DNA of 64,000 bases from a virus. Shown here piece after piece: positions 1 to 64,000 of this stretch (its first letter is position 1; every line of letters begins with the position of its first letter). The translations under genes and the position numbers were made by a program. The notes under the pieces are model-generated. The model was given only the letters and a program-made list of their open reading frames with translations. It did not search any database and was not told the DNA's origin. The stretch is from IMG/VR virus record IMGVR_UViG_3300010413_000023, positions 1 to 64,000 of that record, one strand, 5' to 3'.

Positions 1-1487
1 CTGAAATAGTAGGACGTAACAGCGGCCCTTGTCGAGACGCCTCCTTTGTAAAAATAGGGGCTATCCTGATCCGGCTCCCTCGTATGCTGCAACGGGACGT
101 ATTTCACGTTCTGGATGCGGGCTGCAAGTTGCGGCGTTCGCAAGATGATACGTGGTTCTGTGAACGCCTGGATCTTGAAGCACGCGCCATTGGTGACGAT
201 GGCCCACGCGAAACGCCCATCAGGCGTCGAGCGGTAGTAACCATCGATCATCCCGCCGGTTCCGGCGATCTCTGCGGCGATGGCCCGATAGTCCTTGTAC
301 TGGATCTGCAAGGCCGGCCGGTTGCCCATATACGTGAGCGGCAAGATGTAGATGTCCGAACCGTACTCGCCTGCAGCATAGTTGGCGTTGTTGGCGTTGT
401 TCAGTTCGGGGATGCCGTCATCGATGATCACGGGCACCATGTCGCCGTTCAGCGGGATCACCTTGGTGCTGCGGAACCTGTCGCGCTCGTTCACGACCTC
501 GGTGCCGTTGAAATTGATGGTTTGCCCGGCTGCGGCTGCGAACGTCATCATAGAGCCGACGGTGCGCTGTAGCGGGATCAACTCGCTCAGAACCTGCCAG
601 CACGGGGAACGCATGACGATCACGGGTGAAACCGGATCGAGTCCCTGGCGCTCGGCATTGTGGCGGACGTAATAGTGCGCCATTTCGAGCGTCTGGTACA
701 GCGACGGGTTCTGCGTGGTCGCCAAGTCCTGATGTGCAAAGTTCTTCAGGTCAGAGTCCAGCGCCGGGCACGTTACACCCGCCCATGCGTCGAGGAACCC
801 GGTGTTGACCAGTTGCTGCAGGCCGCGAAACTCTCGGTAGGTCTGCCCGACGTTGTTGACCGGGTTACCGGTATAGACCATCGGCCCAAGCTTGTGCGCG
901 AACAGCGGGGGCAGCTCGAACATCAGCGCCCAGGCGGTTGCGATCTGCATCAAGTTGCTTTGGGTCATTGCCGTGCCGGGATGCCACGCGCTCGTTGATC
1001 CTAAGTTGGCATTCATCAGTTCCAGATTGATGTCGCCCCTGTTCAGCCGGTCAACGATTCTGGTGATGGTTAGATCTTGAGTCTCACGGCAGATTCGCGC
1101 CGTTGGCATGTGCTGGATGCACGCTTCCGTTTCACCAGAGATACAGTCGCCGCACTCGGTAGACTGTTCGGTCGTGCTGGTATCCTCAAAGCCGGTAATG
1201 AACGGGAGGAACACTTCCAGGTATGGCGATGCGATCTTGGGCAAAACGTCGCCCAGGCCGCGCCATTCCATCCGGCAGGAAATGACATCCGGTTCGATCC
1301 CGACGCCCACCGCGCCAAACATCGAGCCGGTGCCGTGGACCAGGTTAAACGTGCCGGTGTTGCCGACCGTCGCCTTTTGAGCGACGACGGCCTGTTTTTG
1401 CTGCTCTGCGAACGCATTGGCAACCGACTGATTGATCAGTTGCGTCATCGTCGCCATAAATTCTGGGGTCATTACGTTATTATCCAT
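1..1487 (-). CDS. Probable major capsid protein, 3' end outside window
   Basis: An open frame of at least 495 codons runs from ATG at 1487 to the left edge without a stop, so the C-terminus is missing. The start follows a strong AGGAGG site and reads MDNNVMTPEFMATMTQLIN. The protein lies directly downstream of the protease/scaffold gene, the usual place for an HK97-fold capsid protein, and its mixed, non-repetitive composition and length fit. Several Cys-containing stretches (for example ECGDCISGETEAC near residue 110) are unusual for capsid proteins and might bind metal or form disulfides. The call rests on gene order and size, because I recognise no signature motif; a large head-associated structural protein is the alternative. 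Confidence 0.75.
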   Translation of the reverse strand, partial: MDNNVMTPEFMATMTQLINQSVANAFAEQQKQAVVAQKATVGNTGTFNLVHGTGSMFGAVGVGIEPDVISCRMEWRGLGDVLPKIASPYLEVFLPFITGFEDTSTTEQSTECGDCISGETEACIQHMPTARICRETQDLTITRIVDRLNRGDINLELMNANLGSTSAWHPGTAMTQSNLMQIATAWALMFELPPLFAHKLGPMVYTGNPVNNVGQTYREFRGLQQLVNTGFLDAWAGVTCPALDSDLKNFAHQDLATTQNPSLYQTLEMAHYYVRHNAERQGLDPVSPVIVMRSPCWQVLSELIPLQRTVGSMMTFAAAAGQTINFNGTEVVNERDRFRSTKVIPLNGDMVPVIIDDGIPELNNANNANYAAGEYGSDIYILPLTYMGNRPALQIQYKDYRAIAAEIAGTGGMIDGYYRSTPDGRFAWAIVTNGACFKIQAFTEPRIILRTPQLAARIQNVKYVPLQHTREPDQDSPYFYKGGVSTRAAVTSYYF

Positions 1488-1506
1488 GGATACTACCTCC
1501 TCGGCG

Positions 1507-3105
1507 TCAGACCTTGACTTTTGGCATTGCCGCGTCGATGTCGCCCTGCACTGCCGCTATGACGCCTTCCAACAATTTTGCATTGTAGTTGTCTGCCTCG
1601 GGTTTCGTCTGTGGCAGCACGCGCCCCCTCGGCTCCGGCGTTTCTGACGCTATCTCCACCTGTGATGCCCTGACTTTCACCACGGGGGGCAGCTCGATCA
1701 GTTTGTTGAGGATCTTATCCTCGACCACGCCTTCTGCTTCGGCCACACGCGCCTTGAGACTGTCAATCTCTGCGCCCTGCTCTGCCAGCTTGGCCACGAG
1801 CGGGGCGGTCACTGCCTCGGCAAACGCTTTCAGCATTTCCGCATCCATCTGTGGAACGACCTCTTTTTCCTGAACCTCTGCCGGTTCTGTCACCTCTGGT
1901 TCGCTTTCCACGCCGCCGGTATCGGCGTCAGGTTCAACCGTGTCATCATCTTCAATTGCGATATTTGACAACATGGCTTTGATGCGTTCCCACACGGATG
2001 GTTTCTTCTTTTCCTGCTCTGCCGTTTCCGCCGGTTCAACCTCCTGTTTTTCGACGGTGTTCGGCTCATCTGGCGTCAATCGTTTTTCGGCCAGCATCTC
2101 GATTTCTTCCTCGGTGATGCCCAGTTGCTTGAGGGCATCCCTGGTTTCTTTGCTCATTTCCTTGTTCATAAACTCACCTCCGGTCATGGCTACGATTCGC
2201 GTTCCGAACGACGCTGCCATCTCTTGCGGTAGAATCGAGCGTTTTCGGATTCTGATATTGCCATGATATTTTTCACCGTCGAATTTTGACGGGTCATACA
2301 CAAACTTGATGCTGATGCCCCAGTGGTCTGGGTTTTCGGTGACGGCTTTCATTACACGCCGGGCCATGTCGGTATCGTCCCAGGTGCCGGACTCGACAAG
2401 TCGCTTGCCCGCGCGGGCCATCATGTCACACTTGCCTACGTCCGTGCCATCAACGTGAACCAGGTCGAGCTCGCCAAATTGCCCGGTGTCGTTGGCGTGC
2501 TGGATGGCGTCGTCCTGTGCCTTTTCGGTGACGATCTCAAATTCCTTATCCTTGACGGCCACGCTGGAAATGGCTGCCCACCGAGGCGTGCCATCAGCGG
2601 CCTTGTAGACGAAAAAGCGATCTTCACTCTCTGCGCTTTTTTTGGGCATTTCCTCGTCTTCGTCCATGTTGTCTTCTTTGCTTTCTGTCTCTTTTGCCAA
2701 CAGAGAGCGAGCGCGTTTCTGCAATGCCTCTTTATCCAGTCCCGGCGCATTGCTCTGCGGGATGCGGGCAATGGCGTTCCTCAAGTGCGGCAAGTCCACC
2801 GCTCCTTCTGCATTCTTGTACGGAAAATGGCGCATCGAACGGGGCACAGTTTTGCCCTCGTCATCTTTGTCACCACCTGACTCGACATAGAGAAAAGCCG
2901 AATCTGGCAAGTTGTTTACGTATGCCGTGTCCCAAACCGCCTTGCTTTCCTCTGCTTCCATTTCCGGCTCGCTGGCGTACAATGCCGCCATGTGGGCCTT
3001 TGCGGCTTCCTCCGTGGCGTGGCACTTTTCCGTTTCGATGGGATTGTCCCGCGTGCCTTTCACCACGCAATATTGCCCTTCTCGTTGCTCGATAAACCAC
3101 GGCAT
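1507..3105 (-). CDS. Prohead protease fused to scaffold domain
   Basis: This 532-aa protein probably cleaves itself and the capsid protein during head maturation. The first 120 residues contain the NNLPDSAFLYVE...PRSMRHFP...HLRNAIARIPQ pattern often found before phage protease domains. A serine protease domain of the prohead type follows, with candidate catalytic His217 (LDLVHVDG) and Ser265 (WGISIKF). After residue 310 the chain is acidic and Glu/Lys-rich with predicted coiled coil (residues 410-460), as expected for a scaffold that is digested away. The start at 3105 is preferred over an in-frame GTG at 3114 because GGAGG lies 8 nt upstream of it. It sits 19 bp before the capsid gene. Confidence 0.85.
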   Translation of the reverse strand: MPWFIEQREGQYCVVKGTRDNPIETEKCHATEEAAKAHMAALYASEPEMEAEESKAVWDTAYVNNLPDSAFLYVESGGDKDDEGKTVPRSMRHFPYKNAEGAVDLPHLRNAIARIPQSNAPGLDKEALQKRARSLLAKETESKEDNMDEDEEMPKKSAESEDRFFVYKAADGTPRWAAISSVAVKDKEFEIVTEKAQDDAIQHANDTGQFGELDLVHVDGTDVGKCDMMARAGKRLVESGTWDDTDMARRVMKAVTENPDHWGISIKFVYDPSKFDGEKYHGNIRIRKRSILPQEMAASFGTRIVAMTGGEFMNKEMSKETRDALKQLGITEEEIEMLAEKRLTPDEPNTVEKQEVEPAETAEQEKKKPSVWERIKAMLSNIAIEDDDTVEPDADTGGVESEPEVTEPAEVQEKEVVPQMDAEMLKAFAEAVTAPLVAKLAEQGAEIDSLKARVAEAEGVVEDKILNKLIELPPVVKVRASQVEIASETPEPRGRVLPQTKPEADNYNAKLLEGVIAAVQGDIDAAMPKVKV

Positions 3106-3122
3106 TATCGCCACCTCCTACG

Positions 3123-3788
3123 TCATTTACTGACGTGTTCGTACCATGACAAGTTGACGTTGGTCAGGTTCGCCGCCGTCCCACTCGTCACTCTCAAGAT
3201 ATATTTTGTATTTTGCTTGAGGATAATTTCCTCGTCGTTTCTCGTTCCAGCCGCGCCGCTTTTCGCCACGCCCGTCGCGCTGCCGCCTTTGTATAGATGG
3301 ATGCGCGTGCCGTCTGTCGATCCGCCTGCGTAGCCCTTGTGGATCGTGGTCGTGGCGGCTGTGGCGCTGTTCCTGTTCGAATTGCCTACCGTTTGCAGGA
3401 CGGAGCCGACGCGATCCGCGCCCTCGTACAACTCAAACTGAGTGATGGCCGAACCTTCCAAAATGAAAATCATGTGCGCCCAGCGCGTCGTGTTCGGTGT
3501 CGTGATCAGGTAATTCTGCACAACACCATTGCCCAGCTCCACCGCATCGGTGTACATAAAATGATCGCCCTCGTGAATCTCGTGATGGGCGTGGTCAATA
3601 CTCGTCATGCTCCGCGTGATACGATCCAATAACGCCGCTTCCCACGTGGCCTCATTGTAGCCATAAATGCGGACATCCGCCCCGCCGTCCAGCGTGATGG
3701 CCGAATAGGGCGACAGGATCAACCGTCCCTGATCGTCCATCAATACCGGTATTTTCACCCCGTCAATGTTTAATGGATAAAGCGGCAT
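3123..3788 (-). CDS. Putative virion accessory protein
   Basis: This 221-aa protein has no family I can name. It is rich in Gly, Thr and Asn with alternating hydrophobic residues, suggesting a beta-sandwich; the middle (TTIHKGYAGGSTDGTRIHLY) resembles glycine-rich loops in phage decoration and fiber proteins. It lies between the gp10-like and protease genes inside the head cluster, so a capsid-surface or head-tail accessory role is plausible. It overlaps the next upstream gene by 19 bp. Confidence 0.6.
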   Translation of the reverse strand: MPLYPLNIDGVKIPVLMDDQGRLILSPYSAITLDGGADVRIYGYNEATWEAALLDRITRSMTSIDHAHHEIHEGDHFMYTDAVELGNGVVQNYLITTPNTTRWAHMIFILEGSAITQFELYEGADRVGSVLQTVGNSNRNSATAATTTIHKGYAGGSTDGTRIHLYKGGSATGVAKSGAAGTRNDEEIILKQNTKYILRVTSGTAANLTNVNLSWYEHVSK

Positions 3789-4111
3789 AATACCTCACTT
3801 ACTACGAAAAGTGCGCCAAGTCCGACCATTGCCCAAACCATCGCTTTTCTGGTCATCTCGATCTGCCCGCAAATGGCCCACGATGCCCACCACAGCTCAA
3901 CCATCACTTTCCTGTCGGCCTCGACAATGGCGGCGGCGTTCCAGTCCCCGGCCTCGATGCGTCTTGACGCCGCGCTGTTGATCGCCGCCTGCACGTCGTC
4001 GTGAAACTGGGGCAGACCGCGCACCGTCACGGGTATGGGGTTGCCCTCGCCGACGATCTGATACGTACCATCGGGGCGCTGCATGCTGTACTCAAATGGG
4101 CGGCTGTTCAC
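3770..4111 (-). CDS. Small membrane-anchored protein of the head cluster
   Basis: This 113-aa protein starts with GTG at 4111, overlapping the upstream stop as GTGA. The N-terminal half is polar and the C-terminal 35 residues (KAMVWAMVGLGALFVVSEVL) form one clear transmembrane helix. The function is unknown. A tail-anchored protein among virion genes could be a minor structural protein or act on the host membrane. Confidence 0.6.
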   Translation of the reverse strand: MNSRPFEYSMQRPDGTYQIVGEGNPIPVTVRGLPQFHDDVQAAINSAASRRIEAGDWNAAAIVEADRKVMVELWWASWAICGQIEMTRKAMVWAMVGLGALFVVSEVLCRFIH

Positions 4112-4587
4112 GCTTGCCCCCTGGCATTGGTCGCCCTGGCAATGTCATTCATCCGTCTTTGCATAGCTGATTTGAATGGGCCTTTCCGGTTGCGGATGAT
4201 AATGTCCGTCCAGCCACGAGCCTCGATGCCCGGTCGTGGATGTGCTTTGCTAATAAACAGCACCCGCCCCCTGCCAGCCCCTGATATGAGCCGCCCTGGC
4301 GTTGTCTTGCTTTTCCAGTCGCGGGAAAGTGTCGCGTAACGCACCTTTGTGCCCTCGTGCAGGAAAAAATATATCCTGTCATCGGTCAGGTTTGTTGCCT
4401 TGATCTCGGTTTTGCTCTGGAACATTTCGAGTTCGTGTTCTGGCTTGTTGCGCCAGGTTCGCGTCGTTTTCTGGTATTCGGTTTGCTCTTTTTCGCCTTC
4501 TTCTTGGACCCCATCGGCCAGCATTGACAGCATCAATTCGATGTCGATCTTTTTCGGGCGAATCAGTTTCATTGTTACCGTTGGCAT
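4108..4587 (-). CDS. HK97 gp10-like tail-completion candidate
   Basis: This 159-aa basic protein has the size and position of the gp10/tail-completion proteins that lie between portal and tail genes. The C-terminal HPRPGIEARGWTDII followed by a basic helix (FKSAMQRRMNDIARA) recalls that family, but I see no decisive motif. The start is ATG at 4587. The N-terminus MPTVTMKLIRPKKI is echoed by a 20-residue reading frame just upstream (4637-4575). Confidence 0.45.
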   Translation of the reverse strand: MPTVTMKLIRPKKIDIELMLSMLADGVQEEGEKEQTEYQKTTRTWRNKPEHELEMFQSKTEIKATNLTDDRIYFFLHEGTKVRYATLSRDWKSKTTPGRLISGAGRGRVLFISKAHPRPGIEARGWTDIIIRNRKGPFKSAMQRRMNDIARATNARGQA

Positions 4588-4637
4588 TGTTTGAGCCTTT
4601 TCGGTTTGATCAGCTTTGTCTGAATGACGACTGGCAT
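4575..4637 (-). CDS. Possible 20-residue leader peptide
   Basis: A short frame (MPVVIQTKLIKPKRLKQCQR) starts at ATG 4637 behind a weak purine-rich site and ends 12 bp inside the next gene, whose N-terminus (MPTVTMKLIRPKKI) it resembles. It could be a translation-coupling leader or the remnant of a partial duplication. Evidence for expression is weak. Confidence 0.25.
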   Translation of the reverse strand: MPVVIQTKLIKPKRLKQCQR

Positions 4638-4641
4638 CTCA

Positions 4642-5544
4642 TCACCTGTATTGTATCTTCTCTGGTTCGTCGTATGTGTTCCCGGCAATGACCAGATCGG
4701 TATATCCCGGTCCGACGCTAATGTGATACCACGACGCCGCGCAGTTATACATATAGTTATCGGAGATCGTGATCCTGGTTGCGTTATCGGCAATCGTTAC
4801 CCCGCCAAATCCTCCGATATTGATAGTATTTCCCGATACCTCGATGTCTTCCCGCATTCCGGCCGGCGCGTCGTTCGCTGAAACCTGGATCGCATATCCT
4901 TTTGGCCTGGCCAAGGTGTTTCCCGATACTACAAGCTGTTTTGCTCCTCCGTGCCCCATACAAATTAATGAGTTATCATCATCAGTTATGGTATTACCGG
5001 CAATAAGTCCTATAGTGACCCCGTTATAATGGATGGCATGCTGGTGGCCGTGATGGATGTGACAGTTTTGCACAGTGACATTGGAACAATGAACCGGCTG
5101 TATTCCATCCCCCTTGCTGTGATGTACCTCACAATCCTCTATCAGCGCTCCATTCACATAATCCAGATGGATAACTTCCGGAGTTAGAATATACTCCCCC
5201 TGGCCGTCTCTATTGCCATCAAATTGTATGCCGGACAAGTAAAAGTTGCTACAGTGGTTGACGTTGAGTATCCCATAGTTGGATTCTGGCGTATTGTCTG
5301 CCATCCTGATAATTGTGCCTGTCGTTCCCGTTCCGGTCAGAAACACGTCATCCTTTGTTATCGTGATTGGCTGGGTGACGATATACGTTCCTGCTCCCAG
5401 CGTGACCGTCCCACCGTCTCCCGATAGGTTATCTATCAGGCTCTGAATGTAAAACGGGCCATACTCGTTGACCGTAACGCCAGACCAGCTTGAGCCACCG
5501 CCGAATAGATAAAATGTCAAGGCGATCATTCTTCGCAGATTCAT
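4642..5544 (-). CDS. Right-handed beta-helix protein (pectate-lyase-like)
   Basis: This 300-aa protein is built of parallel beta-helix coils: repeating units such as NHCSNFYLSGIQFDGN, VIEDCEVHHSKGDGI and VSGNTLARPKGYAIQV place short strands and Asn/Gly turns at regular spacing from about residue 45 to the end. Phages use this fold in tailspikes and depolymerases that cut surface polysaccharide. Clustered histidines (CHIHHGHQHAIHYNG) near residue 170 could bind metal. The start at 5544 is chosen because it overlaps the upstream stop as TAATG; an upstream in-frame ATG at 5565 is possible. The first 20 residues are hydrophobic and may be a weak signal. Confidence 0.75.
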   Translation of the reverse strand: MNLRRMIALTFYLFGGGSSWSGVTVNEYGPFYIQSLIDNLSGDGGTVTLGAGTYIVTQPITITKDDVFLTGTGTTGTIIRMADNTPESNYGILNVNHCSNFYLSGIQFDGNRDGQGEYILTPEVIHLDYVNGALIEDCEVHHSKGDGIQPVHCSNVTVQNCHIHHGHQHAIHYNGVTIGLIAGNTITDDDNSLICMGHGGAKQLVVSGNTLARPKGYAIQVSANDAPAGMREDIEVSGNTINIGGFGGVTIADNATRITISDNYMYNCAASWYHISVGPGYTDLVIAGNTYDEPEKIQYR

Positions 5545-6788
5545 TATGGGCTGGCCCCACTCCACTTGTGAAGCGCGGCGTACTCGTCGCCCGTCCCGCG
5601 TGCGAATACCTGAAACAGATCCATTGTATTGCCCACGTTGGTGGTAAATAGTCCTTGCCGCGTTCCCGTTTGTAATGCCGCATCTGCAATAACCGATGTG
5701 GCCCCTACTATGGCATTGTTAAGGTAAAGCGAAAATGACGTTCCGTCCGAAATAACCCGAATATCACCCGCGCCAATCGCAACAGCCGCAGTGATGACGG
5801 TTGTCTCTACCCCCGCCACTCGTTTGATCAACTGACAGTTCGTGCCGTCGTGGACACCTCTGACATAGTTATCCGCGTCCACATAGCGGAGGACGATCCC
5901 GACCTCATCGCCTGCTCTGGTTATTGTTGTCCTCATAACGGCACTGATAACCCCGGTGTCTACCGTTGCGATGCCGATACCACCGGCCAATGCGGTGCAG
6001 GTCGCCACGTTTCCGGCTATTGCCCATGTACCCACGCTGTCCGCCCACGCGGTGGATGTGCAACCCTGGCCATCAGGACCCGTTGCTTCCGTTGAGCCAA
6101 GCGCGCCATTGGCACGAGTAAAAGTATCGTAAGCGGATGGTATGGGCAACCAGAGCGTAATAGGCACCCTCACAAAGTCCTCTGTAAACGTGATCGCCAC
6201 AATACCAGAACACAGGGCATTGACAACGGCAAGTGGCGTATTGGCCCCCGTCGTCAATGAGTAGAGCATTTTCCACTGCGTGTCATATCCGAACAGGTAT
6301 GCTCCGGCAGTCCTCAACACCAAAGCGGTCACGGAAAAATTCGCCAGAACACCCAAATAAGGCAACGGCGTCACGGCAGCCAGTCGATAATGTATCCCTG
6401 TCGTGATGGCCCGGAAAAAAGGCTCTCCACTGGTCGTTAGTGCCGCGATGTTACTCGATACGCCCCAGTACGTGTTGGCCTGACCGGTCATTTTGAACAG
6501 AATGACCCGTCCAGATTGTCGCGCTATTGTCTCCAACACGTAAAATACCGGATCGCCGGTTGTTCCCGCTCCGTTTGCCGTCGAGTTTCCAGCCCCTACC
6601 GAAACCAGGTTCCCTGTATCCGTCAGAGTTCTGGTTCCGGGGCCGGGCGTCGCGGGCGTGCCGTTCACCGATCCGGCAGCGCGGGTATCCGTAAACTCGT
6701 CGTCGAGCAAATACTGCTCTCCGTGAACGCCGCCGCCCTGATCGGGCACGCTCAAAATGCCCAGGTTGTGAATCCCATACCGGCGCAT
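5544..6788 (-). CDS. Virion protein with concanavalin/LamG-like domain
   Basis: This 414-aa protein has two beta-rich halves. From about residue 220 (YDTFTRANGALGSTEATGP) to the end it matches the pattern of phage LamG/concanavalin-like sandwich domains: DxFxRANG...GxxW...GN, then VVxR..DxxNYVRG, then DGTSFSLYLN. These usually bind glycans. The N-terminal half is Gly/Thr-rich and probably also beta-sheet. It lies between two other accessory virion genes, so a capsid-decorating or host-adhesion protein is likely. Confidence 0.65.
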   Translation of the reverse strand: MRRYGIHNLGILSVPDQGGGVHGEQYLLDDEFTDTRAAGSVNGTPATPGPGTRTLTDTGNLVSVGAGNSTANGAGTTGDPVFYVLETIARQSGRVILFKMTGQANTYWGVSSNIAALTTSGEPFFRAITTGIHYRLAAVTPLPYLGVLANFSVTALVLRTAGAYLFGYDTQWKMLYSLTTGANTPLAVVNALCSGIVAITFTEDFVRVPITLWLPIPSAYDTFTRANGALGSTEATGPDGQGCTSTAWADSVGTWAIAGNVATCTALAGGIGIATVDTGVISAVMRTTITRAGDEVGIVLRYVDADNYVRGVHDGTNCQLIKRVAGVETTVITAAVAIGAGDIRVISDGTSFSLYLNNAIVGATSVIADAALQTGTRQGLFTTNVGNTMDLFQVFARGTGDEYAALHKWSGASP

Positions 6789-6789
6789 G

Positions 6790-7299
6790 TTACAGCTCCC
6801 GTCTTGCTACGTGAACCTGTAAGGTAAAGTCGTCGCCCGCACTGATGCCTGCCGTGTCGTAGACGCGCAAGTCATACAGCGGCGGCAGAAACACGGTGGG
6901 CGGAAACGGTGTCATCAGAAAGGTGGTGTTACGAAACGCACCGAGATCGGCCAGCGACGGCGCGAACATATAACGCCGGGTGAGCGATGCCGCCTGTGTC
7001 GCGCCTGCTACCACGCGCCCGATCACAGCGTCGGCAGCGTCACGGATGTCCACCACGATCTGGCGGTTGCCCGCGTTGGCGTCCGAGATATATTCGACAA
7101 ATATAAACAATACCTGGTACTCATACCCCGCCGGGACGGTGATCACTTTCGAGTTCTGATTCGCCGTCACGTCAGACAAGTGCCAGATTTGCCAGTCGGT
7201 GGCGTTGATCAAGGTGACAGGAATGCCACTGCTGGAATCGATCCGCGCCATCGTTCCATCATTGCCCAGAAGGCTATAACATATTGTACTTTTTGCCAT
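6790..7299 (-). CDS. Putative virion accessory protein
   Basis: This 169-aa protein is predicted to be mostly beta-sheet (AGYEYQVLFIFVEYISDA, NRQIVVDIRDAADAVIG). No named family is recognised. ATG at 7299 follows AGGAGT. It ends 2 bp before the LamG-like gene, so the two are probably translated together. Position suggests a head or decoration protein. Confidence 0.6.
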   Translation of the reverse strand: MAKSTICYSLLGNDGTMARIDSSSGIPVTLINATDWQIWHLSDVTANQNSKVITVPAGYEYQVLFIFVEYISDANAGNRQIVVDIRDAADAVIGRVVAGATQAASLTRRYMFAPSLADLGAFRNTTFLMTPFPPTVFLPPLYDLRVYDTAGISAGDDFTLQVHVARREL

Positions 7300-7348
7300 T
7301 TCTTACTCCTATAAAACGATCACGGCAGGCTTGGGAGTCTGCCCTTGG

Positions 7349-8026
7349 TTATTGACAAGCTCTTTTACTCATCATATCCGATAAAATCGCTTTCCAGTGT
7401 TTGCGCTTGCTGTTTGTCCGACAATGACAAGACACGCAAAGAGTAATCAGATTAGAAGGCCGCAAGTTCGCCTTATCATAATCGATATGATGTACCTGCA
7501 ATTTTGGTTCTTGTTTTCCACAAAGCATACATTGAAAACGATCCCTTTTTCGGATAAGTACCTTTAGTTCTTCATTGAACTCACGAGGATATGGGGTAGG
7601 TTCAATTCTTCGTGCCGCATATTTGCATTCTTTTGAACAGTACCTTCCTCGTTTCTCATCTCTTGCTCTTGCCTGGCGAGTGACAAATTCTACACCGCAC
7701 CACTCGCAAATGCACTCCGCGCCACCGCCCTTCCAATGGAATGCAATTTCTCCAGTCATTGTAGACTGCCACCGAGAGCGACATTCTTGTGAACAGAAAC
7801 GTATTGTGTGTGATGGTTTGTTGTAAATAACTTTTCCGCAAATTTCACAATGGTATTCTGCCGTTCCGCCATTTCTCCAAAGTGGATTATTTGTCCCAAC
7901 ATTTCCCGCAACACAGCATTCCTTTGAACAAAACCTACCACGCCCCGCTTTCGCCCTAGAAGGAATAATCTCAAATGACTTTCCGCAAAATTCACAAACC
8001 TTAGCGATTCTATACTTTTTTGTCAT
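7349..8026 (-). CDS. HNH homing endonuclease with multiple zinc fingers
   Basis: This 225-aa protein carries three Cys-pair modules (CEFCGKSF...CSKEC, CEICGKV...CSQEC, CEWCGVEF...CSKEC) followed by an HNH nuclease core, CMLCGK...LQVHHIDYDKANLRPSNLITLCVSC. This layout is typical of free-standing phage homing nucleases that bind and cut DNA to spread their own gene. The start at 8026 overlaps the MuF stop as ATGA, so expression is coupled to MuF. The reading frame is open much further upstream, but that part is the MuF gene in another frame. It interrupts the portal-MuF-capsid order, as expected for a selfish insert. Confidence 0.88.
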   Translation of the reverse strand: MTKKYRIAKVCEFCGKSFEIIPSRAKAGRGRFCSKECCVAGNVGTNNPLWRNGGTAEYHCEICGKVIYNKPSHTIRFCSQECRSRWQSTMTGEIAFHWKGGGAECICEWCGVEFVTRQARARDEKRGRYCSKECKYAARRIEPTPYPREFNEELKVLIRKRDRFQCMLCGKQEPKLQVHHIDYDKANLRPSNLITLCVSCHCRTNSKRKHWKAILSDMMSKRACQ

Positions 8027-8661
8027 CTGTATTCTTTCGTGCAGCGGCAATTTGTTAAACCAAGGCATGTTGTTTGTCCTGCAATTACGTTGCCCGATCC
8101 AGGTTGAGCAAAAAACCCTAAATTTTGCCATCCCATCGCGTCGGCGTCCGAACACGGGCCACAAGTCGAATCGTCGCCGACGGCGTGCCACCGTTCTTGT
8201 GTCATCCCCTGGTCACGGGCTTGCATATCCTGAACCCGCCAGTACACCTCACGCGATGAATTGAGATACATTTTTGTGCGGGCTTCAATTTGCGCCGCTG
8301 TCAAGCTCCCGCTTTCGATCTGCTTGGCGAAATCCTTGAGATAGTTGTACTGTTCTCGAACCGAACCGCCGACCATACCCCACAAACGGGGCGTCATCTG
8401 TTCGCGTCCGCCCGCCGCCAGCATTGCCTGTTGAGCATAAGCATTCTTGATCTGGCGGGCAAATCCGGTTTGCCAATCGGCTACACTCAAGCGTTTATCG
8501 GCGAGCATTGTATTAAGCGTCGCAACCGGGTTTTCAACCGTCCGATCAACAATGCTGTCTACCAGCCCCAGGATCGTCTCGCGTCCGACAAACTGTCCCG
8601 TCGCAAGGTTGCGGTATCGCCCCGTTGTTGTTTCCCATACCCACTGGATAACGTTAGCCAC
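8023..8661 (-). CDS. MuF-like minor head protein
   Basis: This 212-aa protein is of the SPP1 gp7/Mu gpF class, a minor capsid component acting near the portal in DNA packaging or injection. The C-terminal third has the family pattern QERWHAVGDDSTCGPCSDADAM...TTCLGLTNCRCTKEYR with a four-Cys metal site. The start is GTG at 8661, overlapping the portal stop by 8 bp (GTGGCTAA), with GGAGG about 12 nt upstream. Confidence 0.88.
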   Translation of the reverse strand: MANVIQWVWETTTGRYRNLATGQFVGRETILGLVDSIVDRTVENPVATLNTMLADKRLSVADWQTGFARQIKNAYAQQAMLAAGGREQMTPRLWGMVGGSVREQYNYLKDFAKQIESGSLTAAQIEARTKMYLNSSREVYWRVQDMQARDQGMTQERWHAVGDDSTCGPCSDADAMGWQNLGFFAQPGSGNVIAGQTTCLGLTNCRCTKEYR

Positions 8662-10399
8662 CTGACGGTCTTGCCTCCAACATCCCCGCTAGTTCAGGAA
8701 ACAACACGTTCCACGATGCCACCGCCTTGTCTATGTCATCCTCCGAGATTGTCGGATCAAGCTCCGGCAGTGGCGGCCCTGGTAGTGGTGCCAACCGTTC
8801 GATCTGCTTTTCGGCGTGAACGTGTACTGGCTGCATCCTCGCCACTTTCCCATTCTGCCACTTCTTGACACGTTCCCCCATCAGCCGTCGCGCTTTGTCC
8901 TGTGCCTCTGTGTCGTCTCGCTCGATGTCCGGCGTGATGTCCTCCGGGATGTATTCGGGCGGTATGGCGTTGTTGTCTACAAGATACTGCTGGGCCAGCA
9001 TCGGATCGCCGGTGATGTCAAAGTACATCTTGGCGTTCTCAAAAAGCGTCTTGTGGATCTGCGCCTCCTCTTGCCGCTCTGCCGTTTCCTGCTGCTCGAA
9101 TGCAAACTCTAACGACTCGGGCAGCACCTTGAAACGGAACTCGCGCTCGATGGCCTGCATCAAGACGCCGATGCCTTTCCCTTTCGACTTGGAGGCCATC
9201 ACCGTGGCCTGTGCGCCCGTTCCCAGTGAACCCGCGCCAGCTAGTCCACCCAGGTCGAGCGGGTCGAGGCCGTATGCCGTGGCAACACGCTCTTTCAGTT
9301 CCTGGTACACTTGCGCCCGGTCGAACCCATCGGGCAGGCCGGAAAAGGAAATGAACTCGGCGCTAAACGTGCCCTCTGGGTTCAGGATGGGGATAAAGAT
9401 CAGCCCCTTGTAAAATATCGCGCCCCTGCCCTTGCGATCCGACTCGCCTTGCTCGACTGCGGTTTTCATCGTCTGTTCTGAGGCGTTGACGAAAATCATC
9501 CCCGCGCCGGGGTTCTCGCTCATTTTCTCGAACGAATACCGCTTGATGATCCTGTCCTCTTGCACGTCCCAGGCCGCGCGGGACAGGGCACAAATGCCTT
9601 TGCCGACGAGACGGTGATCGATGCTGGGCATGTCCAGGATGCGGACAAAGTTATAGTCCCTCAACTTGTACAATCGCCCTGTGCTAGGGTTCTTGTACAC
9701 GAGCGGGTATTCGTTCGATGCCGTGGGCTGCAACTGCACCGGGTCGAACACGCGCAAGTCAACGATGTCCCATGCGATGTCCGCGCCGCGTTCGATAGCC
9801 GCGAGGCCGCGTTCCGTCAATTGGTAGTCTTTGTCCACCGCCCAACCTGGGGCAGCGCGCACGACCTCGGCAACACCGCCGTTGTCTGACTCAAGGTAAG
9901 AGCGCACAATACGAGTCAGAAAGTAATCCCATCCGACATTGCCTTCCAGGTTAAGCAGCCGGCTGTGCCATTTGTTGACGACGTTTCGCCCGCCCTCAAG
10001 CGTCCACTGCAGGCTCTGCGCTTTCTTGATCATCGTCGCTTCGGCCAGCATACACAAGGGAGCGATGACGGCAAACGTCTGCAAGTCTCGCTGCCGAGCC
10101 GGATCGGCATAGTCACGCAAGGGGATGTACTGGTCCAGCGTGCAGCCCGACCACCACAGGACTCCGCCCGAGGCGCTGGCGTTTGGATCGTCGGTCAATG
10201 GTGCTTGAATCGACGCGGGCACGGTGCGGGCTTTGTCCGCATTCAGCGCCGCCTCAAGCTCTGCCTTTGCCTGCTGGATGAATGGCGGCAGTTGCTGGGC
10301 GGGCGCTTCGGCCTTTGCCCGTTCCATCTGGTATTGCGCCTCGAACTTTTCCGCCATCTCGCGCGGCTGTCTCTGTTGTCGTCTTTTCGTCCGGCTCAT
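8654..10399 (-). CDS. Portal protein
   Basis: This 581-aa protein should form the dodecameric ring through which DNA enters the head. It has the size and order of portals: downstream of terminase and fused by overlap to MuF. Characteristic stretches include WDVQEDRIIKRYSFEKMSE in the stem region, SGLPDGFDRAQVYQELKERVATAYGLDP, and an acidic C-terminal tail. The start at 10399 (MSRTKRRQQRQPRE) follows GGAGAAA at ideal spacing; an upstream in-frame ATG at 10435 lies inside the terminator hairpin and is rejected. Confidence 0.9.
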   Translation of the reverse strand: MSRTKRRQQRQPREMAEKFEAQYQMERAKAEAPAQQLPPFIQQAKAELEAALNADKARTVPASIQAPLTDDPNASASGGVLWWSGCTLDQYIPLRDYADPARQRDLQTFAVIAPLCMLAEATMIKKAQSLQWTLEGGRNVVNKWHSRLLNLEGNVGWDYFLTRIVRSYLESDNGGVAEVVRAAPGWAVDKDYQLTERGLAAIERGADIAWDIVDLRVFDPVQLQPTASNEYPLVYKNPSTGRLYKLRDYNFVRILDMPSIDHRLVGKGICALSRAAWDVQEDRIIKRYSFEKMSENPGAGMIFVNASEQTMKTAVEQGESDRKGRGAIFYKGLIFIPILNPEGTFSAEFISFSGLPDGFDRAQVYQELKERVATAYGLDPLDLGGLAGAGSLGTGAQATVMASKSKGKGIGVLMQAIEREFRFKVLPESLEFAFEQQETAERQEEAQIHKTLFENAKMYFDITGDPMLAQQYLVDNNAIPPEYIPEDITPDIERDDTEAQDKARRLMGERVKKWQNGKVARMQPVHVHAEKQIERLAPLPGPPLPELDPTISEDDIDKAVASWNVLFPELAGMLEARPSGG

Positions 10400-10414
10400 A
10401 TTTTCTCCACAAAC

Positions 10415-10466
10415 AAAAAACGCCGATACTCTCACGGGTTCGTTAGACTCCGTGAAAATGTCGGCG
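10415..10466 (-). terminator. Rho-independent terminator before portal
   Basis: On the minus strand two stacked stems (CGCCGA/TCGGCG at 10466-10461 and 10426-10421, TCACGG/CCGTGA inside) are followed at once by TTTTTT (10420-10415). It would end transcripts arriving from the terminase block, or attenuate them, 16 bp before the portal start. Confidence 0.8.
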
Positions 10467-10507
10467 CTCTGTTGTCAGGCTGCCAGGTATGGGGTTGTTA
10501 GGTTCGT

Positions 10508-10819
10508 CTATTCAATCCGTTCCATCACACATTCAAAATACATTCCGGCGGGAACTAGCTCCCCTGCGTCCTCGCGTTTTGCCTTGAACGTGAAACGCAA
10601 ATCAATGCTTGCGCCCTCGACGGTGTGCAGGGTTCGCGCCTGGAGAACTTCGCTTTCAAGTGCTTCTTTTGCCTTTTTTGCCATCAGTTCTACCAGTTGA
10701 CACAAATGCCACTCGGCGGCGTTGTCGATCTCCGTCCCATCACCCCGAAACATTGGACAGCGTTTATGATGGTCATCGTTGCCGTAAAAAAGCTGCGTGT
10801 GTCGCGTTATGGGTTTCAC
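10508..10819 (-). CDS. Hypothetical protein, 103 aa
   Basis: No family is recognised. The start is GTG (GTGAAACCC) overlapping the upstream stop, after GAAAGGCGAGAGA, the ribosome-site pattern used repeatedly in this genome. The central helix (EWHLCQLVELMAKKAKEALES) is amphipathic and the C-terminal half probably forms beta-strands. It lies between terminase and portal with other small proteins. Confidence 0.6.
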   Translation of the reverse strand: MKPITRHTQLFYGNDDHHKRCPMFRGDGTEIDNAAEWHLCQLVELMAKKAKEALESEVLQARTLHTVEGASIDLRFTFKAKREDAGELVPAGMYFECVMERIE

Positions 10820-11136
10820 TCTCTCGCCTTTCTCTTTTCAAACACGTCAACCTTGCCGGTAAAATAGTTCAACCTAGCGCCGTGCGTCTCCGTGTCAATA
10901 TCTGGCGCGTCATCGAATCCTTCATACTGTTGGTTGTATTCTGTTATCCCAAACCACATCTGGCCGACGCCCATGCCACCCAGCCCACCGAGTAACACTT
11001 CCCCGTTTTTCGTGTCCTTGGCAATGACGAAAATGCCCATGCTGTACCGCAGTCCAGGGCCACGCTCCAACACGTCCTTGACATTTCCTATTGCTACCTC
11101 TGCCACTTTGTCCGGCACATCAAATGCCTGTTCCAT
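10816..11136 (-). CDS. Hypothetical protein, 106 aa
   Basis: A soluble, unrecognised protein. ATG at 11136 follows GAAAGGCGAGAG. It contains a Gly-rich loop (GEVLLGGLGGMGVGQMWFG) in its centre and an Asp-rich segment after it. Overlaps on both sides suggest coupled translation with its neighbours. Confidence 0.6.
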   Translation of the reverse strand: MEQAFDVPDKVAEVAIGNVKDVLERGPGLRYSMGIFVIAKDTKNGEVLLGGLGGMGVGQMWFGITEYNQQYEGFDDAPDIDTETHGARLNYFTGKVDVFEKRKARE

Positions 11137-11260
11137 CTCTCGCCTTTCCTTTCTTTCTCAACTCACAAGTCCGTGGCTCAATTCCCCGCCACCGTTCTAT
11201 CGCGTCTACGATCAGCAGCAGCGCCTGGATGACGAGCTGCCAAAATTCGGAGTCGGTCAC
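11120..11260 (-). CDS. Small hydrophobic-helix protein, 46 aa
   Basis: A short frame beginning with GTG at 11260 behind AGGGAAG, starting VTDSEFWQLVIQALLLIVDA and ending in a basic tail. The hydrophobic stretch could be a short membrane helix. It fills the gap between two genes and overlaps the next by 17 bp. No function is assigned. Confidence 0.45.
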   Translation of the reverse strand: MTDSEFWQLVIQALLLIVDAIERWRGIEPRTCELRKKGKARDGTGI

Positions 11261-11268
11261 AGGCTTCC

Positions 11269-11667
11269 CTATTCGCCGTCCCTCTTTAGCACGAAATTCA
11301 AAAACGCCAGGCGATACTCGTCCCGCGTTTGGGGCCACCGGTCATGTTCGTCGTACCAGTCCATTGCCCACATTGGCACAAGGTCGAGCGAGTCGAAATC
11401 CCAGGGTGTATAGTCGTCTTCTTCCACGCTCGTTGGTTGCAGTTTAATTTTATACTGCGCCATCTCGACCATATCCTCGTCATCCCAACTAGTCTCCATG
11501 TGATGATCGAATAGATTGATCTCGTCCTCGCAGACAACCCACGTTTCCCCGCCGGAGTTTGCCATTGTCGTCACGCTCTCGATTGCCTCAACTTCCCTCT
11601 TTGGCGCAAGCGCCGCAATCAGCGCCGCGCCTGCCAGTTTGAAAAAGTTACGTCGGGTGGTTTTCAT
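11269..11667 (-). CDS. Exported protein with Tat-like signal, 132 aa
   Basis: The N-terminus MKTTRRNFFKLAGAALIAAL has the twin-arginine export pattern (T-R-R-x-F-F-K, then a hydrophobic stretch ending in ALAP). The mature part is very acidic and Trp-rich, with no family I can name. The start at 11667 shares its A with the upstream stop (TAATG) and follows GGGGGAGGGG. A Tat signal on a phage protein is rare and suggests a folded product sent outside the membrane, or a captured host gene. Confidence 0.65.
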   Translation of the reverse strand: MKTTRRNFFKLAGAALIAALAPKREVEAIESVTTMANSGGETWVVCEDEINLFDHHMETSWDDEDMVEMAQYKIKLQPTSVEEDDYTPWDFDSLDLVPMWAMDWYDEHDRWPQTRDEYRLAFLNFVLKRDGE

Positions 11668-12113
11668 TAACCCCTCCCCCAGTTCGTGCAACCATCGTTT
11701 TTGTGGACATACATCCCGCGCAAGTTGCAAAACCCGTCAGGCGTTGATCCTTTCCGATAGTTCAAGCAATTATGGCGGCCTATCGGGGCATCCGCTTCCT
11801 TCTCTCGTTTCGCCCACAAGTCGTTGAGCCAGTCGCACGCCGCTTGCGCATCGCCTTTTGTCGCATACGATGGCCCGAAATTGCCATCAAACATTACATT
11901 GAAATGGCGGTCGTTTCCTTTTCGTACCGTAAACGGCCCCTTCTGCTTTTCCTCGAAATAGACGCAGCCGAAATCATCCTCCGTGGTCAGTCTCGGCACA
12001 TGGGCTTCGCCGATAACCACTACGCCATCATGGCATTTTACCTTTTCACAAGCTCCGTAGGTACTAGCCATGCATAACATGTGCCAAAGCCTGCAATCCT
12101 TACAGTGTCCCAT
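11667..12113 (-). CDS. Cysteine-rich hypothetical protein, 148 aa
   Basis: The protein starts MGHCKDCRLWHML and has about ten cysteines, in pairs or spaced like zinc or Fe-S ligands (CKDC...C...C, then CLNYRKGSTPDGFCNLRG). The pattern resembles small Cys-rich 'CKDCKYW' phage proteins of unknown role. It is translationally coupled to the Tat-signal gene. Confidence 0.6.
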   Translation of the reverse strand: MGHCKDCRLWHMLCMASTYGACEKVKCHDGVVVIGEAHVPRLTTEDDFGCVYFEEKQKGPFTVRKGNDRHFNVMFDGNFGPSYATKGDAQAACDWLNDLWAKREKEADAPIGRHNCLNYRKGSTPDGFCNLRGMYVHKNDGCTNWGRG

Positions 12114-12124
12114 TTTGAACCTTT

Positions 12125-12367
12125 CTAGCCGATATTCTCAATTAGTACAAGTGTCGTTCCGGTTCCGTCTCGGAACTCAATTGTAGATGTTGAAAACTGC
12201 GGATTCATGAAAACACGCCAAGTCTGATTGCCAATCTTGAGAGTTCCCATTCGATTGCTATCGTGGCTCGGTTGTGACGTTCCGCATACCGGACAAAACG
12301 CGGCATCAAAATCCAAATCTTCCAATTTGCTATTAAACCTACAATGGCAGACTCTGCATTCCTGCAT
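12125..12367 (-). CDS. Zinc-ribbon protein, 80 aa
   Basis: ATG at 12367 follows GAAAGGCGAGAG, so the longer frame upstream is not used. Two Cys pairs (CRVCHC and CPVCG, 25 residues apart) make a zinc ribbon at the N-terminus, followed by a beta-rich tail. Such proteins often bind nucleic acid or act as adaptors. The role is unknown. Confidence 0.6.
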   Translation of the reverse strand: MQECRVCHCRFNSKLEDLDFDAAFCPVCGTSQPSHDSNRMGTLKIGNQTWRVFMNPQFSTSTIEFRDGTGTTLVLIENIG

Positions 12368-12485
12368 CTCTCGCCTTTCTAGCTCACAGCCGCAGCCGGA
12401 GCGACTCTGCACAAAAATAGCCTAGCCAAGCCGTGCCGTGCCGAACCTGAACGCGCCTAGACGAACCCCGACTAGCCCAGCCATG
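12368..12485. other. Intergenic stretch with GGCT/AGCC-rich repeats
   Basis: About 118 bp without a gene lies downstream of the large terminase. It is rich in short AGCC and CCGTGCCG repeats and has ATTTTTG on the minus strand near 12410. A weak terminator is possible, but no clean stem is visible. Confidence 0.4.
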
Positions 12486-13949
12486 TCACAGCCTCAAAAA
12501 CAGGCATTGATGTGCCGCCATAGATAAAGCCACGGCAGCGTCCACCTTTTGCCGTTGTTCCCGCTTGACGATTCGCAACTTGCCATTGTCGTCAAGTTTC
12601 CGATCCGCGTTGTCAATGTGCTGCCTCAAGATTTCGTTCCCGTCGTGCATCAAGCGGCGTTGGCATATCAGAGATAACAGTTGTTGATCCGCCTCAAGCC
12701 TACGCCCCGCCTGGTTGAACTCTTTGAACCACGCGACACCTTCCCTTGCCAATCTGGTCGCCATGTCGTGCAATTGAAATGGGTCATATACCACGCACAC
12801 GATGTTGTATCGCTCGGCCAACATTTTCACTACCATTTCTGGCCCCGGGTCTGTCTCTGAACCCAGAAAGTCAATCGGGTGGCCGGACGGCTCCCAGACC
12901 TGGACAAACCTAACAACGACGATCTCGTCATCTTCCGGGCATCTCGTCACCCCGACAATGGCAAAACAATCGGCCTGCATTGTGTTCTGCACTGCGGCAT
13001 CCATAGCCAGGATCATCGGATCGTGCTCTGTCAATGGCGGGATGTGTGCGAGACACGAATCCCATAATAGCATACTTGGCAAGAATCGCTGCCCCGTGTC
13101 AATGTCCTCCCATTCTGCATTCAACAACACCCGCGCCTCTGCTGCTGTCAAAGTTTGTGCCCGTTTGTCTGCGAACCCCGGCTCCAGGTTCTCGGCGTTT
13201 TCAATTGTTAAGAGCGTCACCACAAAACTGTCACGCTTGAACGTCTCACGCGGATCGTCTTTTTGCAATGGCCCGAAATACTCATACAGCCAGTGCTTGC
13301 GCGGCGTGGTCGTGATGAATATCTGCGGCGGCTCGTCGTTTGGGCCTGGAATGCGAACACGCCCGTCAAACACCTTGAGTGCCGCCGCCGTCTTGTGCCG
13401 TCTGAACTCGTCCATGTGGACGAATGACAGGTTCGGCCCTTCCCAGGCTCCGACCTCGCTCTCCTTTGCCCCTCCGCACAACAGGACGCTTTGTGTGCCC
13501 AGCGCATTGTTGAACACGAGCGAAAAGGGCTTTGTCGGCTCCCAGGTGACGGCTTGCCGGTATCGCTGGCTCTCAACGACACAATCCCAGGGACACCACC
13601 GCCGGAACTCGGGCCACAGGCTCTTTTTGAAATGTTCAAGATCGGGCGAAACCATCGCCCCTGACATTCCACGCCGCAGTCGTTCCAGCGTCTTGATAAT
13701 GCCTGCTACTGACTTGCCGCCGCCCTCGCCGCCCTTGAGCAAAATGTAACGGGGCGTGTCGCTGTAAACGGCCTGATGCTCCTCAGCCTTATGCGGTTTG
13801 TAAGGTTTGCCGGTGTCCGAGTTGATGTAGACGCCCGGCCATCCGTTGTCACTCGTGATCTGTCGGAGGATCGCCAGCGCCTGCCCTTGTTCTTGCTTTG
13901 TCAAAAAGGGCCACAACTTCGGCAATTCCCGCGCCAATTCCTGTGACAT
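12486..13949 (-). CDS. terL: Terminase large subunit
   Basis: This 487-aa protein is the ATP-driven DNA packaging motor and nuclease. A Walker A motif (GGEGGGKS, residues 73-80), a Walker B motif ending in Asp180-Glu181 (SFVHMDEF), the coupling motif ITTTP near 212-216, and a RuvC-like nuclease with Asp317 (LAMDAAV), a second Asp near 396 (VVYDPFQLHDM) and a C-terminal VDAAVALSMA are all present. Nothing essential appears to be missing. Its start overlaps the small-subunit gene by 101 bp, more than usual; the true start may be a little later, but the N-terminal helix looks genuine. Confidence 0.93.
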   Translation of the reverse strand: MSQELARELPKLWPFLTKQEQGQALAILRQITSDNGWPGVYINSDTGKPYKPHKAEEHQAVYSDTPRYILLKGGEGGGKSVAGIIKTLERLRRGMSGAMVSPDLEHFKKSLWPEFRRWCPWDCVVESQRYRQAVTWEPTKPFSLVFNNALGTQSVLLCGGAKESEVGAWEGPNLSFVHMDEFRRHKTAAALKVFDGRVRIPGPNDEPPQIFITTTPRKHWLYEYFGPLQKDDPRETFKRDSFVVTLLTIENAENLEPGFADKRAQTLTAAEARVLLNAEWEDIDTGQRFLPSMLLWDSCLAHIPPLTEHDPMILAMDAAVQNTMQADCFAIVGVTRCPEDDEIVVVRFVQVWEPSGHPIDFLGSETDPGPEMVVKMLAERYNIVCVVYDPFQLHDMATRLAREGVAWFKEFNQAGRRLEADQQLLSLICQRRLMHDGNEILRQHIDNADRKLDDNGKLRIVKREQRQKVDAAVALSMAAHQCLFLRL

Positions 13950-14514
13950 TCGTTTCCGTCTCTATCGGCCCACCATCTGGGCCGCTGACCTCTGTTTTGT
14001 TCCTTCTTCCGCCCGTCTCTTTTGCCAAGTCGTCAAGCGTGCCCCGATACTGGTCGATCAGCGCAGAGTTGAACCGCTCAATGTCCACACGCTCGGCAAA
14101 TTCACCCGCACCGATCTGTTTCACGTCGGGCAGCCACACGTTGTGGAATACGCCATCCTCGCCTTGCTCATAAATCTGTTCCTCCAGAAATGTGGCGAGA
14201 CGTTCTAGCTTTTCGACTCGTTCATGCTCAAGGGCAAGCCCAGAATGCATGATCTCGGTGGCACGGGCCGTTTTCTGTCGCTCAATTTGGGCATCGTATG
14301 ACTCAGCACGGGCTTGCCATCCATAGTGAATCGACCAACGTTTCAGGGTGTCAATTGACTGCGTTGGGGGTGTAATGTCGTGTTGATCGGTGTACGCACG
14401 CTGTAATGACGCCAGTGAGCGCCCCGCACCCATTCGCAAATAGTCGTTACACGCCTGAATCGCCCGTCCCGACTCGCTTTTTTGCTTTTGTCCTGCTAAC
14501 AGTTCCAGTATCAT
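13849..14514 (-). CDS. terS: Terminase small subunit
   Basis: This 221-aa protein lies directly upstream of terL. Its N-terminal third contains a helix-turn-helix-like segment (SLASLQRAYTDQ...SIDTLKRWSIHYGWQAR), the centre is a long helix suited to oligomerisation (LEHERVEKLERLATFLEEQI), and the C-terminus is Gly-rich and flexible. This is the typical small terminase order: DNA-binding, oligomerisation, then a TerL-contacting tail. Confidence 0.82.
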   Translation of the reverse strand: MILELLAGQKQKSESGRAIQACNDYLRMGAGRSLASLQRAYTDQHDITPPTQSIDTLKRWSIHYGWQARAESYDAQIERQKTARATEIMHSGLALEHERVEKLERLATFLEEQIYEQGEDGVFHNVWLPDVKQIGAGEFAERVDIERFNSALIDQYRGTLDDLAKETGGRRNKTEVSGPDGGPIETETNVTGIGAGIAEVVALFDKARTRAGAGDPPTDHE

Positions 14515-14710
14515 TCTCTTGCTCTGCTTGCGGCTTGTTTTGCGTCGGAATTGCTGTCATATTCAACACAACGCCAGCCCGCTTGTAAATCATCAATTCG
14601 GCTACGGCCTCGATGGCCTGTTCCGGCAGATCCAGGTAGACGCGCAACCCGTTATCCGCCAGCGTCTGAACTTTTGCCACAATCGCTACAAACTCGGTTG
14701 GCTCCGACAT
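14447..14710 (-). CDS. Hypothetical protein, 87 aa
   Basis: ATG at 14710 (MSEPTEFVAIVAKVQTLADN) is preferred over upstream in-frame starts because GGAAAGG precedes it and the upstream part overlaps another gene. It is an alpha/beta protein with a charged, disordered tail, overlapping terS by 68 bp. The function is unknown. Confidence 0.55.
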   Translation of the reverse strand: MSEPTEFVAIVAKVQTLADNGLRVYLDLPEQAIEAVAELMIYKRAGVVLNMTAIPTQNKPQAEQENDTGTVSRTKAKKRVGTGDSGV

Positions 14711-14849
14711 GCTCCATTGCCTTTCCGACGTTGTACGTCTCTCGCTCTTTGAACTCCTGCACTTTGCCCTTGTGCCAATTTTGGAGCGGGCGCAAATAGC
14801 CCACCACACGGCTGTACACCTCACATGGAACTTTGCGCTTCTCGCTCAT
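14652..14849 (-). CDS. Small protein resembling the NrdD C-terminal region
   Basis: This 65-aa protein begins MSEKRKVPCEVYSRVVGYLR and continues LQNWHKGKVQEFKERETY, closely matching the pattern CxVYSRVVGYxRPxxNWNKGKxxEFKER near the C-terminus of anaerobic ribonucleotide reductase (NrdD). The glycyl-radical loop itself is not present and a CSDCG pair follows. Stand-alone copies of this segment occur in phages and their role is not known to me. GGAGAGGAGA precedes the start, and a perfect hairpin (14868-14895) sits just upstream. Confidence 0.75.
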   Translation of the reverse strand: MSEKRKVPCEVYSRVVGYLRPLQNWHKGKVQEFKERETYNVGKAMEHVGANRVCSDCGKSSDAGG

Positions 14850-14867
14850 TCTCCTCTCCTGGTTTTT

Positions 14868-14895
14868 CCCCGCCTACAGTTCATCGTAGGCGGGG
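14868..14895 (-). other. Perfect 10-bp intergenic hairpin
   Basis: CCCCGCCTAC and GTAGGCGGGG flank an 8-nt loop. On the minus strand the stem is followed by AAAAACC and then the ribosome site of the NrdD-like gene, so it is not a classic terminator. It may protect or define an mRNA 5' end. Confidence 0.65.
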
Positions 14896-14904
14896 CAACT
14901 ACTC

Positions 14905-15222
14905 CTAGTCTTCGCTTTTCAGCGTTCCGATGCGCTGGACAAAGACATCCAGCGTCTCCGGGTCGGCCACGTCCTTGTTGTGCAGAACCTTGTACCGGGC
15001 GTTCTCCTCACTGGTAGCGATCACGTAATCTGGTTGGCCCGCCGTGTCGGCCTCTTGATCGACGACGAACACCGCATACAATGCCTTGCTCTTGTTTCCC
15101 ATATTCACTGCCATTTCTGCTAATTCCTTTCCTGTGTTTTTATAAAGCTCACGCTTTACCCCCTGTGCCATTTCTGGCCCGAATGTTTGTTCAAACTGCT
15201 TCAGAAAATCTTGCAAATCCAT
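14905..15222 (-). CDS. Hypothetical protein, 105 aa
   Basis: The start at 15222 (MDLQDFLKQFEQTFGPEMAQ) follows GAAAGGA; the 11-codon extension upstream lacks a site. A helical N-terminal half is followed by a compact alpha/beta region (ALYAVFVVDQEADTAGQPDYVI). No family is recognised. Confidence 0.6.
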   Translation of the reverse strand: MDLQDFLKQFEQTFGPEMAQGVKRELYKNTGKELAEMAVNMGNKSKALYAVFVVDQEADTAGQPDYVIATSEENARYKVLHNKDVADPETLDVFVQRIGTLKSED

Positions 15223-15264
15223 TCCTTTCTGCCTTTCTAAATGGCTATGTGCCATTTTGTGCCA

Positions 15265-15957
15265 TCACATTCCAAATATCCGCGAAAATAGCCCGGTTGT
15301 CCTCTGTGCCGCCATTGCCTCTTGTGCGTCGGCAATGCGCCGCAACTGTTCGACTATGGTATCATCCGGCTGCGGTTGTGGTTGATCTGGGTCGCCTTCG
15401 ACTTCAAGCAGAAAATCGTCAAAGTGGGCCATCGCCCCCCGCTTGTAATCGCAGGATGTCCACAGAAACACGGTGATCCAGTCGCTCTCGGCCTTTGCCG
15501 TGCAGGATAGTTGCACCCATTTGCCGTCAATCCAGGGAATGGGATCGTCTGGATTTTTATGATACTGATCATACCACTGACCCCAGTCTTCGGCTCCATC
15601 CTCTTGCCATCCAACGACAAGCCCAAACGGATCAATCCCGACGCGCATCCCGGCCCCGCTGTCGCCTGCGGTGTGTGTCAGTCCCATCGCCCAAACAGAG
15701 GCGCGGTAAATCTTGCCAGGTTCGACGGCAAAACGGCGATACAAAACCGCCTTGTGTTTGTGTCCGTTCGTGGTCTGGATAGATACCGCGTTGACGCCAG
15801 AGTGATGCTCCGGCTTATTCAGTTTTTCGTCAGCTTCGGGCCGTGAATAATCGCCACCAACCCAGGCGAGATGCCAGTCAACCGGGATCGTCAGTTCGGG
15901 TATGCCGTCCTGATCGTAAAATCCCGTCTCGAAACCATCATAAAAAATGGTGATCAC
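15265..15957 (-). CDS. Carbohydrate-binding-like jelly-roll protein
   Basis: This 230-aa protein looks like a jelly-roll carbohydrate-binding domain: aromatic and beta-rich, with FAVEPGKIYRASVWAMG and WVQLSCTAKAESDWITVFLW resembling CBM-type strands. The C-terminal 35 residues are a helix (EQLRRIADAQEAMAAQ) that may trimerise. It starts with GTG at 15957, overlapping the membrane-anchored glycosidase stop (TAGTG), so the two may act together on the same glycan. Confidence 0.6.
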   Translation of the reverse strand: MITIFYDGFETGFYDQDGIPELTIPVDWHLAWVGGDYSRPEADEKLNKPEHHSGVNAVSIQTTNGHKHKAVLYRRFAVEPGKIYRASVWAMGLTHTAGDSGAGMRVGIDPFGLVVGWQEDGAEDWGQWYDQYHKNPDDPIPWIDGKWVQLSCTAKAESDWITVFLWTSCDYKRGAMAHFDDFLLEVEGDPDQPQPQPDDTIVEQLRRIADAQEAMAAQRTTGLFSRIFGM

Positions 15958-16946
15958 TATTCACCTCCACACACCTCTGCAACCTCTTGCGTATATGGCA
16001 GCCACGAGGCATCCATATAGCTGAATTTCCACATCATAACGGACAGCGCGTCCGTCCTGCATAGCGCAATCGCCGTGTCTCTCACGAGTGCCGCCGAGGG
16101 CGTGCCCGTTGCGATGTTGATAGACAAATGATAGGGCAGCCCCAACTGTTGCGCCGTGGCCGCGACATCCGCCGCCCAGGCTTGCCACGCTGCGACATCA
16201 GGGGTGCGTAAATAGTTCGTCTGGGTGAACACGGCATCGAGGTACTGATAATCGTACCCCAAAAGCCACGAGGGCGGGGCATTGACAACGAGTTTACAGC
16301 CGGGTAGCACCTGGTGCGCGTACTCTGCCATTGCATCGATCTGGGCCAAAGTTGGCCCCGTTCCCCCGTCCCAGTCGTGCGGCTCGTCCACGCCGTAAAA
16401 GGCGATGATCGTGCCGTCATCTACAAATGGCTGCAACCCATTTGAGATGGCATCAAATCGCGCCTTCCAGGCGTCTATCGAGAAATTGCCGCTCGAATCA
16501 GACATACTCGAATGCCCGCCCACAGCCACGAACGCCTGCACCCCATTGTCGCGGGCCAGCTGCAGGTAGGTCGTTGAGTTGTTGAGACGACTTGCCGTAA
16601 ATGGCCAATCACTAGACGGTATCCAGTCGAACGGGCCAAACGGTTTCCCTGCCTGCGGCTGCGGGGTATTGGTTGGCATCGGTGTCGCCGTGCTGGTTGC
16701 CGTTGGTTCTGGCGTGTTGGTATTAGTACTGGTTGGCTCCGGGGTATTAGTCCTCGTCGCCGTCGGTTCTGGCGTCTGCAATGGCGAGCATGTCGGGCAG
16801 GGTACGGATGTCGCACAAGCGATCTCGATTGACTCCCCCGGAGCAAGAACATATCTGGCAACTTGTGCCAATATCAGCACATTTGCGCCGGTGAATATGA
16901 TCAGCCCGACGATCAATGCTATGTCGATAAACCTTCTTTCTCTCAC
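15957..16946 (-). CDS. Membrane-anchored glycoside-hydrolase-like protein
   Basis: This 329-aa protein has an N-terminal transmembrane helix (DIALIVGLIIFTGANVLIL), a Cys pair (CPTC), a Thr/Pro/Glu-rich linker of about 45 residues, and a catalytic-type domain that looks like a TIM-barrel glycosidase (FYGVDEPHDWDGG with Asp and Glu, then KLVVNAPPSW and MMWKFSYMDASW). It probably acts on cell-surface or wall glycans outside the membrane. The start is the GTG at 16946, just after the stop of a 42-aa gene; an apparent longer frame upstream is that gene in another frame. The linker style points to a Chloroflexota host. Confidence 0.7.
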   Translation of the reverse strand: MRERRFIDIALIVGLIIFTGANVLILAQVARYVLAPGESIEIACATSVPCPTCSPLQTPEPTATRTNTPEPTSTNTNTPEPTATSTATPMPTNTPQPQAGKPFGPFDWIPSSDWPFTASRLNNSTTYLQLARDNGVQAFVAVGGHSSMSDSSGNFSIDAWKARFDAISNGLQPFVDDGTIIAFYGVDEPHDWDGGTGPTLAQIDAMAEYAHQVLPGCKLVVNAPPSWLLGYDYQYLDAVFTQTNYLRTPDVAAWQAWAADVAATAQQLGLPYHLSINIATGTPSAALVRDTAIALCRTDALSVMMWKFSYMDASWLPYTQEVAEVCGGE

Positions 16947-16947
16947 A

Positions 16948-17076
16948 TTACCCCCCGATTTGCCCTCGTTTTGGCTTTGGACGTTCGACCCAAAACGCGC
17001 CAACCGGCTTGACCTTCTTTTGTGTCTCGAACAGATAGCCCCCAACAAGTTTGGGCTTTTCGCACTTTTTATCCAT
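16948..17076 (-). CDS. Basic 42-residue protein
   Basis: A short frame starts at ATG 17076 directly behind GGAGGAACA and begins MDKKCEKPKLVGGYLFETQK. It ends with TAA one base before the GTG of the glycosidase gene. Its strong ribosome site, the fit between two genes and its mixed composition support a real gene. The function is unknown. Confidence 0.6.
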   Translation of the reverse strand: MDKKCEKPKLVGGYLFETQKKVKPVGAFWVERPKPKRGQIGG

Positions 17077-18163
17077 TGTTCCTCCATTCGTCAATCAAAA
17101 TCGCCTGCTTTGACGGGTATTTCTGAATCGTCGCCAAATCGAACATAGCACACCCGCGCGCTCCGTTCGCTCTCAGCGTGGCGAACTCAGCCCTAAAATC
17201 GGCGTCTGTTTTCTGAATCTCGGTGCTGCCCCCCTGCCATTTGACAGGTGACAGGATCGGCGCGGTCCAGGTCGGCCAATACCCGGCGGCCTTCCATTCG
17301 TTGATGCGTTCCTGTAACCACTCGCCGTAATAGGTCATGGGGAACACAAAATCCGCATACCCATAGTCTAACCACGCGTGCCAATCCTGACCATACGCAG
17401 TCAGAGCGCCATAGGTCGGATCGTCCCAGATCGAGATCGGGCTGGCGCACAGTTTGACGCCTGTGCCGATCAGTATTTCGCTGCACATCGCCACCGTTTC
17501 GGTGATCGCGTCAGGCGTCAGCCCTGACCCAGGATACCAATACCGCGACCAGCGGGTATAATCGAGACATATACCAGAAATGTGGTATTTTGCCAGATCA
17601 GCGCATAGCGTGGCGATCAGCTCGCGGGCGTCGGCGTTGCGATAGTCGAGCCAATGCTCGGTGATGCCGAGTTTGCCGATCATGTCCTGGTAGGGGTATG
17701 CCAGCCGCCAAAAGTATTTTGTCGGTATCGCCGGATAGACAACCATGCCCAGACGGGCGGCTTCATTGACGATCATCCCCAGGTCGTTGGAATTGCGGGG
17801 AATGCCCGCGCTGTTCTCGAACGATACCCCGCGCCCGGTGCCAACAAAAATAAAGATCGCATTGGCCCCGAGTGCGGCGGCCTGCTGGACGCTCTCGACA
17901 TTATAGTTGTTCGGGTTGGCATCCTGCAACCACAGGCCTTTTATCCCTGCCGGGATGCCGACCTGCGGCGCGGTTTCGAGGGCCAGGACGCGGGCGTCAA
18001 GGTTGTTTATGGCCTGTTGGAGCGTTGCACAGAGTTGGCTCAACACGCCAATGGACTGTGCATTATCGCTGCCCACGGCGCTGTTGTCGTTCGCCTGATT
18101 TTGTAGCTCCAGCAATGCGGTGTCTAGCTCGGTTGTGTCGGCCTCAATTTTTATGTCTACCAT
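17069..18163 (-). CDS. TIM-barrel glycoside-hydrolase-like protein with coiled coil
   Basis: This 364-aa protein starts at 18163 (TAATG overlap). Residues 1-70 form a coiled coil (TTELDTALLELQNQAND...QQAINNLDARVLAL). The rest resembles GHL10/DUF4434-type barrels: GIKGLWLQDANPNNYN, GMVVYPAIPTKYFW, ISGICLDYTRWSRYWY with a conserved Asp, and YADFVFPMTYYGEW near the end. Families with this pattern hydrolyse polysaccharides. It may be a wall-degrading lysin or a virion-associated depolymerase. Its placement beside holin-like genes favours lysis. Confidence 0.65.
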   Translation of the reverse strand: MVDIKIEADTTELDTALLELQNQANDNSAVGSDNAQSIGVLSQLCATLQQAINNLDARVLALETAPQVGIPAGIKGLWLQDANPNNYNVESVQQAAALGANAIFIFVGTGRGVSFENSAGIPRNSNDLGMIVNEAARLGMVVYPAIPTKYFWRLAYPYQDMIGKLGITEHWLDYRNADARELIATLCADLAKYHISGICLDYTRWSRYWYPGSGLTPDAITETVAMCSEILIGTGVKLCASPISIWDDPTYGALTAYGQDWHAWLDYGYADFVFPMTYYGEWLQERINEWKAAGYWPTWTAPILSPVKWQGGSTEIQKTDADFRAEFATLRANGARGCAMFDLATIQKYPSKQAILIDEWRNNG

Positions 18164-18408
18164 TACTTTTTCTTTTTCCTCTGCATCGCTTTGATTTCGT
18201 CCCGCAACCGGTGCCACTCGGCGTTCATTGATGCAATGTCTCTCTGGTCAGACAGTGCCGATTCCATGCGATTCGCCATAGACTGAACCTCTTCAATCAG
18301 GCCGGGGAGCGATGCAAAATTCAGCGTTTTGCAGCAGTGACGCATTTCCTCCAGGACACCACACATCGTCCTGTTGATCCACGGTAGTTGAAATTCTCGT
18401 CTAGCCAA
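18163..18408 (-). CDS. Small coiled-coil protein, 81 aa
   Basis: It starts with TTG at 18408 behind GGGGGCAACA. It is highly helical with a basic C-terminus (LRDEIKAMQRKKKK) and two vicinal cysteines (HCC). It might pair with the coiled coil of the adjacent glycosidase; this is only a positional guess. Confidence 0.55.
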   Translation of the reverse strand: MARREFQLPWINRTMCGVLEEMRHCCKTLNFASLPGLIEEVQSMANRMESALSDQRDIASMNAEWHRLRDEIKAMQRKKKK

Positions 18409-18424
18409 TGTTGCCCCCTATTTT

Positions 18425-18483
18425 CCCGCCGGGCGCTCTAGTCTGCCGGCCTGTGGCCTCTGCTAGACAGGCCACCCGGCGGG
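18425..18483 (-). repeat. Structured GC-rich repeat, copy 1
   Basis: CCCGCCGGG (18425-18433) pairs with CCCGGCGGG (18475-18483). Inside, GGCCTGT (18448-18454) pairs with ACAGGCC (18467-18473). The core GCCGGCCTGTGGCCTCTGC is shared with copy 2. It lies just upstream of the ribosome site of the coiled-coil gene. Confidence 0.7.
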
Positions 18484-18490
18484 TTCTATT

Positions 18491-18700
18491 TCAAATATGC
18501 GGTGTGCTACTACGCCAAAGGTATCCCGTATGCACGTACCAGAATAGGGGTTTACTGTCCCGGCTTAGGAGTCCACGGGCCTGACCGCGTGCTTCGGCCT
18601 TTATCCCGTCCTCCACGTATAGCAGCAAGGCTATCACTGTAACGCCCACACTCATTATAAGATGGCTGCCTTTAAGCCAACTTCCCGCATTATTTTCCAT
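18491..18700 (-). CDS. Single-pass membrane protein, 69 aa
   Basis: ATG at 18700 follows GGCGGGAAA, which is also the end of the structured repeat. Residues 12-28 (LIMSVGVTVIALLLYVE) form one transmembrane helix and the C-terminal half is basic and aromatic. Among holin-like genes it could be a spanin or pinholin-type lysis helper, but no motif proves this. Confidence 0.55.
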   Translation of the reverse strand: MENNAGSWLKGSHLIMSVGVTVIALLLYVEDGIKAEARGQARGLLSRDSKPLFWYVHTGYLWRSSTPHI

Positions 18701-18703
18701 TTT

Positions 18704-18763
18704 CCCGCCGGGGGCCATTATCTGCCGGCCTGTGGCCTCTGCAAGATCCGCACACCCGGCGGG
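18704..18763 (-). repeat. Structured GC-rich repeat, copy 2
   Basis: It has the same outer stem as copy 1 (CCCGCCGGG at 18704-18712, CCCGGCGGG at 18755-18763) and the same 19-nt core. The inner stem is shorter. It lies directly upstream of the membrane-protein gene. Confidence 0.7.
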
Positions 18764-18883
18764 TTATGTTTCGTCTTTCCAATTGTATTCGGATCGCCGC
18801 TTATTGCGGATTTCGCCGCGCTGTATGAAATACCGCTTTAGCTTTCCTCTGTGCCTGTCGATCTGCTTCTTTGTGTATTTCAT
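18764..18883 (-). CDS. Basic 39-residue protein
   Basis: A short frame from ATG 18883 behind GAAGGGGAAACA begins MKYTKKQIDRHRGKLKRYFI and is strongly basic, about one third Lys/Arg. It could bind RNA or DNA. It ends exactly where repeat copy 2 begins. The ribosome site and the leader hairpin support it. Confidence 0.5.
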   Translation of the reverse strand: MKYTKKQIDRHRGKLKRYFIQRGEIRNKRRSEYNWKDET

Positions 18884-18895
18884 TGTTTCCCCTTC

Positions 18896-18924
18896 GCCGG
18901 GAGCGGTGATGAGCCGCCCCCGGC
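18896..18924 (-). other. Leader hairpin before 39-aa gene
   Basis: GCCGGGAGCGG and CCGCCCCCGGC make an 11-bp stem with one wobble and a 7-nt loop, 13 nt upstream of the 39-aa gene. The arrangement matches the other leader hairpins of this genome. Confidence 0.6.
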
Positions 18925-18949
18925 CAGAAAGGAGGAGAAAGATGATGGA

Positions 18950-19992
18950 TCATTTATTCAAGAACTTGAGAAAATCGGCGGCGGTTTGCAAGTCCTCAAA
19001 AAACGCATAGCGCCCGTCCGGGTAGAATATGGACGCGCCGCACCCTCTATTCTCGGACCTTGCCGCCCCGATCTGCCGTCCGAATGACGAACCCAGTACC
19101 TTGTACGTGCCGGTCAGAATCGCGTGCCTGCGCTTGCCGTGCCGGTGGAATGGCCTGTCATACGTACCGATATGTGTATGCCCACCGACGCCAATGTCAA
19201 AATCGTAATCTCCTCTTGCCACCCCACCTCAATCGGATGTGTCGAGTTGACGACTGAGCCGTATTTCCATTTGTGACGCAGTTTGATACGCCAATTGTTG
19301 TCGCCGTGCGTGAGAGTGAAACACACCTCGTCTGAGTCGTACAATACCCGCACCCCCTCAAGGCATTGCCGTATCTGGTCGAACCCGGCCAGCTTTTTCG
19401 TCCAATTGTCGTGGTTGCCACAGACAATGGCGATCCATTTGTCCCGCAGCATCCCCAGCCAATCGGCGCACAGTCGAATCTCGCCGTCGAATTGGAGCGC
19501 CTGATCGCGCTGTAGGTGGGCCAACTTGGCGTTGACCCAGTTGTCGATCCCGTCGCCGTGAAATTCAGCGAACAGATCAGGCGATGCGTTGACGATCTCG
19601 GCGTCCCGCTTGAGTGCCCGGTAATCCGTTTCGGCACTGCCAAAATGGCAATCGCTGAACCAGGCCACTCCATAATGGCGTTTTGCATCCGGCAATGTCA
19701 CGCTCTGGTTACGTCGCAGCGCCTCACGTTCTTGCGCGATGTCCTGCGCGGAGTAGGCTTGCGACCACAGATCATCGGGCGTTCTCCCCTGGTATTCGTT
19801 TGTTAAGCCCTCGATAACCGGCTTGCTTTTTGCGGCTAGGTGTCGGGCAATTTCCCGGTCACGTGCGGCCTGCGCTTCCTCTAACGTGTCAAATGTGCCA
19901 AGTGTCCGCTCTTTCAAATACTTGCGCGGCAAACGGACGAGAAATCGTCCGTAACGTTCCAGGATATGCGTATCGACCGTCTTGTTTCTCAC
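18950..19992 (-). pseudogene. Metallophosphoesterase split by a frameshift
   Basis: The first frame (19992-19114, GTG start) has a basic N-terminal DNA-binding-like segment and then the calcineurin-like motifs WFSDCHFG, FHGDGIDNW and VCGNHDNW. The last metal-binding motif (VGGHTHIG) and the expected C-terminus are in the -1 frame, running to 18950. The switch falls near a GGGG run at 19222-19225. A missing or extra base in the assembly, a true mutation, or programmed -1 frameshifting would all explain it. The intact protein would be about 345 aa, a phage phosphodiesterase or nuclease. Confidence 0.75.
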
Positions 19993-20270
19993 GGCACTTT
20001 TACCGTGATCCCCAGGATCGAGGCGATCAGGCTGCCGATCCCGGACGCAATCATCACGAGACGGTTTTCCCTGACGTGCTCCTCTTTATGCCCGTCCCGC
20101 CACGTTTCAAGCGCCGTCATCCTGGTCAGGTTATTGTTGCTGATCTGGACGATCTGCGTTGACAGATATTTGAACTCTTGCCGCAGCTCGTCAACCGCCA
20201 CCTGGATATGCTGCAAACGCTCCTCGAGCACGGCGTCACGCACACGACCATTGCTGTTGTCATCTGCCAC
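19989..20270 (-). CDS. XhlA-like holin accessory protein
   Basis: This 93-aa protein has an N-terminal coiled coil (VLEERLQHIQVAVDELRQEF) and a C-terminal transmembrane helix (LVMIASGIGSLIASILGI), the layout of hemolysin XhlA-type proteins that sit beside holins. GTG start at 20270. It lies 12 bp downstream of the holin-like gene. Confidence 0.65.
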   Translation of the reverse strand: MADDNSNGRVRDAVLEERLQHIQVAVDELRQEFKYLSTQIVQISNNNLTRMTALETWRDGHKEEHVRENRLVMIASGIGSLIASILGITVKVP

Positions 20271-20282
20271 GATGCGCCGCCT

Positions 20283-20588
20283 TTATTTTGTCTTTGATTT
20301 GTCGAAAGCGTGCGCGATCTGGCTCGATGCCCACCCCAGGAAACCAATTGCCAAAGCGCGCCAGTATGGCTCTAGCACCAGCCATACATCAGCAGGCACA
20401 AATTGCAGCAAGGCAACCGATCCGGCAGGGAGCACCAAAAAAAGCGCCAATACTACCCAGCGCTTGACCTCAGATTCAAGATTCTGGAATGCCGGTATCT
20501 TTTCCAGCAAAAACGCGATGATTACCCCGGCGAAACCTCCGGTAGCAATCTGTGTTAGAAATTCGACAAGCGTCGGAAGTTCGTTCAT
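20283..20588 (-). CDS. Holin-like membrane protein
   Basis: This 101-aa protein has two or three hydrophobic helices (FAGVIIAFLLEKIPAF, WVVLALFLVLPAGSVALLQF, LAIGFLGWASSQIAHAF) and a charged C-terminus. Size, topology and the XhlA-like neighbour fit a phage holin that permeabilises the host membrane. ATG at 20588 follows AAGGAGAAAG. A consensus promoter lies 45-74 bp upstream. Confidence 0.7.
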   Translation of the reverse strand: MNELPTLVEFLTQIATGGFAGVIIAFLLEKIPAFQNLESEVKRWVVLALFLVLPAGSVALLQFVPADVWLVLEPYWRALAIGFLGWASSQIAHAFDKSKTK

Positions 20589-20632
20589 GCTTTCTCCTTG
20601 GTTCCCCCCAGAGACACGTAAACCCTGCATCA

Positions 20633-20662
20633 ATTATACCACGTTTTGCCGTGGCGTGTCAA
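20633..20662 (-). promoter_or_regulatory. Sigma70-type promoter for the lysis block
   Basis: On the minus strand TTGACA (20662-20657) and TATAAT (20638-20633) are 18 bp apart. The spacer contains the inverted repeat CCACG/CGTGG, a possible operator. Transcription would begin just before the holin-like gene. Confidence 0.8.
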
Positions 20663-20687
20663 GATGGAATATGTCAAGTATCGGCCC

Positions 20688-20960
20688 CTAGCCATCATAC
20701 AGGGTTGGTAATTTGCCAACCTCCAGATAATAATAGATCAGCGCTCTAGCTGTCCATCCACGGGCCGCATACTTGGAAAATTCATCCCGCGTGATCCCTG
20801 TGATCTTGGACAGATCGCGGTTTTCGCGTGCGCTCCGATCTGCCGCCTTGGTAAAATAACGCATCACCTGCCCCATTTCACGACAGGCACAGGCCAATGA
20901 TCGGAGCGATGCGCCCACGCTCGCGGCTGATGCAATTGCAGTCTCGGCTAGATTTTTCAT
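20688..20960 (-). CDS. Hypothetical protein, 90 aa
   Basis: ATG at 20960 overlaps the upstream stop (ATGA) and follows GGGAGGTATCACA. Mostly helical, with Ala/Ser-rich N-terminus and a basic central part (AADRSARENRDLSKITG). It ends 26 bp before the promoter of the holin-like gene. No family is recognised. Confidence 0.55.
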   Translation of the reverse strand: MKNLAETAIASAASVGASLRSLACACREMGQVMRYFTKAADRSARENRDLSKITGITRDEFSKYAARGWTARALIYYYLEVGKLPTLYDG

Positions 20961-21190
20961 TGTGATACCTCCCATGCCGCAAACGCAGCCGATACCGCGC
21001 CAAATACCGTGCGCTCTATTTTCTCGATAAAATGCTCCATAATCCCATCGTCATCTTGGACATAAACGGCACACGATACCAACCCGCCGCGACCGTGCCC
21101 GATGCGATCAAATGTCAACCTCACATCATAGCCAGCCAGGCGCATCTTGTCAATCATCTGCCAGACTGGGCTGCTGTAAACCACTGTCAT
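20957..21190 (-). CDS. Hypothetical protein, 77 aa
   Basis: ATG at 21190 (MTVVYSSPVWQMIDKM) overlaps the upstream stop and follows GGGAGGTAGCACA, nearly the same leader as its downstream neighbour. A small alpha/beta protein with a His/Gly turn (RIGHGRGGLVSCAV). The function is unknown. Confidence 0.55.
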   Translation of the reverse strand: MTVVYSSPVWQMIDKMRLAGYDVRLTFDRIGHGRGGLVSCAVYVQDDDGIMEHFIEKIERTVFGAVSAAFAAWEVSQ

Positions 21191-21978
21191 TGTGCTACCT
21201 CCCATCCGTTGCCATTGCGGATCGCGTCGTCCGCCCAATATCGCGCAGTCGAGCCGGGCACTTGTGCCAATCCACGCGAAACCAGGATTTCATTGACGCG
21301 ATTTGCGTCAAGATTCGCGCGATCACCGTTCAGGCTTGCCGCAATTTCGCGCCATTCTGCGATGCCTATGCGCCGGGGTGGTGCGAGCTGGTCTGGTTCT
21401 GTTGCGATTTCGTCATCATTTCGTAACGGTTTCGCAATCATTCCGCGCAACTCAAGCCACTGGTTGTACTGTTTGCGCTCGTCGTTGTGCCGTTCGAGAT
21501 TCCATTTGTCCCAATCGTCGCCAAAATGTGACAGATAAAACGCGAATTCCATTACGTTGGCGTAGAAATCGACAGGCGAGAACAACATCAGCGCTAACGG
21601 CCCCCAGTTTTGCACGACTGGAACCCAGACCGCCGTCAATGTCGTCATTTTTGTGTAAACGACCAGGATCGTGCCCAGGGTTGCTAGGAATGAGACAACA
21701 AGCGCAAACTTGTCTTTGCCGTTTGCCTGTTCGTCCCGCATCTTTTTGAACACCTCGACGGCAGAGGCCAGCGTTCCGATCTCACCGCCGATGATCATCA
21801 TCCACGAACCGTACCCTTGCGTAACGCCCCCGATGTCGCCAGCAGAGAATGCCTCACCGCCAAACAGAACAACGCCGATCATATAGGCACAGGCGGGCAG
21901 CAATAACGCCCAGAACAAAAACCCGTGCAACATCGGCTCCGGTTTCCAATATGGACGTGGTACAAATTCGTCGTTCAT
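21187..21978 (-). CDS. Multi-pass membrane protein, 263 aa
   Basis: Four hydrophobic segments in the first 150 residues (FLFWALLLPACAYMIGVVLF, YGSWMMIIGGEIGTLASAV, ALVVSFLATLGTILVVYT, VVQNWGPLALMLFSPVDF) are followed by a soluble, charged C-terminal half. Start at 21978 after GGGAGGGGAGAG. No family is recognised; its hydrophobic neighbour at 22281 suggests a two-part membrane complex. Confidence 0.6.
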   Translation of the reverse strand: MNDEFVPRPYWKPEPMLHGFLFWALLLPACAYMIGVVLFGGEAFSAGDIGGVTQGYGSWMMIIGGEIGTLASAVEVFKKMRDEQANGKDKFALVVSFLATLGTILVVYTKMTTLTAVWVPVVQNWGPLALMLFSPVDFYANVMEFAFYLSHFGDDWDKWNLERHNDERKQYNQWLELRGMIAKPLRNDDEIATEPDQLAPPRRIGIAEWREIAASLNGDRANLDANRVNEILVSRGLAQVPGSTARYWADDAIRNGNGWEVAQ

Positions 21979-22232
21979 CTCTCCCCCTCCCATCTTCTCA
22001 CCCTTGTCCCCAGCCCGTGCTCTGGCCCGTCAAGCCCGAATGCGATACCGACCGACAATATCGCCCTATTGAACCCCTGGCGATAAAGGGCGACCAGTTT
22101 TGTGACGGGCACATTCTCAAAACCAGGATCTTCCATAATCTGTTGCAACAGGGCATCGTCAACCCCGCCTGCCGTATGGGTTGACTTGAGAATGTTATAT
22201 ACGTCTTCACGGAAATAAACATCAAGTGCCAT
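21975..22232 (-). CDS. Hypothetical protein, 85 aa
   Basis: ATG at 22232 follows GAAAGGGGGTAAG. A soluble helical protein (MALDVYFREDVYNILKSTHT) between two membrane protein genes, coupled to the downstream one by ATGA. The function is unknown. Confidence 0.55.
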   Translation of the reverse strand: MALDVYFREDVYNILKSTHTAGGVDDALLQQIMEDPGFENVPVTKLVALYRQGFNRAILSVGIAFGLDGPEHGLGTRVRRWEGER

Positions 22233-22280
22233 CTTACCCCCTTTCGTTCGTCGTTCGTTCGTTCGACCCGTACATGCGGA

Positions 22281-23384
22281 TCAATCAATATCGGCCCCCG
22301 GATGGGGGAGTGTTCCCCTCAGCGCAGAGCGCCCACCACTCAATAGCAAAATACCGTCCTGGTGATGGTCTTCATTTTTCCATGCTGCCCACGATCTTGA
22401 GAAAAACTCGTTGCGAAATTTCTCCCAACGCTCGCGTCCATACCCAAGATAGCTATTGGCCGTGGCCTCGTTGAATGCGGCCCCATTCAGGACAGCGCGT
22501 GCAAAGCTGTGCATTTCTGGAGCGTCGAGAAAGTCCAGTCGCTTGTCGTTGCCGTTTTCGTCCTCGACCGCGACCCGAACGTGTCGATCCCCGATTTTGT
22601 CGCGCCATTGCACGAAACGAGGAAACACTAGCCCCAGCAGCCCCCCCGACTGGATAAACTCAGACCATTGGATCGTGTCCAGGATAAAGTTCAGGTTTGG
22701 CGCGATCATTTCCTTGAACATTGCGTAACACAGCACCACTCCGGCAACGGGCGGCGGGATCAACAACATCGCAGCAAGATAGCGCGCACGCGACCAGATA
22801 ACCGCAAAGTCCACCGTGTATTCGATGGTGACAACCGTCCAGGTTAGCAGGCAGCCAATGATCGCTATGGCGGTGACAATGCCGAATTTTCTAAGCGCGG
22901 CGATAAACCATACGCCGATCAATGCCAGATAGACAACAAGCGGCGACAGCGTAAACGGCCTGAACAGCGGCTCAATCGTTTCGAGTATCATTGTCAGCAT
23001 CGCATCGCGGGCGATCAGCCACTCCCACCACCCGGAGGCAAAGACAAAAAACGCACCGATAAACGAGCCGACTATGGCCCACCTCAAGAGGTTGATCCGT
23101 TTAGTCTCAGGCATCTGCCACCCGAAAAACGCGCAGATCCAAAATACGAGCCGCGAGAACTTTGCACTGATAATGAACAGTGCAAGTGCAACAATGGCAA
23201 CCAGGCCAATCCATCCGACGGCCAGCATAAACAGCGCCACGAGTAGGATGCTCAGATCCCCGGCAATGGCAAAGACTATCGCCTGAATGACATAGGTCGC
23301 GTACTGGCTTTTGTCGGTTTGCGTATTGCGTACTTTTGTTCCTGATGGCCCAAGATCCCCACCGCCTGGATAACCGTATCCCAT
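22281..23384 (-). CDS. Large multi-pass membrane protein, 367 aa
   Basis: About six transmembrane helices cover residues 30-235 (for example LSILLVALFMLAVGWIGL, LVVYLALIGVWFIAALR and GIVTAIAIIGCLLTWTVV), followed by a soluble C-terminal domain rich in aromatic residues. The N-terminus is Gly/Tyr-rich. The topology resembles membrane proteins of conjugative or transport machines, but no family can be named. It may form a complex with the 263-aa membrane protein. Confidence 0.6.
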   Translation of the reverse strand: MGYGYPGGGDLGPSGTKVRNTQTDKSQYATYVIQAIVFAIAGDLSILLVALFMLAVGWIGLVAIVALALFIISAKFSRLVFWICAFFGWQMPETKRINLLRWAIVGSFIGAFFVFASGWWEWLIARDAMLTMILETIEPLFRPFTLSPLVVYLALIGVWFIAALRKFGIVTAIAIIGCLLTWTVVTIEYTVDFAVIWSRARYLAAMLLIPPPVAGVVLCYAMFKEMIAPNLNFILDTIQWSEFIQSGGLLGLVFPRFVQWRDKIGDRHVRVAVEDENGNDKRLDFLDAPEMHSFARAVLNGAAFNEATANSYLGYGRERWEKFRNEFFSRSWAAWKNEDHHQDGILLLSGGRSALRGTLPHPGADID

Positions 23385-23702
23385 TTACTCCCTCACTTTC
23401 TCCAGAATCGCAAACGGGCAATGATCGGCGTGGCTTCGTTCTGGCGGATTCTGTAACGCCAAACAGACATCACAAAAATAATATCCTCGTGGCGCATTCG
23501 TTGAACGCTCGAATGATATGTGTCGTTCCTCAAGCTGGACAAGTGCATCCTTCAGCCTCTCATTCTCTGCCCGCGCCTCCTCCAGCGCGGCGAGCAGGTC
23601 GGGGACAGAATCCATCATCGCAAAAACGTCAACACAAGTGACGCCCCACGTTTTAAGCGTTTTTACAGACTTCCTTATCTCGTCAATCCTGTCCTGGTTC
23701 AT
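23385..23702 (-). CDS. Coiled-coil protein with zinc-binding end, 105 aa
   Basis: A central coiled coil (LLAALEEARAENERLKDALV) is followed by CDVC...HADHC, a likely zinc site. ATG at 23702 follows GAAAGGGGACTAAG. It probably dimerises. The role is unknown. Confidence 0.55.
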   Translation of the reverse strand: MNQDRIDEIRKSVKTLKTWGVTCVDVFAMMDSVPDLLAALEEARAENERLKDALVQLEERHISFERSTNAPRGYYFCDVCLALQNPPERSHADHCPFAILEKVRE

Positions 23703-23703
23703 C

Positions 23704-24027
23704 TTAGTCCCCTTTCTCTATTGCCTTTCTCAGCGTCTCGATTGCCCGACCATCCTCTATCATTGCCGCTGTAAATCTGAATACGCTCCAGCCCAACAAT
23801 GTCGCCTCGTTGTACTTTTCGCAATCTTTCTCGAAGCCCCCACCGCGAACGTGCCGGCCGCCTGCCCACGTCCCGCCCTCGACCTCGGCGGCGATCATCT
23901 CGGTTGGCCACGCAAAATCAAAACGCCAGCGACGAGTAGGAGAAAAACGCCATTCGCGTTCCGGCGTTGGCAGCTCTGCTATGATATTGATCTGGTAGTC
24001 GAGCATTTCCTCGGCGGTGGATTTCAT
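23704..24027 (-). CDS. PD-(D/E)XK-type nuclease, 107 aa
   Basis: The sequence WRFDFAWP...IAAEVEGGTWAGGRH...GFEKDCEKYNEATLLGW...FRFT has the Asp, Glu and Gly-Gly layout of Vsr/DUF559-like restriction-fold nucleases found singly in many phages. Such enzymes may resolve or nick DNA in recombination or break host DNA. It lies downstream of the replication genes, consistent with a DNA-processing role. Confidence 0.7.
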   Translation of the reverse strand: MKSTAEEMLDYQINIIAELPTPEREWRFSPTRRWRFDFAWPTEMIAAEVEGGTWAGGRHVRGGGFEKDCEKYNEATLLGWSVFRFTAAMIEDGRAIETLRKAIEKGD

Positions 24028-24215
24028 ACCAACTCGCCCGCCTTTCTGACTTTCTCCACGAGCCTTCGCGTCCAGGACGGCAGCTCGTCCACCCGTCGCT
24101 CCAATTCGCTCAACAGTTCAACCAGCGCCTTGGCGTATAGGGCGTCGTTGAACAGAATTTCGCGCCTGTTTATGGCATTGGCGAGTAGGCGGCGAATGGG
24201 GTGCTGGGTCACCAT
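24024..24215 (-). CDS. Hypothetical protein, 63 aa
   Basis: A small, basic, all-helical protein (RRLLANAINRREILFNDALY) overlapping both neighbours by 4-7 bp. No function can be assigned. Confidence 0.5.
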   Translation of the reverse strand: MVTQHPIRRLLANAINRREILFNDALYAKALVELLSELERRVDELPSWTRRLVEKVRKAGELV

Positions 24216-24406
24216 TCTCCCTCATTCAAACTTTTCGACCATATCGGCACCACAATGTCACAAAATAGAACATCCCCAAATCCCCAGGCGATCAGATCGT
24301 CAGTCGAATAGTACGCCGTGCCGCGCTCGCCGGTCGTCTGGTCTAACGTCTGAACGAGGAACCGGCCGGCGTGGTTGGCGTGGCCGAGGGGGAAATTACC
24401 AGTCAT
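24209..24406 (-). CDS. Hypothetical protein, 65 aa
   Basis: A small, probably beta-rich protein (GRFLVQTLDQTTGERGTAYY). It overlaps the helicase stop by 11 bp and the next gene by 7 bp. No family is recognised. Confidence 0.5.
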   Translation of the reverse strand: MTGNFPLGHANHAGRFLVQTLDQTTGERGTAYYSTDDLIAWGFGDVLFCDIVVPIWSKSLNEGEW

Positions 24407-25388
24407 AACCTGGCACCTCCTCAGGCGGCGCTTGCCGTAACTCGTATTCGCACAATTTGAGGTACTGCGGCGCGAAATGCAAGGGCCACATAAACCCGGC
24501 CTGCTCGAACCGTTGTTTGCTCATTTCCAGAATAAGCAATTCCTGCGTCACGTCGATCATTTCCCCGTTGATCTTGATCGGCGTGTCTCTCGGCTCAGTC
24601 AGCCATGGCCTCCATACCCCGAAATATTTGTCAACCGTCTGCTCGACGGCTGAGGACCATTGAACATCACCCGGCTGTGGGATCTTGATGTTGCGGATGT
24701 CCACCTGCCGACCTGCCTGCGCGCCCAGCCACACCGGGCAGCCAACGCGCATGGCCAGTTCTTTCACCCTGATAATGGCCTCTGATACCTGCGTAACGCG
24801 GTCGGCTACCACGTCAATCGGCACGATCTGGATGTAGTCCATACACAGCAGCGTCGGGGTTTTGCCATAATCCTCTTTCATTCGTTCGATTGCCCGGAAA
24901 ACGACCTCCGTTGTCATTCGTGGCATCCGAATGTCGGCACGGGCCAGGCTATGCCCGATCATCCAAACCGGCAATTGTACGCCGTGGATCGATTGCTCAA
25001 TCACCGCCTGCATATCGGCGCGCCCCCACGCCACATCGGACGGGGTAAACTGTCCGCTGATGCCGAGAATGTTCCGCAGTTCCTCGATCACCTGCTCCCA
25101 GGTCACATACACCACGCATTCAGTGTCTTGCGTCCCGCGTTCAACGATCCGCTTTGCCTCTGCCCGCGCCTGGAACGACAAAAGAGACGATTTGCCGTGA
25201 CCAGGACGACCAACAACGGCAGCCACATCACCGGGATGTAACGGGATCATTCGCTTGTCCACAACCGGAACGCCAAATGGAACGCCGGGCGTTGTGTGGA
25301 TGCGCTCTGCCCAGTCTTTCCACGCCACGGCCTGTGCTGCGGGCGGGTAAACAAAATCGCGGTAATCGAACGTCCGGGCTTGGGTCAT
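24396..25388 (-). CDS. DnaB-like replicative helicase (RecA-fold only)
   Basis: This 330-aa protein has a Walker A motif (GRPGHGKSS, residues 60-68) and Walker B with Asp184 (LLCMDYIQI), followed by VWLGAQAGRQVD and WSSAVEQTVDKYF, the C-terminal DnaB pattern. The N-terminal primase-contacting domain of full DnaB is absent, as in many compact phage helicases. It would unwind DNA at the fork with the primase at 26.7-27.6 kb. It overlaps the initiator gene stop by 4 bp. Confidence 0.85.
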   Translation of the reverse strand: MTQARTFDYRDFVYPPAAQAVAWKDWAERIHTTPGVPFGVPVVDKRMIPLHPGDVAAVVGRPGHGKSSLLSFQARAEAKRIVERGTQDTECVVYVTWEQVIEELRNILGISGQFTPSDVAWGRADMQAVIEQSIHGVQLPVWMIGHSLARADIRMPRMTTEVVFRAIERMKEDYGKTPTLLCMDYIQIVPIDVVADRVTQVSEAIIRVKELAMRVGCPVWLGAQAGRQVDIRNIKIPQPGDVQWSSAVEQTVDKYFGVWRPWLTEPRDTPIKINGEMIDVTQELLILEMSKQRFEQAGFMWPLHFAPQYLKLCEYELRQAPPEEVPGYDW

Positions 25389-26389
25389 TGGCTGCGGCCT
25401 CGCATTTCTATCACGGGCGATCCTCTTGCCGTGAGCTGTCCCGCCGCTATTTTGGCGATCACCATCGTCACATCTGGCTCGAATGCGCCCGCGTATGGTG
25501 ACGAATACGCCCCTGGTATTTTGAACGCCACACCTGAGTATTTTTCCGGCATCACCCGCAGCGCCTCGATCATCTGCGCGGATGACGCCCCTATGTTCTC
25601 TGCGATGGTTTTCAGTTTCCTCGGCCAGTGGTGCTGATTCGATTCCGGCATATCAGACAAACGCACCCCCAGGATACAGGCACAGTAGGCATCTGCCACC
25701 GTCACCCACTCGTCAGGCGCTGCGTTTTCGTGGGTCTTGATCACCCCTTCGCCAACGTCACGGCCGGCAATGGCTTGTAAGGATTTTAGTCGCTCCTCTT
25801 TTGTCGGCTGCTGTGCTGGCGTTGTTGGTGTTGACCATTCGATCTCGTCATCCGGTAGGATTTCGGATTCCGATTTTTCGCCGTCAGGCGGAGTATTTTT
25901 CTCTGATGTAGTCTCTGTAGTAGTCTCTGGTATTGGTGTTGCCAAGTTGTCAATGCCATCATGACAACTTGGCAATGCCATATTGACAACTTGACAATAG
26001 GCTTTTTCGACTTGCTCCAGTTCGTCATAGTCGATGCGATACCATAGCGTCTTGTCATATCCTTTTTGGTTGTAATTGCCGGTGATGATCAGCGCCTTAC
26101 GAGTGACCCGCTTGTCTGTCTCTGTCGCTTCGTGTGGCTTTCGCAATGACTCGATAACGCGCCACACGGTGCGCTCGCTCCAGAACGGAAAATTTTCTTG
26201 CCACTCAGATCCGGTATTCCAAACCCACCATTGCCCATTCTGCTTGTGATGGGCATCCTTTACCTCTTTGAACTTTTCAACCCAGTAATGGATCTGCTGC
26301 AAGACAATCGCCTCGTTGAGGCCAATCGCGGCGGCCAGTTTTGGCATAACCATAAGGGGATGCCCGTCAATCAGTAGTTTTGATGCCAT
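25385..26389 (-). CDS. Replication initiation protein (winged-helix type)
   Basis: This 334-aa protein begins with a winged-helix-like region (KLAAAIGLNEAIVLQQIHYW...FPFWSERTVWRVIESLRK) typical of phage replisome organisers, then a Thr/Glu/Pro-rich linker (residues 155-200) and a helical C-terminal domain that may load the helicase encoded next. The linker-coding region holds iteron-like repeats (25943-25993), so the origin may lie inside the gene, as in lambda O. Confidence 0.75.
   Translation of the reverse strand: MASKLLIDGHPLMVMPKLAAAIGLNEAIVLQQIHYWVEKFKEVKDAHHKQNGQWWVWNTGSEWQENFPFWSERTVWRVIESLRKPHEATETDKRVTRKALIITGNYNQKGYDKTLWYRIDYDELEQVEKAYCQVVNMALPSCHDGIDNLATPIPETTTETTSEKNTPPDGEKSESEILPDDEIEWSTPTTPAQQPTKEERLKSLQAIAGRDVGEGVIKTHENAAPDEWVTVADAYCACILGVRLSDMPESNQHHWPRKLKTIAENIGASSAQMIEALRVMPEKYSGVAFKIPGAYSSPYAGAFEPDVTMVIAKIAAGQLTARGSPVIEMRGRSQ
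25943..25993. other. Iteron-like repeats, candidate replication origin
   Basis: TGACAACTTG occurs directly at 25962-25971 and 25984-25993 (22-bp period) and inverted as CAAGTTGTCA at 25943-25952, with AATGCCAT between copies. Repeats inside the initiator gene are a known origin layout. Confidence 0.5.
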
Positions 26390-26699
26390 GTTTTCTCCTG
26401 TGACAAGATTCGCAGAGCACGATCAAGTCAGTATCTAACTCGTAACCCAGTCGTTCATAGGTCAAATGGTGAACGTGTAAAACCGTATCGGTCTTGCCGC
26501 ATTCCTGGCAAACAAATCCGGTAAGCTCAAGTTTGCGCTTTCTTGTTTCCTGCCAGTAGGACGACGCCAGATAGTCGTCATAATAGACAAAGGGTGGCTT
26601 GTGTGGCTCGATAATGTCGAGCTCGACATCCAAAATCTTGGCGTGTCGGGCAATCATATTAGCCCTTGCGGCCTCGATAATAGCAGAAAAGTCGCTCAA
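26367..26699 (-). CDS. HNH endonuclease, 110 aa
   Basis: A compact HNH nuclease: CQECGKTD...LHVHHLTYERLGYE...LIVLCESCHRRKH contains two zinc Cys pairs and the His-His catalytic core. The start is taken as TTG at 26699, behind GAGGAAAAACC and overlapping the primase stop; a longer frame upstream lies within the primase gene. It sits between primase and initiator, where it may act in replication or be a selfish insert. Confidence 0.8.
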   Translation of the reverse strand: MSDFSAIIEAARANMIARHAKILDVELDIIEPHKPPFVYYDDYLASSYWQETRKRKLELTGFVCQECGKTDTVLHVHHLTYERLGYELDTDLIVLCESCHRRKHGIKTTD

Positions 26700-27619
26700 T
26701 GGTTTTTCCTCGCTTGTTTCAGAAATTCGGCAAACTCTGACGCGCTGCCACCATAAATGGTAAAAAAGTCGTCTGGCTTGCAAGTCAGTTCTACCACCCG
26801 CGCTCTATCCCCAAACCATCCAGCCATCTCATTCGCCCTGTCTGTGGCGTCGGGATCAAGACAGATCATCACCTCGGCGAATTGTGAGAACTTGGTGACC
26901 CAGGCGCGCTTGAAACCGGCTTTGCCCATCGTCGCCACGACATTGCCCCCGATGCGGTCCTTGACGATGATTCGTTTGATCTCTCCCTCGATTACCAAGA
27001 TGCTCGACTTGTCTGGGCTGTACACGTCATCCGCGCCAAAGAGGGTATTCCCAAGTCCTGCCATGTGAGGACGATAGCGGTCATTGTCGTTGGTGATCAA
27101 CCTGTGCCGGATGTTGACGAGATTGCCCCCGTTGATCACGGGTATGGTCAGGCTCATCCGCTCGCGTGGTTGGTCAGTCTTGCAGTGATGGCACACGCCG
27201 AGTTTGTACTGGTCGATCAATCTATCGTCGACGCCTTTCTCATACCAAAAGTCTCGCATTTCCTCATCTCGGGCTTGGTTGTAATATCTGATGTGGTCGG
27301 TACATTGGTGCATTCGTTCCAGAGCGGTGAGGCGTTTGTCGTGTTCGGCCTGTTTTTGTTCCAGAGCCGCAATCCGCATTTCGAGGAGTTTTTCAGGGCT
27401 TGGCGGTTTGGCGTCGTTCTCGTCAATGAATCCCTTGGCGTTACACTTGCGACACCAGTATGAACCCGACGAGAAAATCAGGAACCCGTCCTCTGTCGCT
27501 TGTCCACAGAACGGGCAGGCGCTCGATGCTTCTTGCGCTGTCTTTCGTCTGAACTGCAACCCCGGCCAGCGTGTTTCAGCCTCAACTATTCGTTGCTCAA
27601 TTGCCAATGGTTCGCCCAT
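26696..27619 (-). CDS. DnaG-like primase
   Basis: This 307-aa protein has a zinc-binding domain (Cys35, Cys38, Cys56, Cys59: CPFCG...CRKC), a helical region, and a Toprim fold with Glu211 (LVIEGE) and Asp255/Asp257 (ICLDPDA). It is shorter than bacterial DnaG and lacks a clear helicase-binding domain, as is common for phage primases. It makes RNA primers for the helicase-led fork. Confidence 0.87.
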   Translation of the reverse strand: MGEPLAIEQRIVEAETRWPGLQFRRKTAQEASSACPFCGQATEDGFLIFSSGSYWCRKCNAKGFIDENDAKPPSPEKLLEMRIAALEQKQAEHDKRLTALERMHQCTDHIRYYNQARDEEMRDFWYEKGVDDRLIDQYKLGVCHHCKTDQPRERMSLTIPVINGGNLVNIRHRLITNDNDRYRPHMAGLGNTLFGADDVYSPDKSSILVIEGEIKRIIVKDRIGGNVVATMGKAGFKRAWVTKFSQFAEVMICLDPDATDRANEMAGWFGDRARVVELTCKPDDFFTIYGGSASEFAEFLKQARKNH

Positions 27620-27655
27620 CTCTCGCCCGCCTCACCCCCGTGAAAAGACTAGTGA

Positions 27656-27808
27656 TCAGTCCTCATCATATTCGATGTCGTAAACGAGATCGCTTCCGCA
27701 CTCGGGACAATACATAAAATTGTCGGGATCGTCCTCCGTGCAAACAAGCTGAGACTCATGTCCCTGCCAACCACAAGCGTCGCATTCGAGTTGGTAAAAG
27801 TCATCCAT
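27656..27808 (-). CDS. Zinc-ribbon protein, 50 aa
   Basis: A short frame from ATG 27808 behind GGGGCGAGGG begins MDDFYQLECDACGWQGHESQ and has CDACG and CPECG pairs about 25 residues apart, a complete zinc ribbon, with an acidic tail. It overlaps the upstream gene by 8 bp. It is probably a nucleic-acid or protein adaptor. Confidence 0.65.
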   Translation of the reverse strand: MDDFYQLECDACGWQGHESQLVCTEDDPDNFMYCPECGSDLVYDIEYDED

Positions 27809-28055
27809 CCCTCGCCCCTTTCGTTAATAGTTGTATGCCTGGATGGCTTCGCAATCGCTCTGCTAGAAAACAATAATACGGCTCGACAATCCCGGCCAGG
27901 TATAGTGCCTCATCTGGAAAAAGCACCGTCGTACCGTCAACTTGTAAGGAATTGGCGATCTCGAAATGGTGATCTGGTGCTATCGGATATTTGCCTAACA
28001 CCTTGAGCATTCCCGCTTTCTGTGCTGGCGTAAAATCAAATTGCAGTTTATCCAT
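27801..28055 (-). CDS. Hypothetical protein, 84 aa
   Basis: ATG at 28055 follows GAAAGGGGAGAGGG. A soluble alpha/beta protein (MDKLQFDFTPAQKAGMLKVL) without a recognised family. It lies upstream of the zinc-ribbon gene and is coupled to it by overlap. Confidence 0.55.
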   Translation of the reverse strand: MDKLQFDFTPAQKAGMLKVLGKYPIAPDHHFEIANSLQVDGTTVLFPDEALYLAGIVEPYYCFLAERLRSHPGIQLLTKGARDG

Positions 28056-28096
28056 CCCCTCTCCCCTTTCTGAACCCGCCCAGTTGTGAGTCGGTG

Positions 28097-28558
28097 CTAG
28101 TTATCGAACCAAAACACAAGCCGCACATCCTGTAATGCGTCTGGGTAATCACCACGTACGCGATCTTTGAATCCACAGATCGAATTGCCAAACAGCCACA
28201 CGCCAAATTCATTCCATTTGAGTAGCCGTTGATCGCTCTGATCGTGCAATCGGCAACCCCACGGCCTGTAACCTAGTTTCTCGTCAAACCATTTGATGAG
28301 TTCATCAATTTCGTCCAGTGTCAGCCAAGAATCGGTGTGCCCATCAAGCCCCTCGTCTTCGCGGTGCATCCAGGTCGTGAATGAAGCATTCTCTGGAAAC
28401 CCGCGCGGCTCAACCATTGGCTCTGGCGATCCATTGTACGCCCGGACGCCTGCCATTTTGGAAAAAACGGTATAGTTTCTCCAAATGTCGGCAGGCGCAT
28501 AATAGTGCCACGAATCTGCAACCTTGATCTCGATATGCGCGTGAATGTCGCACCCCCT
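28097..28558 (-). CDS. MGCDIH-type phage protein lacking a normal start codon
   Basis: From residue 2 onward this 153-aa protein matches a common phage family whose members begin M-G-C-D-I-H (here GCDIHAHIEIKVADSWHYYA); the function is unknown. At the expected start (28558-28556) the codon is AGG, not ATG, although GGAAAGGAAGGG lies at ideal distance. No in-frame ATG, GTG or TTG is found between this point and the terminator upstream. Either the start codon is mutated or misread, or a non-standard start is used. The frame stays open upstream to 28711, but that part spans the structured RNA. Confidence 0.6.
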   Translation of the reverse strand, partial: RGCDIHAHIEIKVADSWHYYAPADIWRNYTVFSKMAGVRAYNGSPEPMVEPRGFPENASFTTWMHREDEGLDGHTDSWLTLDEIDELIKWFDEKLGYRPWGCRLHDQSDQRLLKWNEFGVWLFGNSICGFKDRVRGDYPDALQDVRLVFWFDN

Positions 28559-28582
28559 CTTATCCCTTCCTTTCCTAGAAAC

Positions 28583-28710
28583 AAAAAACTCGCTTGCTCG
28601 CGGGGCCCGTTGGCGGATCTGCATTGCCACTAGGTACAATGCAGACACGGGCCTCGCCAGAAAGCGAGTCATCCTAGTGTTTGGTATGAACCCGCGCCAA
28701 CGGGTTATCA
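28583..28710 (-). ncRNA. Probable small structured RNA with own promoter and terminator
   Basis: Transcription from the promoter at 28717-28745 should start near 28710. The RNA would contain hairpin AACCCG/CGGGTT (28706-28689), then a long hairpin (28669-28588) built of paired blocks ACTCGCTT/AAGCGAGT, GGCCCGT/ACGGGCC and TCTGCATTG/CAATGCAGA, ending in TTTTTT. The apical loop (CCTAGTG, 28634-28628) is exactly complementary to CACTAGG (28679-28673) just before the hairpin, giving a 7-bp pseudoknot. Promoter, pseudoknot and terminator together suggest a functional RNA of about 125 nt. An attenuator for the next gene is the alternative. Confidence 0.7.
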
Positions 28711-28716
28711 TCTACA

Positions 28717-28745
28717 ATTTTACCACATCTTTCGGCTGATGTCAA
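28717..28745 (-). promoter_or_regulatory. Sigma70-type promoter of the small RNA
   Basis: TTGACA (28745-28740) and TAAAAT (28722-28717) with a 17-bp spacer on the minus strand. Confidence 0.8.
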
Positions 28746-28755
28746 CCCCCAAAAT

Positions 28756-28950
28756 CTACCCATCCGCCCACCCCTCAAACCGTCGCAACTGTGGCAGCAA
28801 CAGATACCACAGCATTCTGTCCCAGATTGCCGTCTTTGTCTCGGGCGGCAGTTCGACACACGCCGGCCTGTCCCTGGCGATGAATAGGATGCACATCAGC
28901 AGGATGCCGATGGGAATGCCGATAAATAGACCAAGTGCGAATGTGATCAT
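28756..28950 (-). CDS. Single-pass membrane protein, 64 aa
   Basis: An N-terminal transmembrane helix (MITFALGLFIGIPIGILLMC) is followed by a short soluble tail. The start overlaps the upstream stop (ATGA). The gene ends 11 bp before the promoter of the small RNA. The function is unknown. Confidence 0.55.
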   Translation of the reverse strand: MITFALGLFIGIPIGILLMCILFIARDRPACVELPPETKTAIWDRMLWYLLLPQLRRFEGWADG

Positions 28951-29153
28951 AGCCCCGGCGTCTCCTCGATAATGTGGGCCTCGGCGAGGAGACGATCAAC
29001 GAAGGTGATGATTGCACACCTGCACAAACCGATTCGATCTACCGCTGCCTGATAATTTGGCGTATCCGAATAGACGAGCAATTCCAGATCGGCCCGTGCC
29101 GTAATAATGTCTGAGATCAAGTCATTCAATTTCCTCCGCTGTTCCTCATTCAT
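28947..29153 (-). CDS. Hypothetical helical protein, 68 aa
   Basis: ATG at 29153 (MNEEQRRKLNDLISDIITAR) follows CGGAGGCGGACA; the longer frame upstream is rejected. All-helical, possibly a small coiled-coil regulator. Confidence 0.55.
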   Translation of the reverse strand: MNEEQRRKLNDLISDIITARADLELLVYSDTPNYQAAVDRIGLCRCAIITFVDRLLAEAHIIEETPGL

Positions 29154-29622
29154 TGTCCGCCTCCCAATCGGTGAAACGGACGTGACCGCAAGCCGGGACA
29201 AGCTCGCCATTTTCTCTCTCGACAACAGACATCGCATCACCGTCACTGTCGGCATAGACGAGATGAAAATAACCCGGTTCTGGATCGCCCCAACGACCGC
29301 CTAGCCACGCCTGGAATATGCACCGTCTCAGCCCTGCGCGGGGATCGGGAACTGTCTCGCACAATTCAGCCTGGAAAAACTCAGTCGGCGTCGTGTATCT
29401 GTTCCGCAGTTCCTCAAGCAATGATGCCAATGCCTCGCCTTCGGTGTCAGCCCAACATTGTATGGCGTCCAGGTGGGGCACCTTGTGACTGCCACGGAAC
29501 AAGGCGCGGGCAACAAATCCTGTCCTGTTTCCCTCCTCTTGCACCGTGATGCGAAATACCGGCGGATCGGTACTATAAAAATCAAATGGAATAGTTGTAT
29601 CATCAAAGTTGTAAGTTGTCAT
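29146..29622 (-). CDS. Hypothetical protein, 158 aa
   Basis: ATG at 29622 follows GAAAGGGGAATGAG. An acidic alpha/beta protein with no recognised family; VFRITVQEEGNRTGFVARAL and GYFHLVYADSDGDAMSVVER suggest beta-sheets. Confidence 0.55.
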   Translation of the reverse strand: MTTYNFDDTTIPFDFYSTDPPVFRITVQEEGNRTGFVARALFRGSHKVPHLDAIQCWADTEGEALASLLEELRNRYTTPTEFFQAELCETVPDPRAGLRRCIFQAWLGGRWGDPEPGYFHLVYADSDGDAMSVVERENGELVPACGHVRFTDWEADNE

Positions 29623-29623
29623 C

Positions 29624-29845
29624 TCATTCCCCTTTCTGTTCCCACTCCCACCTCGCCCCCGGCACGCAAATCTCGCGACCGGCTCGGGTGATGCGGTTAG
29701 CGCGGGCTAACCAGTTCAGCCAGCGGTGTATTGTACTTGTCGAATGTGCTCCAATTCCTTGCATCATTTGTGCGACCGTCGGGGTATTCCCCTGGTGTTC
29801 CCGTTTGTATGAAACGAGAAAATCGAACAATGCGTTAGCGTCCAT
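29624..29845 (-). CDS. Winged-helix DNA-binding protein, 73 aa
   Basis: The sequence resembles the LexA-type winged helix: FDFLVSYKREHQGNTPTVAQ then MMQGIGAHSTSTIHRWLNWL then a basic wing. It probably binds the palindromes in its own promoter (29858-29907) and thus controls this operon. This link is inferred from position. ATG at 29845 follows AGAGGGGAACAG. Confidence 0.7.
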   Translation of the reverse strand: MDANALFDFLVSYKREHQGNTPTVAQMMQGIGAHSTSTIHRWLNWLARANRITRAGREICVPGARWEWEQKGE

Positions 29846-29857
29846 CTGTTCCCCTCT

Positions 29858-29907
29858 ATTTTATCACAGAATAACTATTCTGTCAATATGACAGTTTGTG
29901 TCATATT
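29858..29907 (-). promoter_or_regulatory. Promoter with two palindromic operators
   Basis: TTGACA (29886-29881) and TAAAAT (29863-29858) are 17 bp apart. A perfect palindrome ACAGAATA/TATTCTGT (29866-29883) fills the spacer and AATATGACA/TGTCATATT (29885-29907) lies just upstream. A repressor bound at either would block RNA polymerase. Confidence 0.8.
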
Positions 29908-30659
29908 AGCGCCAACTGTTCCGGCACATTCTCCCGGTACAAATGCGCCTGCGATTCGTGCATAAACAGGCGCTCGATACGGGGATCTTTGCCGTTCGAT
30001 GTATTCAAATCTGTTTTTGTTTCCATCTCTCGCACGCAAACAAACTCATCAGGCGCGGCATATTCCGAGATAATGGTCGTATGCCCGACAGTGACCCAGC
30101 TCCTAACTGTCTGCCAAAATTCACTTGTATCAAATTCAAAAGAAGATCCGCTATATCCTTCTGTGTTTTTATATGGCGGATCGGCGTAAATAAGGCATTC
30201 GGATTGTGGGGGTGGGCTGCGATAGTCGGAAAAGAAGAAAAGAACTGAATAGAGCGAAGATAATTTTCTTAGCAGCTCTTTTCTCGATCCGTTTGCATAT
30301 CCGTTTATTCTGTCCTTTCTGTTGCTTATTGCATAGCCTCCAAAAAGTCGCCCACTATGACTACACCCAAACCCGATAAATGCCGTCAATGCCGGATCGA
30401 ACTTGCCTGCTTTGGCATCCTGGTACATTTCCTCTGTCACCACACGCGGCGGCTGCCAACCGTTCTGCAGCGCCTTCCACATCTCGATCAACTCGAAACA
30501 CCCATCGCTAGCGTACATCGGGCCGACGTTGTGGACGTGGATCGTCACCCAACACGAACCGCAAAACGGCTCCCAGTAGGCTTGCCCAGGCTTGCGGATT
30601 TGATTGATGACGTAGGCAATTTCTTTGCCCAGCCGCGACTTGCCGCCTAGATACCGCAT
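29901..30659 (-). CDS. DNA adenine methylase (Dam/D12 class)
   Basis: This 252-aa protein has the class motifs: MRYLGGKSRLGKEIAYVI (AdoMet-binding FxGGK-type), YWEPFCGSCWVTIHV (motif I) and IYADPPYKN (catalytic DPPY), in the order of Dam-like N6-adenine methylases. It would modify phage DNA against host restriction or for regulation. Start at 30659 behind GGAGAGATTGGGG. The upstream in-frame part covers a 35-aa gene and is rejected. Confidence 0.88.
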   Translation of the reverse strand: MRYLGGKSRLGKEIAYVINQIRKPGQAYWEPFCGSCWVTIHVHNVGPMYASDGCFELIEMWKALQNGWQPPRVVTEEMYQDAKAGKFDPALTAFIGFGCSHSGRLFGGYAISNRKDRINGYANGSRKELLRKLSSLYSVLFFFSDYRSPPPQSECLIYADPPYKNTEGYSGSSFEFDTSEFWQTVRSWVTVGHTTIISEYAAPDEFVCVREMETKTDLNTSNGKDPRIERLFMHESQAHLYRENVPEQLALI

Positions 30660-30754
30660 AGCCCCAATCTCTCCGCTATCAGCACGGCAATCAAGGCCAA
30701 CGTGCAAATGATGGTGATAATGGTGGCAATGGTGCGTTCGCGTTTGGTGGTCAT
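30647..30754 (-). CDS. Small membrane protein, 35 aa
   Basis: A short frame from ATG 30754 behind GAGGAGGCGCAACA begins MTTKRERTIATIITIICTLA and is one basic-anchored transmembrane helix. It overlaps the methylase start by 13 bp. It may act on the host membrane early in infection. Confidence 0.55.
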   Translation of the reverse strand: MTTKRERTIATIITIICTLALIAVLIAERLGLCGI

Positions 30755-30921
30755 TGTTGCGCCTCCTCAAAACTTGGAAACCGTAACGCGTCAATCATGG
30801 CCAACAGCAATTGGCGGGCCTCGTCTTTTGACAGACTGTGAACGACGCCACCTCCGATATTGATCTCGATGCGCTGTTCACCGTCGCGTCTGGTGTAGGA
30901 CTCGACCTTGATGTCGGTCAT
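30751..30921 (-). CDS. Hypothetical protein, 56 aa
   Basis: ATG at 30921 (MTDIKVESYTRRDGEQRIEI) overlaps the upstream stop. A beta-strand pair followed by a helix (SKDEARQLLLAMIDAL). No family is recognised; a longer upstream frame lies in another gene. Confidence 0.5.
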   Translation of the reverse strand: MTDIKVESYTRRDGEQRIEINIGGGVVHSLSKDEARQLLLAMIDALRFPSFEEAQQ

Positions 30922-31094
30922 TGTTCTCCCCTTGTCGTGGCCTGTAGTCGCTCCGTCGCCTCCACCAGCTCGCGTACACTTTGCCGTATATCGTCCAGTA
31001 CGGCAAGTATGGCCGTCAGGTGCTCGTCGTCCTCTGCGGCAAGACGGGCCAGGTTGGTGTAGTAGTCGATCTGGGTTTCGATGTCGGTTAGCAT
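30918..31094 (-). CDS. Helical protein, 58 aa
   Basis: ATG at 31094 after TTGGAGGAGAA. All-helical with coiled-coil heptads (TAILAVLDDIRQSVRELVEA). Unknown role. Confidence 0.5.
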   Translation of the reverse strand: MLTDIETQIDYYTNLARLAAEDDEHLTAILAVLDDIRQSVRELVEATERLQATTRGEQ

Positions 31095-31285
31095 TTCTCC
31101 TCCAACTTGGCAAACGTGATCTGACGCCCGTCCGCCATCGTCACGCATAGCGGAACGTCACCCGAGAGCCACCGTTTCCAGTTCGGGCCGATGCGGTGCT
31201 GTCCAATTTCGACCCGCTGGCCGTCGGTGTCCGTGTACCATTCAAAAACTGTCTTGGCGTCGGTATGGGTGTAGTAGAGGGTCAT
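31088..31285 (-). CDS. Hypothetical protein, 65 aa
   Basis: ATG at 31285 (MTLYYTHTDAKTVFEWYTDT) overlaps the upstream stop. A small, probably all-beta protein. Unknown role. Confidence 0.5.
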   Translation of the reverse strand: MTLYYTHTDAKTVFEWYTDTDGQRVEIGQHRIGPNWKRWLSGDVPLCVTMADGRQITFAKLEEKC

Positions 31286-31554
31286 CTCCCGACTTTCTCC
31301 ATAATGTGCCCACAGTGAGGGCACCAGTTGACATGACCGTCAATGAGACGATAGCGGGCGGGTGTTCGTCCCCCGCGTTGCCCCGGCTGTGACCAGCGTG
31401 CAGGCTCCGACTTGATGATAAACGCCTTTTCGTATCTGTGGATGTAAACCGCTACCTGCCGGTAACAGATGAAAACACGCGCCGCGATCTCGGCTATTGA
31501 GCTATCTGGATGTTCAGCTAGATCAATGAAAATGAGTTTTGCCGTTTCGTTCAT
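31282..31554 (-). CDS. Helix-turn-helix protein with zinc site, 90 aa
   Basis: ATG at 31554 (MNETAKLIFIDLAEHPDSSI). AEIAARVFICYRQVAVYIHR reads as a recognition helix pair, followed by a basic wing and CPHCGH near the end. Likely a small transcription regulator of the early operon. Confidence 0.6.
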   Translation of the reverse strand: MNETAKLIFIDLAEHPDSSIAEIAARVFICYRQVAVYIHRYEKAFIIKSEPARWSQPGQRGGRTPARYRLIDGHVNWCPHCGHIMEKVGR

Positions 31555-31826
31555 CGCCCCAGCTCCCTCCGTATCTTTTCCGCCGCCCGGTAGACGGGCT
31601 TCATTACGATCAGGTGACACAGATACGCGATCCCACGTTCCAATGCCGCCGCCTTTGCCGCTATGTACTCAGGATCTTGGAACTGGCACAATGGCGACGT
31701 ATCGTCACAGTCGGGCAGCGGGCAATGCTCACATACCACGATCTGTTCGGGCGTGTCGTGCGTTTCGGGAACATACGGCACATAGGGCGTTTCGTGCAGG
31801 CGGTCGGCGCGGGTGTTGGGGATCAT
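31551..31826 (-). CDS. Cysteine-containing hypothetical protein, 91 aa
   Basis: A CEHCPLPDC motif plus a later Cys suggests a metal or Fe-S site in the first half; the second half is helical. ATG at 31826 overlaps the upstream stop. No family is recognised. Confidence 0.5.
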   Translation of the reverse strand: MIPNTRADRLHETPYVPYVPETHDTPEQIVVCEHCPLPDCDDTSPLCQFQDPEYIAAKAAALERGIAYLCHLIVMKPVYRAAEKIRRELGR

Positions 31827-32119
31827 TCGTCGCTGCCTTTCCCCTCGTCACTCTCCAACACCATCCCGGCGTACCCATTCCAAGCCTTGCCGCTGCAAAT
31901 GGTAAACTCGTCCCTGAATGACTCGAACAAATCAGGGACGATCTTGCCCTTTGCCGTCTCGCGCAGCCCTGGCAGTTCAACCCAAATGCAGCGTTCCCAG
32001 GATGCCGGGCCGACATAACGCGCCTCGTGCGGATCGCCGTTGATGGTGCATTCGATCTCGTCACCGGGCTGCAAAGTTTCCAGGTTGACGTTGTGCAACT
32101 GGATGTGAAAGGTAGCCAT
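31823..32119 (-). CDS. Hypothetical protein, 98 aa
   Basis: ATG at 32119 (MATFHIQLHNVNLETLQPGD) sits at the stop of the upstream gene. The LQPGDEIECTINGDPHEARYVG stretch suggests a small beta-barrel. The C-terminus is acidic. Confidence 0.5.
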   Translation of the reverse strand: MATFHIQLHNVNLETLQPGDEIECTINGDPHEARYVGPASWERCIWVELPGLRETAKGKIVPDLFESFRDEFTICSGKAWNGYAGMVLESDEGKGSDE

Positions 32120-32421
32120 TACTCCGTCCAATACCAGCCGACGATCACCGTCACCGGCTGCGCTTCGTCGCCATAGTGAAAATCGTGACGCTCAAAGCGG
32201 TAATGTGTGAAGTTCGAGCCGGGCAGCGTGTTGGTCAGTTTGCTGGATTCGATCTTGCAGCCTGAATGGAAAAAGCGGATCAGCGCATAGCTGTCATCGT
32301 CAACGTGTGGCGGATTTTCTTCAAGATACCCCATCATTTCTGCTGCATAAATTCCCCACGCCGTCACCGGGTAAAAGTTGTCGTCCTCAAGTACAAATAC
32401 GATCTTGGCTTTCTCTGTCAT
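32119..32421 (-). CDS. Hypothetical protein, 100 aa
   Basis: ATG at 32421 overlaps the lipoprotein stop (ATGA). The protein begins MTEKAKIVFVLEDDNFYPVT and is rich in aromatic and acidic residues. No family is recognised. Confidence 0.5.
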   Translation of the reverse strand: MTEKAKIVFVLEDDNFYPVTAWGIYAAEMMGYLEENPPHVDDDSYALIRFFHSGCKIESSKLTNTLPGSNFTHYRFERHDFHYGDEAQPVTVIVGWYWTE

Positions 32422-32561
32422 CGTCCCTCACCTTTCACCACTGCCGCCTGCACCGTGGCCGTCATCCAGTCCCGATTCATGTCCGTTTCGATGTCGCAGG
32501 CCAGAATGTTCAAGACGGCAAAAATGATAATTGCTGCTATGAGCCAGCATCTGTGTTTCAT
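32418..32561 (-). CDS. Small lipoprotein-like protein, 47 aa
   Basis: A short frame from ATG 32561 behind GAAAGGGGCGAAACG. MKHRCWLIAAIIIFAVLNIL is followed by A-C-D: a basic start, hydrophobic core and an LxAC lipobox, the pattern of a bacterial lipoprotein signal. The mature part would be 25 residues. Phage lipoproteins in early regions often block superinfection by related phages, but here that is only a guess. Confidence 0.6.
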   Translation of the reverse strand: MKHRCWLIAAIIIFAVLNILACDIETDMNRDWMTATVQAAVVKGEGR

Positions 32562-32800
32562 CGTTTCGCCCCTTTCAAATTCGCGCCGGGCTGCCGCCGT
32601 TCCCTCACTATCCCGCGTCCTCTATGTGAGGCCCGTCATGTGGTTGCCAGTGGCATTGCCCTCGTTCACCGCCGCGTACAGTCCAGCGCGATGATTAAAC
32701 TTTTCCCCACTCTTGCCCGTCCCGAACGCCTGGGGGTCGTTCGTCTCGCCCCTGCCTTTCGGCTAACCCCAATGTGGTGGACGGGCAACAGATGGGAAAA
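32562..32800. other. Intergenic stretch without a clear gene
   Basis: About 240 bp. Only short frames under 25 codons are seen on either strand, and no consensus promoter. Several purine-rich ribosome-site-like motifs suggest decayed coding sequence. Confidence 0.4.
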
Positions 32801-33088
32801 TTATCGACACAAACTATGATCTAGCCCGCTAAATAGAGCCGCCCCGATATTGCCCGCGCCCCTGATTGGCTCGCCCTCGATACAGGGGTTTCGCCCCGCG
32901 TCGAGTTCCCACTTTGAGAAAACAACCCAGACCGGCGTATCGGCGTCCAGGTTCTCACAGGTATAGTGTACCGACGCGTTGATATTCTCGAATGGGTTTT
33001 CGAGGTAGAATGGGGCATTCGGCTTGAGGTCGCCTTTGGCGACCTGCTCTGCAACTTGTAGCCCGTGAATTACGATTGTGTTTTCCAT
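32801..33088 (-). CDS. Hypothetical protein, 95 aa
   Basis: ATG at 33088 after GAAAGAGGCGAGA. The protein begins MENTIVIHGLQVAEQVAKGD and seems to be alpha/beta with an aromatic centre (TPVWVVFSKWELDAG). No family is recognised. Confidence 0.5.
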   Translation of the reverse strand: MENTIVIHGLQVAEQVAKGDLKPNAPFYLENPFENINASVHYTCENLDADTPVWVVFSKWELDAGRNPCIEGEPIRGAGNIGAALFSGLDHSLCR

Positions 33089-33132
33089 TCTCGCCTCTTT
33101 CCCGTGTTGTCCAGGTCACTCGCCTGGACTGT

Positions 33133-33153
33133 GCCCGGATTATGGCTCCGGGC
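33133..33153 (-). other. Leader hairpin
   Basis: GCCCGG/CCGGGC with the sequence GGATTATGGCTCC between is almost identical to the hairpin at 36245-36263. Both precede a ribosome site on the minus strand. Confidence 0.5.
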
Positions 33154-33165
33154 GGGCCTGATTGG

Positions 33166-33345
33166 TTATGGTAATGTGTAGGTTTGGGGCTTGAATGTGA
33201 TGGTAAAGTCGGTGATACCCCAAGCCGTGAGTGTGGTTTTTTGGTTGGAGATAAAGGCTTTCGCCTCTTTCTCCGTGTGGAATTTGTAATTGTTTGAAAT
33301 TGTATTGTATGAGATTGTGACGTTGTAATCCGTGAGTTTCTGCAT
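33166..33345 (-). CDS. Hypothetical protein, 59 aa
   Basis: ATG at 33345 (MQKLTDYNVTISYNTISNNY) follows GAAAGAGGGACAAG, the same leader as the gene at 37446. It is the first gene after the promoter at 33388-33416. Beta-rich and basic. Unknown role. Confidence 0.55.
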   Translation of the reverse strand: MQKLTDYNVTISYNTISNNYKFHTEKEAKAFISNQKTTLTAWGITDFTITFKPQTYTLP

Positions 33346-33387
33346 CTTGTCCCTCTTTCTGTTTGCGTCCCCCTGTTTGTTGAATAC

Positions 33388-33416
33388 AGTATAACACATA
33401 TTCTATCCAATGTCAA
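33388..33416 (-). promoter_or_regulatory. Sigma70-type promoter, module A
   Basis: TTGACA (33416-33411) and TATACT (33393-33388), 17-bp spacer, minus strand. The context ACCCTTGACATT is repeated in module B at 37484-37512. Confidence 0.8.
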
Positions 33417-33445
33417 GGGTTTTTGCAATTAAAAAACAAAGTCTC

Positions 33446-33480
33446 AACTTTAGCTAAAGTTTTAGTACTAAATTTTTAGT
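33446..33480. promoter_or_regulatory. Palindromic operators, module A
   Basis: Two perfect palindromes lie 30 to 64 bp upstream of the -35: AACTTTAGCTAAAGTT (33446-33461) and ACTAAATTTTTAGT (33467-33480). The second recurs at 37550-37563 in module B. They overlap the 3' end of the upstream regulator-like gene. Confidence 0.65.
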
Positions 33481-33642
33481 AGCAAGATAGGCAATCAGCG
33501 CCTCGCGGCGTTCGTCCGGGGTGGTGTTCTCGGTGATGAAATTGCGCTCCTCGTCTGTCACGGCAAAACGGATAAACTGCGACCGGCGTCCATCCGTCCT
33601 GGCTGGCCGGCCTGCCCCCTTGCGCTTTCCTCCTCGTGGCAT
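33454..33642 (-). CDS. Small basic DNA-binding-like protein, 62 aa
   Basis: It starts at 33642 after GGAATGGGAGAG, MPRGGKRKGAGRPARTDGRR, a GRPA-type basic N-terminus common in phage regulators, then QFIRFAVTDEERNFITENT and a helix, like a ribbon-helix-helix fold. It probably acts on the operators at its own 3' end. Confidence 0.6.
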   Translation of the reverse strand: MPRGGKRKGAGRPARTDGRRSQFIRFAVTDEERNFITENTTPDERREALIAYLATKNLVLKL

Positions 33643-33663
33643 CTCTCCCATTCCTTTCAGTCG

Positions 33664-33703
33664 AAAAATGGGCGGCTAACCGATGTTGATATGCCCGCCG
33701 CCC
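33664..33703 (-). terminator. Rho-independent terminator
   Basis: GGGCGGC/GCCGCCC stem followed by ATTTTTC on the minus strand, between the genes at 33713 and 33642. Confidence 0.6.
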
Positions 33704-33712
33704 GGAGGCTGA

Positions 33713-33934
33713 TTAGCACTTCACAATACCCGAAGTCGGCTGATCCGTTACCTCAACAGCCAGACCGCCAGTGCTCCAAAATCGTTTGGTGATGGTGTAC
33801 ACTTTGCCCGCCTCATGGATCTCGTCGCCGACCTGCGGGGTTGAATGCAAAAAGCCGTACTCAAAGAGAAATTCTGTTTTCCCCCAGCTATCGGCCAAAT
33901 GAACGCCGACAAGGTACGATTTGATTTTGTCCAT
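33713..33934 (-). CDS. Hypothetical protein, 73 aa
   Basis: ATG at 33934 (MDKIKSYLVGVHLADSWGKT) follows GAAAGGGGATAAAG. A small beta-barrel-like protein (PQVGDEIHEAGKVYTITKRF). Unknown role. Confidence 0.55.
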   Translation of the reverse strand: MDKIKSYLVGVHLADSWGKTEFLFEYGFLHSTPQVGDEIHEAGKVYTITKRFWSTGGLAVEVTDQPTSGIVKC

Positions 33935-33965
33935 CTTTATCCCCTTTCTGAAAAATCCCCCGGTA

Positions 33966-34289
33966 TTATGATCCGCCAAGTGATTGCAAAAGGTACTGAA
34001 TGGCGTAAAATTCTGGGTTGATAAGGCGGGCTATGGCAGCCGCTAACAGGATAGTAGCGATGCTAAAGATCATCACCATCAGATAATCAACACCGTCGTC
34101 TTCGTGGTATGCCAGGGTAGTCGATTTCGCGGCCTTAAAGAGCAAAACGGCCAATGTGACGCACACCCCAACCCCAATGAGATTTTGAGCCGCTATGATG
34201 TAGACTTGCTTGATCAAGATTCGCCATACCTCAGGCGATGCCGTCTTGACGAATGTGACCAATTCTCCTAACACGTCTTTCCATTCCAT
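33966..34289 (-). CDS. Membrane protein, 107 aa
   Basis: Two transmembrane helices (AAQNLIGVGVCVTLAVLLF and LMVMIFSIATILLAAAIARL) joined by a polar loop. ATG at 34289 after GAAAGGATGGGAACAG. No family is recognised. Confidence 0.6.
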   Translation of the reverse strand: MEWKDVLGELVTFVKTASPEVWRILIKQVYIIAAQNLIGVGVCVTLAVLLFKAAKSTTLAYHEDDGVDYLMVMIFSIATILLAAAIARLINPEFYAIQYLLQSLGGS

Positions 34290-34307
34290 CTGTTCCCATC
34301 CTTTCTG

Positions 34308-34354
34308 AAAAATCCCCCGGCGGCTATATTGGCGGTTAGCTCGACCGCCGGGGG
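34308..34354 (-). terminator. Rho-independent terminator
   Basis: A perfect 10-bp stem CCCCCGGCGG/CCGCCGGGGG (34314-34323, 34345-34354) is followed by ATTTTTC on the minus strand. It is the strongest intergenic terminator of the early block. Confidence 0.75.
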
Positions 34355-34475
34355 TTGCCTTATCACTACATTTTAGAGCGTCAGCTCACAGTTCACCGCG
34401 ATAACGGCTCCCTTGGGGTTTCAGCCGGTCGCGGGTATGCGGTTGGGTGTGCAATGGGTGAGGGGTGGCTCCTTT
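34355..34475. other. Intergenic stretch, 121 bp
   Basis: No convincing gene. A 23-codon frame on the minus strand (34476 side) has a weak start only. Confidence 0.35.
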
Positions 34476-34826
34476 CTAGTCGATCAGCTTGACCGATACC
34501 GACGGATTGCCTTGTGTGAATGGAATCTCTGTGATCTCTGCATCGCTGCAAATAGCGCGGTAGTCGAATACCTCTTTGCGATGCTTGTTTTTGATCAATT
34601 CCAGGTGGTGCTGTTGGCCGAACTCGGCGCACTCGAGCTGATCATAAAAAGCGCCTTCATAGTCGTATGCCTTGCGTCCTGCCGAATAACTGGCCCGGAC
34701 GTTGCCGACAGTCTGGGTTTTGCCCAGCTCCAGGACAGCGGCGGCGATCTCAGTTTCCAGTGCGTCAAGTTCACGCCGTCGTGTTTCCCATTGTAACATT
34801 TTGCCTGCTAATTCTGATGCGTCCAT
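34476..34826 (-). CDS. Hypothetical protein, 116 aa
   Basis: ATG at 34826 follows GAAAGGGGAAACG. Helical N-terminal half (KMLQWETRRRELDALETEIA) and a tyrosine-rich centre (ASYSAGRKAYDYEGAFYDQL). It resembles small phage proteins found next to recombination genes; function unknown. Confidence 0.55.
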   Translation of the reverse strand: MDASELAGKMLQWETRRRELDALETEIAAAVLELGKTQTVGNVRASYSAGRKAYDYEGAFYDQLECAEFGQQHHLELIKNKHRKEVFDYRAICSDAEITEIPFTQGNPSVSVKLID

Positions 34827-34838
34827 CGTTTCCCCTTT

Positions 34839-35024
34839 CTAGTCGTCCAGCGGATCGGCGTACTGTGCCCATTCGCGCTTGGTGTACTCGACCGATTCCC
34901 CGCATGTATCGCACGTGAGCGTGACCGCATAGAGTGTCCCCGGTTCTTTGTGGAGCTTGCCGCCGCAAATGCAGTCAAATATGGCGGCTCTCTCCGTGGC
35001 GTCTGCTGCGCGGATGAAAGTCAT
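34839..35024 (-). CDS. Zinc-finger protein, 61 aa
   Basis: FDCICGGKLHKEP and LTCDTCGESVEY provide four cysteines in a zinc-ribbon spacing. ATG at 35024 overlaps the RecT-like stop. Possibly a partner of the recombinase. Confidence 0.55.
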   Translation of the reverse strand: MTFIRAADATERAAIFDCICGGKLHKEPGTLYAVTLTCDTCGESVEYTKREWAQYADPLDD

Positions 35025-35848
35025 TGTGTCACCTCGGCGGGTGACGTTTCCGTTTTTGCGAACTTTGACAATTGATGGTCCACCAATACGGCCCAGGAAT
35101 TTTGCACTGTACGCTGATCCTTGTCAAGCATTTGTTCGATCACGTTTACGGCGTGTTCTTTGTGCTTGTAGCCAATAGCCAGGGCTGCAACGGTGTACAA
35201 TTCCCGCCAGTCTTCGGGCGCTGGATAGTTTTGGATAAACTCGGCTGTCAGCTCTGCGGGCGGTTCCGGCGTAATGTGAGGCAATTTCGTTTCTGTCTCT
35301 GTCGATTTTGGCTGCGTCGGCGTCACGTCAATGATCAAATCACCATCACCGTCAACCGGGGCTCCCAGCTCCTCTGGGGTGTAAACGCCAGTCTGGAACA
35401 CGTCGGGGCAGTACCACTTGACGCCATTGGACATTGCCCTGGCAAAAAGCATATTGCGAGGGTACTTGTCGAGATTCTGCGTTCCAGCCTTGCGGGCATC
35501 GTCAAGCGTAAACTCACTGCGTCCGAGTTCCTGCACGCCCTCGAAAAATGCAATCTCACACCTGGTTGCTGTCATCTCAACGATGCGGTAATCGTACTTG
35601 GCAGAACGCTTGACGGCCTGCGCCATCATATTGGCCGATACCGACACTTTGCCCTTGATGACATAAATCCCCGTCATTGAGGCAATGGGGCCAAATCCTA
35701 ACTCGCGTCCGGCCAGCACCTTGACGACGGCCTGCTCTGCGTTCGTGTCGTCTGCAAACCGTTTCGACTCAGCCAAAACACGACCCAGCGTCAAGGTATC
35801 TTGCAAACTCATTTGCTGCGTGGTAACTAGTGCTGTACTCTCACTCAT
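35021..35848 (-). CDS. RecT-like single-strand annealing protein
   Basis: This 275-aa protein contains VVKVLAGRELGFGPIASMTG and YVIKGKVSVSANMMAQAVKR, the conserved core of a RecT-type phage recombinase family, then a Pro/Thr/Glu-rich linker (residues 180-205) and a helical C-terminal domain. It would anneal DNA strands in recombination and repair. No matching exonuclease was recognised beside it. ATG at 35848 after GAAAGGAAAAGGAGAC. Confidence 0.78.
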   Translation of the reverse strand: MSESTALVTTQQMSLQDTLTLGRVLAESKRFADDTNAEQAVVKVLAGRELGFGPIASMTGIYVIKGKVSVSANMMAQAVKRSAKYDYRIVEMTATRCEIAFFEGVQELGRSEFTLDDARKAGTQNLDKYPRNMLFARAMSNGVKWYCPDVFQTGVYTPEELGAPVDGDGDLIIDVTPTQPKSTETETKLPHITPEPPAELTAEFIQNYPAPEDWRELYTVAALAIGYKHKEHAVNVIEQMLDKDQRTVQNSWAVLVDHQLSKFAKTETSPAEVTQ

Positions 35849-35872
35849 GTCTCCTTTTCCTTTCTGTTCCCC

Positions 35873-36232
35873 CTAAAATAATGTACCCAGGCTGTCGGCC
35901 TGGGTGTCGGCGGCATCCCTGGCATACATCCTGTCGATGTATGCCTGCCGCGTCCAGTGCTTTTGGAAATCGCCATAAAGGCGATCCCATCCCCGCAGCG
36001 TGTGAACCAACAACTTGCGCTCAATCTGCAAAAACAGGTGAAACGGCTCGCGTTCCCAGGTGATGCCTTTTTGGTGGTTGTATGCGTTGAAATCTATTTC
36101 ACTTACCAGATCCACCTGCGTCGTCTCCGCGTCCATTGCCTCGACCGTTGTGCCCACGATGCGGGCCAATTCGCGTTCGCTGGCTTTGTTTCGTTCGATG
36201 CGGTTGTTGAGTCTGTCGATTATGTCGCTCAT
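35873..36232 (-). CDS. Hypothetical protein, 119 aa
   Basis: An all-helical protein (MSDIIDRLNNRIERNKASER) with a basic, Trp/Arg-rich centre (LLVHTLRGWDRLYGDFQKHW). ATG at 36232 after CAGGAGGAAAG. It lies directly upstream of the RecT-like gene and may help it. No family is recognised. Confidence 0.55.
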   Translation of the reverse strand: MSDIIDRLNNRIERNKASERELARIVGTTVEAMDAETTQVDLVSEIDFNAYNHQKGITWEREPFHLFLQIERKLLVHTLRGWDRLYGDFQKHWTRQAYIDRMYARDAADTQADSLGTLF

Positions 36233-36244
36233 CTTTCCTCCTGT

Positions 36245-36263
36245 GCCCGGATAGGCTCCGGGC
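36245..36263 (-). other. Leader hairpin
   Basis: GCCCGG/CCGGGC with a 7-nt loop, 13 bp before the 119-aa gene. Near-copy of 33133-33153. Confidence 0.5.
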
Positions 36264-36273
36264 GGGGTGTGGG

Positions 36274-36849
36274 CTAACCCTGACCTGTTCTTTGCTCTAC
36301 GAACAACGATATGTCATGCGGAAAGCGAGAGTTCGCAAAAATGTTGTTGTCTATCATGGATACCATGGTACGAATCCTAGCTATTGCAGCATCATACTTT
36401 GCAGCATTTTGTGCAATTTGCTTATCTGACATCAAGAGTGCCTCGTGCAAGTTTGCTATCTCGACGATAACGCGGCAGGCGGAAACCAGCTCCGGCATAC
36501 AGAGCGCAAGAGTTGCATTGGCGCGCCTTTCGTCTTGTGAGGCAAAACCCAAAACGGTGAATACGTCGATCCCGGTCTTGTCTACGATGGTAATGCCATC
36601 CAGATGCCAGGGCCTAGGGGAAAAGGTGTCAATGTTGATTTCGCTGTCTTGACGCTTGACGTGGCAAATCTCACTCGTTCTCACATAGATGATCGATCCG
36701 TCCTCTATGTTCTTGATTCCAACAAGCCCACCGTGAAGATTAACAACAACAAACTTTTGATGACAGAGATAGTAGCGCTTTTTCCCGTTTCGCGTTATCT
36801 CTATCACGTTTTTGTTCTCGACAATATCACCTATTTCAAATGGATTCAT
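36274..36849 (-). CDS. Hypothetical protein, 191 aa
   Basis: Residues 1-65 look like a small beta-barrel (FEIGDIVENKNVIEITRNGK), and the rest is helical (NATLALCMPELVSACRVIVE). The codon choice seems more AT-rich than in its neighbours. Overlaps the upstream gene by 14 bp. No family is recognised. Confidence 0.55.
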   Translation of the reverse strand: MNPFEIGDIVENKNVIEITRNGKKRYYLCHQKFVVVNLHGGLVGIKNIEDGSIIYVRTSEICHVKRQDSEINIDTFSPRPWHLDGITIVDKTGIDVFTVLGFASQDERRANATLALCMPELVSACRVIVEIANLHEALLMSDKQIAQNAAKYDAAIARIRTMVSMIDNNIFANSRFPHDISLFVEQRTGQG

Positions 36850-37108
36850 TTTCTAACTCCTCTTTCATCAATCTGATAAGATTTTCCTTCTCGCTATCGG
36901 ATTCAGACGACATGTAAAGTGCCCGATATTTGTCAAGTATTTTTATGGTATTAACTATGCTAACAACTCTGTACAGCGGTGATGGTCCGAGCATAGGTAC
37001 TCCAAAAGAAGCAAACACAAGTTTCTTCCAGAACTCAATGCTATCTAATATTTGCTTCTCATCATCGCTCATGGGAAGTTGTTCAAAGTGAAATTCATTC
37101 TCTTTCAT
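36836..37108 (-). CDS. Hypothetical protein, 90 aa
   Basis: A helical, acidic protein (MKENEFHFEQLPMSDDEKQI). It shares the AT-leaning composition of the 191-aa gene, so the pair may have entered together. Unknown role. Confidence 0.5.
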   Translation of the reverse strand: MKENEFHFEQLPMSDDEKQILDSIEFWKKLVFASFGVPMLGPSPLYRVVSIVNTIKILDKYRALYMSSESDSEKENLIRLMKEELENESI

Positions 37109-37446
37109 AGCCCCAAGTACTCCCGTGCGTACCGCAGCCGACCGTCGTGTTCGTGTCCCTCAAAGTATGCCGCCAGTTGCCGGACTTGCTCGTGCTGTGA
37201 ACCGGCCCGCTGTGCTACGTGGGCAACCAAGTCAACGAATTGTGACGGTGAAAGTTGGCACAAGCACTGTTCTACGTGGAAGGAAAGCCGCCCCGACCGA
37301 AGCGCCCAAACCAGTGAATCAACAACCCCTGCGACCCGGTAATCTGAATGTCCCTCAAGCGCCAACCGGACAAAGTGCACTTCCATCCGAACGCCCCGCC
37401 GAAATCCTAACTCTTGCCGTAATTGTTGTGCGTATGATTGTCCCAT
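37105..37446 (-). CDS. Hypothetical protein, 113 aa
   Basis: ATG at 37446 (MGQSYAQQLRQELGFRRGVR) follows GAAAGAGGGACAAG and is the first gene after the module B promoter. All-helical and basic. The leader is the same as that of the gene at 33345, although the proteins are unrelated. Confidence 0.55.
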   Translation of the reverse strand: MGQSYAQQLRQELGFRRGVRMEVHFVRLALEGHSDYRVAGVVDSLVWALRSGRLSFHVEQCLCQLSPSQFVDLVAHVAQRAGSQHEQVRQLAAYFEGHEHDGRLRYAREYLGL

Positions 37447-37483
37447 CTTGTCCCTCTTTCTGCTCGTTTGGTTAACTGTATAC

Positions 37484-37512
37484 ATTGTATCACACAATCA
37501 GCAGAATGTCAA
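37484..37512 (-). promoter_or_regulatory. Sigma70-type promoter, module B
   Basis: TTGACA (37512-37507) and TACAAT (37489-37484), 17-bp spacer, with the palindrome ACTAAATTTTTAGT 38 bp upstream at 37550-37563. Confidence 0.8.
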
Positions 37513-37550
37513 GGGTTTGCGCAACTAAAAAAGAAATTCTCAATAAAGTA

Positions 37551-37712
37551 CTAAATTTTTAGTTCCTCGGCATCTAGGGCGCGTTCGACCAACAGCCGGA
37601 TCATCTCGCTCCGGCTCCAACGTTGTTCGCGTTTTTGCTGTTCCTCGATGCGCTGAACCATTGACGGTGTAAACCTGATTGGTATGACCTCGGTCCGTTT
37701 TTCCTGTTCCAT
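37551..37712 (-). CDS. Ribbon-helix-helix regulator, 53 aa
   Basis: TEVIPIRFTPSMVQRIEEQQ is the beta-strand and first helix and RWSRSEMIRLLVERALDAEE the second helix of an RHH (CopG/MetJ-type) fold. Start at 37712 after AGGATAGGAGAG. It probably binds the ACTAAATTTTTAGT palindrome at its own 3' end and controls the following promoter. Confidence 0.75.
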   Translation of the reverse strand: MEQEKRTEVIPIRFTPSMVQRIEEQQKREQRWSRSEMIRLLVERALDAEELKI

Positions 37713-37746
37713 CTCTCCTATCCTTTCCCCACCCATCCCCAGGCGG

Positions 37747-37908
37747 TCATTCGGCGGCCTGCTCTGGCTGTTCCTCTGCCGGTTTCATCCCCTCGGCAAG
37801 CGAAATTACAGCCGCCTCGATCCATTGTTCTGGCGTCAAGTCTGACAATCGCGCCAGTTCGATGGCCAGGCGCATGGTGTCGGTGTCTAGGTCGATACGG
37901 GTGGTCAT
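37747..37908 (-). CDS. Ribbon-helix-helix-like protein, 53 aa
   Basis: A short frame from ATG 37908 begins MTTRIDLDTDTMRLAIELAR and continues LSDLTPEQWIEAAVISLAEG, a strand-helix-helix pattern. GAACAGGAAGAACA precedes the start. The tail is Glu/Gln-rich. A second small regulator in tandem with the previous one. Confidence 0.6.
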   Translation of the reverse strand: MTTRIDLDTDTMRLAIELARLSDLTPEQWIEAAVISLAEGMKPAEEQPEQAAE

Positions 37909-38180
37909 TGTTCTTCCTGTTCCATGTCTAGCTTCTCACTTGATACGGTATACGACTCATAGTGATCTTCGTATTCGTCAACGTGTACCCTGACGCGGTA
38001 TGCCTGTTCTGTCTCAAGTTCGCCGCAAATGTACGGCGTTTCATCCTCGTTGGTTTCTCTGAGAAAGTCGAGATAGGCCATTGGCACTTGTTCGCCGGTT
38101 ACGTTCCAAATGTCGAACGAATGCGGAACACCCGGATCGTCAACGTGCGAATGTAGCCAAATCGTTAGTTCGACTTTCAT
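37905..38180 (-). CDS. Hypothetical protein, 91 aa
   Basis: A beta-rich acidic protein (MKVELTIWLHSHVDDPGVPH). ATG at 38180 after GGGGAACA. Acidic, DNA-mimic-like C-terminus (HVDEYEDHYESYTVSSEKLD), which would fit an anti-restriction or anti-CRISPR role, but there is no direct evidence. Confidence 0.5.
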   Translation of the reverse strand: MKVELTIWLHSHVDDPGVPHSFDIWNVTGEQVPMAYLDFLRETNEDETPYICGELETEQAYRVRVHVDEYEDHYESYTVSSEKLDMEQEEQ

Positions 38181-38368
38181 TGTTCCCCCTTGTACTCGAC
38201 GCCCGAGTCAACCAGGATGCGCCCCGTGTCGAGCATTTCGGCCATCATCCGAATGGCTGCACTCAGGTTCGGCCCGCGCAATGTTGACAGTCCGTGGTCG
38301 TCTGAAAAACGCGATAGGCGTTCAATGGTTGCCGCGTCCAGGTTGACGCTTGTGTTCTGATATGTCAT
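38177..38368 (-). CDS. Ribbon-helix-helix-like regulator, 63 aa
   Basis: MTYQNTSVNLDAATIERLSR gives a strand and helix and LSAAIRMMAEMLDTGRILVD a second helix. It is the first gene of the leftward early operon, 24 bp after the -10. ATG at 38368 follows GGAGGGACAC. Probably autoregulatory. Confidence 0.65.
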   Translation of the reverse strand: MTYQNTSVNLDAATIERLSRFSDDHGLSTLRGPNLSAAIRMMAEMLDTGRILVDSGVEYKGEQ

Positions 38369-38391
38369 GTGTCCCTCCATTTCTAATATCT

Positions 38392-38421
38392 ATTATACAA
38401 TGGAATGCCGTCACCTGTCAA
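38392..38421 (-). promoter_or_regulatory. Leftward early promoter
   Basis: TTGACA (38421-38416) and TATAAT (38397-38392), both consensus, 18-bp spacer, minus strand. It is divergent from the TnpB promoter 127 bp away. Confidence 0.85.
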
Positions 38422-38477
38422 TAGTATTTTCGTGGATATATCGCCTGACTACTTATGCGCCACTTTGCCAAAGTTCG

Positions 38478-38518
38478 CGTGCTACGTAAATTCCTTATTT
38501 CGGCATTTGCGTAGCATG
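38478..38518 (+). other. Subterminal hairpin, candidate left end of the IS element
   Basis: TGCTACGTAAAT (38480-38491) and ATTTGCGTAGCA (38505-38516) pair over 12 positions with one wobble, loop 13 nt. IS200/IS605 elements carry such imperfect hairpins near their left end. Confidence 0.6.
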
Positions 38519-38547
38519 ACAAAAGCCGCCAGATGGGGGCTAGATAT

Positions 38548-38576
38548 TTGACAATAGACCTATTTTATGGTATGAT
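38548..38576 (+). promoter_or_regulatory. Rightward sigma70 promoter for tnpB
   Basis: TTGACA (38548-38553) and TATGAT (38571-38576) with an exact 17-bp spacer. It is the only clear promoter facing right in the window. The start site would fall at the beginning of the interlocked repeats, about 150 nt before tnpB. Confidence 0.85.
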
Positions 38577-38579
38577 TTA

Positions 38580-38712
38580 GCTGTGAGACAAAGAGAAGCC
38601 GCGATCATTTTTGAATACCACAAAAGCACAGGCTTTTTCAACAAAGCCCGGTATCATAATTTTCTCTTTGTCTCACAGCAACAGAGAACAAAACAATGAT
38701 ACCGGGCTTTGT
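38580..38712 (+). ncRNA. Leader RNA with two interlocked perfect inverted repeats
   Basis: Repeat A (GCTGTGAGACAAAGAGAA, 38580-38597) is complementary over all 18 nt to A' (38662-38679). Repeat B (ACAAAGCCCGGTATCAT, 38641-38657) is complementary over 17 nt to B' (38696-38712). The order A-B-A'-B' makes a pseudoknot or two competing folds. A third option, GGCTTT/AAAGCC (38631-38636, 38643-38648), uses part of B. The leader ends 17 nt before the tnpB start. Confidence 0.7.
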
Positions 38713-38729
38713 CATGTTAGGCTGAAAAT

Positions 38730-39920
38730 ATGAGAGCATATAAAGCGGAACTCGATCCAAACAACAAACAAATTGGTTTTTTTCGTCAATGCGCCGGCGC
38801 GTCCCGTTTTGTATTCAACTGGGGATTGGCTAGGTGGCAGCAATTATATGAGGAAGGGGAAAAGCCAAGTCGGTATGGTTTGTGTAAAGAGTTCAATTCA
38901 ATCAAAGACGAGCAGTGTCCGTGGATTCGAGCCTTGCCCTATGCCGTTGTCGAGGCAGCCTTCTATGATCTTGGTTTTGCATTCCAGAATTTTTTCAGAC
39001 GTGTCAAACAAGGGGCCGATAAAGCTGGTTATCCAAAATTCAAACAGCGATCAGGGAAACGATCTTTTGCTGTGCGAAGCGCAACCGTTGAGCGCGACAG
39101 AATCAGGATCACCAGCCTGGGCTGGGTGCGTCTCAAAGAAAACGGCTATTTGCCTATCGAGGGCAAGCACACGGTATATGCTAGAATCTCAGAACGTGCC
39201 GGACGTTGGTATGTAGCTATTGGAACAGAACATGAAGCAGAGCCAACAGAACTGACCGATCTTGTAATTGGCATTGACCTGGGCCTCAAGACGCGGGCCG
39301 TATTCTCAAATGGGACATTTTTTGATGCGCCCAAAGCGACATACGAGTATGAGAAAAAGCTGGCGCGGGCAAGCCGTGAACTGTCACGCCGGAAGCGGGG
39401 CGGGCAGAATTGGAAGAAAACAAAGCTCAGAGTTCAGCGCCTGCACGCCAAGATCGCAGACGTTCGCAAGCATTGGTTACACCAGATCAGCCATTATGCA
39501 ACGTATGAGTTGAGGCCAAGCGTGATTGTCCTGGAAGACCTTAACGTGTCCGGGATGGTGAAAAACAGGCACTTGGCGAAAGCTGTCAGTGATGCTGGAT
39601 TTTATGAACTACGGAGACAGATCGAATACAAAGCTGCGTGGCTTGGTATCGAGGTTGTCATAGCAGACCAATGGTTTGCCAGTAGCAAAACGTGTTCTGT
39701 GTGTGGTTGGAAAAACACAGACCTGGCACTCTCGGATCGCGTTTTCAAATGCCCAGAGTGCGGGCTTGAGATGGACAGGGACTTGAATGCGGCGCATAAT
39801 CTGGCCGCTTTAGTGAACCGTCAAACAGACGGGGATTGCCTGGGGAGTTGCGGTGATGTAATGTCGTACTGTGAACCAGGAACTCGGCAGCCGAAAGCAG
39901 GCATAAGAACCGGGATGTGA
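38730..39920 (+). CDS. tnpB: TnpB RNA-guided nuclease (IS200/IS605 family)
   Basis: This 396-aa protein is full length for TnpB, the ancestor of Cas12 nucleases, which cuts DNA guided by an omega-RNA made from the element's 3' end. The N-terminal helix-turn-helix/OB region (FFRQCAGASRFVFNWGL) is intact. RuvC-I has Asp183 (VIGIDLGLKTRA), RuvC-II has Glu269 (IVLEDLNVSGM), and RuvC-III has Asp349/Asp351 (MDRDLNAAHNL). A zinc finger (Cys322, Cys325, Cys341, Cys344) lies between. All catalytic residues are present, so it is probably active. ATG at 38730 has only a weak TTAGG site. It is encoded opposite to the phage genes and read from its own promoter towards the CRISPR array. Confidence 0.93.
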   Translation: MRAYKAELDPNNKQIGFFRQCAGASRFVFNWGLARWQQLYEEGEKPSRYGLCKEFNSIKDEQCPWIRALPYAVVEAAFYDLGFAFQNFFRRVKQGADKAGYPKFKQRSGKRSFAVRSATVERDRIRITSLGWVRLKENGYLPIEGKHTVYARISERAGRWYVAIGTEHEAEPTELTDLVIGIDLGLKTRAVFSNGTFFDAPKATYEYEKKLARASRELSRRKRGGQNWKKTKLRVQRLHAKIADVRKHWLHQISHYATYELRPSVIVLEDLNVSGMVKNRHLAKAVSDAGFYELRRQIEYKAAWLGIEVVIADQWFASSKTCSVCGWKNTDLALSDRVFKCPECGLEMDRDLNAAHNLAALVNRQTDGDCLGSCGDVMSYCEPGTRQPKAGIRTGM

Positions 39921-39964
39921 TCGGGGTAAATCCCGATCATCACCTACGAACTGTGGGATTCAAC
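39790..39964 (+). ncRNA. Omega-RNA-like 3' region of tnpB
   Basis: TnpB guide RNAs overlap the 3' end of the gene. Here the stop codon runs into a hairpin GATCGGG/CCCGATC (39919-39925, 39932-39938), then CTGTGGGATTCAAC ending at 39964. A terminal TTCAAC directly before the guide is what I expect for omega-RNAs of this family. The guide would start at 39965 (GTGGGCTTAATAACTGCATA). The 5' limit is an estimate. Confidence 0.6.
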
Positions 39965-39988
39965 GTGGGCTTAATAACTGCATATAGG

Positions 39989-40263
39989 GTTGAACCCACA
40001 TGCGCGTGGGGGATTGGTCTTGCGATCACTCTTTACAGGTTGATCGAAAGTTGAACCCACATGCGCGTGGGGGATTGGGTGCATCCTGACAAAGCGGCGG
40101 TTGTCTATGCGTTGAACCCACATGCGCGTGGGGGATTGGTGTAGCACGAAAAACGAACTTTGACAAAAGCCAGTTGAACCCACAGGCGCGTGGGAGATTG
40201 GGAAGCCGCATCAGAAATGGTGCGACTTTTGTCAGTTGAACCCACATGTGCATAGGTGACTGA
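39989..40263 (+). CRISPR. CRISPR mini-array, 5 repeats and 4 spacers
   Basis: Repeats of 29 nt start GTTGAACCCACATG and end CGCGTGGGGGATTGG, at 39989-40017, 40050-40078, 40111-40139, 40173-40201 (two changes) and 40235-40263 (second half degenerate). Spacers are 32, 32, 33 and 33 nt and unrelated to each other. CCCAC/GTGGG makes a 5-bp stem in each repeat. Size, spacing and stem are those of type I-E arrays. Decay at the right end places the leader at the tnpB side, giving rightward transcription. No cas1, cas2, cas3 or Cascade gene is in the window. Confidence 0.9.
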
Positions 40264-40409
40264 AAGCCGCACCCTTTCGAGCACGGCTTTCCTTACTGTT
40301 CCGCCTATGGGCGGTCAGCTATTGTGACGCACATGCTAGCCTATGCGCCACGATATGACGGCGCTGGTATGCCGTCGGCCCGGCCATACTATGTACCGGG
40401 GGAGTATTG
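40264..40409. other. Non-coding region right of the array
   Basis: It holds three small hairpins: GAAAGCCG/CGGCTTTC (40262-40291, touching the last repeat), CCGCC/GGCGG near 40302-40313, and GACGGC/GCCGTC (40357-40376). None has a T-run, so terminators are uncertain. No leftward promoter for the array is seen. Confidence 0.5.
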
Positions 40410-40931
40410 TTACGCTAAATGAAGCGCTTTTGTTTTTTCACCTGCCATGTATGACCACGGGCAATTGTCGGTTGTGAAATATCCGAGACGGTATAATTCA
40501 GCATCCACACGCTCCAGTGTTTTGCTGTGCAGTCTCATTTTAGGGCCATTGGCATCGATCCATGTTGCCATGTTCCAACTGCCAGTATAAGCACGGCTTG
40601 CGCCCAGCCAATCGACCACCATTTCCCGCACATAAATTTCAGGCATTGGCAAACAGCCGTTTTCAGCCTTACTGCCCCCATGACTATGATCGCTACGTGT
40701 GATCCAATATTCCCAGTGATGTGGATTACAGTTTTGATGATGTAGCCACGCCGCTGCAAATCCATGTGGATCGCTTTTGTCTCCAAAGAATTGCCGATCA
40801 TAGTGTGGCAATTCTGATCTTGAGAATTTGCTTATATCATGGACGATAGCACGCCATAGCGGAAACCCTGTCCGAATTGCCGCGATCAAAACGAACCATT
40901 TGTGTTTTAGTGTTGCAAAAAAGTATCTCAT
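40410..40931 (-). CDS. DUF5662-type protein
   Basis: This 173-aa protein has the family pattern TLKHKWFVLIAAIRTGFPLW, IVHDISKFSRSE and FAAAWLHHQNCNPHHWEYW, with many conserved histidines likely to bind metal, related in style to HD-domain hydrolases. It is common in phages and its function is unknown. A 9-bp leader hairpin (40949-40992) precedes its ribosome site. Confidence 0.75.
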   Translation of the reverse strand: MRYFFATLKHKWFVLIAAIRTGFPLWRAIVHDISKFSRSELPHYDRQFFGDKSDPHGFAAAWLHHQNCNPHHWEYWITRSDHSHGGSKAENGCLPMPEIYVREMVVDWLGASRAYTGSWNMATWIDANGPKMRLHSKTLERVDAELYRLGYFTTDNCPWSYMAGEKTKALHLA

Positions 40932-40948
40932 TTTTCCCTCTTTTGTTG

Positions 40949-40992
40949 CCGGTTGCGCTTTCGGGCGGGGGTTTCCCTACTCACGCAACCGG
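40949..40992 (-). other. Leader hairpin
   Basis: CCGGTTGCG (40949-40957) and CGCAACCGG (40984-40992) flank a 26-nt loop, between the fiber gene and the DUF5662 gene. Confidence 0.5.
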
Positions 40993-40998
40993 GACAAC

Positions 40999-43458
40999 CT
41001 AGATGTCGTGTCCGCGTTTCAGTAGATCGATGCCTTTCGGCGTCAACCTGTCGAGCTGGGCCTGTAGCTTGTCGCGTTCGTCGCGCATGATGCGTTGTTC
41101 CTCGCGGGCGTCCCATTCGCGGCGTCCGAGTTGGAGCAGGAATGTTTCGCGTTGTGAGTCGGTCATGTTGATGTAGTCGTCCAGTTCGGCGTCGCTCAAG
41201 ACGGTGGTGTTGCGAATGGCGCGTTCGTCCTCATTATCCTCGCCATACCGGAAATCGACGCTCACCGTGCGGCTGCGCCCGTGCGACTTGACGCGCATCC
41301 CCTCAAAAATGACCATTGGTGGGGGGCGTCGTTCTGTGAGTCGTTCCGACGGTAGGTGTTTCCATTCCTCGACGCCAGCCACGCCACAGGCAATGCAGAA
41401 CACCAGCGCATAATCTGCGTCCTCACCCTGCACGTTCACCGTGCCTGTGCCGCGTTTCATCTGCGCGCCGCACACCGGGCAAATTCGTGTTGAATCCACG
41501 AGGCGCGACGTGCCGGTATTGGCCGTCACGTAATAGATATTGTCCCATTCAGCCGCCGCGCTGCCCAGGTCCTGCCCTTTTGCCGTTCCGGGTATCAAGT
41601 CGCCGTCCGGCTCAAGTGTGAGCATCGTCGCAATCGCGCCGCCGTCCGACACGCGGAACAACAACGATGACTGATAGGTCGCATTATCGTGCTCGTCGAA
41701 CACGGCCTGAATGTGAGCGATAGTGACGTTTGCCGCAGCGCCTGCGCCGTCGGTATCCGTAGCAAACCCGAGACGTACCCCGTTGCCGTCAGTCGTATCG
41801 GGATTGTAGAATGAGTTAAACACCGGTGCGGCTGCGTTTGAACGTTGGTAAACGGCTACGCCGCCAGCCGTGGTGACGTGTAGGGCTGCCAGAGGCGTTG
41901 CCTCGCCGATGCCGACGCGCCCGTCTGAACCACGAACCCACAGGGCATTCGGCACGCCCACGGCCTCGATACGGGTATCCACGTCCGCACCGCCCTCGTT
42001 GAATACGTTATCCGTCGCCCCGAAATGGACGAACTCACCCAGGGCAACGCCTGCCTTTCTGATGTAATAACGGATGATCGTACCCTCAGCCGCCGCAGCG
42101 GGGTTTTCCCATTCGACCAGCATCGAGGCGGCGTCCTCCATTGCCCCGCCCGCGTCCTCAAGACGGTAGAGGATGCGCCCGGCAAAACCCGCAGCCGCCG
42201 CTCCACTTGTGGCATGTTCCATCGTTTGCCATGTTGAGTAGGTATTGGTGATGGCATCGCTGACGTATTGCGTCGTACTGCCCTCGGCGTCGATCACATA
42301 TTTGATCGCGGGCGCGCCGTCGTATATTTTGAGCACAGAGTTGGCGTCTGTGCCGGGTAGGTTGATCTGCAAGTCCGACTGCGTTGCCACGCCGCTATCG
42401 TCCAGGAAAATCACCGCCGTGTCGTCATTCGTCCCACCCACGAGCCGGATCTGTGGCGAATCGGATGCACCATCGTCCAGCACGAGATTCTGAGAACCGG
42501 TCAACACGCCCGTCGCGCCAACCAACCAGGGCGTGCCTGGATCGCCGTCGCTTGCAGCCAACGCAGCGGGCGGGTAAACGATGCGCCAAGCCCCTTCCCA
42601 AACTTGCCACACCTGATCGGTATCAGTTTCGGCAAAGTGGGTCAGCTCGGCAAGGTCGCCAACGACGAGTAGTAAACGCTCGGCATTCGTCCCGATGATC
42701 CACGGCGCGTTCCACGAAACCAGATCCCACAGGAAACGCCAGTCATAAATGTCATCCTCGGTGATCGTCGTCTGTCCGTTTTCAAGGTCAACCAGGCATA
42801 CCGGGATCGTATTTGCCGATAGGTCAGGGATTGGTGCAGCGGCTGCAAGGGGCACGATCAACCCGTCATCCGAGTCCAGCGTATTAGACGCCCCATCCAC
42901 AAAAACGAGCGTGAAACGGTGCCCGGCTACACCCGGCACGCTCGCCGCCAGATTGATATTCGCGCCGGGAAAACGGTGAACGTCGGCATAGCCGAAAACG
43001 TATTGCCCCCGTTCGACGTGGACGGTCAGATCCGGCGTCGCCTGTGCCCGCCCGCGCATCTCGACGATGTTTCTCAAGTCAATCGGCGCGGGGTCTGCCC
43101 CCGATGCGGCGTTGTGCGATTCGCCGTGGTTGCCCGTCGTAAAATTGTCAACCGTGTCCTGGCTGATCACATCCTGGTACAACGTCCAGTTGACGGCGAG
43201 CACCTGCTCAAATTCGTCTGTTGGAAAACGCCGCCCCACGACGATGGGAAAATCCTCGGGGATGCCGGGAGCGATGATGTTGAACACCTTTGATACTTTG
43301 CTCTGGTCGGCACTATACCGGCACCAGATATACCCCGGCTCACCTGCAACATTCACCGTCCCGCCGCCATTCCCGGCCAGGGCGTTGCGGTATTTCGCGA
43401 TCGTCTGTTTTGAGTCTAGCAGTTTCTGCCATTCCAAGATGGCGCGTTCTTCGCTCAT
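40999..43458 (-). CDS. Tail fiber or appendage protein with C-terminal zinc ribbon
   Basis: This 819-aa protein begins with a helical virion-binding segment, followed by long beta-rich repeats. Around residue 530 GRVGIGEATPLAALHVTTAG is the motif often found before the end of phage fibers, and GQDLGSAAAEWDNIYYVT follows. Then comes an unusual tail: CPVCGAQMKRG...CIACGVAG (zinc ribbon) and a charged coiled coil (EEQRIMRDERDKLQAQLDRL). It probably binds the host surface. The zinc part may be a chaperone or a fused small protein. Confidence 0.7.
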   Translation of the reverse strand: MSEERAILEWQKLLDSKQTIAKYRNALAGNGGGTVNVAGEPGYIWCRYSADQSKVSKVFNIIAPGIPEDFPIVVGRRFPTDEFEQVLAVNWTLYQDVISQDTVDNFTTGNHGESHNAASGADPAPIDLRNIVEMRGRAQATPDLTVHVERGQYVFGYADVHRFPGANINLAASVPGVAGHRFTLVFVDGASNTLDSDDGLIVPLAAAAPIPDLSANTIPVCLVDLENGQTTITEDDIYDWRFLWDLVSWNAPWIIGTNAERLLLVVGDLAELTHFAETDTDQVWQVWEGAWRIVYPPAALAASDGDPGTPWLVGATGVLTGSQNLVLDDGASDSPQIRLVGGTNDDTAVIFLDDSGVATQSDLQINLPGTDANSVLKIYDGAPAIKYVIDAEGSTTQYVSDAITNTYSTWQTMEHATSGAAAAGFAGRILYRLEDAGGAMEDAASMLVEWENPAAAAEGTIIRYYIRKAGVALGEFVHFGATDNVFNEGGADVDTRIEAVGVPNALWVRGSDGRVGIGEATPLAALHVTTAGGVAVYQRSNAAAPVFNSFYNPDTTDGNGVRLGFATDTDGAGAAANVTIAHIQAVFDEHDNATYQSSLLFRVSDGGAIATMLTLEPDGDLIPGTAKGQDLGSAAAEWDNIYYVTANTGTSRLVDSTRICPVCGAQMKRGTGTVNVQGEDADYALVFCIACGVAGVEEWKHLPSERLTERRPPPMVIFEGMRVKSHGRSRTVSVDFRYGEDNEDERAIRNTTVLSDAELDDYINMTDSQRETFLLQLGRREWDAREEQRIMRDERDKLQAQLDRLTPKGIDLLKRGHDI

Positions 43459-43459
43459 T

Positions 43460-46400
43460 CTACACCGCCAATAAATAGATACGATAGGCGATCAATGCCG
43501 CGCTATCGTCATCCAGGTTGCCCGTTTTGTCTGCCCAACCGATACTGACCGGCTCGTCGTAATAGATGGCGACTTGATCGATAACACCGCCGCCGCTTCT
43601 ATCCGTCGTGGCAATGATGAACCCATCGCCCGTGTTGCCATCTGCTGCCGATACGTATATATCCGCATCGCCAGGGAATGTATCGCCATATTCAACCCAC
43701 GACGTACCGCCGTTGTTGCTATAGTACAGGAAATCTTCTTCGGCAAAATACCAATACAGGTTGGCGATGTCCGTCCACCCGATGACGCCCAATCCGTCTA
43801 CAGGCCACGTGAACGTCGCGTCACCCACGTCGGTTGTTACCGGCACGCCCACGTCGAGAAACGTGTCAATGGTACGGAGGATGTCCACCCCGCCAACTGT
43901 AGACTGCCAGATCAGGATGCCGTCATCGTCGTCATAGGTCGAGTCTTCCCAAAACGTGAGTGGATGGACGTTGCCAGAGTTGTCGGCTAGATATGCCGTC
44001 CACGCGCCCGATGTGTCTTGCGTATCCTCGATAAACAGGATGCCCAGGTTGACGATACCGATGATCACGCAGCGGGGTTCAGTTGCACCAACATCCAAAT
44101 GCTTGGACACGGCAAAGGGCTGCCCTCCGTCGATGGCCTCGCCGCCGATGCCACGCCCTCGCCAGTCTGCGGGCGTAGACGATGCGCCGTTGGATTTATT
44201 GTCAATCACCCAAATCTCGCCGCCGAACGTCTCTCCCATCGCGGCTACGTAATCGGGCAGCAGCGCGCAAAAGTCGATCCCGCGCACCGAGTCCGATGTT
44301 ACCGTGGCGATGCCGTCGATGTCGGTCAGGGAAAGCAGTTGTGTCCACGTGCCCGTACCCAGCAAATCGTCATTGTAATACACCCCATCATTCGTCCCGG
44401 CCCACCACTCGCCGGGGGCATTCGGGTCTTCGACAAGCGTCCAGACGTAACGGGCATCGGAACCGGACGCGCCCAGCCCGTCGTTCAGTTCCTCCCATAC
44501 CGGCGTCGTGTCCAGCAGGTTGTAAGTGATCCACACCCCGTCATCCGTGGCCACGAGGGCAATGCCGTCAAATCCGGGTGGCTTTTCAGGCGGCGTCTGT
44601 GTCTCGCCAGTGGTCGGCTCCAGCTCGTCAAGGATGGGCACAGTCACGCCGTCCGGGCCATCTGTCTCGTATTCGCAGCGGTATGTGGTCATCAACACGC
44701 CCTGCGCGGCGTCATAGTCAAACGTCACCCCACGCACCAAAAAATCGGCGTTGGTGAACGTGTACCGTTCCAGCGCCAAGTCAACGTCGATATATTCCTG
44801 CGGCCACAGGTCGCCAAACCGCCAATTGCCCGCCATTTGCAAAGTCAGCTCTGGCCAGCGGTTGTTGGCATAAGCGTACAGGTCGCCCGATAGCGTATTG
44901 AGCTGCGCCTGTCCCGTCACTGCCAGGTTGTTGCTCGCCTGGTTTGTGCCGATATACCCCGAGACGTTGCCCGGCGCGATGGACAGGTACGGCGTGATCA
45001 CCCCGGCGTTGTACAGCACGCCCCCGGCCTCGACGATATTGGCGGGAAACTCGTTGATCTCTCTGAGTTGCACCTGCCCGATCCAGTCGCCCGCGTCCAG
45101 GTCAAACAGCGTGGTTGCTCCACCTGCGGTTTGTACTTGCCTATCAATGACGAACGATGCCCGTTCGTACCGGTCCATCAACACGCGGCCCACGACGCGG
45201 GCCTGCAGGAAATTGTCGAGCGACGCGCGGAACAGATCCCCGGCAAGGAAATCCTGCCCGGCGATCTCCCGCGTGTCCGATGCTCCGTCGAGTTGGATGT
45301 CTGCGTACACGTCCGTAATGGCGGCAAGGTTGGAATGCCACACCGTGAACCACCACGCGGCCCGCGAGATGGTCAAATCTTGCGCGTCCGTCCATTCCGT
45401 TGGCGTGTCGTCGTTCGTGACGGGCACGGGATAGTTCTCGCGTCTGCTGGCCTGTTCTGCCAAAGAAATCACGTCAAACGTGACATCCCCTGTTTCGCTG
45501 TCCTGGGTGACGGTGCCGTCTGCAATGTGCCCGACCATGACGATGTTCTCTGCCCCGTCAATCGGACCTAGACTTTCCTTTGTCCCGGCATACCAGTCAT
45601 CCGCGAACAAGATGACCAGCGCGCCCGGTTCCACGCTGTACTCGGCGGCCTGTGAGCCAAAGATGCGGATCGACGTTGACCACGATCCAGACGTAAAATC
45701 ACCGCTGATGGACGATACGTCAAAGTCGGTGATCGGTACGTAATTCGCCCTTGGCGTCGGGTCCGTTCCCGTCTGGTATTGGTCAGGCCGGCGCAAAGTG
45801 AACACGTACCGCACCCCGCGCCGGAACTCGATGATCGGATCGGCCACGTCACTCAGAACAGAAAGCGTCGTGCGATACCCGGCAAGCCCAGACAGGTTGG
45901 TGTAGGTTTGCGCTGCCGGGTCTTCGAGTGCCGATACCCAGCCCGCGCCGCCATCCTCGCCAGCACTTGCCCATGCGTTTACCGTGCCGCCGGGCGACAG
46001 AGTATAACTATCCGACCAGTCAAAATCAACGTCCACGCTGCCCACGTCAGGATCGATGAATGCTACCCGATGCGGGCCCATGATCGGCGTCGGCGGGTAG
46101 ACGGCCTCTGAGTCTGCCAACTGCGCCCAGGTATAGCCATCCGCACCGAGCGAGTCCCGAAAATAGCCCCACGCCTTGAACCACGACAACACGCCCCCGG
46201 CCTCCGTCGTCTTGGGATACCTTGGGATATACCTGAACTCGTCAAGTACCACGATTTTATCGCCGTTCTGCACGTCGCCCAGTTCGCCCGAGTTGTAGAT
46301 GTACAGCGTCTCGGCCCCCGCGCCAATGGTTTGATCACCGTGGACGGTGAACACGCCCCGGTTGCGCCCGCCCGTTGTGGCACTGTCGATCAACACCGTC

Positions 46401-46612
46401 ATCCCGTCGAGCAGCGTTGTGCCGTTGGCAGAGACGACCACGATCTCGTCGTTCGTCGTGCCGGGTGCGCCGTTGACGGTTCCAGACCAGACGTAACCCG
46501 ACCACGTTCCGGCATCAGAGTCATACATCTCTGCCTGCTGGATGATGAGGTACAATTTTGTCTGATGCGGCACCGATCTGAGTTTGAGTAAATCGGCCGG
46601 TGAAATTGTCAT
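43460..46612 (-). CDS. Tail tip / baseplate protein with beta-propeller
   Basis: This 1050-aa protein follows the tape measure and distal-tail-type genes, where the tail tip hub is expected. Residues 1-690 are domain-rich beta-sheet (for example ITDFDVSSISGDFTSGSWST) with fibronectin-like portions. From about 690 a propeller with sialidase-type Asp-box-like loops starts (GVWITYNLLDTTPVWEELND, WWAGTNDGVYYNDDLLGTGT, FLYYSNNGGTSWVEYGDTFP). It is likely a receptor-binding hub. ATG at 46612 lies 1 bp after the upstream stop. Confidence 0.7.
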   Translation of the reverse strand: MTISPADLLKLRSVPHQTKLYLIIQQAEMYDSDAGTWSGYVWSGTVNGAPGTTNDEIVVVSANGTTLLDGMTVLIDSATTGGRNRGVFTVHGDQTIGAGAETLYIYNSGELGDVQNGDKIVVLDEFRYIPRYPKTTEAGGVLSWFKAWGYFRDSLGADGYTWAQLADSEAVYPPTPIMGPHRVAFIDPDVGSVDVDFDWSDSYTLSPGGTVNAWASAGEDGGAGWVSALEDPAAQTYTNLSGLAGYRTTLSVLSDVADPIIEFRRGVRYVFTLRRPDQYQTGTDPTPRANYVPITDFDVSSISGDFTSGSWSTSIRIFGSQAAEYSVEPGALVILFADDWYAGTKESLGPIDGAENIVMVGHIADGTVTQDSETGDVTFDVISLAEQASRRENYPVPVTNDDTPTEWTDAQDLTISRAAWWFTVWHSNLAAITDVYADIQLDGASDTREIAGQDFLAGDLFRASLDNFLQARVVGRVLMDRYERASFVIDRQVQTAGGATTLFDLDAGDWIGQVQLREINEFPANIVEAGGVLYNAGVITPYLSIAPGNVSGYIGTNQASNNLAVTGQAQLNTLSGDLYAYANNRWPELTLQMAGNWRFGDLWPQEYIDVDLALERYTFTNADFLVRGVTFDYDAAQGVLMTTYRCEYETDGPDGVTVPILDELEPTTGETQTPPEKPPGFDGIALVATDDGVWITYNLLDTTPVWEELNDGLGASGSDARYVWTLVEDPNAPGEWWAGTNDGVYYNDDLLGTGTWTQLLSLTDIDGIATVTSDSVRGIDFCALLPDYVAAMGETFGGEIWVIDNKSNGASSTPADWRGRGIGGEAIDGGQPFAVSKHLDVGATEPRCVIIGIVNLGILFIEDTQDTSGAWTAYLADNSGNVHPLTFWEDSTYDDDDGILIWQSTVGGVDILRTIDTFLDVGVPVTTDVGDATFTWPVDGLGVIGWTDIANLYWYFAEEDFLYYSNNGGTSWVEYGDTFPGDADIYVSAADGNTGDGFIIATTDRSGGGVIDQVAIYYDEPVSIGWADKTGNLDDDSAALIAYRIYLLAV

Positions 46613-46613
46613 G

Positions 46614-47030
46614 TCACGATTCCACCAAATGACTAAACGCGATCCGCACGTTGCTGTAAACTACCGGCCTCTGTGTCCTTGGTATCAGCGTCATAGATTG
46701 TCCCATTGTCGGCCTATCCATCACCGCGCTGTATTCGTCGAAAGTCTGCCCGGCCCCGCCACGATCCGTCGCCGTGCTTATGTATACCTCTGCGCTGGCC
46801 TCGTCTGCCGTGATAAAGTCCAAGAATTTGTTGACATCGTGCTGTGAAAGCGTGTCCCAGTTCCATTCAGCCACGCCAAAACCGAATCCCTTTTTTACGC
46901 CATCCCCTGCCGTCTCTACCCGGCTGTACGGTGTAAAAGACCAGCTATCCGGCTGCGGTATCGACTGGAACTGCAAAGCGTGAATCGTTCCGGCTGTTAG
47001 GCCAAGTCCAAAGTCAAGACATTCGCTCAT
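46614..47030 (-). CDS. Distal-tail-like protein, 138 aa
   Basis: A small beta-rich protein (SWSFTPYSRVETAGDGVKKG...WNWDTLSQHDVNKFL) directly between tape measure and tail tip genes, where siphophages encode the distal tail or tip-attachment protein. The call is positional; no motif is recognised. Confidence 0.5.
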   Translation of the reverse strand: MSECLDFGLGLTAGTIHALQFQSIPQPDSWSFTPYSRVETAGDGVKKGFGFGVAEWNWDTLSQHDVNKFLDFITADEASAEVYISTATDRGGAGQTFDEYSAVMDRPTMGQSMTLIPRTQRPVVYSNVRIAFSHLVES

Positions 47031-47036
47031 ATTATG

Positions 47037-49346
47037 TCACCTCGCCACACTGATACGCTGGGCCAATTTCAACGCCGCCGCCCACACGATTTGCTGTACT
47101 GCGGCGGCATCCACGCCGCCTGTATTCGCGCCGTTGACGTTCACATCTAACCCGCCACCGATGTCTAACCGGTTATTCCTCAGCGGCACGAACGCGGCAA
47201 GCTCCGGCCCCGCCTCGCCTGCGACAAAGCGGGTTGGACGGTTCACGATGTCCATGCCGCCCTCTGCCCTAAAGAACTCGTGACGCCTGCGCCATGCCTC
47301 ATCAGCATCATAGATGGGCGCGGCGTTCGTCTCGCTTCCCAGGAAATTGCCACGCTGACGGGCCTGCTCGTCTCGCGTCAATCCGAACGACGAGCCGGCC
47401 ACCGTTTGCATTGCGGCTGTGGCTGCCTGTGCGATGGCGGCCCCTGCACTGGCGATCTCTGTCGTGGCAATGTTGGTCATTGCGTCCAAATTAGCCTTCA
47501 ATTTTTCCAGTTCCTTCTGATACCAGATGTCCAAATCCTCAAGCGCCCTCTCTCTGGCGCGTACCAAGTCTTCGTTTTGCCGTTCCCATGACAGCTTGCG
47601 GTCTTCTTCCTGGCGTTGCAAGGATAGTTTCAGATCGGCCTCTTGTTGCGCCTCGGCCTCTTGCTGTGCTGCGAGTGCCTCGGCGTTTTGTTGTCTCGCC
47701 TTTTCCATCGCCAGGGCTGCGTCCTCGTCGATCCGCATTTGCTTTTCCGTCAGGTCTCGTTCCAGCGTTGCCTTTTCGATCTGTTTGTTGCGCTGTTCGT
47801 CTCGCAGGTCGCGTTGTTTCTGTCGCAGTGCGGCGGCGATGGCAACCGCGTCATTTCGGCGGGCAGCTTCGGAAATGGTATCATCGGCCTTCTGGTTGAT
47901 CTGGAACAGGGCTTCACGGTGCGAGCGTTCTAAATCCTCGCGCGCTCGTTGCGCCTCGCGGGTTGCGTCCAGCTTTTGTTTGGCGATGTTGTTTTCAACT
48001 TCTATCAGCCGTGCAGCGTTGGACGCTTCGATCTTTTCCCGGGCCTTGGCATTGTCGCGGGCCATGTCCTCGCGCTTGCGGGCGAGGTTGCGATCTGCGT
48101 CCTCGATCTGGCGGGCGCGCTGGATGGCAATGTCCTCGTCTCGGCGGGCATTGTCCAGGGCGATCTTTTCCAGTTTCTCGGCGCGCTTCTTGTTGAGTTC
48201 GTCAACTTGTGCCGCCGAATCCTCTGCCGCGTCGCCCATGTCGGTGATCGCGTTCTCGGCGTTTTCAATCGCCGCCGTCCCGGTCGTCAATATCTGGAAC
48301 GTTTCGTCGAATTTCTTTTTGAACAGTTCGGCCTGAATGGTTGGATCTTTGATGACATCGCCCAGGTTAGCTACAACCTCTTTCCAACCGGCAAAATACG
48401 AGATGCCGTATTTCACCGCCATGAGTAATCCTTCGATACTCTTGGTCAATGCATTTGTAGCGGGCAAAGTGACGGTTTTGAGGCCATCACTAAACTGCTT
48501 TAGATTGACATCCAGTTGTTTGAACGGATCGGTGGCATACTCGGCCATGTTGCCCGCCCGCTCGATAAAGTTGCCACCGTCGGCAAGCACGGCGTTAAGG
48601 GTGGCGATCTGTCTTTCCTGGGTAGTCATTTGATCCGTTGTTTTTCCAAGACTCGCCGCATATTGATCGACGGCCTGTCCAACCTTGACATAAACTTCGG
48701 CATTGTCAATCAGTAATGGTGAACCTTTGATGATACCACGGATCAACGTCTCGAAAACGTAGCCGATGTCTTTCCCCGTCGCCCGGGCTGAAACTTCCGC
48801 GATCTGGTACAAGCGGGGCAGTTGATCGGCGATCTGCGAACCACCCGCAAGCAATGCGCTGTTTGCCGTCCTAATAAGGGCTGCCGTGTCCACCGTACCG
48901 CGTGAGACAGAACGCAGATCCGCGATCAGTTTTTGAGCATTGACGCCAGACGATGCGGCAAGGTTCTGAAACGAGTTTCGCATGTCCTCAAGTGCCGCCG
49001 CCGCCTCGCCAGCTTCAAGAGACTTTTTGATAGCTACGCCCACACCGGCAATTGCGGCAGTGACGATGGTCGCAGTTGCGCCAATACTCTTGAGCGCAGC
49101 AACCGTTTTCATTCCAGCCGACTCGCTATTCTTGGCTACCTGATCGAACTGCGCCGCGCCCTTCCGAAATTCATCGGTCAGGCCATACATATCACGCCCA
49201 GCTGCCTGCGTTGTCTTACCAATCGCAGACGCCATCCGCGACGTTTTCTTTTCCATCTGGTCGATGGTCTGGTTGTACTTTGCGGCGTTGCGCTCAAAGT
49301 CTTGTATTCTGAGTACGGCATCAAGCCCTATTTGTGGAAAAGCCAT
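47037..49346 (-). CDS. Tape measure protein
   Basis: This 769-aa protein starts with helices (LRIQDFERNAAKYNQTIDQM), has a hydrophobic segment (GATATIVTAAIAGVGVAIKK) near residue 90, tape-measure-like motifs (QLPRLYQIAEVSARATGKD), and then about 250 residues of highly charged coiled coil (ARQIEDADRNLARKREDMAR and similar, residues 380-650). It sets tail length and probably helps DNA entry. By the usual ratio (about 0.15 nm per residue) the tail would be near 110 nm. Confidence 0.88.
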   Translation of the reverse strand: MAFPQIGLDAVLRIQDFERNAAKYNQTIDQMEKKTSRMASAIGKTTQAAGRDMYGLTDEFRKGAAQFDQVAKNSESAGMKTVAALKSIGATATIVTAAIAGVGVAIKKSLEAGEAAAALEDMRNSFQNLAASSGVNAQKLIADLRSVSRGTVDTAALIRTANSALLAGGSQIADQLPRLYQIAEVSARATGKDIGYVFETLIRGIIKGSPLLIDNAEVYVKVGQAVDQYAASLGKTTDQMTTQERQIATLNAVLADGGNFIERAGNMAEYATDPFKQLDVNLKQFSDGLKTVTLPATNALTKSIEGLLMAVKYGISYFAGWKEVVANLGDVIKDPTIQAELFKKKFDETFQILTTGTAAIENAENAITDMGDAAEDSAAQVDELNKKRAEKLEKIALDNARRDEDIAIQRARQIEDADRNLARKREDMARDNAKAREKIEASNAARLIEVENNIAKQKLDATREAQRAREDLERSHREALFQINQKADDTISEAARRNDAVAIAAALRQKQRDLRDEQRNKQIEKATLERDLTEKQMRIDEDAALAMEKARQQNAEALAAQQEAEAQQEADLKLSLQRQEEDRKLSWERQNEDLVRARERALEDLDIWYQKELEKLKANLDAMTNIATTEIASAGAAIAQAATAAMQTVAGSSFGLTRDEQARQRGNFLGSETNAAPIYDADEAWRRRHEFFRAEGGMDIVNRPTRFVAGEAGPELAAFVPLRNNRLDIGGGLDVNVNGANTGGVDAAAVQQIVWAAALKLAQRISVAR

Positions 49347-49350
49347 TCCA

Positions 49351-49608
49351 CTATCCTTTGCCCTTTTTGGGCGATGGGATCGGGTATTCCACCTGCACCC
49401 ATTCGATCTCGTTTATCGTCTGGTAGGTTGCGATGATTTGTGCTCTGTCTAGATCGTCAAACTTGTCATAAAATTGTGATTCAGATAGCCCCATTTGCAG
49501 GGCTATCTTGCACACGATAAAGCGTAAACTCGTTGTTAGTGGTGCTTCCCTTTTCTCATTGGCGTATCTGTTTACATAAACTTCAAGAGGCAGTTTCAGC
49601 CATTTCAC
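49351..49608 (-). CDS. Tail assembly chaperone-like protein, 85 aa
   Basis: It starts with GTG at 49608 inside the end of the preceding gene, in another frame. Small, helical and placed directly before the tape measure, like the second chaperone (gpT) of lambda-type phages. The sequence (MKWLKLPLEVYVNRYANEKR) shows no family motif. A frameshift fusion with the upstream gene is possible. Confidence 0.55.
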   Translation of the reverse strand: MKWLKLPLEVYVNRYANEKREAPLTTSLRFIVCKIALQMGLSESQFYDKFDDLDRAQIIATYQTINEIEWVQVEYPIPSPKKGKG

Positions 49609-50119
49609 GTTGAAAGCTGTTTTTCACGTCTTCGACGACCTCTTGAGAGATGCCCAGCAGTTCGTCAAGTGCCTCACTCACCACCACCGCGTCGTCGGCA
49701 AGCCCCAACACAACCCATTCGAGATAGTCCAACTTGCGCCCTTGCGGGCCTTGGCGGGGCTGCCACGATGCGTCAATCATTCGCGCAAACTCGCCAAACT
49801 CGGCATCCGCATCAAGCCAATCGGGTACTTTCACATCCTTGAGTGAGTACAGATAGGTATAGTCGTTGATCTCGGCATAGCGTTGTTGGTCGAGCGCGTC
49901 ACATTCGCCTTTCCAGGCGTCGTATTCCGGGCCTTCGACTGCTAGAAGCTCGGCCTCTTCTTTTGGCTGATTCTTGCCCCGATACTGTTCGATTGTGATC
50001 GTCGGCTGCGGCGGGTAATGGTATTTAGCCGACACCAGCCTATTGATCTTCATATTCGGCGGGCGGTACACGCGCACTGGCCCGATTGATTGCAAAACCA
50101 CGTCTTTGTATGCTGCCAT
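49583..50119 (-). CDS. Tail assembly chaperone-like protein, 178 aa
   Basis: An acidic protein between tail tube and tape measure genes, the position of gpG-type chaperones. Residues 30-60 carry a YHYPPQPTITIEQYRGKNQP segment and the C-terminal half is helical (ALDELLGISQEVVEDVKNSF). It overlaps the next gene by 26 bp in a different frame. The function is inferred from order. Confidence 0.55.
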   Translation of the reverse strand: MAAYKDVVLQSIGPVRVYRPPNMKINRLVSAKYHYPPQPTITIEQYRGKNQPKEEAELLAVEGPEYDAWKGECDALDQQRYAEINDYTYLYSLKDVKVPDWLDADAEFGEFARMIDASWQPRQGPQGRKLDYLEWVVLGLADDAVVVSEALDELLGISQEVVEDVKNSFQREMAETAS

Positions 50120-50173
50120 TTTGTTGTTGCCTTTCTAGATAGGGCGGGCCGTTACACCCGCCCATCACTCAAA

Positions 50174-51718
50174 TTATGAAGGCCGCATTTTCTGAACGTC
50201 CGCGATACCGGCGATGGCATTGGCCTGCCCACACGCCAGGGCGACGTTGATGTCACACACGTACAGCCCGTTGAGGCCGTTGTTCGTGACCAGATTTTTG
50301 CGCTCCCACGATCCGCCGCCGTTGAGCGTGCGGAAAAAGTAAAAGTCGGAACCCAAACCATACCTAGTGCTCACCGACTCCGTACCGTGGATCAAAACCT
50401 TGTGTTGCTTCATACCGGGCTTGGCGTTACGAACGCGCCGCACGGCGGTTGACGCCGTGGTCGATCCCTGGAACGCGCTTGCCGTCCAGTTTTCGCCCGC
50501 ATCGTTGGTGATCCACAGGCACTCGCTGTTGGCGTCGATCTGGCCGCCGACGATGGCACGATACGAGCTGTCCACCTGGACGGTATACAGGTTATACGTA
50601 TCCGCCGAGGCCGGGCCGGTCACGTCAGACCACGAGGTGCCCTGATCGACTGTCCGGATCACGGTGTTGTTGTCACCAACGGCATAGAGGATTTCGCCAT
50701 CCGATGAATGGATGTCCCACAACTCCTCGGTCGTGCCGGTCGTGGTTGGGGCGATCTGCGTCCACGAGTTGCCACGGTCCTGGCTGTAGTAGACGTAGCC
50801 GCCATTGCCGACAGCCCACAGGAACCCGGCCGAGTATTTGTACATCGCATTGACGTAGCAGCACCCGGCTGTTCCGCCTCCGTCTACCTCTGTCCAGGTG
50901 TCGCCCCAGTCGTCCGAGACGGAAAAACGCGCGCCGTATGATGTCGAAACGTTGCCGCGACACACGACGATGCGGGGGGCCGTCTCGCCTGCCAGGATGA
51001 CGCACGAACTCACGTGCGCGTTGGTATCGGCAAAGGGATCGGTCGCGCAGATCGTCCACGAGGCCGCGCCGTTCTGAGTATACCATACGTTTGCCGTGGC
51101 CACACCATAGGCCGCATTGGCAACCGCAACACCCCAGTAACAGTCTTTGATCGCCGCGCCGCAGTCGCCCTCGCACCGTCCATCCTCCAACATGGCGATG
51201 TCGTTAAGTCCCTGAGTCTCGGTGATGCCCGTGTTCGACCGGACAACCGACACCTTGACGATGGTAATGATCGCCTCGCCAGTCCAGTCGGTTGACAGTT
51301 GAATACCGCCATAGTCCTCGTCGCCGATAAAGTCCAGGTTCTCTTCGCTTTGAGTATTCTTGCTGGCCTGGTAAAAGTGGCGGATCTTGGTATAGCCTTC
51401 CGGATCGCCAGGCACCGAACACGCGCCATAGTACACCTGAAAGTCAGTCGGACATTCAAGCTCGAGCAGCGTATCCAGTTCTCGGTTCGTCCAGGCTACG
51501 ACCGTAAAGGTCGGTTCGTTCACGTCGCCAGGGATCGTCTCGACGATCACCTTTTTGCCGTATTCGTCCGCCGATTTGCACTTGACGTAAACCGGATCAT
51601 CGTAATCCTGACTCCAGTTTGTCAGCGCATGGCACGCAAACAGCTCGAACTCATTACCTACACCGTCCGGCTGAATCCATGTCATTGTACTTTTGTTTGT
51701 AAAGATGGGCTTGGTCAT
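50174..51718 (-). CDS. Tail tube protein fused to a beta-propeller
   Basis: This 514-aa protein begins MTKPIFTNKSTMTWIQPDGV after AAGGAGGTGTGGGT. The first 160 residues look like a tail tube domain (ELDTLLELECPTDFQVYYGA...DEDYGGIQLSTDWTGEAIIT). The rest is a repeated propeller with Asp-box-like blades (SVSDDWGDTWTEVDGGGTAG, YYSQDRGNSWTQIAPTTTGT, RTVDQGTSWSDVTG, TNDAGENWTAS, RTLNGGGSWERK). A propeller on every tube subunit would cover the tail shaft and could bind glycans. Confidence 0.7.
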   Translation of the reverse strand: MTKPIFTNKSTMTWIQPDGVGNEFELFACHALTNWSQDYDDPVYVKCKSADEYGKKVIVETIPGDVNEPTFTVVAWTNRELDTLLELECPTDFQVYYGACSVPGDPEGYTKIRHFYQASKNTQSEENLDFIGDEDYGGIQLSTDWTGEAIITIVKVSVVRSNTGITETQGLNDIAMLEDGRCEGDCGAAIKDCYWGVAVANAAYGVATANVWYTQNGAASWTICATDPFADTNAHVSSCVILAGETAPRIVVCRGNVSTSYGARFSVSDDWGDTWTEVDGGGTAGCCYVNAMYKYSAGFLWAVGNGGYVYYSQDRGNSWTQIAPTTTGTTEELWDIHSSDGEILYAVGDNNTVIRTVDQGTSWSDVTGPASADTYNLYTVQVDSSYRAIVGGQIDANSECLWITNDAGENWTASAFQGSTTASTAVRRVRNAKPGMKQHKVLIHGTESVSTRYGLGSDFYFFRTLNGGGSWERKNLVTNNGLNGLYVCDINVALACGQANAIAGIADVQKMRPS

Positions 51719-51758
51719 ACCCACACCTCCTTGCGGGCACGCAGCCCGCATCGCAATA

Positions 51759-52880
51759 TCAGAATCCCAAAAAACGCATCCTTTCTACCGTGTCGGTTTT
51801 TCCCAACATAAAACCCGTCCCCAGCCTGTGCCGGTTGGCCCACTGCCACGCCCACCACGCGCCGTCCATTTCTCCAAAGGGACAATTCAGGCGCTCGGCC
51901 GTCAGGGTGGTCGGAATGCGCGTGTCGCGCTGCCATACGGCATCGAACATAGCACACCCGCACGGCTGGATAGCCATGTACGTGTGCGCCAATCTGATGA
52001 CGGCCTGCTCCCAACCCGGTATAGACGTGGTGCCCGCAAGATAATTCACGCTCGTAGTCGAGCCGTGATAGCACCCGCATACTGTCGGGTATGAGCATGT
52101 CCATTCAGCGTCGTCATCGTCATAAGTGGCCAGGGATATTCGTACCTCGGAGATCTCCGAGTTGAATACAAAAACGCAGCCCGTGTAATCGTCCCCCTCG
52201 CAGGCTGTCGTACAAGAACAGCAGTCGCATGTCGGGGCAAGCGTGATCGTCGCCTGGTCGGACGTGTCCAGGTATTCGCGGTACACGGTCAGATCCGCGA
52301 GCTTGAGCCACGTTGCCGCCGGGAATGAATCGTCATACTCGATACATTCCGTCCAGTCTTCCAGGTCATCCCATTCGATCAGTTTGCATTGGCTGATCGA
52401 GATGACATAGTTCGCGCCCACCGTGGTGATCTCGTCGGGCACGATCTCGAGCCCGGTCGAGTCCTCGACCACTACCACCTCCGATGTGCCGTTGGTAAAC
52501 GACGCCGACGCAACGGTGATCGTTGCCGGGTCGGTGGTAAAGTCGGACGCGGACGGCGTGACCTCGGTGCGCCCACGAACGCCCCCGCCGGTGATGTAGC
52601 CGTATTTCAGCGTCATAGGGTCTTGCCACTGCAGGCCTGTATCGGTCAGGTAGCGCCCGCCAACCCAAAATTTCATCACGCCGGCAAGCGTGCCCTCGGC
52701 GTCTGATAGCGCCTGCGCCAACAGATCGCGCCACCACTGGGGCCAGCAGTAGTCGCACCCGTTGATCGTTTCGTCTGGGTTTTGCACGCCATTGAACAAA
52801 CAGATCGGGATGCCCAAAATCTGCCGGTATCTATCCAGCGTCAGGTATGGTTGTGGTGATGCGGTTAATGATCGGGCCAT
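51759..52880 (-). CDS. Cysteine-rich connector-like virion protein
   Basis: This 373-aa protein lies just upstream of the tail tube gene and is probably a connector or tail-terminator-associated protein. It has an unusual number of cysteines, including TCDCCSCTTACEGDDYTGC near residue 225 and CGCYHG and PCGCAM later, which would suit disulfide or metal cross-links. The centre is beta-rich (ATITVASASFTNGTSEVVVV). No named family is recognised. Confidence 0.5.
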   Translation of the reverse strand: MARSLTASPQPYLTLDRYRQILGIPICLFNGVQNPDETINGCDYCWPQWWRDLLAQALSDAEGTLAGVMKFWVGGRYLTDTGLQWQDPMTLKYGYITGGGVRGRTEVTPSASDFTTDPATITVASASFTNGTSEVVVVEDSTGLEIVPDEITTVGANYVISISQCKLIEWDDLEDWTECIEYDDSFPAATWLKLADLTVYREYLDTSDQATITLAPTCDCCSCTTACEGDDYTGCVFVFNSEISEVRISLATYDDDDAEWTCSYPTVCGCYHGSTTSVNYLAGTTSIPGWEQAVIRLAHTYMAIQPCGCAMFDAVWQRDTRIPTTLTAERLNCPFGEMDGAWWAWQWANRHRLGTGFMLGKTDTVERMRFLGF

Positions 52881-52883
52881 TTG

Positions 52884-53207
52884 TCACCCTCGCAATCGTG
52901 CGAAATAGCGCACGTCAAGTACTAGCGCCCCGGCAGCCGATGCCAGCCACACCGCGAGCGCCTCTAATATATTCAAGTCCGTAAATGCGTAGACGGGAAC
53001 GCACAGCACGAATGCCACGACAAGCGACATACACCAGAAACAATCGAACAGCGCGCCAATGACGTTATGCGGCACAATTCGCGCCCCGAGTTCGATGTCC
53101 TCCTCGACGCCAAGACGGTCACGCAGCCACTGGAACGGCGCTTCGGTGTACAGCAAAGATGACACCCGCCACGTCGCAAACGAGAGCAAAACGAACCAGG
53201 CGATCAC
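52884..53207 (-). CDS. DUF1360-like membrane protein
   Basis: This 107-aa protein has the pattern of DUF1360: FATWRVSSLLYTEAPFQWLR, then FDCFWCMSLVVAFVLCVPVY, with two or three transmembrane helices. The family is found in sporulation loci and many phages and its role is unknown. It overlaps the triple glycosyltransferase gene by 4 bp. Confidence 0.65.
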   Translation of the reverse strand: MIAWFVLLSFATWRVSSLLYTEAPFQWLRDRLGVEEDIELGARIVPHNVIGALFDCFWCMSLVVAFVLCVPVYAFTDLNILEALAVWLASAAGALVLDVRYFARLRG

Positions 53208-53782
53208 CCAAACACCGCCTCTTGAATCTGTCCAAATGCCGCCGGGCCGATACCCTTGATGTCGCGGATCTTCTTGCCCTTATTGGCAATCACGTCCTGC
53301 CTGATCGCGCCTTTTGTCTCGAACCCCGCCGCCAATAGCTTGTTGACAATCGTCTCGCTCAGCCCCAAAGACGCAACGGGAACGTCTTGCGTTGTGACGG
53401 GCGCTGGCGCTGGTTCTGGCTCCGGTTCTGCCCTCGCTGCACGGACGGGCACTTGCCCCTCGACAGGAAATGCCAACTTTTGCACGACGGGCGGCTTTTT
53501 GGGCAGTTCGGGCACCTTTTCTTCCGGCGCAGGTGGGATGTATCGCTCAAAATCCTTGTGACGCACCACCCACTCGTCGCCACGTTCCAGCGTCAAGATC
53601 GTACCCTGACTGAACGTGTATTTTTTGCCCGGCACGGCTTTGGAGTTCATCGAGCGCGTGCCCTGTTGTGGGGCAATGCAGATCGCCATCATTTGCTCGC
53701 CGTCGGGCAGCATGTCGCCCTGGAACTCTAGCGGCTTGATAACTTTCGCCGGTGCTTTTTTACCACATCCTTTACATGGCAT
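53204..53782 (-). CDS. Possible internal product of the glycosyltransferase gene
   Basis: An in-frame ATG at 53782 (MPCKGCGKKAPAKVIKPLEF) is preceded by GAAAGGAAAAGGAC, a good ribosome site. The 192-aa product would be the Cys-site plus HhH part alone. Its N-terminus looks like a natural protein start, so the large gene may be a recent fusion of two genes. Confidence 0.45.
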   Translation of the reverse strand: MPCKGCGKKAPAKVIKPLEFQGDMLPDGEQMMAICIAPQQGTRSMNSKAVPGKKYTFSQGTILTLERGDEWVVRHKDFERYIPPAPEEKVPELPKKPPVVQKLAFPVEGQVPVRAARAEPEPEPAPAPVTTQDVPVASLGLSETIVNKLLAAGFETKGAIRQDVIANKGKKIRDIKGIGPAAFGQIQEAVFG

Positions 53783-56128
53783 GTCCTTTTCCTTTCTCGC
53801 AATGTATGCGTATACACTATAAATTCTCTCTTTGACCTCGGGCGTGCCGTACCCGGCATTGTCACCATCACTTTTGCTCGAACCCCCCGCAAGCGATGTC
53901 CAGTGCCGGTACACACCCCACGGAAATGATTCGAGATACGCAGCCCCGATGCCCAGCATGTGCATCTTGAGGCCGAATATCCAATCTTCCCATTCCACGT
54001 CGTCGTCGTAGCCCCCCACCGCCGCCCACCATTCTTTCGCAAAGAGGCACGTATCCTGATAGATCGCCTCTTTGTTGATGTGCTCCCACGTCCAGCGCCC
54101 CGAGTGATAGTAGACGGTTTTACCAGGCACGTCCTCGGTGAAACAATCGGCATAGACCAAACAGTCTTGGTTAGCTAGCCACGTCTGATAGAATAGGCGC
54201 AACGTGCCAGGATACATCAAGTCATCGGCGTCAAGGGGCACGATCAAGGGGGCTTTTGCCGCCTCAGTCGCCAGGTTGCGGGCATAGGCTGCTCCCTTTC
54301 GCCCACCGGTGTCCACGACTTTTACCCACGGATGCCCCATTGCCGCCACGTCCAGCGGCTCGCCGGTGTCGTTTGCCACGATGCACTCAAACTCACGGAA
54401 CGTCTGGGCATACACGCTGTCAAGCGCATCCATCAAATACAGGTCGTGCCCCGGCCCCACAGGGATGATCACGGCGATGTGCGGCTGTTCGTAGGAGCGC
54501 ACGGGCCACGAATCGTTCGGGGCTTTGCCCAAAAACCCGAACGGCGTCAGGTCTGGAAATGCCCGCCATGGGTAATAGAAATTCCACGACAGCGGGCCCT
54601 CGGGGTCATCCTCGCCCCCCTCTTTGGCTGTCTTGTTCTCGCCGTGCCAGCGGTAGACGAAAACGGGTTCATCCACCAGGTATTCACACCGCAGCCCCGC
54701 CGACATCGCCCGGCACCAGAACTCGGCGTCCTCATTTTTGCGCTGCCTCTGCCGGTAGCCACCAATTGCTCGCGTCGAACGTGTCCGGGCAATGCACGTG
54801 GACGGGATCTGGTTGGCGTGGTCAAGTTGCGCCTTGTAGTCCACCGCGCCGCCGTTCGTCTCCTTTTTACCGTAAATGCTATACATTCCCGTCGCTACGT
54901 CTACCCACGGGCGTGCCTCTATGGCGTCGTACAGTTTGCGAATGCCACTCAGGGCCATCACGTTATCGGCGTCCAGGTTGATCCAGTACCTGCCATGTGC
55001 CGCGTCGTGTCCGGTGTTGAGTGCCGCGCACAAGCCCCCGTTCCGATAGTGACGAATAACGCGCAGTCCCTCATACGCCTTCAGCACGTCCTGGGTGTTG
55101 TCCGTGCTCGCATCGTCAACGACGATCACTTCCATTGACGGCGCGTCCGTTTGCGCTTTGAGCGAGTCCAGGCATTCGGGCAAATAGTGGGCATAGTTGT
55201 ATGTCGGGATAATGACGCTCACTTCAACTGGATATTGATCCGCCTGCCACGCCTCATAGATAACCTGTGCGTACTGAGCCATTAGGTCGCGCCATTGGTA
55301 GCGGGCCTGAACGTGCATGCGCCCATTGTTGCCCAGCTCGGCGCGATTGTCCAGGCAAAAGTGCAGCCCGCGCAGCAGGTCATCATAGTCGCCCGGCTTG
55401 GCCAGATATCCCGTTTTGCCGTGGATGACGAGTTCGCCCGTTGCGCCCCAGTCCCAACCCAGGACGGGAATGCCGAGAGCCATCGCCTCGCGGCTGGCAA
55501 TGTCGCCCGTCTCGCGGGCCGTCGCCAGCCACACCGATGCCCTGGCCAGCGTCTTTTTGAACTGATCGTGTGGCTGCGCGCCGATCACCTTGACGTTTTG
55601 CGCGGGCCGTCCGTATGTGGTGACGAACTGCGTATTGAGCGCCCTCATTGCCAGCTCGTTGACGGGCCTCGGATCGCTCACCACGTCAACGCGGGGTTTT
55701 GCCCACAGGACGTACCCGCCAGGCGCTTGCGGTTTGAACTCGTCAAAGTCGATACCGTGCGGGATGACATCCACCCGCTTTTTCATATCGCGTCGGATCG
55801 GCTGGGCAACCCACTCGGACGGGACGATGATCCGGTGCGCCTCGCGTAATGCCTCGATCACCTGGATGTTGTACTGCCAGTAGTCGCGGTGCCAGTCCAT
55901 ATCCCCGGTCCAATAAAGCCCGTGATTGACGCAAATGAGCGGCTTTTTCGTCTGGACAAGCGAACCAGCATGAACCATCACGACATCGGCGCCAGCTTCT
56001 GAATTGACAAGCTCAATCCCGTATTCAGGCAACCACCTGCCCTGGGCATTGATCACGCGCCAAATGCCGCCAGAACCGACACCATCCTCGGTATATTCGC
56101 TTGGGTGAGGTGAGATAAAAAGTTTCAA
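53204..56128 (-). CDS. Triple glycosyltransferase fusion with C-terminal HhH domain
   Basis: This 974-aa protein contains a GT-B (GT4-like) domain in residues 1-300 (IIVPSEWVAQPIRRDMKKRV, VDVIPHGIDFDEF and EAMALGIPVLGWD), a GT-A (GT2) domain from about 303 (VSVIIPTYNYAHYLPECLDS, VVDDASTDNTQ, INLDADN), and a second GT2 from about 560 (IAVIIPVGPGHDLYLMDALD, PLDADDL). Residues 780-974 carry a Cys site (MPCKGCGKK) and helix-hairpin-helix repeats (LGLSETIVNKLLAAGFETKG, IRDIKGIGPAAFGQI). It would build a surface glycan from three sugars or linkages. The last part may also be made alone. Confidence 0.85.
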   Translation of the reverse strand: MKLFISPHPSEYTEDGVGSGGIWRVINAQGRWLPEYGIELVNSEAGADVVMVHAGSLVQTKKPLICVNHGLYWTGDMDWHRDYWQYNIQVIEALREAHRIIVPSEWVAQPIRRDMKKRVDVIPHGIDFDEFKPQAPGGYVLWAKPRVDVVSDPRPVNELAMRALNTQFVTTYGRPAQNVKVIGAQPHDQFKKTLARASVWLATARETGDIASREAMALGIPVLGWDWGATGELVIHGKTGYLAKPGDYDDLLRGLHFCLDNRAELGNNGRMHVQARYQWRDLMAQYAQVIYEAWQADQYPVEVSVIIPTYNYAHYLPECLDSLKAQTDAPSMEVIVVDDASTDNTQDVLKAYEGLRVIRHYRNGGLCAALNTGHDAAHGRYWINLDADNVMALSGIRKLYDAIEARPWVDVATGMYSIYGKKETNGGAVDYKAQLDHANQIPSTCIARTRSTRAIGGYRQRQRKNEDAEFWCRAMSAGLRCEYLVDEPVFVYRWHGENKTAKEGGEDDPEGPLSWNFYYPWRAFPDLTPFGFLGKAPNDSWPVRSYEQPHIAVIIPVGPGHDLYLMDALDSVYAQTFREFECIVANDTGEPLDVAAMGHPWVKVVDTGGRKGAAYARNLATEAAKAPLIVPLDADDLMYPGTLRLFYQTWLANQDCLVYADCFTEDVPGKTVYYHSGRWTWEHINKEAIYQDTCLFAKEWWAAVGGYDDDVEWEDWIFGLKMHMLGIGAAYLESFPWGVYRHWTSLAGGSSKSDGDNAGYGTPEVKERIYSVYAYIARKEKDMPCKGCGKKAPAKVIKPLEFQGDMLPDGEQMMAICIAPQQGTRSMNSKAVPGKKYTFSQGTILTLERGDEWVVRHKDFERYIPPAPEEKVPELPKKPPVVQKLAFPVEGQVPVRAARAEPEPEPAPAPVTTQDVPVASLGLSETIVNKLLAAGFETKGAIRQDVIANKGKKIRDIKGIGPAAFGQIQEAVFG

Positions 56129-56412
56129 GTCGCCCCCTCACTTTCTTGCAGCGCGATGTGTTTTTTGATGTATCGTAGCAACCCATCACCCGCGTCTATG
56201 TCGAACCTATCCATCAAGAAAGGAAACACGCGCTCATCCTTGAACACGCTCAGTTCGATCTCGAATCCATCCCCGAAATCGCCAATAGCAAGATTGATGC
56301 GTGATGCTCCTGTTTCTGCCCTGATCTTTTTTAGCGTATCGATCCAGTAGTCGGTGCAAAGATGGCTGCCGGAACGATCTTTTAATGCTCGCAATTCGTC
56401 AGCCGTGATCAT
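56125..56412 (-). CDS. Hypothetical protein, 95 aa
   Basis: ATG at 56412 (MITADELRALKDRSGSHLCT) overlaps the upstream stop. Its N-terminal pattern M-x-x-x-D-E-L-x-x-[LI]-K-x-R-[ST]-G is shared with the next gene, so the two are probably distant paralogues. Unknown role. Confidence 0.55.
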   Translation of the reverse strand: MITADELRALKDRSGSHLCTDYWIDTLKKIRAETGASRINLAIGDFGDGFEIELSVFKDERVFPFLMDRFDIDAGDGLLRYIKKHIALQESEGAT

Positions 56413-56684
56413 GAGTTCTGTTCCTCGCTTTCCCGCAACCATTCCGGCAATGGCCCGTCAATCGTTTCGCGGTATCGCGCCTTCATTCTGTCAACGTCTT
56501 TGACGATCCAATTTGCGAATGATGCCCCGTTTTCCGGTTCGTCAAAACAAGAACTGATCGAGATCAGATCGAATGCCACGGTGATTTTACAGTGAAAGTC
56601 ATCCGCAAGATCGGAAACCTCAAGAATGACGCTCTTGGCTCCAGTTCGCTTTTTGATGTCATTTAGTTCGTCAATGCCTAACAT
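56409..56684 (-). CDS. Hypothetical protein, 91 aa
   Basis: It begins MLGIDELNDIKKRTGAKSVI and matches the start of the preceding 95-aa protein. Alpha/beta, acidic. ATG at 56684. No family is recognised. Confidence 0.55.
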   Translation of the reverse strand: MLGIDELNDIKKRTGAKSVILEVSDLADDFHCKITVAFDLISISSCFDEPENGASFANWIVKDVDRMKARYRETIDGPLPEWLRESEEQNS

Positions 56685-56938
56685 CGAAACCCCCGTTCTT
56701 TCTTTTCTTGTTCGTTTGCTGTGATAACGCTATCTGCTATTCGTATATCGTCGGAAATCTCAATCACTGCCTTAACCCAATACGTGATGGATGTTCCGTC
56801 TCGATAATATCCAAACCTGTTCTTTGCGAAAAAGCTCGCATGGGCAACCGCGTCATCGTAATTCATTGCCACCAGATAGATCGACGGGGTAGTATCAGGC
56901 CCGAGACGAATTTCATAGAGTTTACCTGTCGCGATCAT
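56678..56938 (-). CDS. Hypothetical protein, 86 aa
   Basis: A small alpha/beta protein (MIATGKLYEIRLGPDTTPSI) overlapping both neighbours by a few bases. Unknown role. Confidence 0.5.
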   Translation of the reverse strand: MIATGKLYEIRLGPDTTPSIYLVAMNYDDAVAHASFFAKNRFGYYRDGTSITYWVKAVIEISDDIRIADSVITANEQEKKERGFRC

Positions 56939-57270
56939 TGCCCCCGTCCTTTCTTTTCTGTTTTAATCCATCCGTTGCGGAACAACACATCTGTCAAAGC
57001 CAACGACAACATATCGAGATCGTCGTGTTGTTCGTCGCCTTGCAAAGATTTTATTTTGAAGGCGTCCACAATGCCATGCAATACTTCATGGAGCAAAGTT
57101 CCCCACACGTCCTCATCAGACAAATCGTCTGCATAGATGCGAATCGAACGTGTCCAGTAGTCAAGCTGTCCCCATAACGACTCGCGTTTGTAAATGTCCA
57201 CATCGGATGGCTTTTCGACGTACTCAATCGTATACTCTATGCCCAGAATCACAACGCTATCTGGTCTCAT
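56935..57270 (-). CDS. Putative zinc metallopeptidase, 111 aa
   Basis: LLHEVLHGIVDAF contains a His-Glu-x-x-His zinc-binding motif near residue 62, preceded by a beta-sheet (RSIRIYADDLSDEDVWGT). Size and motif position fit minimal ImmA/SprT-like metalloproteases of phages. Its substrate cannot be told. It overlaps the isomerase gene by 14 bp. Confidence 0.65.
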   Translation of the reverse strand: MRPDSVVILGIEYTIEYVEKPSDVDIYKRESLWGQLDYWTRSIRIYADDLSDEDVWGTLLHEVLHGIVDAFKIKSLQGDEQHDDLDMLSLALTDVLFRNGWIKTEKKGRGQ

Positions 57271-57766
57271 TCCCCCGTCCTTTCAGTTCCTTCTTGATCG
57301 CGTGACACATCGCCATGTGTACGTCCTCAAGCACCTCGTAATCGGTTGACTTGGCGCGAATGTGGTACACGTCTGGATAGTTCGTCTTGAGCATGTCGCT
57401 CGTGAACAATACCATCCGTTCGCCGACGGCATAGGCCAAGGTGGCAATATTCGCGCTTGTCCCGCTGCCCGAAAAGGCGATGACGAGCGCTTCCAATTCC
57501 TGCGCTTGCTCCGCGAATGAATAACTATGCCCGCTGTCATTGTCGATCTGCGTAAATTTTGACGGTGAGAGCAGGTCGAATGCCGGGATGCCAATGCTTC
57601 TCAAGTCCGCAGCGAAATGGATCGCCGTCGCCGCGCTGCCCCCATTTCCGCACGTCACCACCATTTTGGCGGTTTCGATCAGGTTGCACACGTGCTCCAA
57701 TTTATCGACCGCGAATGAATCATTGAGAGCGTCTTTCAAATCATAAAAATGTTCTGCTATAGACAT
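57257..57766 (-). CDS. SIS-domain sugar-phosphate isomerase (GmhA-like)
   Basis: This 169-aa protein has VVTCGNGGSAATAIHFAADL and ALVIAFSGSGTSANIATLAY, the two phosphate-binding loops of SIS domains, in the GmhA (sedoheptulose-7-phosphate isomerase) arrangement. It would make the first precursor of activated heptose. A cytidylyltransferase and an epimerase in the same cassette support this pathway. ATG at 57766. Confidence 0.8.
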   Translation of the reverse strand: MSIAEHFYDLKDALNDSFAVDKLEHVCNLIETAKMVVTCGNGGSAATAIHFAADLRSIGIPAFDLLSPSKFTQIDNDSGHSYSFAEQAQELEALVIAFSGSGTSANIATLAYAVGERMVLFTSDMLKTNYPDVYHIRAKSTDYEVLEDVHMAMCHAIKKELKGRGNETR

Positions 57767-57784
57767 CTGTCGCCTTTCTACCGC

Positions 57785-58375
57785 TTACACGCGGCTGAAA
57801 ACCTGGATATTTCGAGGCAGAAAATCAAACGCCTCGCTCACGATATTTTGAAATGCGTGACGGGTTTCGCCCGTCATCGCCGCGTTTAAGTTGCACCGGT
57901 AGCCACCCAGCAGCCCGCGCCAGTAGTCAGGCGGCTGCAAGTTGATGTGTCCCGTCCCGTCCTGCCCAGGTGGCGCGCTGGAAAATAGCACGTTATCCCC
58001 TGCGTGCCTGGCAATCGTCCAGGCCAATGTGCCCGCCGCCGGTCGTGGCAAGTGTTCCGCCACTTCGAGACAGATCACCAGGTCGAACGCCTGCCCAAAA
58101 TCGGCGGGCTCCGTCAGGTCGTGCTGGGTAAACGTGATGCACTCCGGTATGAATGCCCGCGCCTCCTGGTACAACTCGACTGCCCAACACGCCGCGCCCA
58201 TTTGATGAAATGCGAAAGACCACCAGCCGTCACCCGCTCCCAGGTCGAGCACCTTCTTTGGCAGTCCATACGTGCCAACCCACCAGCCCGCCATAAATTC
58301 GATCCATCTGTGCTGCCATTCCAGAGACTTGAACCATTCATCTGATTTATAGTACGATGTGTCGTAATCGCTCAT
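57785..58375 (-). CDS. SAM-dependent methyltransferase (class I)
   Basis: This 196-aa protein contains KVLDLGAGDGWWSFAFHQMG (SAM-binding motif I), VELYQEARA, and FDLVICLEVAEHLPRP (motif post-II of the Methyltransf_11/23 type). It resembles enzymes that methylate sugars or small metabolites. The start and end are tightly coupled to the adjacent genes. Confidence 0.8.
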   Translation of the reverse strand: MSDYDTSYYKSDEWFKSLEWQHRWIEFMAGWWVGTYGLPKKVLDLGAGDGWWSFAFHQMGAACWAVELYQEARAFIPECITFTQHDLTEPADFGQAFDLVICLEVAEHLPRPAAGTLAWTIARHAGDNVLFSSAPPGQDGTGHINLQPPDYWRGLLGGYRCNLNAAMTGETRHAFQNIVSEAFDFLPRNIQVFSRV

Positions 58376-58542
58376 TGCGCGTCCTCATAGTCGTCGAGTC
58401 GCCACCACGTCTTGCATTGCGGACAAATCCAGTTTGACCACGCCTCATCTTCAATGCCCATGCAATCCGCTTCCATTTCTGATTCAGTTCCGACCCATCC
58501 ACATTCAGGACACTTGTACTGTTTAGTATCATAATCGCTCAT
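58372..58542 (-). CDS. Zinc-ribbon protein, 56 aa
   Basis: MSDYDTKQYKCPECGWVGTE has CPECG and later CPQCKTWW, a rubredoxin-like ribbon. ATG at 58542 after GAAAGGCGACTT. The downstream methyltransferase also begins MSDYDT, so the start may have been copied. Confidence 0.6.
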   Translation of the reverse strand: MSDYDTKQYKCPECGWVGTESEMEADCMGIEDEAWSNWICPQCKTWWRLDDYEDAQ

Positions 58543-59248
58543 AAGTCGCCTTTCTAGCGTACATATTCCCAAAATACACAGTGCCGTGCTCTGCCAGCAG
58601 CCGCATAATCCGATCTGTCATCTCGTCATACCCGCACCATCCGATTGGTACGAGGCTCTCGCCCAACACGTTGCAAAACTCGGCCTGTGGCTCGATCTCC
58701 AAAATCCGCGCCATACACGCGCACGCCTGTTTCCAGAAATACGGATGGAACTCGAACGATAGCGGCACGAGCTGTGAGAGTCCGCATAATACTTGATGCT
58801 CGTACCCTTCCACGTCAATCTTGATGAACGAGGGCACGCCATAACGGGCAATCAGGCTGTCAAGCGTGACGATTTTGACCGTCTCCGTCCAATCCTTTGG
58901 TGTGTTCGCCCAGGGGCCGCCTTGCTGCCAATAGTGATCCGGTACGAGCGTCGAGATCGTCGTACCGCCATAACATGCCATCTCAGCTGTTCCCGCCTCA
59001 GATCCACACGCTACCTCGATAACCTCGACCTGATCGTCGTCGATGAATGTAGCCCTCAATTGCGCCGCGCACGCCGCTTGCGGCTCGACGGCAATTACCC
59101 GCGCATTCAAGCACCTATAGGCCCACGTCATTTTGCCGATGTTCGCCCCAATGTCGAATACCAACGCGCCGGGCTGGATGAACTCTCCCAGGATGCCGGG
59201 AAAGTTTTTGTTGCTCCAGTAATCGGGCCAGTCATTCGGGATCGGCAT
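58529..59248 (-). CDS. FkbM-type methyltransferase
   Basis: This 239-aa protein has GALVFDIGANIGKMTWAYRC, VIAVEPQAACAAQL and PSFIKIDVEGYEHQVLCGLS, the FkbM signature for O-methylation of sugars or polyketides. Start at 59248 (MPIPNDWPDYWSNKNFPGIL). Likely modifies the glycan built by the local glycosyltransferases. Confidence 0.82.
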   Translation of the reverse strand: MPIPNDWPDYWSNKNFPGILGEFIQPGALVFDIGANIGKMTWAYRCLNARVIAVEPQAACAAQLRATFIDDDQVEVIEVACGSEAGTAEMACYGGTTISTLVPDHYWQQGGPWANTPKDWTETVKIVTLDSLIARYGVPSFIKIDVEGYEHQVLCGLSQLVPLSFEFHPYFWKQACACMARILEIEPQAEFCNVLGESLVPIGWCGYDEMTDRIMRLLAEHGTVYFGNMYARKATYERL

Positions 59249-59957
59249 TTTCGACCTCGACTTTCTCAAACGCCACCACATGCCCAACGATGCCAACCTG
59301 CTCCCAGCCGTCGGTCATCAGATCGTCAATCGCCCGCGTGACATCGTGCTTTGGATCACGGTAATCGTGAAACGCCATCACGCCGCCCACCTTGACTTTA
59401 TCCCGCCAGGCCATTATGTCAGCCCTGACGCCCGCGTCGGAATGCGAGCCGTCCACGTATACCATGTCTAGTTCGCCTTCCACTTCGCTCACCATTTCCG
59501 CCGAGTCACCCGTCAGGTATGTATACCTCCACTTCGGGATCTTGGCGAAATTGACGTACTCTCGCGTGTCCTCATCTTCTTTCAGGTCAATGCTCCACAC
59601 CAGGGCATTGCCGTGCAGCGTCAGGCCGTACAGGATCCGCAGCAGGCTATTGCCCAGTCCCGTGCCGATCTCGACGATGCGGGCCGGGTCGGGGCACGAC
59701 GCCGCCAAGCCCTCGATAAATGCGCCCTCATAATAGCTGCAATACGTCACGTCTCGCGGGGGCAGTCGTAGCACTGCGGGCGAAAAGTCCACTTCTGACA
59801 AGACGATAAACCGGTGTAAACTCGCCACCCACAGGTCATCGTCGTCAATCTCGAATGGCACGTTTTTCTGCACCAACAGTTTTTCACCTGGATGCGCCCG
59901 GCTGTTGACAGAAAAACTCCCGCTCCGTTCACCTTTGTAAACAAGCCACTTTACCAT
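59232..59957 (-). CDS. Class I methyltransferase (Methyltransf_24-like)
   Basis: This 241-aa protein has ARIVEIGTGLGNSLLRILYG, VWSIDLKEDED and LDMVYVDGSHSDAGVRADIM, the pattern of Methyltransf_24/cephalosporin-hydroxylase-like enzymes. An N-terminal extension of about 90 residues (MVKWLVYKGERSGSFSVNSR) is of unknown function. Paralogue of the next protein upstream. Confidence 0.75.
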   Translation of the reverse strand: MVKWLVYKGERSGSFSVNSRAHPGEKLLVQKNVPFEIDDDDLWVASLHRFIVLSEVDFSPAVLRLPPRDVTYCSYYEGAFIEGLAASCPDPARIVEIGTGLGNSLLRILYGLTLHGNALVWSIDLKEDEDTREYVNFAKIPKWRYTYLTGDSAEMVSEVEGELDMVYVDGSHSDAGVRADIMAWRDKVKVGGVMAFHDYRDPKHDVTRAIDDLMTDGWEQVGIVGHVVAFEKVEVENADPE

Positions 59958-60478
59958 AATATCCTTTCATAGGCGATCAATCGCCCGACCTGCCCGAACA
60001 ACCGCCATTGGTGCTGTACCGCCAACTGTTCGACGGCCTGCATTACTCCGAGATGTACGAGGCAATAGTCATCAAAAGCCATTATCCCGCCAATCTTGAC
60101 CAGCGGGCCAAATGCCAGGATGTCGGCACGAACCCCCTCGAACGTGTGCGCGCCGTCCACGAAAACCAGATCGGCCATCACCTCACACTGCGCTGCCACG
60201 TTGACCGACGGCATCTGGTAGAACGTCACGCGCTCGTCTGGTATTCCCGCGTCTTTGATACGGGCGCGCCCCTCGACGCAATCGCCCACGTCCACAGTGT
60301 AAATATGCCAACCCCGATGCAATGCCAGCCCGTAGGCCATCGCCGTCGTACTGTTCCCCTTGCCTGTGCCGATCTCGATTGCCACTGCCGGATCGGGCAA
60401 ACTTGACGCGATGCCCTCCAGCCACGCAGCCTCGGCACGGGGTAGAAAGTCGGCGTCATTGACGGGTAATCTGTTCAT
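59951..60478 (-). CDS. Class I methyltransferase (Methyltransf_24-like)
   Basis: This 175-aa protein begins MNRLPVNDADFLPRAEAAWL at 60478 (overlapping the upstream stop) and has VAIEIGTGKGNSTTAMAYGL and DLVFVDGAHTFEGVRADILA. It aligns well with the core of the 241-aa protein, so the pair arose by duplication. Confidence 0.78.
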   Translation of the reverse strand: MNRLPVNDADFLPRAEAAWLEGIASSLPDPAVAIEIGTGKGNSTTAMAYGLALHRGWHIYTVDVGDCVEGRARIKDAGIPDERVTFYQMPSVNVAAQCEVMADLVFVDGAHTFEGVRADILAFGPLVKIGGIMAFDDYCLVHLGVMQAVEQLAVQHQWRLFGQVGRLIAYERILW

Positions 60479-61260
60479 GCTGGCCCACACGCTTTCAGGT
60501 AGTCGTGTGCCCTGCCCACGAGATGCGCCCAGGGCGCGTGTACCACGCCCGGGCCAATCGGAAACAGGATTTGCGGCCCGTTCTCGCCAAGTGGCGAATT
60601 GATGTACTTGCCGCTCATACCCACCTCTGCAAGCCCCGGATTGACGTTTTCTGGATGCCAACCGTATGCCTCAAAAAAGCGAATGTGCGCCACGTATGGC
60701 TGCGTAGACACAATGTACGTGTCTCGCGGGCCATAGGGATTGTTAAGGCACCAGTCACGAATCAGGCGATACCACATATACGAACCCCCACAGCGGGGCA
60801 GATTGTAATCCACGACGCAGCCGTTGTTGCCCGGCACGCGATAGGACAGGCGAACAAAGCCGACCTCGGTGTGTGCGTCCAATACGTCCACCATCGGGCG
60901 GAGATCCAACTCACGGAACAGCGCCCAATCGTCGAAAACTAAGGCGTGTATGTCCGCGCCTTGCTCTTTGGCGAACTTGATGCCGACGTTGATGTTCCCG
61001 CCGGTATTGAACGTGCCGGGCGCGGTGTTCATCGCGTGCGCCGTTATGTCTGGAGCAAATTCAGCAAACCGGGCCTTGAGCACCTCGACGTGATCGCGCC
61101 CTGTGTCGTCATCCGTCTGCCCGCTGCCATCGTCGCAAATGTGAAAGTGCAGGTTGGGGTATTTGAGATACCGTTCCAGACTTTCAATCGTCGCCAGTGA
61201 CGCGGCGGTGCGTTTATAGGTTGCAAAGAGAACCCAAACGGGTGGCCAGTTGTTAGACAT
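60475..61260 (-). CDS. GT-A (GT2-like) glycosyltransferase
   Basis: This 261-aa protein starts WVLFATYKRTAASLATIESL with ICDDGSGQTDDD (sugar-nucleotide pocket) and LVFDDWALF, the GT-A DxD-type pattern. The C-terminal part is aromatic (GGSYMWYRLIRDWCLNNPYG). It adds another sugar to the local glycan. ATG at 61260. Confidence 0.75.
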   Translation of the reverse strand: MSNNWPPVWVLFATYKRTAASLATIESLERYLKYPNLHFHICDDGSGQTDDDTGRDHVEVLKARFAEFAPDITAHAMNTAPGTFNTGGNINVGIKFAKEQGADIHALVFDDWALFRELDLRPMVDVLDAHTEVGFVRLSYRVPGNNGCVVDYNLPRCGGSYMWYRLIRDWCLNNPYGPRDTYIVSTQPYVAHIRFFEAYGWHPENVNPGLAEVGMSGKYINSPLGENGPQILFPIGPGVVHAPWAHLVGRAHDYLKACGPA

Positions 61261-61480
61261 CTTGCGCCTTCTTTAATTTATCTATTGGGAAATCGGGCAA
61301 TCGGATTGTTTTGCCACAAGCTCCACAGTCAAAGCAGGCACACAAATCCTCCGTTTCGCCAGCGTAGAAACAGGCAAAATTGCCAACCCGTAAATCGCTC
61401 TCGTCAATTTCTAGCAGAGCGTCACAGTATTGGCACCTTATCGTTGTTCTAAAAACGCTTGGCAGTTCAAGTATTTTCAT
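61253..61480 (-). CDS. Zinc-ribbon protein, 75 aa
   Basis: RCQYCDALLEIDESD and CACFDCGACGKTI contain multiple Cys pairs of a ribbon-type fold. ATG at 61480 behind AAGGGA. Third small zinc protein of the glycan cassette. Confidence 0.55.
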   Translation of the reverse strand: MKILELPSVFRTTIRCQYCDALLEIDESDLRVGNFACFYAGETEDLCACFDCGACGKTIRLPDFPIDKLKKAQDV

Positions 61481-61484
61481 TCCC

Positions 61485-61997
61485 TTACACTTTCCTTTCC
61501 CATCGCTCACCCTTGTCGGGCGGCTCGTGTGTTCGTGAAATCTCGGCGCACAGTCGCGCCTTTTGCTCCGGCTCGTCGCCATTCCAGACGATCCGCAATT
61601 CTCTCACCTGTCGCATCCGGTCACAGTCGAGCATCTGTGTCAAAATTTCGTACTCGCTGCCGTTGCAGTCCAGGTACAGCAGGTCAACCTCGGCAATGTG
61701 GGCATAGACGAACCAGTGATTCATCGACACAACCGTGCAACCCTCGCTCGGCTCACCGCTGCCGTGCAGCGTCGCGCTCGAACCATTGCACAGATGCAAC
61801 GTGTCCGGCCGGTCGTTGCCGCCGATAGCGAATGGTAGAAGCGTCACGTTGTCAAGCCCTTCCAGCCGCTTGAATGCGATGCCCCGCATCGTCGTTGACG
61901 GCTCGAATGTCTGGACGATGACGCCGGGGGCTTGCGCTGCCTGCCATGCCCACGAACCATCGCCCGAGCCGACTTCGAGAATAAGACGGCTATCCAT
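61485..61997 (-). CDS. FkbM-like methyltransferase, 170 aa
   Basis: LILEVGSGDGSWAWQAAQAP is the SAM loop and EVDLLYLDCNGSEYEILTQM the FkbM-like acidic motif (usual D-x-E-G becomes D-C-N-G, a change that could affect metal or substrate binding). Shorter than typical FkbM proteins. Confidence 0.68.
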   Translation of the reverse strand: MDSRLILEVGSGDGSWAWQAAQAPGVIVQTFEPSTTMRGIAFKRLEGLDNVTLLPFAIGGNDRPDTLHLCNGSSATLHGSGEPSEGCTVVSMNHWFVYAHIAEVDLLYLDCNGSEYEILTQMLDCDRMRQVRELRIVWNGDEPEQKARLCAEISRTHEPPDKGERWERKV

Positions 61998-62448
61998 CTA
62001 TCACCACACTTTCCATGATCCGCTTTTCCTCGGCCTCCCAAATTCGCAGCCTCATCGCCGAACTAGACCAATTATGCTGCCGTTCGTGCCAATGGATGCG
62101 TTTTGCCGCGTCGGGGGCCGTGATCTGCTTTCCCTTCCAGTCGCTGCCGATGATCCGCACGTCCGGCTGTAAGTCCTCAAGGATCGCCTCAAGTTCGGCT
62201 TCGGTGTTGTAGACCTTGATGTCAGCCACGTACTTGATGGCCTGGAGCACCATAATGCGCTCGTCGATGGTTTGCACCGGCTCGTTTTTGTCGGGCCGTT
62301 CGTACTGCGGGTTGGCGTGCAGGCCCACAACAAGGATGTCGCACTGCCCTGCCGCATCGGCCAGCATCAGGATGTGGCCGGGGTGCAAACAGTCAAAGGC
62401 TCCACAGGTGAACCCGACGACAGGGACCGCAAATGCCACGCTTCCCAT
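61990..62448 (-). CDS. Cytidylyltransferase (RfaE/TagD-like)
   Basis: This 152-aa protein has FTCGAFDCLHPGHILMLADA with the HxGH nucleotidyl-transfer motif and the RIIGSDWKGKQI region of TagD/HldE C-terminal domains. It activates a sugar or alcohol phosphate with CTP or ATP. ATG at 62448 after ACGGAGC. Together with the SIS isomerase it suggests activated-heptose synthesis. Its start overlaps the upstream gene by 82 bp. Confidence 0.83.
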   Translation of the reverse strand: MGSVAFAVPVVGFTCGAFDCLHPGHILMLADAAGQCDILVVGLHANPQYERPDKNEPVQTIDERIMVLQAIKYVADIKVYNTEAELEAILEDLQPDVRIIGSDWKGKQITAPDAAKRIHWHERQHNWSSSAMRLRIWEAEEKRIMESVVIDG

Positions 62449-63116
62449 GCTCCGTGGTTCCACGTCATCTCGTGAGTCTTGGCAAGCGCACCTTGTATCC
62501 CCACCTGAATCGCATTCGCATTTTCCACGACACTGTGCCATTGTAGCATTATCCTCTCTATTCGCCGGATCAAACCCGATCCGATCACGTATGGTAAAAG
62601 CTCGAACTCCATCCCCTCGATATTGATCGCCGCCAGGGCAATGCGCTCGATCTTTTCCCGTTCGATAAACTCGCGGACGTTGACGATCTCGGCGTCCCGG
62701 CCCGTCTGTCCACCGTATTTCCCGCCTGGTATGAATGACGCCCCGTCCCGCTGATCGTCGTACAGTTTGAACGTGCCCGACGTGACGCCCAGCCCGAAAT
62801 TGTGCAAGTGGACGTTCTCGAATTTGCCCAGCCGCCCCTTGGCGACATTGTATGCCCGCACTGCTGGCTCGAATCCGTGATAAACGCACCCTGGGTACTT
62901 TTTCACCATCCGGCTGATCCATTCGCCCTCGTATGAACCGACATCGAACACGACATCGCCGGGGGCCAGTTCGTCCCAGACGCAATACCGCGTGTTCTCG
63001 CCGTCGCATTCATACCAGCCGCCTGACCATACGTACCACTCAGGCCACGTCGGATCTCGCTTTTTCCAGAGCTTTAGTTTAGCTTGCGTTTCTGGAGCGA
63101 TACCAGTTGATGACAT
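62367..63116 (-). CDS. FkbM-type methyltransferase, 249 aa
   Basis: GDVVFDVGSYEGEWISRMVK, CVYHGFEPAVRAY and RIALAAINIEGMEFELLPYV give the FkbM order of motifs. An N-terminal Trp-rich segment (PTWPEWYVWSGGWYECDG) is unusual. Start at 63116 (MSSTGIAPETQAKLKLWKKR). Confidence 0.78.
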   Translation of the reverse strand: MSSTGIAPETQAKLKLWKKRDPTWPEWYVWSGGWYECDGENTRYCVWDELAPGDVVFDVGSYEGEWISRMVKKYPGCVYHGFEPAVRAYNVAKGRLGKFENVHLHNFGLGVTSGTFKLYDDQRDGASFIPGGKYGGQTGRDAEIVNVREFIEREKIERIALAAINIEGMEFELLPYVIGSGLIRRIERIMLQWHSVVENANAIQVGIQGALAKTHEMTWNHGAWEAWHLRSLSSGSPVEPLTVCTPATS

Positions 63117-64000
63117 TTTCCAGCCCTTCCTCAAGTGCCACCTGATACTTCCAGCCCAGAGCATTTGCCTTGTGCGAATCGGTGCGCCTGCTCACATCGC
63201 CCGTCGTGCTGTTACAATCTATCGTTACATCTGCTTTACTACCCGTGTACGCATAGATCAGTTCCGCCAGCCGCCCGATGGTAACTTGAGTCTCGCCGTT
63301 CGTGCCCAGGTTGTATGCCTGTCCACATTCGCCGTGTTCTGCTACAGCCATCATACCCCGCGCACCATCGTCGGCATAGAGAAATTCACGCTTTTGCACG
63401 CCACCCCAAACGGTGAACTTGTCCAATGTCAGGCACTTTTTAATCAGCGCCGGGATGACGTGGGCTCGTTCGTCGAAATAGTCGCGGACGCCGAATAAAT
63501 TGGTGGGCCGCACAATGCACCACCTGGTATTGGTTTCCTCGAATGACCACTCACACACGCGCTCACCCATCCGCTTGGCCCAGGCATAACCGGCGTTTGC
63601 CGGTTCTGGTTCGCCCTCGTGCCCGAATGCCTCGTGTGCCGGGTTGTTGTGTTCGCCCGAATACACACACACGCTCGACACCTGGACGAACACGGGAATG
63701 TTACGCTGTGCCGCGACCACCGCCGGGATCGTCTGGAGCTGCACGTTTTTGTAGAACTGTGAGGTGTGGTTGCTCTGGTTGAAATAGACGCCCCCGACTG
63801 CCGCCGCCAGGTTGAATACCGCAAATGGGTTAAGCTTATGATAGGAAAACATTTCCATCCAGTTTGGATAATAGGACGCATCACCCACGTAGTACTCGCA
63901 CCCAGCCACGCGATACGTGCCCCTGGATTCGTCATCAAAGCCGAACACTTGCGCGCCCTCGTTGCGTAGAAACTCGCAGAGACGGCTGCCGACCATGCCC
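63079..64000 (-). CDS. NAD-dependent sugar epimerase/dehydratase, N-terminus outside window
   Basis: The frame is open to the right edge and reads G-M-V-G-S-R-L at the border, so the beginning of the Rossmann loop (GxxGxxG) is just outside. FNLAAAVGGVYFNQ, VQVSSVCVYSGEH and the catalytic YAWAK (Tyr-x-x-x-Lys) place it among GDP-fucose synthase/HldD-like short-chain epimerases. It would make the activated sugar used by the cassette. Confidence 0.85.
   Translation of the reverse strand, partial: GMVGSRLCEFLRNEGAQVFGFDDESRGTYRVAGCEYYVGDASYYPNWMEMFSYHKLNPFAVFNLAAAVGGVYFNQSNHTSQFYKNVQLQTIPAVVAAQRNIPVFVQVSSVCVYSGEHNNPAHEAFGHEGEPEPANAGYAWAKRMGERVCEWSFEETNTRWCIVRPTNLFGVRDYFDERAHVIPALIKKCLTLDKFTVWGGVQKREFLYADDGARGMMAVAEHGECGQAYNLGTNGETQVTIGRLAELIYAYTGSKADVTIDCNSTTGDVSRRTDSHKANALGWKYQVALEEGLENVINWYRSRNAS

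What the first reader, a model, noticed from the sequence alone, without database searches (positions are those of the whole stretch)
38548..40263. Phage-borne TnpB nuclease with a CRISPR array in one transcription unit
An intact TnpB (all RuvC residues and zinc finger present) lies 25 bp from a genuine CRISPR array, on the same strand, with a single consensus promoter ahead of both and no other cas gene in 64 kb. Cas12 enzymes evolved from TnpB, and arrays beside TnpB-like proteins define the type V-U class. A TnpB-sized (396 aa) nuclease with an array inside a phage could be a minimal phage-encoded defence or competition system, or an evolutionary intermediate. The simpler alternative is a tnpB insertion sequence that landed beside an unrelated array.
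Basis: partly seen in the sequence, partly recalled or inferred. Interest (0 to 1): 0.93.

Follow-up and report, generated by a model that had tools for sequence, protein, structure and literature searches.

The report
Phage TnpB nuclease with CRISPR guides
A small phage-carried nuclease of the transposon type that gave rise to CRISPR enzymes sits beside its own mini CRISPR array, the same pairing recurs in related phages, and it looks like a CRISPR system caught early in its evolution, probably used against rival phages.

Summary
An intact TnpB (38730-39920) is followed 68 bp later, on the same strand, by five 29-nt repeats and four 32-33-nt spacers. All six TnpBs of its clade (bootstrap 98), in different viral contigs, have an array beside tnpB; repeat sequences differ between members. 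Between TnpB core and array lies a covarying RNA scaffold homologous to TnpB omegaRNA. In L034 scaffold and array sit together upstream of tnpB, so the scaffold goes with the array. No transposase or cas1 was found in these records. TnpB-array pairs changed at least four times in the tree. In a separate Salmonella/Klebsiella phage-plasmid lineage spacers match rival phage-plasmid genes (one 32/32), with AAG, the type I-E PAM, beside the three best; array-less relatives there carry exactly one "repeat", as the omegaRNA end. Best reading: a domesticated TnpB guided by array RNAs, whose array grew by duplicating the omegaRNA's last hairpin, probably through a host type I-E-like integrase. New variant of a known kind (type V-U). 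RNA loading and cleavage are unproven, and the window's own spacers have no confirmed target.

The parts
38548..38576 (+). sigma-70-like promoter TTGACA-17-TATGAT ahead of tnpB and array
   Evidence: 11 of 12 matches; a similar TTGACA-17-TATACT precedes scaffold-array-tnpB in L034
38578..38725 (+). strongly structured 5' untranslated region with two nested inverted repeats; role unknown, not seen in relatives
   Evidence: inverted repeats I1, I2; fold z-score -6.1
38730..39920 (+). TnpB, 396 aa, RuvC and zinc ribbon intact; residues 369-396 disordered, coded by DNA that is also scaffold RNA
39831..39988 (+). scaffold RNA derived from the omegaRNA (tracrRNA-like), overlapping the 3' end of tnpB
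   Evidence: covarying helices shared by six loci; model finds the 3' ends of other TnpB genes; Rfam Transposase-2 RNA matches the homologous place in L034 and L035 below threshold
39953..39964 (+). candidate anti-repeat GTGGGATTCAAC, complementary to the repeat's 5' half GTTGAACCCAC (one bulge)
39989..40017 (+). repeat 1 GTTGAACCCACATGCGCGTGGGGGATTGG
40018..40049 (+). spacer 1
   Evidence: no confirmed protospacer
40050..40078 (+). repeat 2
40079..40110 (+). spacer 2
   Evidence: no protospacer found
40111..40139 (+). repeat 3
40140..40172 (+). spacer 3
   Evidence: no protospacer found
40173..40201 (+). repeat 4 (2 changes)
40202..40234 (+). spacer 4
   Evidence: no protospacer found
40235..40263 (+). 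repeat 5, degenerate (6 changes): trailer end of the array

Best explanation
A phage-borne TnpB that has lost its transposon and works as a minimal type V-like CRISPR effector. One promoter drives tnpB, an omegaRNA-derived scaffold and a short array. TnpB binds the scaffold together with a repeat-spacer unit: repeat 1 and spacer 1 in cis as an ordinary omegaRNA with guide, the later units in trans with the scaffold acting as tracrRNA. It then cuts DNA matching the spacer, most likely genomes of competing phages. The repeat is the terminal hairpin of the omegaRNA, duplicated with each new spacer. The unit length (28-29 + 32-33 = 61-62) and, in a parallel lineage, the AAG PAM suggest that a host type I-E-like Cas1-Cas2 inserts spacers in trans. 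Shown: conserved pairing, scaffold structure, scaffold travelling with the array, and, in parallel lineages, spacer turnover and rival-phage targets. Inferred: loading, processing, cleavage, acquisition route, and the targets of this phage's own spacers.
For: Six of six members of the TnpB clade (98/91 support) have an array next to tnpB. Array-like periodicity (18 or more of 22 bases matching) within 480 bp downstream of tnpB: 11 of 122 loci against 2 of 580 background windows. Scaffold plus repeat 1: 96.6% of cells paired, 15 pairs changed on both sides, 0 of 500 shuffles as high. A covariance model built from the clade hits the 3' end of tnpB in L106, L109, L096, L099 and IS607 TnpBs; in L034 its only hit is the copy upstream of tnpB, running into the array, where TnpB lacks the tail. 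No Resolvase, Y1_Tnp or Cas1 in the searched array-phage records. Spacer turnover with the repeat unchanged: L106 v L109; L161, L186, L187. Spacer targets in the L161/L165 lineage: protelomerase 32/32, tape measure genes 94-97%, a tail gene 87.5%, in phage-plasmids; the carriers' own similar sequences differ (25/30 in L161, 27/31 in L165). 5' flanks are AAG at the three best-matched protospacers and AAA at the poorest. Array-less relatives L189 and L160 have one copy of the repeat as the omegaRNA end. Of 29 unit lengths all are 59-63 and 24 are 61 or 62.
Against: No RNA or protein experiment. No protospacer for the window's four spacers. Anti-repeat pairing is convincing in the window and L116 but weak or absent in several relatives. 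Spacer-target and PAM evidence comes from a lineage in which the pairing arose separately. The tree forces at least four changes, so features of one lineage need not hold in another. L096, sister of the clade, has the scaffold but no array. The host, and whether it has type I-E, is unknown.
Confidence: 0.7

Rival explanations
1. The array is a mini-array for the host's type I-E Cascade (inter-phage competition as in archaeal viruses), and TnpB is a separate element beside it.
For: Unit length, I-E-like hairpin repeat, and AAG PAM in the parallel lineage fit type I-E. Phage mini-arrays that borrow host Cas proteins are known (PMC11656645).
Against: Known mini-arrays have repeats identical to the host's (PMC11656645); the L161 repeat differs from the Salmonella I-E repeat, as I know it, at about 12 of 29 positions. 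The array is always joined to the TnpB scaffold and lies with it upstream of tnpB in L034. Pairing with TnpB recurs in several TnpB lineages. The repeat is the omegaRNA terminus in array-less relatives.
Confidence: 0.14
2. Only the first unit is used: scaffold-repeat1-spacer1 is an ordinary single omegaRNA whose guide is replaced by each new spacer; downstream repeats and spacers are inert.
For: Scaffold and repeat 1 are contiguous and fit one RNA model; many arrays are very short (one or two spacers); the anti-repeat signal is uneven.
Against: Several arrays keep perfect repeats over 3-4 units (L106, L116, L037), which suggests that inner repeats are under selection or recently duplicated.
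Confidence: 0.11
3. A tnpB insertion sequence landed by chance next to an unrelated CRISPR array.
For: TnpB genes are abundant in phages.
Against: Six of six clade members share the pairing; a conserved scaffold joins gene and array; no transposase in the records.
Confidence: 0.02
4. A guide-RNA repressor or regulator (TldR-like) that uses the array to bind, not cut, phage or host promoters.
For: Spacer 3 has a gapped resemblance to DNA upstream of tnpB.
Against: All RuvC catalytic residues are present; the resemblance is weak and one of many comparisons; the parallel lineage targets coding genes of rivals.
Confidence: 0.03

Closest known systems
IS607/IS605 TnpB with omegaRNA (ISDra2, ISFba1; IS607 reRNA, PMC11061315)
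   Same: Protein fold and residues, omegaRNA core at the 3' end of the gene. Several of the nearest non-array plasmid relatives sit beside IS607-type recombinases.
   Different: No transposase in the record; scaffold followed by repeats and spacers; in L034 the scaffold is detached from the 3' end of the gene.
Cas12n, subtype V-N (V-U4)
   Same: TnpB-like miniature effector, tracrRNA inside the effector mRNA, AAN PAM (PMC11641405), compatible with AAG in the parallel lineage.
   Different: Sequence and structure are closer to TnpB than to Cas12n (RdCas12n 9j09: TM 0.32; lower score). The Cas12u4 profile does not separate array from non-array TnpBs.
TranC / LaTranC (TnpB-to-Cas12 intermediates with split guide RNA; PDB 9jfo, 9jfq)
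   Same: TnpB-derived effector using a split omegaRNA with an array (the concept is from my memory; the paper is not held).
   Different: Sequence match is weaker than to ISDra2 (127 v 270 bits). Here the carrier is a phage, and scaffold, repeat 1 and spacer 1 are contiguous.
TnpB-CRISPR associations collected as subtype V-U (about 50 events, cited in PMC12669027) and two viral TnpBs of 401 and 433 aa next to arrays (PMC12607003)
   Same: TnpB of similar size next to an array, also in viruses.
   Different: I could not compare sequences. The passages I read report association; none describes a conserved phage clade, omegaRNA-end repeats or AAG flanks.
Viral mini-CRISPR arrays for inter-virus competition (PMC11656645)
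   Same: Short arrays in viruses with spacers against related viruses (seen here in the parallel lineage).
   Different: Those have host-identical repeats and use host Cas; here a nuclease gene and its scaffold RNA accompany the array.

Membership tests
Type V CRISPR-Cas, V-U group | Effector is a TnpB/Cas12-type protein with intact RuvC | tested here: met
Type V CRISPR-Cas, V-U group | CRISPR array linked to the effector in diverse genomes | tested here: met
Type V CRISPR-Cas, V-U group | tracrRNA or equivalent scaffold associated with the array | tested here: met
   conserved structure; scaffold lies with the array, away from the gene's 3' end, in L034. Function not tested
Type V CRISPR-Cas, V-U group | Spacers match mobile elements | tested here: inconclusive
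   No target for the window's spacers; targets found in the L161/L165 lineage
Type V CRISPR-Cas, V-U group | Effector loaded with crRNA performs interference | not testable with these tools
   needs RNA pull-down and interference assay
Cas12n (V-N, V-U4) | Effector belongs to the Cas12n protein family rather than TnpB | tested here: not met
   best structures and sequence matches are TnpB; RdCas12n TM 0.32; Cas12u4 profile not discriminating
Cas12n (V-N, V-U4) | AAN PAM | tested here: inconclusive
   AAG only in the parallel lineage
IS607/IS605 insertion sequence | Transposase (serine recombinase or Y1) with TnpB | tested here: not met
   non-autonomous forms exist, so absence alone does not exclude a remnant
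IS607/IS605 insertion sequence | Defined element ends and an empty site | not tested
   no close relative of the phage found
Type I-E mini-array using host Cascade | Repeat identical to the host's I-E repeat | not testable with these tools
   host unknown; exact repeat found in no species genome or other virus contig
Type I-E mini-array using host Cascade | 28-29 nt repeat with 32-33 nt spacer | tested here: met
Type I-E mini-array using host Cascade | AAG PAM at protospacers | tested here: inconclusive
   three AAG flanks in the L161/L186 lineage; none readable for the window

The most novel reading that the evidence does not exclude
CRISPR arrays can arise directly from a TnpB omegaRNA: a host type I-E-like Cas1-Cas2 treats the omegaRNA's terminal hairpin as a repeat, duplicates it and drops a spacer exactly where TnpB reads its guide, turning a transposon nuclease into an adaptive phage-borne CRISPR system without any cas1 of its own. 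This happened repeatedly in phages and would be an observable route for the origin of type V.
Probability: 0.45. Interest if true: 0.93.

Novelty: new variant of a known kind. Interest (0 to 1): 0.82.

Why it matters
Type V CRISPR is thought to descend from TnpB many times over, but how a single-guide omegaRNA becomes a tracrRNA plus array has mostly been inferred from end products. Here are related loci with no array (one omegaRNA end), one spacer, and several spacers, plus one where the scaffold has separated from the 3' end of the gene. The unit length and AAG flanks give a concrete, testable source of spacers. If TnpB uses these arrays, 360-400 aa phage nucleases would form multiplexable adaptive systems used in phage-phage conflict.

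Tried and rejected
Exact repeat pattern in all virus contigs and species genomes: no hit. TnpB alignment A1 in species genomes: no relative, so host and host CRISPR remain unknown. Neighbour protein 40999-43458 in virus contigs: no relative. Leader motif TTAAYAACTGYATATAGG outside the clade hit one unrelated phage without array, as expected by chance. Two-copy repeat in G002/G003: array-like but overlaps ORF ends and has no tnpB; left open. Self-targets of window spacers: only short matches. Spacer 1 seed hit in L198: 21/32 identity, flank TGA, judged chance. Spacer searches in phage records gave only weak hits, in plasmids none for the L036, L037, L106, L109 and L116 spacers. Scaffold-repeat pairing was not clearly stronger within than between systems, so I do not claim general anti-repeat covariation. 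The PADLOC Cas12u4 hit was considered as a family label and rejected because ordinary TnpBs score the same. Rfam at gathering threshold: nothing in the window.

Full report
What is there. The window is 64,000 of 68,190 bases of a virus contig carrying terminase, DnaB-like helicase, helicase loader and primase genes. On the + strand a 396-aa TnpB (38730-39920) is followed after 68 bp by five repeats of 29 nt and four spacers of 32-33 nt (39989-40263); the last two repeats decay, which puts the leader side next to tnpB. The promoter TTGACA-17-TATGAT at 38548 is real as a consensus match. Nothing comparable to the array's self-match occurs in 300 other windows of the contig.

The protein. Pfam, invariant residues, the AlphaFold model and the Foldseek search all say TnpB: best structures ISFba1 and ISDra2 TnpB, TM 0.74-0.76; LaTranC TM 0.73 with weaker sequence score; RdCas12n TM 0.32. 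The last 28 residues are predicted disordered; that DNA is also scaffold RNA. The PADLOC label Cas12u4 is not informative, since TnpBs without arrays score the same.

Conservation of the pairing. A first relative, L004 (51% identity, in a phage that shares only distant, mostly 25-35% identical proteins with the window phage), has four repeats of another sequence at the same place. Alignment-based searches of the virus contigs gave more. All members of the window's TnpB clade (window, L004, L034, L035, L036, L037; bootstrap 98, SH-aLRT 91) carry an array; the sister L096 does not. L036 has only two copies, one of them degenerate, 51 nt apart. Elsewhere in the tree L106/L109, L116, L161/L165 and, in degenerate form, L099 also have arrays; the supported branches force at least four changes. 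Within 480 bp downstream of tnpB, 11 of 122 loci show a strong 58-65-nt periodicity against 2 of 580 background windows.

The scaffold. Between the TnpB core and repeat 1 lies 104-158 nt homologous to omegaRNA. RNAalifold on six loci gives 25 pairs, 14 with compensatory change. With controls: 96.6% of cells paired, 15 pairs changed on both sides, covariation score 0.64 against 0.27 in shuffles and 0.07-0.12 when slid. A model from these six finds, with E-values from 2e-7 to 0.02, the 3' ends of L106, L109, L096, L099 and IS607 TnpBs. Rfam's Transposase-2 RNA gives sub-threshold hits on the scaffold in L034 and L035, and RAGATH-18 on an IS607 relative. The key case is L034: the order is promoter, scaffold, array, tnpB; TnpB ends without the usual tail and the only scaffold copy is upstream. 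The scaffold therefore appears to belong functionally with the array.

No transposon, no adaptation genes. No serine recombinase, Y1 transposase or Cas1 in the array-phage records searched; control genomes rang as expected.

Spacers. In L106 and L109, near-identical TnpBs and repeats have entirely different spacers. The same holds for L161, pSe13 (L186) and CP054718 (L187), enterobacterial phage-plasmids with identical repeats, the last two with nearly the same trailer. The L161 spacer matches 32/32 a protelomerase gene of Salmonella phage-plasmids, while the similar sequence in its own protelomerase-like gene matches only 25/30. Both spacers of pSe13 match tape measure genes of such elements at 94-97%, and the L165 spacer matches a Klebsiella phage-plasmid gene annotated DUF1983 (tail fibre / protein J in phage records) at 87.5%, and DNA of its own carrier at 27/31. 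The flank 5' of the three best-matching protospacers is AAG, and AAA in the poorest. AAG is, from established knowledge, the type I-E PAM. The window's own spacers have no target in the phage, plasmid or local searches; one IMG/VR seed hit looks like chance.

Where the repeat comes from. In the enterobacterial lineage, two relatives without arrays (L189, L160) align along the whole region after tnpB and have exactly one copy of the repeat at the homologous place, as the omegaRNA end followed by unrelated sequence; the copy is clear in L189 and diverged in L160. All 29 array units measured are 59-63 nt, 24 of them 61 or 62, the size a type I-E integrase makes. The inference is that the terminal omegaRNA hairpin was duplicated with each inserted spacer, leaving spacer 1 exactly at the guide position. 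This is inference: the single-copy comparison was possible only in that lineage, and the PAM was readable only there.

Mechanism. Most likely TnpB binds scaffold plus repeat-spacer RNA and cuts matching DNA of rival phages. Whether units beyond the first are used, with the scaffold in trans, is open: a near-complete anti-repeat exists in the window (39953-39964 and flanking bases) and in L116, but not convincingly in all. The rival that the array serves host Cascade explains unit length and PAM but not the scaffold's linkage to the array, the recurrence with TnpB, or the repeat being the omegaRNA end.

Known and new. About 50 TnpB-CRISPR associations are on record (cited in PMC12669027), Cas12n is a TnpB-like effector with AAN PAM and tracrRNA in its mRNA (PMC11641405), and a landfill survey reports two viral TnpBs next to arrays (PMC12607003). 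So the kind is known; this phage clade, its separated scaffold, the recurrent 61-nt arrays, and the case for arrays grown from omegaRNA ends go beyond what I found described. The main catalogue papers were not held, so overlap with their lists cannot be excluded.

Noticed in passing
window 38578-38725: Strongly structured 5' region of tnpB with two nested inverted repeats (18/18 and 21/23 complementary), fold z-score -6.1, no Rfam match, not seen in relatives.
   Followed up: partly
window 40140-40172 and 38464-38530: Spacer 3 resembles, with a 5-nt gap, the reverse complement of DNA upstream of tnpB, and shares TGTAGCACGAAA with an L004 spacer; possibly chance.
   Followed up: partly
window 40410-40931: DUF5662 gene directly beyond the array, opposite strand.
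   Followed up: no
window 53204-56128 and 61990-63996: Large glycosyltransferase and nucleotide-sugar genes (heptose adenylyltransferase-like, epimerase) in the phage.
   Followed up: no
L008 3459-3551 and L010 3924-4016: Two-copy 30-nt repeat of 63-nt period, similar to the window's repeat, in a distantly related phage without tnpB in its record; copies overlap ORF ends.
   Followed up: partly
L169-L176 (143-kb contig IMGVR_UViG_3300031566_000001): Contig holds two related phage genomes (largest matches about 75-83% identical) one after the other, each with tnpB and an array with different spacers.
   Followed up: partly
L187 (CP054718): A 118.8-kb Salmonella record holds both a tnpB-array element and the protelomerase protospacer of the L161 spacer.
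   Followed up: no
L035 3001-4254: tnpB tail has a stop codon inside the scaffold region, consistent with RNA rather than protein constraint there.
   Followed up: no
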